DNA of 13,883 bases from an uncultured Eubacteriaceae bacterium. GTDB lineage: Bacteria; Bacillota; Clostridia; Lachnospirales; CAG-274. This document shows, piece after piece, positions 1-13,883 of this stretch (its first letter is position 1; each line of letters opens with the position of its first letter). The stretch is taken from positions 1 through 13,883 of the forward strand of contig CAMNCZ010000004.1 in the NCBI GenBank assembly GCA_946534775.1. The letters run 5' to 3'. The translations under genes and the position numbers were made by a program. Under the pieces are notes generated by a model that saw nothing but the letters and a program-made list of their open reading frames with translations, was not told the origin of the DNA and searched no databases.

Positions 1-274
1 ACTTTTTTGATTTTGTAGATGGTAAATTTATAGCTTTTACAGACTATCATACAGAATTGAGGCACGGCGGAGAAAGTAATAAAGGCGCTTACGTGAAATT
101 TTTTATTGCGCCTAGAATACGTGTGGCAAAAACAGATACAGAAAAAAATATACGGTCGAATTTTATGCTAATTTGATTTACAAAGATGAACCAAATAGAA
201 TTGGTCTAGAATATATTGTTATAACAGATTCGGAAGGCAATGAATTATGGGTCGGAGATTATATTGATAATTAG
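1..274 (+). pseudogene. 3' end of an unrecognised gene with a -1 frameshift in an A7 run
   Basis: The window opens inside a reading frame. Frame 3 (from base 3) reads a plausible protein segment (DFVDGKFIAFTDYHTELRHG, then KGAYVKFFIAPRIRVAKTDT) up to a run of seven A at 142-148, after which it stops at TGA 174-176. Shifting back one base in the A run gives an equally protein-like continuation (YTVEFYANLIYKDEPNRIG, ending VGDYIDN) to TAG 272-274. The two halves join as one roughly 90-residue C-terminal fragment, so a single missing A most simply explains the break. The run reads A AAA AAT in the incoming frame, a heptamer that could also allow programmed -1 slippage. I do not recognise the family. 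The start lies outside the window. Confidence 0.5.
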
Positions 275-705
275 CAAAAAAATTTTAACCGAAGCTTGCT
301 TCGGTCACAATGGGTGGTTCGAAGGAGGGCAACGCCATCCTGGCAAACTCCAAAGTGAACGCAATTGGCCGCATTTATCTTTGCGGTTGAATGTATGTGA
401 AATGGGCGGAAGAAATGTTATTTTGTATGGAAGAATATCGCAAAACAAAAATATCGTCTTTGCGGAACACCTCAACGACCATTTCCAAAACGGCAAGAAT
501 TGAGAAAATATTTCTCCGAAAAATTCTCTGCCGCAAAAATAAAAAAAGTCCGATCAGCAGAAATCCGCAGCCACCCAAGCTGCGGATTTTATATATCATT
601 GACCATATCACCTAAAAAAAATCAATACATCAAGTACTATTGGTGATTTTTAACGACAGGATTTTTGCGCGATTTGAATATAAAGCTGTAATTTGCCAAA
701 AAACA
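275..705. other. Gene-poor stretch with several hairpins
   Basis: No reading frame here has both a convincing RBS and a recognisable product. Open frames such as 240-503 (+) and 375-611 (-) lack Shine-Dalgarno sequences and have no family resemblance. Structure is visible: a perfect hairpin CCGAAG-CTTG-CTTCGG at 289-304 just after the upstream stop codon, a terminator-like hairpin at 561-589, and inverted arms ATCACC/GGTGAT at 607-612 and 642-647. It may hold decayed coding DNA, but I cannot name any. Confidence 0.4.
561..595 (+). terminator. Possible intrinsic terminator upstream of the kinase
   Basis: A perfect 10-bp stem, AAATCCGCAG (561-570) pairing with CTGCGGATTT (580-589), encloses a 9-base loop and is followed by TATATAT. 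The T tract is weak on this strand. On the opposite strand the stem is followed, after a gap, by a run of T (plus-strand A run at 541-547), so the element might also act there. Confidence 0.45.
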
Positions 706-734
706 TTGAAATATATTGCCTTATGTGGTAAAAT
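706..734 (+). promoter_or_regulatory. Sigma-A type promoter for the hybrid kinase
   Basis: A -35 TTGAAA (706-711) and -10 TAAAAT (729-734) are separated by exactly 17 bases. They lie 38 bases before the kinase start codon, and no other gene start intervenes. Confidence 0.7.
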
Positions 735-772
735 AAATCCAAAGGATCAATTATTGCAAGGGAGGTAGCGGT

Positions 773-3700
773 ATGTTTGGGAAACATTTTGAACTGAATG
801 AGCAGATGCTCTCCATTGTTGAAGAGATCGGGCGGCACATGCCGGGCGGTTTTTTTATATACAAGGCCGAGCAGCCCGAAGAACTGCTTTATGCAAATCA
901 GGCAGTCTATAATATATTCGGCTGCAAAAACCTTGAGGAATTTAAAAAACTTACGGGGTACACATTCAAGGGTATGCTTCACCCCGATGATTATGCGGAA
1001 ATATCCGATTCTATAACGGAACAGATAGAAAAAAGCGATGATAACCTTGATTATGTGGAATACCGTATAATCCGCAGCGACGGCGAGATACGCTGGGTGG
1101 ATGATTACGGTCATTATACCGATACGGAAGCCTACGGCGGCATATACTACGTTTTTATGTCGGATATAACAGAGGAACGCGAACGCAGAGAATCCGACCT
1201 TGCACTGAGGCAGGCGGTCATTGAGGCGTTAAGCAAATCCTACCACACGGTATGGCTTATAAATGATGTCGAAAAAGAAACTTTTTCTTTATACAGCAGC
1301 AGTGCAACAAGAAATCCCGCACATTATATGCCCGAAAGCACCGTTTTTGAAAAGCCGAATTATTCGCAGGTAAAAGAACATTATATCGATACGACCGTTG
1401 CCGAAGAGGACAAGCCAAGGCTTAAAAAAGAACTTGAAATGAAAAATATCGTCAGCCATCTTGCGGAAAAGCCACAGTGGTTTATAAATTATCTCAGAAT
1501 GATGAATGACGGTTCAAAAAGATATTTCAGGATAGAATTTGCCAAAGTCGATATGCCCGACGGGAAGATAGGCGTAGTTTGCGGTTTTAAAGATGTTGAT
1601 GATGAAATGCGTGAACAATTTGCAATAAACCAAGCCCTTGTTGATGCAAAAAAAGTTGAGGAAGACAACAGACGGTTGGTTGAAGAAATACAGTCTGCCG
1701 CCAAACTTGCCGAGTTGATGGGTTCTGTAGCTTCACTTCTTTCCAATATGCCTGCAATGAGTTTTTCAAAGGATGCGAAAACAGGGAAATATCTTGCCTG
1801 CAACCAGCCTTTTGCGGAATATGCGCATAAAGGTTCACCCGAAGGGGTCATAGGCCTTACCGACCACGATATTTTTGATAAGGAGACCGCCGATCATTTT
1901 GTTGCCGATGATAAAAAGGCGCTTTCGTTGGACAAACCGTATATATTTTTTGAGGATGTGCCCGATGCTAAAGGCAATATGCGTAATTTGCAGACAACCA
2001 AACTGAAATTTACCGATGCTTCGGGACGTTTGTGTACATTGGGTATGTGCGTTGACGTTACCGAAATGACAAGAATAAAGGAACGCGAAGCAAAGCAGCA
2101 CGAACTTGAAGAACGTCTTGCTTTGCAGGAAAAACTGCTTGACGAAGAAAGGAAAAGAGCAATACAGGAAAAACTGATAACAGCACTTGCTTCGGACTAT
2201 TGGAGCGTTTATTACCTGGAACTTGACAATGATGAGGGTATATGCTATCAGGCTCATTCCGATATATCCGACGGGTTTAAGGTGGGAGAGCATTTTCCCT
2301 ACTTTGAATCCTTTAAGACGTATGCGCAAAAATATGTTACGCCCAAATACCGTGATGAATTTTTAAGATTTATCGACCCCGAATCAATAAAGGAGGGTCT
2401 GAAAGATAACAGAGTGATCTCTTACCTCTATACCGTATCACGAGCAGGCAGAGAATCTTATGAAATGATAAGGTTTGCAGGTGTACGCCAACCCGAAAAA
2501 AGAGAAGATCATATTGTTCACGCCGTTGGGGCGTGCTTTACCGATGTTGATGCACAAACGCGGCAAAGTATGGAGCAAAGCGAAATATTGAGCCGCGCAC
2601 TCGCCGCAGCAGAAGATGCAAGCCGTGCAAAAACTGCATTTCTTTCAAATATGAGCCACGAAATAAGGACACCGATGAATGCAATAATCGGTCTTGACAA
2701 TATTGCACTCAATGACCCGAGTATTTCCGAAAACACAAGGGAGCACCTTAAAAAGATAGGATCGTCGGCACAGCATCTTCTTAATATTATCAACGATATT
2801 CTTGATATGTCAAGGATAGAATCGGGAAGAATGACTTTGAAAAACGAGGAATTTTCGTTTTCAAAGGCGCTTGAACAGGTCAACACCATAATCAGCGGTC
2901 AATGCCGCGACAAACTGCTTTCCTACGAATGTCGCATAAATAATACGATAAGTGATTGTTATATCGGCGATGATATGAAACTCAGGCAAATAATGATAAA
3001 TATTCTCGGTAATGCCGTGAAATTCACCCCCGAGGGAGGAAAAGTATCGTTTTTTATCGAGGAGACGGCAAAGTATGACAAAAAAGTTACCCTGCGTTTT
3101 GTTATGAGTGATACAGGCATAGGTATGAGCCAAGATTTTCTTCCGAAATTATTTGATGCCTTTTCGCAGGAGGACTCATCTTCTACGAACAAATACGGCA
3201 GTACGGGGCTTGGAATGCCTATCACCAAAAACCTTGTGGAACTTATGAACGGAAACATTGATGTCAAAAGCGAAAAAGGCAAGGGAACAACATTTACAGT
3301 CACCGTTACTTTGAACGAATCGGAACGAAAGGCAGCAGAGACCGACAAAGACGAGCTTTTGCCCAAAGAAATGACTGTTTTGGTTATTGATGACGACCCC
3401 ATTGCTTGTGAACACGCAAAGTTAATATTAAAACAGGTGGGTGTAAACTGCGATGTTGCCCTATCGGGAACAGAAGGGCTTAATATGGTAAGTATGCGCC
3501 ATGCCCGCAGGGAACCGTATAACCTTATTCTTGTTGATTGGAAAATGCCCGAAATGGACGGTATAGAAACAACACGAAAAATACGAGAGACAGTAGGTAA
3601 GGAAATGGCGATAATAATCCTTACTTCATACAGTTGGGACGATGTTGCGGATGAGGCAAAAAAAGCGGGGGTAGACTCGTTTGTGCCGAAACCGCTGTTT

Positions 3701-4159
3701 GTTTCCACCGTAATGGACGAATTCCGTGAAGCATTCAGAAAAAAGAACGAGGAACAATTTGCCAAAAAAGCTGACCTTAAAGGTAAAAGAATACTTCTTG
3801 CGGAAGATGTTTCCATAAATGCGGATATTATGACGATGATACTTTCTATGAAAGAAATGGAAGTGGATATTGCGGAAAACGGACAGATAGCTGTTGAAAT
3901 GTTCCGTACCCACGAGGTCGGATATTATGACGCAATACTTATGGATATGCGAATGCCCGTTATGGACGGACTGGAAGCGACAAGAGTTATAAGGGCGATG
4001 AAAAAAGAAAATTCCAAAACCATACCGATAATTGCACTGACGGCAAATGCTTTTGACGAAGATGTGCAGCGCAGTATGCAGGCGGGATTGAATGCCCATT
4101 TAAGTAAACCCGTACAGCCCGAAGCACTGTATGAAACTCTTGAAAGTCTTATTTATTAG
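773..4159 (+). CDS. Soluble PAS-containing hybrid histidine kinase with two receiver domains
   Basis: An 1128-residue sensor kinase. The N-terminus has a PAS fold (about 25-137, with the PAS3-like LHPDDY and DGEIRWVDD segments), a second sensory region (145-280), a further PAS (320-433, ending VDVTE), a charged coiled coil (434-465) and a PAS-like region (470-597). HisKA follows, with phosphoacceptor His629 in SHEIRTPMNAIIG. The ATPase has an N box (Asn747), G1 DTGIGM (780-785), an F box (FDAFSQED) and G2 GSTGLGM (809-815). Two receivers end the protein: REC1 with acidic residues 873-875, Asp922, Thr951 and Lys973; REC2 with Asp1012, Asp1058, Thr1090 and Lys1112. Both receivers keep all key residues. 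No signal peptide or membrane segment is seen, so it is probably cytosolic. GGGAGG (760-765) lies 7 bases before the ATG. It has no Hpt domain of its own, but an Hpt gene lies downstream. The stimulus is unknown. Confidence 0.93.
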   Translation: MFGKHFELNEQMLSIVEEIGRHMPGGFFIYKAEQPEELLYANQAVYNIFGCKNLEEFKKLTGYTFKGMLHPDDYAEISDSITEQIEKSDDNLDYVEYRIIRSDGEIRWVDDYGHYTDTEAYGGIYYVFMSDITEERERRESDLALRQAVIEALSKSYHTVWLINDVEKETFSLYSSSATRNPAHYMPESTVFEKPNYSQVKEHYIDTTVAEEDKPRLKKELEMKNIVSHLAEKPQWFINYLRMMNDGSKRYFRIEFAKVDMPDGKIGVVCGFKDVDDEMREQFAINQALVDAKKVEEDNRRLVEEIQSAAKLAELMGSVASLLSNMPAMSFSKDAKTGKYLACNQPFAEYAHKGSPEGVIGLTDHDIFDKETADHFVADDKKALSLDKPYIFFEDVPDAKGNMRNLQTTKLKFTDASGRLCTLGMCVDVTEMTRIKEREAKQHELEERLALQEKLLDEERKRAIQEKLITALASDYWSVYYLELDNDEGICYQAHSDISDGFKVGEHFPYFESFKTYAQKYVTPKYRDEFLRFIDPESIKEGLKDNRVISYLYTVSRAGRESYEMIRFAGVRQPEKREDHIVHAVGACFTDVDAQTRQSMEQSEILSRALAAAEDASRAKTAFLSNMSHEIRTPMNAIIGLDNIALNDPSISENTREHLKKIGSSAQHLLNIINDILDMSRIESGRMTLKNEEFSFSKALEQVNTIISGQCRDKLLSYECRINNTISDCYIGDDMKLRQIMINILGNAVKFTPEGGKVSFFIEETAKYDKKVTLRFVMSDTGIGMSQDFLPKLFDAFSQEDSSSTNKYGSTGLGMPITKNLVELMNGNIDVKSEKGKGTTFTVTVTLNESERKAAETDKDELLPKEMTVLVIDDDPIACEHAKLILKQVGVNCDVALSGTEGLNMVSMRHARREPYNLILVDWKMPEMDGIETTRKIRETVGKEMAIIILTSYSWDDVADEAKKAGVDSFVPKPLFVSTVMDEFREAFRKKNEEQFAKKADLKGKRILLAEDVSINADIMTMILSMKEMEVDIAENGQIAVEMFRTHEVGYYDAILMDMRMPVMDGLEATRVIRAMKKENSKTIPIIALTANAFDEDVQRSMQAGLNAHLSKPVQPEALYETLESLIY

Positions 4160-4185
4160 AGATGCCCTAAATTGAAGTTTAAAAA

Positions 4186-4377
4186 TAGGATGATGTAATG
4201 GAAGAAGCAATAGCCGCAGGCGTTGACAGTTTCCTTGCAAAGCCATTTATAATAGCAATGACAGCCAACGCTTTTGATGAAGATGTGCAAAAATCACTTC
4301 AGGCAGGTATGAACGCACATTTAAGCAAGCCCGTTGAACCCGACATTTTGTTTGACACACTCGCAAGTTTATTGTAA
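4186..4377 (+). pseudogene. Remnant of a second hybrid kinase: two receiver C-termini fused by deletion
   Basis: From 4189 the frame reads DDVMEEAIAAGVDSFLAKPF, which matches the region around Lys973 in REC1 of the upstream kinase (DDVADEAKKAGVDSFVPKPL). It then jumps directly to IIAMTANAFDEDVQKSLQAG and NAHLSKPVEPDILFDTLASL, which match the last 42 or so residues of REC2. The roughly 115 residues that should lie between are missing. The codon before DDV is TAG (4186-4188), where the upstream kinase has TGG for Trp. An ATG at 4198 could give a 59-residue peptide, but no good RBS precedes it. Codons differ widely from the neighbouring kinase, so the source is probably a diverged paralogue rather than a fresh copy. 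The fragment lacks both phospho-acceptor aspartates and is unlikely to be a working receiver. Confidence 0.8.
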
Positions 4378-4408
4378 AAAAGGATAATTTTGCAAAAGAG
4401 GTATAGCT

Positions 4409-6130
4409 ATGAAGGAAAATTTAATAAACATAAAAAACATACGCAGAAAAGTTCTTATAGTAGATGATGAGCCGATAAACCGCAGACTGCTCGGTTTTAT
4501 CGTTGACCGTGATTTTGACGTTATATATGCGGAAAACGGTATGCAGGCACTGGAAATTATAAAGGAAAACGAAAAGACACTTTCGCTTATACTGCTTGAT
4601 CTGCTTATGCCCGAAATGAACGGTTACGAACTTCTCAAACTTCTGCATACAGATCCCGAACTCAGAAGGATCCCCGTGATAGTACTTACATCGGAAAAAA
4701 GTGCCGAGGTTGAAAGTTTGCAGCTCGGTGCGGCGGATTTTATACCCAAGCCGTATGATATGCCCGAGGTAATACTTGCAAGAGTGCATCGTTCCATTGA
4801 ACTTGCAGAAGATAACATAATAATAAACGAAACCGAAAAGGACGGCCTTACGGGATTGTATACAAAAAGTTTTTTCTATCAATACGCAAAGCAGCACGAC
4901 CATTATTCGCCAAATCAAAAAATGGATGCGTTGGTGCTTAATGTAAACCGCTTTCATATTATAAACGAACTTTACGGAAGAGCCTACGGTGATATGGTGC
5001 TGCAAAAAATCGGTGAAAAGATATCAAACGTACTGGATGAGGTAGGGGGAATTGCCTGCCGCTGCGAATCGGATACATTTTTTATTTATATTCCTCACCG
5101 CGATGATTATGCCGAAAGTTTTACCGAAAATGCCGAACTTTTTGCTGCCGAACTTGAAAATCCACGCATAAATTTAAGGCTTGGCATATACGAAAACGCA
5201 GATAAGAGTACAGACATAGAACAGCGTTTTGACAAAGCAATGCTTGCCTGCAACAAACTGCGCGGCAGCCATACATTAAACACGGGCAATACATTCGGGG
5301 CTTATAAAACTTCTTACACTTATTACGATACTCAGCTTCACGAAAAAGAACTTTATTCCGAAAGACTGATAAGCGAAATGGACAAAGCCCTCGACGAAAA
5401 GCAATTTAAGGTGTTTTATCAGCCAAAATACAATATAAAAGGTGAAAAACCCGTACTTGTAAGCGCAGAGGCGCTTATACGCTGGGTGCATCCCGAACTT
5501 GGCACAATAAGCCCCGGTGCGTTTATTCCGCTTTTTGAAGGAAACGGCCTTATACACAAGCTTGACCGCTATGTATGGCGTTCCGCCGCCGAACAGATAA
5601 AAATATGGAAAGACAAATACGGAGTATCGGTTCCCGTATCGGTCAATGTTTCAAGAATAGATATATATGATCCGAACCTTGAAAACGAACTTTTGACCAT
5701 AGTAGCCGAAAACTCTCTCCAACCCTCAGAATATCTGCTTGAAATAACCGAATCGGCATATACGGATAATTCTCATCAGATAGTCGAAACGGTCAAAAAA
5801 CTTCGTGCGGACGGTTTCCGCGTGGAGATGGACGACTTCGGTTCGGGCTACTCGTCACTGAATATGCTTTCCGCACTGCCGATAGATGCGTTAAAGCTGG
5901 ATATGCAGTTTATTAAAAACATAGCGGAAAACAACAAAGACTACCGTATGGTAGAACTTATGGTGGATATTGCAAAATTCCTTTCCGTACCCGTTATTGC
6001 CGAGGGCGTGGAGACCGAACAGCAGTATATGCTGCTTAAACAGGCGGGTTGTGATATAATTCAGGGCTACTATTTTTCAAAGCCGATACCGCCCGAAGAA
6101 TTTAATTTGCTTATAGAAAACGAAAAATAA
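4409..6130 (+). CDS. Response regulator REC-GGDEF-EAL, probable cyclic-di-GMP phosphodiesterase
   Basis: A 573-residue protein. An N-terminal receiver (13-130) has the acidic pair Asp19/Asp20, phospho-acceptor Asp64, Thr94 and Lys114. A GGDEF-like domain (about 140-300) follows, but its signature loop reads ESDTF (220-224) instead of GGDEF, so cyclase activity is unlikely. The C-terminal EAL domain (about 318-570) keeps the catalytic set known for the family: Glu354 in EALIRW, Asn413, Glu445, Asp475-Asp476 in DDFGSGYSS, Lys496, Glu532 and Gln552. It should therefore hydrolyse cyclic-di-GMP, with the receiver and the dead GGDEF as likely control modules. AGAGG (4397-4401) lies 7 bases before the ATG. 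It is followed 14 bases later by an Hpt gene and preceded by a hybrid kinase, so it is a plausible end point of their phosphorelay. I saw no clear promoter of its own. Confidence 0.92.
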   Translation: MKENLINIKNIRRKVLIVDDEPINRRLLGFIVDRDFDVIYAENGMQALEIIKENEKTLSLILLDLLMPEMNGYELLKLLHTDPELRRIPVIVLTSEKSAEVESLQLGAADFIPKPYDMPEVILARVHRSIELAEDNIIINETEKDGLTGLYTKSFFYQYAKQHDHYSPNQKMDALVLNVNRFHIINELYGRAYGDMVLQKIGEKISNVLDEVGGIACRCESDTFFIYIPHRDDYAESFTENAELFAAELENPRINLRLGIYENADKSTDIEQRFDKAMLACNKLRGSHTLNTGNTFGAYKTSYTYYDTQLHEKELYSERLISEMDKALDEKQFKVFYQPKYNIKGEKPVLVSAEALIRWVHPELGTISPGAFIPLFEGNGLIHKLDRYVWRSAAEQIKIWKDKYGVSVPVSVNVSRIDIYDPNLENELLTIVAENSLQPSEYLLEITESAYTDNSHQIVETVKKLRADGFRVEMDDFGSGYSSLNMLSALPIDALKLDMQFIKNIAENNKDYRMVELMVDIAKFLSVPVIAEGVETEQQYMLLKQAGCDIIQGYYFSKPIPPEEFNLLIENEK

Positions 6131-6144
6131 AACGGAGGACAGTT

Positions 6145-6486
6145 ATGCTTACTATAGAAAAACTTAAAGAATACGGCGCAGATACCGATGACGGACTGAA
6201 ACGCTGTTTAAACAATGCAGATTTTTATATCAGGATGGTACAAAGTATTATACCCGATACAAGAATAGACGACCTTGCCAAGGCTATTGCGGCAAACGAT
6301 CTTGACAGTGCTTTTGATATAGCACACGCTTTAAAGGGAATATATGGCAACATTGCCATAACACCGATATATAAACCCGTATGCGAGATAACCGAACTTT
6401 TAAGAAACCGCACAAATACAGATTATTCCGCACTGTTGGAGGAAATTTCCGCCCAAAAACAAAAACTTGTTTCACTCTCCGAATAA
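6145..6486 (+). CDS. Hpt histidine phosphotransfer protein
   Basis: A 113-residue, mostly helical protein with the Hpt signature AHALKGIYGNI (60-70); His61 is the expected phosphorylated residue. Length fits a single four-helix Hpt domain. GGAGGA (6134-6139) lies 5 bases before the ATG and only 14 bases separate it from the EAL gene, so the two are probably cotranscribed. It likely carries phosphate from a receiver of the hybrid kinase at 773-4159 to the receiver of the REC-GGDEF-EAL protein. That route is inferred from gene order and from the kinase lacking an Hpt domain. After the TAA the same frame stays open for 41 more codons. Confidence 0.85.
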   Translation: MLTIEKLKEYGADTDDGLKRCLNNADFYIRMVQSIIPDTRIDDLAKAIAANDLDSAFDIAHALKGIYGNIAITPIYKPVCEITELLRNRTNTDYSALLEEISAQKQKLVSLSE

Positions 6487-6641
6487 TACATAAGCGGCAC
6501 ATACACATTGACCGAAAACCAAAAGTCAGCCGCAAAAGCAACCGACAGCACAAAGGCAAAACCCGATATGCTTGATGTTGTGTGGATATTAAATAATAAG
6601 ACACCCGCTTGATTCTGGCTGATAAAGAGGATACAATAAGC

Positions 6642-6669
6642 AAAGGACAGCAAACGCTGTCCTTTTGCT
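6642..6669 (+). terminator. Intrinsic terminator after the phosphorelay operon
   Basis: A 10-bp perfect stem AAAGGACAGC (6642-6651) pairs with GCTGTCCTTT (6656-6665) around an AAAC loop. The arms extend to AGC/GCT with a one-base bulge. The T tract is short (CCTTTTGCT). It lies about 155 bases after the Hpt stop and faces the 3' end of the opposing DUF296 gene. Confidence 0.6.
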
Positions 6670-6778
6670 ATGTCTGTCTACCTTTTGCCCCTTGCCGCTT
6701 CGGATTTTCGATAAGTCTTTCACGCTGTTTGTCGTCATAAGACGGGCGTTAAAGGGTGTTTTTCAGCCTGTCATACTC

Positions 6779-7216
6779 TCACCCGAAATCCCAAAAACCC
6801 GTTCCTGTTTCGGGGTCGTACTTTCTTTTTATCTCGCCGCCAATTACGGGCCTTAACTCTATCTCCGCGGTATAAAGCACCGTTACGGAACGTATATGTC
6901 CGCCCGATACCTTGTGTTCGCTTTTGTTTTTGTAGGTGAGCATAGCGTGCGTATGGTGAAAATATTTTCCGTCATCATCGGTAATGACGTTTCCGTTAAG
7001 TGAAACAAGTTCCAGCATACCGCTTAATGTTTCGGTTTCAAATGTACCGCTTTCGGGGATAAAGGTTTGTATCTCCGCCTGTTTGCAGCCGCCTATACCG
7101 CTGAAAATCGCGGATATGATCCCTTCTTTTCGGCAAATATCAATTATCGTGTTTATAATTTCCTCGTTTTTGTCTACCCTTATATAGTAAGTGTTATTGT
7201 ATTTTCTGTAGTCCAT
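6779..7216 (-). CDS. PPC/DUF296 domain protein (PCC family)
   Basis: A 145-residue protein that fills one PPC (DUF296) domain, the family that includes the plant and prokaryote conserved proteins linked to DNA binding. Diagnostic features are FSGIGG (38-43), YFHHTHAM with clustered histidines (His87, His88, His90) and SGGHI (104-108). The histidines resemble the metal-binding set known in bacterial members, and trimers are usual for the family. The biochemical role in bacteria is not settled, so no function is claimed. AAGGAG (7225-7230) lies 8 bases before the ATG, and a good promoter precedes it. It is transcribed alone, ending opposite the phosphorelay operon. Confidence 0.8.
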   Translation of the reverse strand: MDYRKYNNTYYIRVDKNEEIINTIIDICRKEGIISAIFSGIGGCKQAEIQTFIPESGTFETETLSGMLELVSLNGNVITDDDGKYFHHTHAMLTYKNKSEHKVSGGHIRSVTVLYTAEIELRPVIGGEIKRKYDPETGTGFWDFG

Positions 7217-7250
7217 AAATACATCTCCTTAAAAACTGTTCGCTTTTATT

Positions 7251-7279
7251 ATTGTATACCAATTTTACCCAAACTTCAA
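7251..7279 (-). promoter_or_regulatory. Promoter of the DUF296 gene
   Basis: Read on the minus strand: -35 TTGAAG (7279-7274) and -10 TACAAT (7256-7251) with exactly 17 bases between, about 35 bases upstream of the start codon. Confidence 0.7.
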
Positions 7280-7324
7280 TACCTATATGGCTTGAGTTTT
7301 CCCACTTTTTGTACCGGAAAACCT

Positions 7325-7398
7325 TGCCTGCCCTTTTAGGGTAGGGGGACCGCCGCTTGCGGTGGTGGAAGGGTTTGCGGGCTTTATTAAAAGCCCGC
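7325..7398. repeat. Possible REP-like intergenic palindromic element
   Basis: A GC-rich block in otherwise AT-rich spacer. It contains CCCTTTTAGGG (7331-7341), then GGGGGACC leading into a hairpin ACCGCCGC-TT-GCGGTGGT (7349-7366, one G-T pair), then GGAAGGG and a perfect 9-bp hairpin GCGGGCTTT-ATTA-AAAGCCCGC (7377-7398). Neither hairpin has a T tract. From memory, similar CCGC/GCGG palindromes flanked by CCCTTT and GGAAGGG occur in many copies in Ruminococcaceae genomes. With only one copy here, the assignment is tentative. Confidence 0.35.
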
Positions 7399-7407
7399 TG
7401 TGCCTGC

Positions 7408-7441
7408 AAAAAACTCTCCGACACATCTGTATCGGAGAGTT
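7408..7441 (-). terminator. Intrinsic terminator of the HAD phosphatase gene
   Basis: Read on the minus strand: a perfect 10-bp stem AACTCTCCGA/TCGGAGAGTT (7441-7432 with 7421-7412) with a 10-base loop, followed directly by six T (7413-7408). It begins 16 bases after the stop codon of the phosphatase gene. Confidence 0.88.
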
Positions 7442-7456
7442 CTGTATTAAAATTTT

Positions 7457-8626
7457 TTACTTTTTATTATAAGTTACGCTGTCGCCGTAGATAGTGGTCC
7501 AGTCGTTTTTCATTGAAATAGGTATCCAGTTGAATTCCTCGCAGAGTGAATACATCTTGTCCGCCTTTTCAATATTGCCGTTTTCTCTTTCGGTATCATC
7601 GCAGCAAAGCATAAAAGCAAGGCTCTTGTAGGGGTTGTTGCTGATGGTGTACTCGGCCATACTTGAATCGCCCGTGCTGTTGCCAAAGGAAAGAACGGGG
7701 TGTACGCCTATCTCTTTAACAATAACGGAAACTTTGTTCATTTTAAGGTTTTTAACAATAAAGTCGCCGCCAAGTACGGGTACATCGTCGTTTGCAAATA
7801 CATAACTGAGACCGTCGTTTTCGCCCTGAGATTTTGCAACAACGCTTTCGTCGGAACCGATTATCTGAGGTATGGGAAGATCGGAAAGAGGTGAGTTGTC
7901 AAAGATACCTCTTACTATAAATCTGTCCGTACCGCTGACAATATAAACGGTAAAATCGTTTTTACGCAGATAGTCGATTACTTCAAGCATAGGCAGATAC
8001 CAACCGTCGCCGCGGTTCATACCTTCATAGCTTACCATAGGTTCTTTCTTGAATTCCTGAATATAATCGTTAAATTCTTCAAGCGTCATACCCGCAAAGG
8101 AAGATGCTATCGATTGACCGTGATCTATCTCAAGGCCCTTGAACGATTCGCCCGTTTCGTTTTGTTTAACTATCTTTTCCGCCGTTTCGCGCTCGTGGTC
8201 GGAGGCCTTGTCCTTATAGTCGGGGTCCTCAAGTACGCGGTGTACAAGCAGCATATAGTCAAAATAGTTGGGGTCTGTCTCGCAGAAAAGCGTACCGTCA
8301 AAATCAAATACCGCAACACGGTTTTCTACGGGGATAAAATCGGCATTGCTTTCGTCTGTGGCTGCCTCAACAAAGGATATAAGTTTTTCCTTTGCCTCGG
8401 AACCCTCGGTCCAGAGTGACAATATCGACTGACCGTCTATCGCCTCGACTGCCTGCGAAGCATCTTCGCCCGTCTTTCCCGCACTTGTCGTCACACGGCC
8501 TGCCTGCGCCGCCGTAGCGCTTGTTTCAAGCTTTGACATCTGTTTTGCGCCGACTATCAATACCACTACCAACGCACAAAGTGCGCCTATAGCGATGCCG
8601 CGCCATAAATTTACATTGTTTTTCAT
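7457..8626 (-). CDS. Membrane-anchored HAD-superfamily phosphatase
   Basis: A 389-residue protein with an N-terminal hydrophobic anchor (about 9-27) and no lipobox, then a low-complexity Ala/Thr linker, then a HAD domain. The motifs are in order: motif I VFDFDGTLF with nucleophile Asp108 and Asp110; motif II YIVSGTDRF with Ser231; Lys304 as the motif III lysine; motif IV GNSTGDSSM with Asp320. The spacing and the insert between motifs I and II resemble the phosphoserine-phosphatase-like C1 branch. The anchor suggests the catalytic domain faces outside the cell, which would suit scavenging of an extracellular phosphate ester; the substrate is unknown. AAAGAGGG (8640-8633) precedes the ATG by 6 bases. 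It lies 44 bases after an AIM24 pseudogene on the same strand and may be driven by that gene's surviving promoter. A strong terminator follows. Confidence 0.87.
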   Translation of the reverse strand: MKNNVNLWRGIAIGALCALVVVLIVGAKQMSKLETSATAAQAGRVTTSAGKTGEDASQAVEAIDGQSILSLWTEGSEAKEKLISFVEAATDESNADFIPVENRVAVFDFDGTLFCETDPNYFDYMLLVHRVLEDPDYKDKASDHERETAEKIVKQNETGESFKGLEIDHGQSIASSFAGMTLEEFNDYIQEFKKEPMVSYEGMNRGDGWYLPMLEVIDYLRKNDFTVYIVSGTDRFIVRGIFDNSPLSDLPIPQIIGSDESVVAKSQGENDGLSYVFANDDVPVLGGDFIVKNLKMNKVSVIVKEIGVHPVLSFGNSTGDSSMAEYTISNNPYKSLAFMLCCDDTERENGNIEKADKMYSLCEEFNWIPISMKNDWTTIYGDSVTYNKK

Positions 8627-8670
8627 TTTTTTCCCTCTTTCCGTAGTATTATTATTCTCAATACCCGTTA

Positions 8671-8884
8671 TCAGCTGCTTTTATTGGGTATAAAAGAACT
8701 TATGAGACCCGCAAGTTCGGGTACGCTCATAGTCTGAAGATATACCTTGCCGGGGCCCGTAAGCTTTGTAAGGAAAAGCCCCTCGCCGCCGAAAAGGCCC
8801 GCACTTGCTTTTTTTGTGAAAGCCATTTTTATATCAACGCTTTTCAACCACGGGGGTCACGTTTCCTTTGATCTGATACTGCAT
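8671..8884 (-). pseudogene. AIM24-family (TIGR00266-like) gene collapsed by internal deletion and frameshift
   Basis: The 5' end is intact: RBS GAAAGGAG (8900-8893 on the minus strand), ATG at 8884-8882, and [16 protein letters not shown] before a TGA. In the next frame the sequence resumes as [30 protein letters not shown] and [16 protein letters not shown], ending at TGA 8673-8671. That is the conserved C-terminus of AIM24/TIGR00266 proteins, including the GLFGGEG and LTGPGKV motifs. Family members run to roughly 220-265 residues; only 16 N-terminal and about 55 C-terminal residues remain, out of frame with each other. A single internal deletion of about 150-190 codons explains this. No product is expected. 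Confidence 0.85.
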
Positions 8885-8944
8885 AATCAAGTCTCCTTTC
8901 TTCAATAACTTTTTTTTAGTATTGTTTTCGTTTGCTTTATTGTT

Positions 8945-8973
8945 ATTATACAATATTTTTTGTATAAAGTAAA
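8945..8973 (-). promoter_or_regulatory. Promoter of the AIM24 pseudogene and probably of the HAD gene
   Basis: Read on the minus strand: -35 TTTACT (8973-8968), a 17-base spacer, and -10 TATAAT (8950-8945). A 7-bp inverted repeat TATACAA/TTGTATA (8947-8953 and 8960-8966) overlaps the -10 and the spacer and could be an operator. With the AIM24 gene dead, the next intact gene downstream is the HAD phosphatase. Confidence 0.65.
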
Positions 8974-9062
8974 CAGTCAGTTTTGTAAAATTTACGGTTA
9001 TTGAATGAGTTAAACATTTATCGGGTCATCAAAAACCGTGTTGTAAAGTTATGCTTGCGGTA

Positions 9063-9091
9063 TTGAAAAAAAACGAAAAATTTGATAAAAT
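9063..9091 (+). promoter_or_regulatory. Promoter of the symporter operon
   Basis: -35 TTGAAA (9063-9068), 17 bases, -10 TAAAAT (9086-9091), about 50 bases before the symporter ATG. A second TATAAT at 9094-9099 could serve as an alternative -10. Confidence 0.65.
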
Positions 9092-9142
9092 AATATAATA
9101 TAAATTAAAGTATTTGGCGGAAAAAATATTGAGGAGGAGAAT

Positions 9143-10780
9143 ATGAATGTAAGAAGCAGTGTCAGTGATATTCCAAGGGCCGTGAAATATCTGGACAAGG
9201 AACTGACAGACAGGAAAATAAAATCAAAAGAACGGGTAAAAATGGTGCTTTCTGCGGAAGAAGCGCTGAATGTTCTTATTAAATATGCCAACAGCGAAGA
9301 TGATGATATAAGCATAAAGATAGTGTCTTTTTTAGGCGGAACAAGTATAAAATTAAGCTGTAAGGGTCAAAAATTTTCATCTGCCGAAATAGGTGAGGAG
9401 CTTATATATGATGACGATCCCGAGGCAAACGAAGTTATCGCAAAACTTAATGCCAATGTATTCAGTAAAAATACAGAGGTAAAAAATTCAAAAGGCAGAA
9501 ACTATGTTACCATACATAAAGAAAGAAAAAAGGCGGGACAGCTTAAATTAATGCTGGCTATGCTTTTTGCGGGCATATTTGCGGGCATAATTATGAAAGG
9601 CATTATCCCGCAAGGTATAAACGATGCGGTGATAAAATATTTTTTCTCGCCCGTTACAACAATGTTTTTGAACGCGCTTAAATTTGTGGCTGCGCCGCTG
9701 GTGTTTTTCTCGATAGCATCAAGCATAGCGAAGTTTGGCGATCTGAAAGCGCTTGGCCGTGTTGCGGCAAGGATAATGTCGGGGTATATGATCACATCGT
9801 TTATAGCCATTGTTATCGGCCTTGGCGTGTACAACGTTTTCCCCATAGGTGATACAGGCCTTCGGGCTGCCGTTACGGATGCGGCCGCAGTAACGTCGGA
9901 AACCGGCGAGGCGTTTAATGTTTCCGCGATCGATACCATAGTCGGCATTATCCCCACAAATATTATAGAACCGTTTTTGAAGGCAGATATGCTTAAAATT
10001 ATTTTTGTTGCCGTAATGACGGGTCTTGCGGTCGGTTCGCTCGGCGATAAGCTTGAAATATTCGGCAAGGTCATAAACGACGGTTATATGGTATTCTCAA
10101 AAATAACAACAATGATAATAGCATTTATGCCGCTTACCATATTCTGCTCAATGGCGGATATGGTCGTTTCGATGGAGTGGGAAAACCTGATGTCGGCATT
10201 TGCGTGGGTGCCCGTGGTATATGTGGGCGATATTATGATGCTTTTGTTCTATTCACTGGTATTGCTTATAGCTGCGCGGCTGTCTCCCTTTAAATTTTTT
10301 AAAAAATATCATCCCGCTATGTTTGCGGCTTTCAGCTTTGCATCAAGCAATGCGGCGCTGCCGTCATCTATGAATATATGTGGCGAAAAACTGGGTATAG
10401 ACAAAAAACTTTACTCATTTTCGCTGCCGCTCGGTGCTGCCATAAATATGGACGGCGGCTGCATAACGCAGATAATCAGCGTTTTGTTTATGGCAAAAGT
10501 TTTTGGCATACCTGCAAACGTTTCTGCCGTATTGTCGATGCTTCTGGCAATATTTGTGCTTTCCGTCGGTTCACCCGGTGTTCCGGGCGGTACGCTTGTG
10601 TGCATATCCATATTGCTGCCGCAGATAGGCATACCTGCCGAGGCGATAAGCATAATAATGGGTTTGTACCCTATAGTCGATATGATGCAGACTATGGTAA
10701 ATGTAACGGGTGACGGCGTAGTCACGACGGTTGCGGCAAAACAGGAAAATATGCTGGATATTGAAAAATTCGGCAGTTAA
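9143..10780 (+). CDS. SLC1/DAACS-type cation:amino-acid or dicarboxylate symporter with N-terminal RsbW-like domain
   Basis: A 545-residue protein in two parts. Residues about 135-540 form an SLC1 (GltP/DctA/SstT-type) secondary transporter with all landmark loops: HP1 with FASSNAALPSS (399-409), TM7 GAAINMDGG (431-439), HP2 VGSPGVPGG (475-483) and TM8 DMMQTMVNVTGDG (513-525). Residues 1-130 form a soluble domain that resembles an anti-sigma (RsbW/GHKL) ATPase: the N box is echoed by EEALNVLIKYA (39-49) and the later KGQKF by the DxGxxF region. The G1 aspartate and the glycine-rich G2 loop are missing, so ATP binding is doubtful. In GltPh the TM8 residues Asp394 and Arg397 contact substrate; here Asp513 is kept but Arg is replaced by Gln516, which argues against a simple glutamate/aspartate carrier. 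GAGGAGGA (9131-9138) precedes the ATG. The next gene follows after 19 bases. Confidence 0.85.
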   Translation: MNVRSSVSDIPRAVKYLDKELTDRKIKSKERVKMVLSAEEALNVLIKYANSEDDDISIKIVSFLGGTSIKLSCKGQKFSSAEIGEELIYDDDPEANEVIAKLNANVFSKNTEVKNSKGRNYVTIHKERKKAGQLKLMLAMLFAGIFAGIIMKGIIPQGINDAVIKYFFSPVTTMFLNALKFVAAPLVFFSIASSIAKFGDLKALGRVAARIMSGYMITSFIAIVIGLGVYNVFPIGDTGLRAAVTDAAAVTSETGEAFNVSAIDTIVGIIPTNIIEPFLKADMLKIIFVAVMTGLAVGSLGDKLEIFGKVINDGYMVFSKITTMIIAFMPLTIFCSMADMVVSMEWENLMSAFAWVPVVYVGDIMMLLFYSLVLLIAARLSPFKFFKKYHPAMFAAFSFASSNAALPSSMNICGEKLGIDKKLYSFSLPLGAAINMDGGCITQIISVLFMAKVFGIPANVSAVLSMLLAIFVLSVGSPGVPGGTLVCISILLPQIGIPAEAISIIMGLYPIVDMMQTMVNVTGDGVVTTVAAKQENMLDIEKFGS

Positions 10781-10799
10781 ACAGCGGGGAGTGAGAGTA

Positions 10800-11453
10800 A
10801 TGAAAACGGATAAAAAAACGGGAAAAGCACTTTTGATCTTTCTTATTGCTGCGTCGGTCGTATTTGTGTTTTATATGTGCAATACGAAAAATGCCGCCGA
10901 AAATGGCTATACAACTATTGAACAGCTAAATAAAAGCGGTAAAAAGATAGGCGTTGAAACGGGTTCTACGGCTATGTTTGCCGTTGAAAAGGAACTGCCG
11001 AAAGCCGATATGCAGCAGTTTACGGATAAATATTCGGGCTATCTTGCCGTAAACGAGGGCAAAATAGATGCTTTTGCTTTTGAAAGGCTGCAAATGGAGT
11101 TGGCTATAAAAAATGGGCAGACGGGTGTAAGGCTGCTTGACAAATACTGCGCCAAAAACAAAATACCGTATTTATCCGCAAACCATATCCGCGCCGTTTT
11201 TGAGGAACTTTGCAGACAGATACTTATACCCGCGCTTGATACTGTCGATATAAAATTTACCGCCGATTATTCCGAAAAAGATATGCAGACCGAAATAACC
11301 GTGCTTTACGGCGGCGGTAAGTTCGACCCCGCCGATACGGAAAACGAACTTGCGCACAAAATACTTAAAGGAACGGCGGATAAAATGGAGTATGAGTATA
11401 CTCAAGGGGAAAGACCCAACAAAGTAACCGTGACAATAAAAAATAAAATATAA
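10800..11453 (+). CDS. Membrane-anchored solute-binding half-domain fused to an RsbW-like ATPase-like domain
   Basis: A 217-residue protein. I chose ATG 10800 because GGGGAG (10786-10791) lies 8 bases upstream; the open frame back to 10731 overlaps the symporter and has no RBS. Residues 10-26 are a hydrophobic anchor; the Cys27 context (FYMC) does not fit a lipobox. Residues 37-112 resemble lobe 2 of a family-3 solute-binding protein (TTIEQLNKSGKKIGVETGST, then NEGKIDAFAFERLQMELAIK); lobe 1 is absent. Residues 113-217 resemble a degenerate RsbW-type ATPase: FEELCRQILIPAL at the N box, LYGGGKFDP (169-177) where active proteins have a DxGxxFDP motif, and a closing beta segment PNKVTVTIKNK. A related domain starts the adjacent symporter, which suggests that the two proteins work together. 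A strong terminator follows. The family reading is by motif only. Confidence 0.7.
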   Translation: MKTDKKTGKALLIFLIAASVVFVFYMCNTKNAAENGYTTIEQLNKSGKKIGVETGSTAMFAVEKELPKADMQQFTDKYSGYLAVNEGKIDAFAFERLQMELAIKNGQTGVRLLDKYCAKNKIPYLSANHIRAVFEELCRQILIPALDTVDIKFTADYSEKDMQTEITVLYGGGKFDPADTENELAHKILKGTADKMEYEYTQGERPNKVTVTIKNKI

Positions 11454-11463
11454 AATACAAAAT

Positions 11464-11508
11464 AATGCTGCGGGCATCATCGCATTTCCCGCAGCATTGA
11501 ATTTTTTT
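11464..11508 (+). terminator. Intrinsic terminator of the symporter operon, shared with the opposing gene
   Basis: A perfect 11-bp stem AATGCTGCGGG (11464-11474) pairs with CCCGCAGCATT (11488-11498) around a 13-base loop, and seven T follow (11502-11508). On the minus strand the same hairpin is followed by ATTTTGTATTTTA, so it may act in both directions. Its right arm and loop lie inside the last codons of the minus-strand gene ending at 11477. Confidence 0.85.
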
Positions 11509-11740
11509 CGACAACTTTCAGCGAAACATCGTGATCGGGCATAGTAAAAGTAATAATAAAGCCCTTGCCTGTTTCGTAATTGGTGTATAACCATTCTTCA
11601 TCAAGGAAAAAACTGTAATTGGTGTCGGTTGCTATCATATAATAATACAGCGTTACCGTCTCCCCCGGCAGGTAGCTTTCTTTTGCGTTTTTCCAAGCGT
11701 ATTCCTGTCCGCAGAAATCTATGGAATAAGTTTTTTTCAC
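11477..11740 (-). CDS. Small conserved-looking protein of unknown function, GTG start
   Basis: An 87-residue protein if started at GTG 11740-11738, where GGGG (11752-11749, in GAAAAAGGGG) lies 8 bases upstream. The longer ATG start at 11830 falls on the -35 hexamer of its own promoter, so it is rejected. The product begins MKKTYSIDFCGQEYAWKNAK and has LPGETVTLYYYMIATDTNYS, then GFIITFTMPDHDVSLKVVEK and NSM near the end. It reads as a short beta-rich domain. I recall similar small proteins with a TMPDHDV segment in Clostridia but cannot name a characterised family. The last codons are built into the shared terminator hairpin. It is divergent from tspO. Confidence 0.7.
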   Translation of the reverse strand: MKKTYSIDFCGQEYAWKNAKESYLPGETVTLYYYMIATDTNYSFFLDEEWLYTNYETGKGFIITFTMPDHDVSLKVVEKNSMLREMR

Positions 11741-11800
11741 TTTTATCGCCCCTTTTTCAAAAACGCCCGATATGGCGCGGTTTCCGTTTCTTATATATAC

Positions 11801-11830
11801 TATTATAATACATTCATTTCTTTCGGTCAA
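11801..11830 (-). promoter_or_regulatory. Promoter of the small GTG-start gene
   Basis: Read on the minus strand: -35 TTGACC (11830-11825) and -10 TATAAT (11806-11801) with an 18-base spacer, about 60 bases upstream of the GTG start. Confidence 0.65.
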
Positions 11831-11894
11831 TAAAAATTCTTTTTTAAGGCATAATTTTTCCTATTTTAACTATAATAACAAAAGAGGTGATATT

Positions 11895-12362
11895 ATGTCA
11901 GTAAAAATAAAAAAACTTATTGTCAGCATTGCTTTGCCGCTTGCCGTGGGCGGGGTGTCGGCCCTTGTGTCGCGCAGCGGTATGGAGGGATTTAACAGGG
12001 TAGTGCAGCCGCCGCTTTCGCCGCCGCAGTGGCTTTTCCCCGTTGTGTGGACCATTCTTTTTGTGCTTATGGGCATAGCAAGCTATCTTGTGTTTGAGGC
12101 AGCGAAAGACCCCGAGGAAAACAGCGCAATAACACTTTATATCGTGCAGCTTGCGGTAAATTTCTTCTGGCCCGTGTTTTTCTTCAGGCTTGGATTGTAT
12201 TATTTCGCGTTTTTGTGGCTGGTGCTTTTGTGGGTGCTTATACTGCTTACCGTTATAAAATTTCGCGAAATATCCAAAACGGCCGCTTGGCTTATGCTGC
12301 CTTACCTTGCGTGGGTCACGTTTGCGGGCTATCTTAATCTTGGGGTCGCACTGCTTAATTAA
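11895..12362 (+). CDS. tspO: TspO/MBR family membrane protein (tryptophan-rich sensory protein)
   Basis: A 155-residue protein, the usual TspO length, with five hydrophobic segments. Signature segments are PPLSPPQWLFPVVWTILFVL (39-58), the MGIASYLV that follows, QLAVNFFWPVFFF (85-97) and LPYLAWVTFAGYLNLGVALL (135-154), with the family's conserved Trp and Asn positions. TspO proteins bind porphyrins and other hydrophobic ligands in the membrane; the physiological role in anaerobic Firmicutes is unclear. I chose ATG 11895 because AGAGGTGA (11883-11890) precedes it; the in-frame ATG at 11772 would add 41 residues without an RBS and overlap the divergent promoter. A TATAAT at 11871-11876 is a possible -10, but no convincing -35 is visible. 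It is convergent with tetR, and no clear terminator was seen in 12363-12449. Confidence 0.9.
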   Translation: MSVKIKKLIVSIALPLAVGGVSALVSRSGMEGFNRVVQPPLSPPQWLFPVVWTILFVLMGIASYLVFEAAKDPEENSAITLYIVQLAVNFFWPVFFFRLGLYYFAFLWLVLLWVLILLTVIKFREISKTAAWLMLPYLAWVTFAGYLNLGVALLN

Positions 12363-12449
12363 GTGCGCCTCCCAAAAATGATTTGAAGCAGAACGCAGAG
12401 GATCGGGGTAGATTCAGTAAATCCAAACTATTTCTAAAAATTCATCAAG

Positions 12450-13034
12450 TTATGTAAAAAATGAATTTTCAGAGGTGACTTTAAGCAGGTTTTCGTCAAG
12501 CCTTGATATGGTTTTAATGATAAACTCACGGTCCTCTTTAAAGTCCGACAATACCCAGCGGGATATTACCGCAAGACAGCCCTGCGCGCGGTAGATGCCT
12601 GTATATTCCAGGTCTTTGTTGTGTATATCCGTTGCCTGCTTTTCGCTTTCTATCTGGCGGAAAAGGCCTTCCGTCATTTTGCTGAGCTTGCCGTACATAA
12701 GCCCCGAGGCGTTTGTGGAGAATACCATTTTGAATATGCTGCGGTTATCCGAGATATATTCCGTCAATTTGTCGAAAAACTCCTGCGGCGGCAGTTCCTC
12801 AAGTTTCAGCATCAAAAGCCCGAGTTCCACAAGTATCTCGGACTCGGTCTTGTCATAAAGGTCGTATACATCAAGAAAATGCTTGTAGAATGTAACACGG
12901 TTCACATCCGCCCTGTCGGTTATCTCACGAACGGTTATTTTGTGCAGTTCCTTCTCCATAAGAAGTTCGGCAAGCGCATTGCAAAGGGCTTTTCTGGTTT
13001 TTGCCGTGCGTCGGTCGGGCTTTTTTTCATTCAT
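12450..13034 (-). CDS. TetR/AcrR family transcriptional regulator
   Basis: A 194-residue protein with an N-terminal TetR DNA-binding domain: a basic first helix (RRTAKTRKALCNALAELL, 8-25), then the helix-turn-helix KITVREITDRADVNRVTFYK (32-51) ending in the family's typical FYKHF. The C-terminal part (about 65-194) is helical and resembles the generic TetR C-terminal dimerisation/ligand domain of DhaS-like Firmicutes members; the ligand is unknown. The RBS is weak (GCGAGATG before the ATG). It is divergent from two double-glycine leader genes, and the spacer holds a long inverted repeat, so control of those genes and of itself is likely. That is inferred from layout only. Confidence 0.88.
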   Translation of the reverse strand: MNEKKPDRRTAKTRKALCNALAELLMEKELHKITVREITDRADVNRVTFYKHFLDVYDLYDKTESEILVELGLLMLKLEELPPQEFFDKLTEYISDNRSIFKMVFSTNASGLMYGKLSKMTEGLFRQIESEKQATDIHNKDLEYTGIYRAQGCLAVISRWVLSDFKEDREFIIKTISRLDENLLKVTSENSFFT

Positions 13035-13066
13035 AAAAACATCTCGCTTTCGGGTAGTATATATTT

Positions 13067-13095
13067 ATCATACCGCTTTTATAATTTTATGTCAA
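13067..13095 (-). promoter_or_regulatory. Promoter of the tetR-family gene
   Basis: Read on the minus strand: consensus -35 TTGACA (13095-13090), 17 bases, -10 TATGAT (13072-13067), about 33 bases before the start codon. Confidence 0.75.
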
Positions 13096-13110
13096 ACAAT
13101 TTCACGCTGT

Positions 13111-13160
13111 TTTGTAAATAAAACAACACATTTACATAAAAATGTAGTTTAGTTTACAAA
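13111..13160. promoter_or_regulatory. Candidate TetR operator: nested inverted repeats between divergent genes
   Basis: Outer arms TTTGTAAA (13111-13118) and TTTACAAA (13153-13160) are exact complements. The match continues inward imperfectly (12 of 14 positions over TTTGTAAATAAAAC against GTTTAGTTTACAAA). Inside lies a second palindrome TACAT-AAAA-ATGTA (13133-13146). The element sits between the tetR -35 and the -35 of the opposite gene pair, where a divergent regulator would bind. The assignment rests on position and symmetry. Confidence 0.5.
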
Positions 13161-13178
13161 TTTAGTTAAAATTGATTA

Positions 13179-13207
13179 TTGAATAATTGAGGGATATTTA
13201 TTATAAT
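13179..13207 (+). promoter_or_regulatory. Promoter of the double-glycine leader gene pair
   Basis: -35 TTGAAT (13179-13184), exactly 17 bases, -10 TATAAT (13202-13207), about 62 bases before the first ATG. Confidence 0.7.
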
Positions 13208-13269
13208 ACAATTACAGAAAGAAAACAAGGCAATAATGGAATATAACAGATGCGAAAGGAGCATATTAG

Positions 13270-13539
13270 ATGAAACTTAAATTGGAAAATCGTATTGATG
13301 ACGATATTTTAAAACATATATCGGGCGGTACACTGGAGGTGTCGCACGAAACTTCGGCAGATGAGATGGAGCATTTTGCGGCGCCCAGGACAACTTGTCC
13401 TATATGCGGCGGCACGACGCTGGATTATAAGTTTTTCGTGCTTGGGGATAACTCCCACAGCCGTATGGGTCAAAAATGCCTTAAAGACGGCTGCGGCTAT
13501 TCGTGGACATTCGGCGCAACGCTTGAATATGAGGCTTAA
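13270..13539 (+). CDS. Small protein with double-glycine leader and Cys4 zinc-ribbon-like core (copy 1)
   Basis: An 89-residue protein. The N-terminus MKLKLENRIDDDILKHISGG has the pattern of a double-glycine bacteriocin/pheromone leader: acidic and hydrophobic positions before Ile-Ser-Gly-Gly at 17-20, where C39-type peptidase-transporters cut in known systems. The rest carries CPIC (43-46), Cys70 and Cys75 followed by GYSWTFG, a layout like a zinc ribbon. AAAGGAG (13255-13261) lies 8 bases before the ATG. A paralogue with the same plan begins 27 bases after its stop codon. It could be an exported peptide precursor or a small protein with a leader-like N-terminus; no transporter or modifying enzyme is in the window to decide. 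Confidence 0.75.
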   Translation: MKLKLENRIDDDILKHISGGTLEVSHETSADEMEHFAAPRTTCPICGGTTLDYKFFVLGDNSHSRMGQKCLKDGCGYSWTFGATLEYEA

Positions 13540-13566
13540 AAAACTATTTGAGAAAGGGTGGTTTAT

Positions 13567-13821
13567 ATGGATGCAAATAAAAAATTAAGCACTGAAGAAC
13601 TGAAAAACATAACGGGCGGCAATACAGCCAAAGGTTCAGAGATAATCGGTATAATCGGTATGGAAAACTATGATACGGAGCAGAAAAAATGCCCCAAATG
13701 TCAGGGTACAAAGCTTATGTACAGAACATTTATCGCTGATGACGGCAAAACAACAAAGATAGGTCAGATATGCGAATGCGGCTATGCTTGGACTATCGGC
13801 AACAAAACAGGTGAATTATAA
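13567..13821 (+). CDS. Small protein with double-glycine leader and Cys4 zinc-ribbon-like core (copy 2)
   Basis: An 84-residue paralogue of the upstream gene. ATG 13567 is preferred over the in-frame GTG at 13558 because AAAGGG (13553-13558) then stands 8 bases upstream. The leader KLSTEELKNITGG (6-18) is a textbook match to the LSxxEL-x-x-I-x-GG pattern of double-glycine leaders. The core has CPKC (42-45), Cys69 and Cys71 and then GYAWTIG. The distance between the first Cys pair and the third Cys is 24 residues in both copies, while the last pair is spaced differently (CxC here, CxxxxC in copy 1). A hairpin terminator begins 9 bases after the stop. It is probably cotranscribed with copy 1. 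Confidence 0.78.
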   Translation: MDANKKLSTEELKNITGGNTAKGSEIIGIIGMENYDTEQKKCPKCQGTKLMYRTFIADDGKTTKIGQICECGYAWTIGNKTGEL

Positions 13822-13829
13822 AAGAGTGT

Positions 13830-13881
13830 AGGGGCTGTCGCATTAAGATTTTTTACAAAAATCAGCGAATAAGCCCCTTTT
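13830..13881 (+). terminator. Long imperfect hairpin ending in a T tract
   Basis: Three nested stems: AGGGGCT/AGCCCCT (13830-13836 with 13872-13878), TCGC/GCGA (13838-13841 with 13865-13868) and GATTTTT/AAAAATC (13847-13853 with 13857-13863), then TTT. It follows the stop codon of the second leader-peptide gene by 8 bases, so a terminator is the simplest reading. The GGGGCTGTCGCATTAAG edge also looks like the end of a mobile or miniature repeat, and the window stops just after it. Confidence 0.6.
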
Positions 13882-13883
13882 AA

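What the first reader, a model, noticed from the sequence alone, without database searches (positions are those of the whole stretch)
13270..13821. Tandem double-glycine leader peptides with zinc-ribbon-like cores
Seen: two adjacent small genes each start with a leader ending in GG (LKHISGG and LKNITGG) and continue into a core with CPxC, 24 residues to a third Cys, a fourth Cys, then GYxWTxG. Known: leaders of this type are normally cut by C39 peptidase-ABC exporters and precede bacteriocins or signalling peptides. A Cys4 metal-ribbon core behind such a leader is not a bacteriocin class I recognise. Inference: this may be an uncharacterised family of exported metal-binding or disulfide peptides, paired as two components. 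They are under a strong promoter beside a TetR gene.
Basis: partly seen in the sequence, partly recalled or inferred. Interest (0 to 1): 0.78.

Follow-up and report, generated by a model that had tools for sequence, protein, structure and literature searches.

The report
Exported zinc-ribbon peptide pair
Two small neighbouring genes in an uncultured gut-type bacterium seem to make short proteins that a known kind of peptide exporter cuts and ships out of the cell, but what is shipped looks like a small zinc-binding ribbon rather than a familiar bacteriocin, and related bacteria carry dozens of variants.

Summary
Both genes are real: A 13270-13539, B 13567-13821. Each has an 18-20 residue double-glycine leader, then a 66-69 residue Cys4 core. 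With homologues from seven same-family genomes there are 24 members: GG in 24 of 24, hydrophobic -4, -7 and -12 in 24 of 24, the positions that sit in pockets of the solved C39 protease LahT (PMC6363468). The window's genome has one C39 exporter, NHLM-type, its protease domain matching LahT at E 7.6e-72 with the triad kept. In relatives it is encoded beside such peptides; the same-genus genome without peptides has no C39 domain. Cores resemble TFIIS/RPB9/NrdR-type zinc ribbons (Foldseek not significant). In another family Nif11-like leaders precede variable ribbons (25 of 29 leader-only hits read), with one C39 domain per genome and a radical SAM/SPASM enzyme that nine window-family genomes do not show. 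Best reading: C39-matured, exported zinc-ribbon microproteins, probably unmodified here, acting outside the cell; role open. The one precedent found is pamtide type II precursors. A new variant of GG-leader exported peptides; export, zinc and activity are untested at the bench.

The parts
13270..13539 (+). Gene A: GG-leader zinc-ribbon peptide precursor, 89 aa
   Evidence: ORF; 83% (G004) and 74% (G002) identical relatives; pN below pS
13270..13329 (+). Leader of A (residues 1-20), predicted C39 cut after GG
   Evidence: GG and hydrophobic -4, -7, -12 in 24 of 24 members
13330..13536 (+). Core of A (69 aa, charge about -5.4), predicted zinc ribbon
13567..13821 (+). Gene B: GG-leader zinc-ribbon peptide precursor, 84 aa
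   Evidence: ORF; 56% (G002), 53% (G004) identical relatives; TIGR01847 leader model 15.8 bits, cut-off 15.7
13567..13620 (+). Leader of B (residues 1-18), predicted C39 cut after GG
13621..13818 (+). Core of B (66 aa, charge about +0.7), predicted zinc ribbon
13179..13207 (+). Promoter-like site ahead of A (10 of 12 matches)
   Evidence: not above shuffled expectation
4409..6130 (+). Receiver-GGDEF-EAL protein; homologue directly upstream of HlyD-ABC1-ABC2-peptide in G028
   Evidence: association in relatives, role here inferred
6145..6486 (+). Hpt-domain protein; homologue in the same G028 locus
7457..8626 (-). HAD-like protein; 71% identical homologue in the G004 A-B locus
11895..12362 (+). 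TspO-family gene; 62% identical homologue beside the G001 exporter locus

Best explanation
A and B are precursors of secreted zinc-ribbon microproteins. SHOWN BY COMPUTATION: a short leader with the C39 recognition register ends in GG; the only C39 protein found in the own genome is an NHLM-type peptidase-ABC exporter (contig C100) of the LahT kind; members of the family share operons with this exporter in relatives, and both are missing in G003. INFERRED: the exporter binds the leader helix (-12, -7, -4), cuts after GG and exports a 66-69 residue core; the core binds one Zn through Cys4 (Cys3His in three members); the peptide is not modified, since no match to the radical SAM/SPASM enzyme of related systems was found in nine window-family genomes; expression answers to the SpoIIE-phosphatase/RsbW-like/STAS partner-switching genes found with the exporter in relatives. 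MOST LIKELY ROLE, weakly supported: secreted effectors, antagonistic (bacteriocin-like, about 40%) or communicative/cell-surface (about 35%), with A and B doing different jobs, since A of the window's close relatives is acidic and more conserved and B near neutral and faster evolving.
For: Leader: GG 24/24; hydrophobic -4, -7, -12 24/24, and 19/24 at -16, against 0-6 of 24 at the other positions. [quoted passage not shown] Exporter: one PF03412 hit in the own genome; TIGR03796 911 bits over a cut-off of 853; TIGR03797 756 over 709; C39 domain against LahT 6mpz E 7.6e-72, triad residues at the same numbers. Linkage: 12 of 24 members, in 8 of 17 loci, lie beside exporter or SpoIIE/RsbW/STAS genes. 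Co-occurrence: 7 of 97 genomes have peptides at E <= 0.01, 13 of 97 have ABC1 over cut-off, all 7 are among the 13 (1.3e-7 if kinship is ignored); G003 has neither. Ribbon: both CxxC Cys, a Gln and the third Cys invariant in 23 aligned rows; profile match to RPA12 E 2.4e-4; AlphaFold2 cores with block means of 80-91 (B) and 83-89 (A, last block 73); Foldseek's first 9 (B) and first 13 (A) rows are NrdR or RNA-polymerase zinc ribbons; three members have a displaced His instead of Cys 4. Other leader types carry the same kind of core.
Against: The window holds no exporter; the contig ends 62 bases after B. 12 of 24 members, the window's two included, have no system gene near them (some on short contigs). 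6 of the 13 genomes with ABC1 over cut-off have no member at E <= 0.01, so the exporter type also serves other peptides. Foldseek matches are not significant (best E 0.063 for B, 0.019 for A), and AlphaFold2 means are modest (68.7 and 70.8, pTM about 0.5). The top sequence rows are designed C2H2 zinc-finger proteins matched in several weak stretches. No Pfam family reaches its cut-off for either peptide, no NCBIfam family matches A. Mature charges (A -5.4, B +0.7) do not suggest a cationic bacteriocin, and I recognised no immunity gene. The own genome is 70.6% complete, so counts there are lower bounds.
Confidence: 0.74

Rival explanations
1. The cysteines are not zinc ligands but donors for thioether or disulfide bridges: these are RiPP-type precursors, as the radical SAM/SPASM enzyme beside related peptides suggests.
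For: A SPASM radical SAM enzyme lies in the NHLM operon of G386 near a ribbon peptide and directly beside ribbon peptides in G151 (partial at a contig edge) and G313. Leaders there resemble Nif11 RiPP leaders, below cut-off.
Against: No match to that enzyme at E <= 1e-10 in 9 window-family genomes, nor in G365, which also has ribbon peptides (other radical SAM families were not searched). CPxCG knuckles, Cys-to-His changes and TFIIS/RPB9/NrdR-type matches fit zinc better.
Confidence: 0.18
2. The mature peptides are pheromones: exported, then sensed by the SpoIIE-type phosphatase with a 5TM-LYT or Cache sensor part encoded next to them, which switches the RsbW/STAS module. Compatible with export and zinc; it rivals only the antagonist role.
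For: Peptide, sensor phosphatase, RsbW-like kinase, exporter and STAS form one operon in G002; A-B precedes the phosphatase in G004 (two loci) and G005.
Against: No receptor-peptide co-variation was tested; 66-69 residues is long for a pheromone (recalled); many members lie away from the phosphatase.
Confidence: 0.3
3. The cores are metal scavengers or zinc buffers released outside the cell.
For: Predicted Cys4 metal site.
Against: A structural ribbon holds zinc for folding, not uptake (recalled); I recognised no zinc uptake gene or zinc repressor among the neighbouring genes listed (not searched by profile); dozens of variable cores in g116 do not suggest a metallophore.
Confidence: 0.1
4. 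They are ordinary cytosolic zinc ribbons and the GG is incidental.
For: Weak similarity to transcription ribbons.
Against: GG 24/24 in register with -4, -7, -12; shared operons with a C39 exporter; leader also found with other cores in the same genus.
Confidence: 0.04

Closest known systems
NHLM/NHLP export system (TIGR03796, TIGR03797, TIGR03794) with NHLP and Nif11 precursors (Haft et al. 2010, PMC2887384, passages read)
   Same: Same peptidase-ABC and ABC pair, both over curated cut-off; Gly-Gly cleavage; several precursors per genome, some encoded away from the exporter; conserved leader and variable core in the f6 relatives.
   Different: The window peptides have a short leader with no match to the NHLP or Nif11 models; in G002 the HlyD piece is 74 aa and matches 45 of 421 positions, below cut-off, and the own genome has a like-sized ORF; no TOMM or LanM enzyme recognised by eye in the loci; the core is ribbon-like, not a low-complexity Cys/Ser/Thr tail.
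LahT and Lah precursors of Lachnospiraceae C6A11 (PMC6363468, passages read)
   Same: C39 domain of the own-genome exporter aligns without gaps to LahT, triad kept; same leader contact positions.
   Different: Lah precursors come from a lanthipeptide operon with Nif11-type leaders; here no lanthipeptide enzyme was recognised and the leader is short.
Class II double-glycine bacteriocins (TIGR01847 leaders)
   Same: Leader type; B just reaches the leader model (15.8 bits, cut-off 15.7).
   Different: A does not match; core has a Cys4 ribbon, little or negative charge; no activity known, no immunity gene recognised.
Type II pamtide precursors (PMC10787088, one passage read)
   Same: A zinc ribbon in a precursor-peptide gene.
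   Different: DnaJ-type CxxCxGxG ribbon with a central Asp, paired with a PAMT methyltransferase; here a TFIIS-like CPxC...CxxC ribbon behind a GG leader.
TFIIS/RPB9/RPC10 and NrdR zinc ribbons
   Same: Cys4 spacing and three-stranded core in profile and structure comparisons.
   Different: Those are parts of intracellular transcription proteins; these sit behind export leaders and reach no Pfam cut-off.

Membership tests
C39 (double-glycine) exporter substrates | Leader ending GG with hydrophobic -4, -7, -12 | tested here: met
   24 of 24 members; register from PMC6363468
C39 (double-glycine) exporter substrates | C39 exporter in the genome | tested here: met
   one in the own genome; 1-3 in each of 7 relatives with peptides
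C39 (double-glycine) exporter substrates | Cleavage after GG and export | not testable with these tools
   needs protease assay or supernatant mass spectrometry
NHLM/NHLP export system | ABC1 and ABC2 over curated cut-off | tested here: met
   own genome: 911 bits and 756 bits
NHLM/NHLP export system | Full HlyD-like fusion protein (TIGR03794) | tested here: not met
   G002 copy: 74 aa, 45 of 421 positions, 36.6 bits under 156.2; own genome 74-aa ORF seen but not scanned
NHLP or Nif11 precursors | TIGR03793 or TIGR03798 leader | tested here: not met
   no hit for A or B; f6 peptides 20.7-24.2 bits under a cut-off of 32.3
Class II bacteriocins | Leader model TIGR01847 | tested here: inconclusive
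   B 15.8 over 15.7; A no hit
Class II bacteriocins | Antimicrobial activity and immunity | not testable with these tools
   none recognised by eye in the loci; activity needs an assay
RiPP precursors | Modifying enzyme with the precursor | tested here: inconclusive
   the f6 radical SAM/SPASM enzyme has no match in 9 window-family genomes; other enzyme families were not searched
TFIIS/RPB9-type zinc ribbon | Two zinc knuckles at ribbon spacing | tested here: met
   CxxC 24/24 (CPxC 23/24); third Cys 24/24; fourth ligand Cys 21/24, displaced His 3/24
TFIIS/RPB9-type zinc ribbon | Fold and Pfam cut-off | tested here: inconclusive
   AlphaFold2 cores; Foldseek tops are ribbons but E 0.019 or worse; PF01096 14.4 bits under 21 for B; RPA12 E 2.4e-4
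Type II pamtides | CxxCxGxG DnaJ-type ribbon with central Asp | tested here: not met
   alignment A1 held against the motif printed in PMC10787088
Type II pamtides | Adjacent PAMT methyltransferase | not tested
   no search for it was made

The most novel reading that the evidence does not exclude
Clostridia of one order export a whole class of zinc-ribbon microproteins. At least three leader types (short class II-like, the Nif11-like f6 type, the f19 type) have been joined to zinc-ribbon cores. One genus (g116) keeps more than 30 ribbon precursors over two genomes with one C39 domain per genome and a radical SAM/SPASM enzyme; the window's lineage shows no such enzyme and exports plain zinc ribbons under partner-switching control. 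The ribbon would be a stable scaffold on which secreted binding surfaces are diversified.
Probability: 0.55. Interest if true: 0.85.

Novelty: new variant of a known kind. Interest (0 to 1): 0.72.

Why it matters
Zinc ribbons are known mainly as parts of intracellular transcription and nucleic-acid machinery (recalled). Finding them repeatedly behind C39 export leaders, in dozens of variants with one near-fixed leader in one genus, points to a class of secreted microproteins that standard annotation misses: A and B reach no Pfam cut-off, and only B reaches a generic leader model. It gives a directly testable set: a LahT-like protease, clear cut sites, a predicted metal site, and a contrast between lineages with and without a radical SAM enzyme that could show how a modified peptide becomes an unmodified one, or the reverse.

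Tried and rejected
TetR partnership: no homologue of 12450-13034 at E <= 1e-8 among the genes called in the loci held, so dropped. Strong promoter: not above shuffles. Phage or plasmid link: no match for B in phages or for one f6 peptide in plasmids; other combinations were not tried. Nif11 membership of A and B: no hit. dN/dS: synonymous sites are saturated in several pairs, so only pS and pN are quoted. The co-occurrence value ignores kinship.

Counts and dropped rows: order search, 23 of 392 genomes at E <= 0.001; 8 are the core set with 27 matches, 3 of which (G001:C6, G002:C10, G004:C40) are GG peptides without a ribbon and were dropped, leaving the 24. Of the other 15 genomes I fetched only G151, G258, G365 and G386; the rest, mostly near E 1e-3, were not examined. 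L037's member is cut by a contig end and was left out of A1 and A6. One search classified 29 of 39 leader-only hits in G258 and G386 (10 had no locus); of its 4 non-ribbon rows one is cut by a contig end, one has no GG, two are GG peptides without ribbon. The 34 of 38 is biased, since part of its loci were fetched for their cores. G124 peptides were not classed as ribbons. A class-wide draw of 391 genomes gave no match at E <= 1e-4 except in the own genome, so this exact family looks narrow (two genera of one family). Neighbourhood genes come from a simple caller of mine; starts may be off and short genes missed (it missed the 74-aa HlyD ORF of contig C100 that one search lists). Neighbours not sent to Pfam or NCBIfam are named by eye or by BLAST likeness.

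Literature: ten searches of an open-licence PMC library only; 'Nif11' with 'zinc ribbon' 0 papers, zinc-bacteriocin phrases 0 papers. Papers seen as passages: PMC6363468, PMC2887384, PMC10787088, PMC9200625 (the last only to exclude it); the rest as listings with the start of the abstract.

Full report
What is there. Two adjacent plus-strand genes close the window: A (13270-13539, 89 aa) and B (13567-13821, 84 aa). Both begin with an 18-20 residue leader ending in GG and continue into a core with CPxC, 23 residues, a third Cys, a fourth Cys and GYxWTxG. Chance is made unlikely by a shuffle test (2 of 29 window ORFs against 0 of 4859 shuffled ones) and by homologues.

The source. The window is the whole of contig C4 of a fragmented genome (1.77 Mb, 369 contigs, 70.6% complete). 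The contig ends just after a 33-base stretch that recurs once in the genome, 17 bases from where the C137 locus stops, so the downstream genes were probably lost at an assembly repeat.

The family. A profile search of the fetched regions gave 24 members in eight genomes of two genera, own genome included. A whole-genome search of 392 same-order genomes agrees: 27 matches in those eight, 3 of them GG peptides without a ribbon. GG is present in 24 of 24. Positions -4, -7 and -12 are hydrophobic in 24 of 24 and -16 in 19 of 24; the other leader positions in 0 to 6 of 24. CxxC is 24 of 24 and CPxC 23 of 24; the fourth ligand is Cys in 21 and a displaced His (GHQW or GHSW) in 3. A genes are more conserved (74-83% between window, G002 and G004) than B genes (51-57% to the window's), with pN well below pS in A.

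The exporter. The own genome has one C39 peptidase domain, in an NHLM-type ABC1 on contig C100, next to an NHLM ABC2, a STAS protein, a 195-aa protein and a 74-aa HlyD-like ORF. Its first 150 residues match the solved double-glycine protease LahT (6mpz) at E 7.6e-72 without gaps, Cys27, His101 and Asp117 kept. [quoted passage not shown] These are the three positions that never vary in kind here.

The link. In G002 one operon-like run holds A, a Cu_amine_oxidN1-domain protein, B, a SpoIIE-type phosphatase with a 5TM-LYT sensor, an RsbW-like kinase, short HlyD, ABC1, an ABC2-like gene, STAS and a 195-aa protein. In G001, G014, G021 and G028 a member lies directly beside an ABC2-like gene (named by likeness). 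In G004 (two loci) and G005 the A-B pair precedes a SpoIIE-type phosphatase. In all, 12 of 24 members (8 of 17 loci) lie beside system genes; the other 12, the window's two among them, do not, some of them on short contigs. Of 97 relatives, 7 have peptides at E <= 0.01 and 13 have ABC1 over its cut-off; all 7 are among the 13 (1.3e-7 ignoring kinship). G003, the same-genus genome without peptides, has no C39 domain; G004, G005, G014, G021 and G028 have one each, G001 two (one a 45-position fragment) and G002 three. Other window genes have homologues in these neighbourhoods: 4409-6130 and 6145-6486 directly upstream of the exporter genes in G028, 7457-8626 in the G004 A-B locus, TspO in the G001 exporter locus.

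The core. A profile of the cores matches TFIIS-type zinc ribbons of RNA polymerase subunits (RPA12 E 2.4e-4; RPC10 0.029); the top row, E 3.1e-7, and a third are designed C2H2 zinc-finger proteins matched in several weak stretches. AlphaFold2 gives confident beta-strand cores and low-confidence leaders for both peptides (whole-chain means 68.7 and 70.8). Foldseek's first rows are NrdR or polymerase ribbons, none significant (best E 0.063 for B, 0.019 for A). The Cys-to-His changes favour metal over disulfide. Mature A of the window, G002 and G004 has charge -5.4, the other A-type cores -2.5 to +2.0, and the 17 other cores -1.6 to +2.7, so the pair does not look like classical cationic bacteriocins.

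A wider class. In family f6 of the same order, two genomes of genus g116 carry Nif11-like leaders (best 24.2 bits under a cut-off of 32.3) followed by ribbon cores: 25 of the 29 leader-only hits that could be read (39 in all), and 34 of 38 distinct precursors found with a leader pattern (biased, since part of the loci were fetched for their cores, and some are orthologues between the two genomes). In 15 of them leader identity averages 81% and core identity 31%, or 22% without the conserved Cys columns. This profile matches the A/B profile (97.5%, E 7.5e-12, over the last leader residues and the core) and the same kind of solved ribbons. G151, G258, G365 and G386 have one C39 domain each; in G386 it stands in an NHLM operon near a ribbon peptide. 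That operon also holds a radical SAM/SPASM enzyme. Matches to it at E <= 1e-10 occur in 7 of 17 genomes searched, beside ribbon peptides in G151 (partial, contig edge) and G313; none occurs in the nine window-family genomes or in G365, which has short-leader ribbon peptides. So the f6 peptides may be modified, and the window's probably are not by this enzyme. A class-wide draw found no A/B-type member outside the own genome in 391 genomes.

Interpretation. The best reading is a pair of exported, C39-matured zinc-ribbon microproteins. Cut site, exporter and ribbon rest on sequence comparison and structure prediction; export, metal and activity are inferred. The role is open: the sensor phosphatase next door favours regulation or signalling, the paralogous, variable cores favour antagonism. 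GG-leader peptides with other cores in the same genus (L039, L077-L079) suggest that the leader is modular.

Known and new. Exporter, protease and leader are known kinds; zinc ribbons are a known fold. Their combination was not found in ten searches of an open-licence PMC library, except for the different, DnaJ-type ribbon of type II pamtide precursors (PMC10787088, one passage). I class it as a new variant of a known kind.

Noticed in passing
L081:5703-7100 (G386), L082:83-1057 (G151), L157 (G313): A radical SAM/SPASM enzyme, below the curated cut-off of the full-length models shown by NCBIfam, accompanies GG-leader zinc-ribbon peptides; no match in nine window-family genomes.
   Followed up: partly
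L080, L081, L083, L086, L087 (G386, G258): Arrays and scattered copies of Nif11-like-leader peptides with one near-fixed leader and variable ribbon cores, one C39 domain per genome.
   Followed up: partly
L131:1303-2146 (G313), L129:1039-2078 (G230), L084:6942-7166 and L085:7276-7509 (G365): Further GG-leader peptides with CxxC...CxxC cores behind other leader types.
   Followed up: partly
L039:11901-12077, L077:3862-4032, L078:6087-6308, L079:6328-6501: GG-leader peptides with Cys-poor cores in the window's genus; those in L078 and L079 lie beside giant ORFs (at least 1923 and 2143 aa).
   Followed up: no
L050:1691-5026 (G085): Ten tandem GG-leader peptides, most with another Cys pattern (C..C.C....WH), upstream of an NHLM ABC1.
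   Followed up: no
L027:9560-10627, L030:5442-6497: A RelA/SpoT-domain gene in the A-B locus of G004, with a 69% identical homologue in that of G005.
   Followed up: no
window 9143-10780: Sodium:dicarboxylate symporter with about 137 residues ahead of the Pfam match (138-533); by eye they resemble an anti-sigma-type ATPase, untested.
   Followed up: no
window 10800-11453: 217-aa protein without a Pfam match at E <= 0.001.
   Followed up: no
window 13831-13863: 33-base stretch near the contig end, found once more near the end of the C137 locus: probably a dispersed repeat that broke the assembly.
   Followed up: partly
L026:12965-13189 and like ORFs in L025, L037, L040, L042, L043: The HlyD-like subunit of these exporters is cut down to 74-75 aa, one membrane segment by eye.
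   Followed up: partly
window 4198-4377: Short ORF resembling a response-regulator receiver, directly after the hybrid kinase gene; perhaps a remnant.
   Followed up: no
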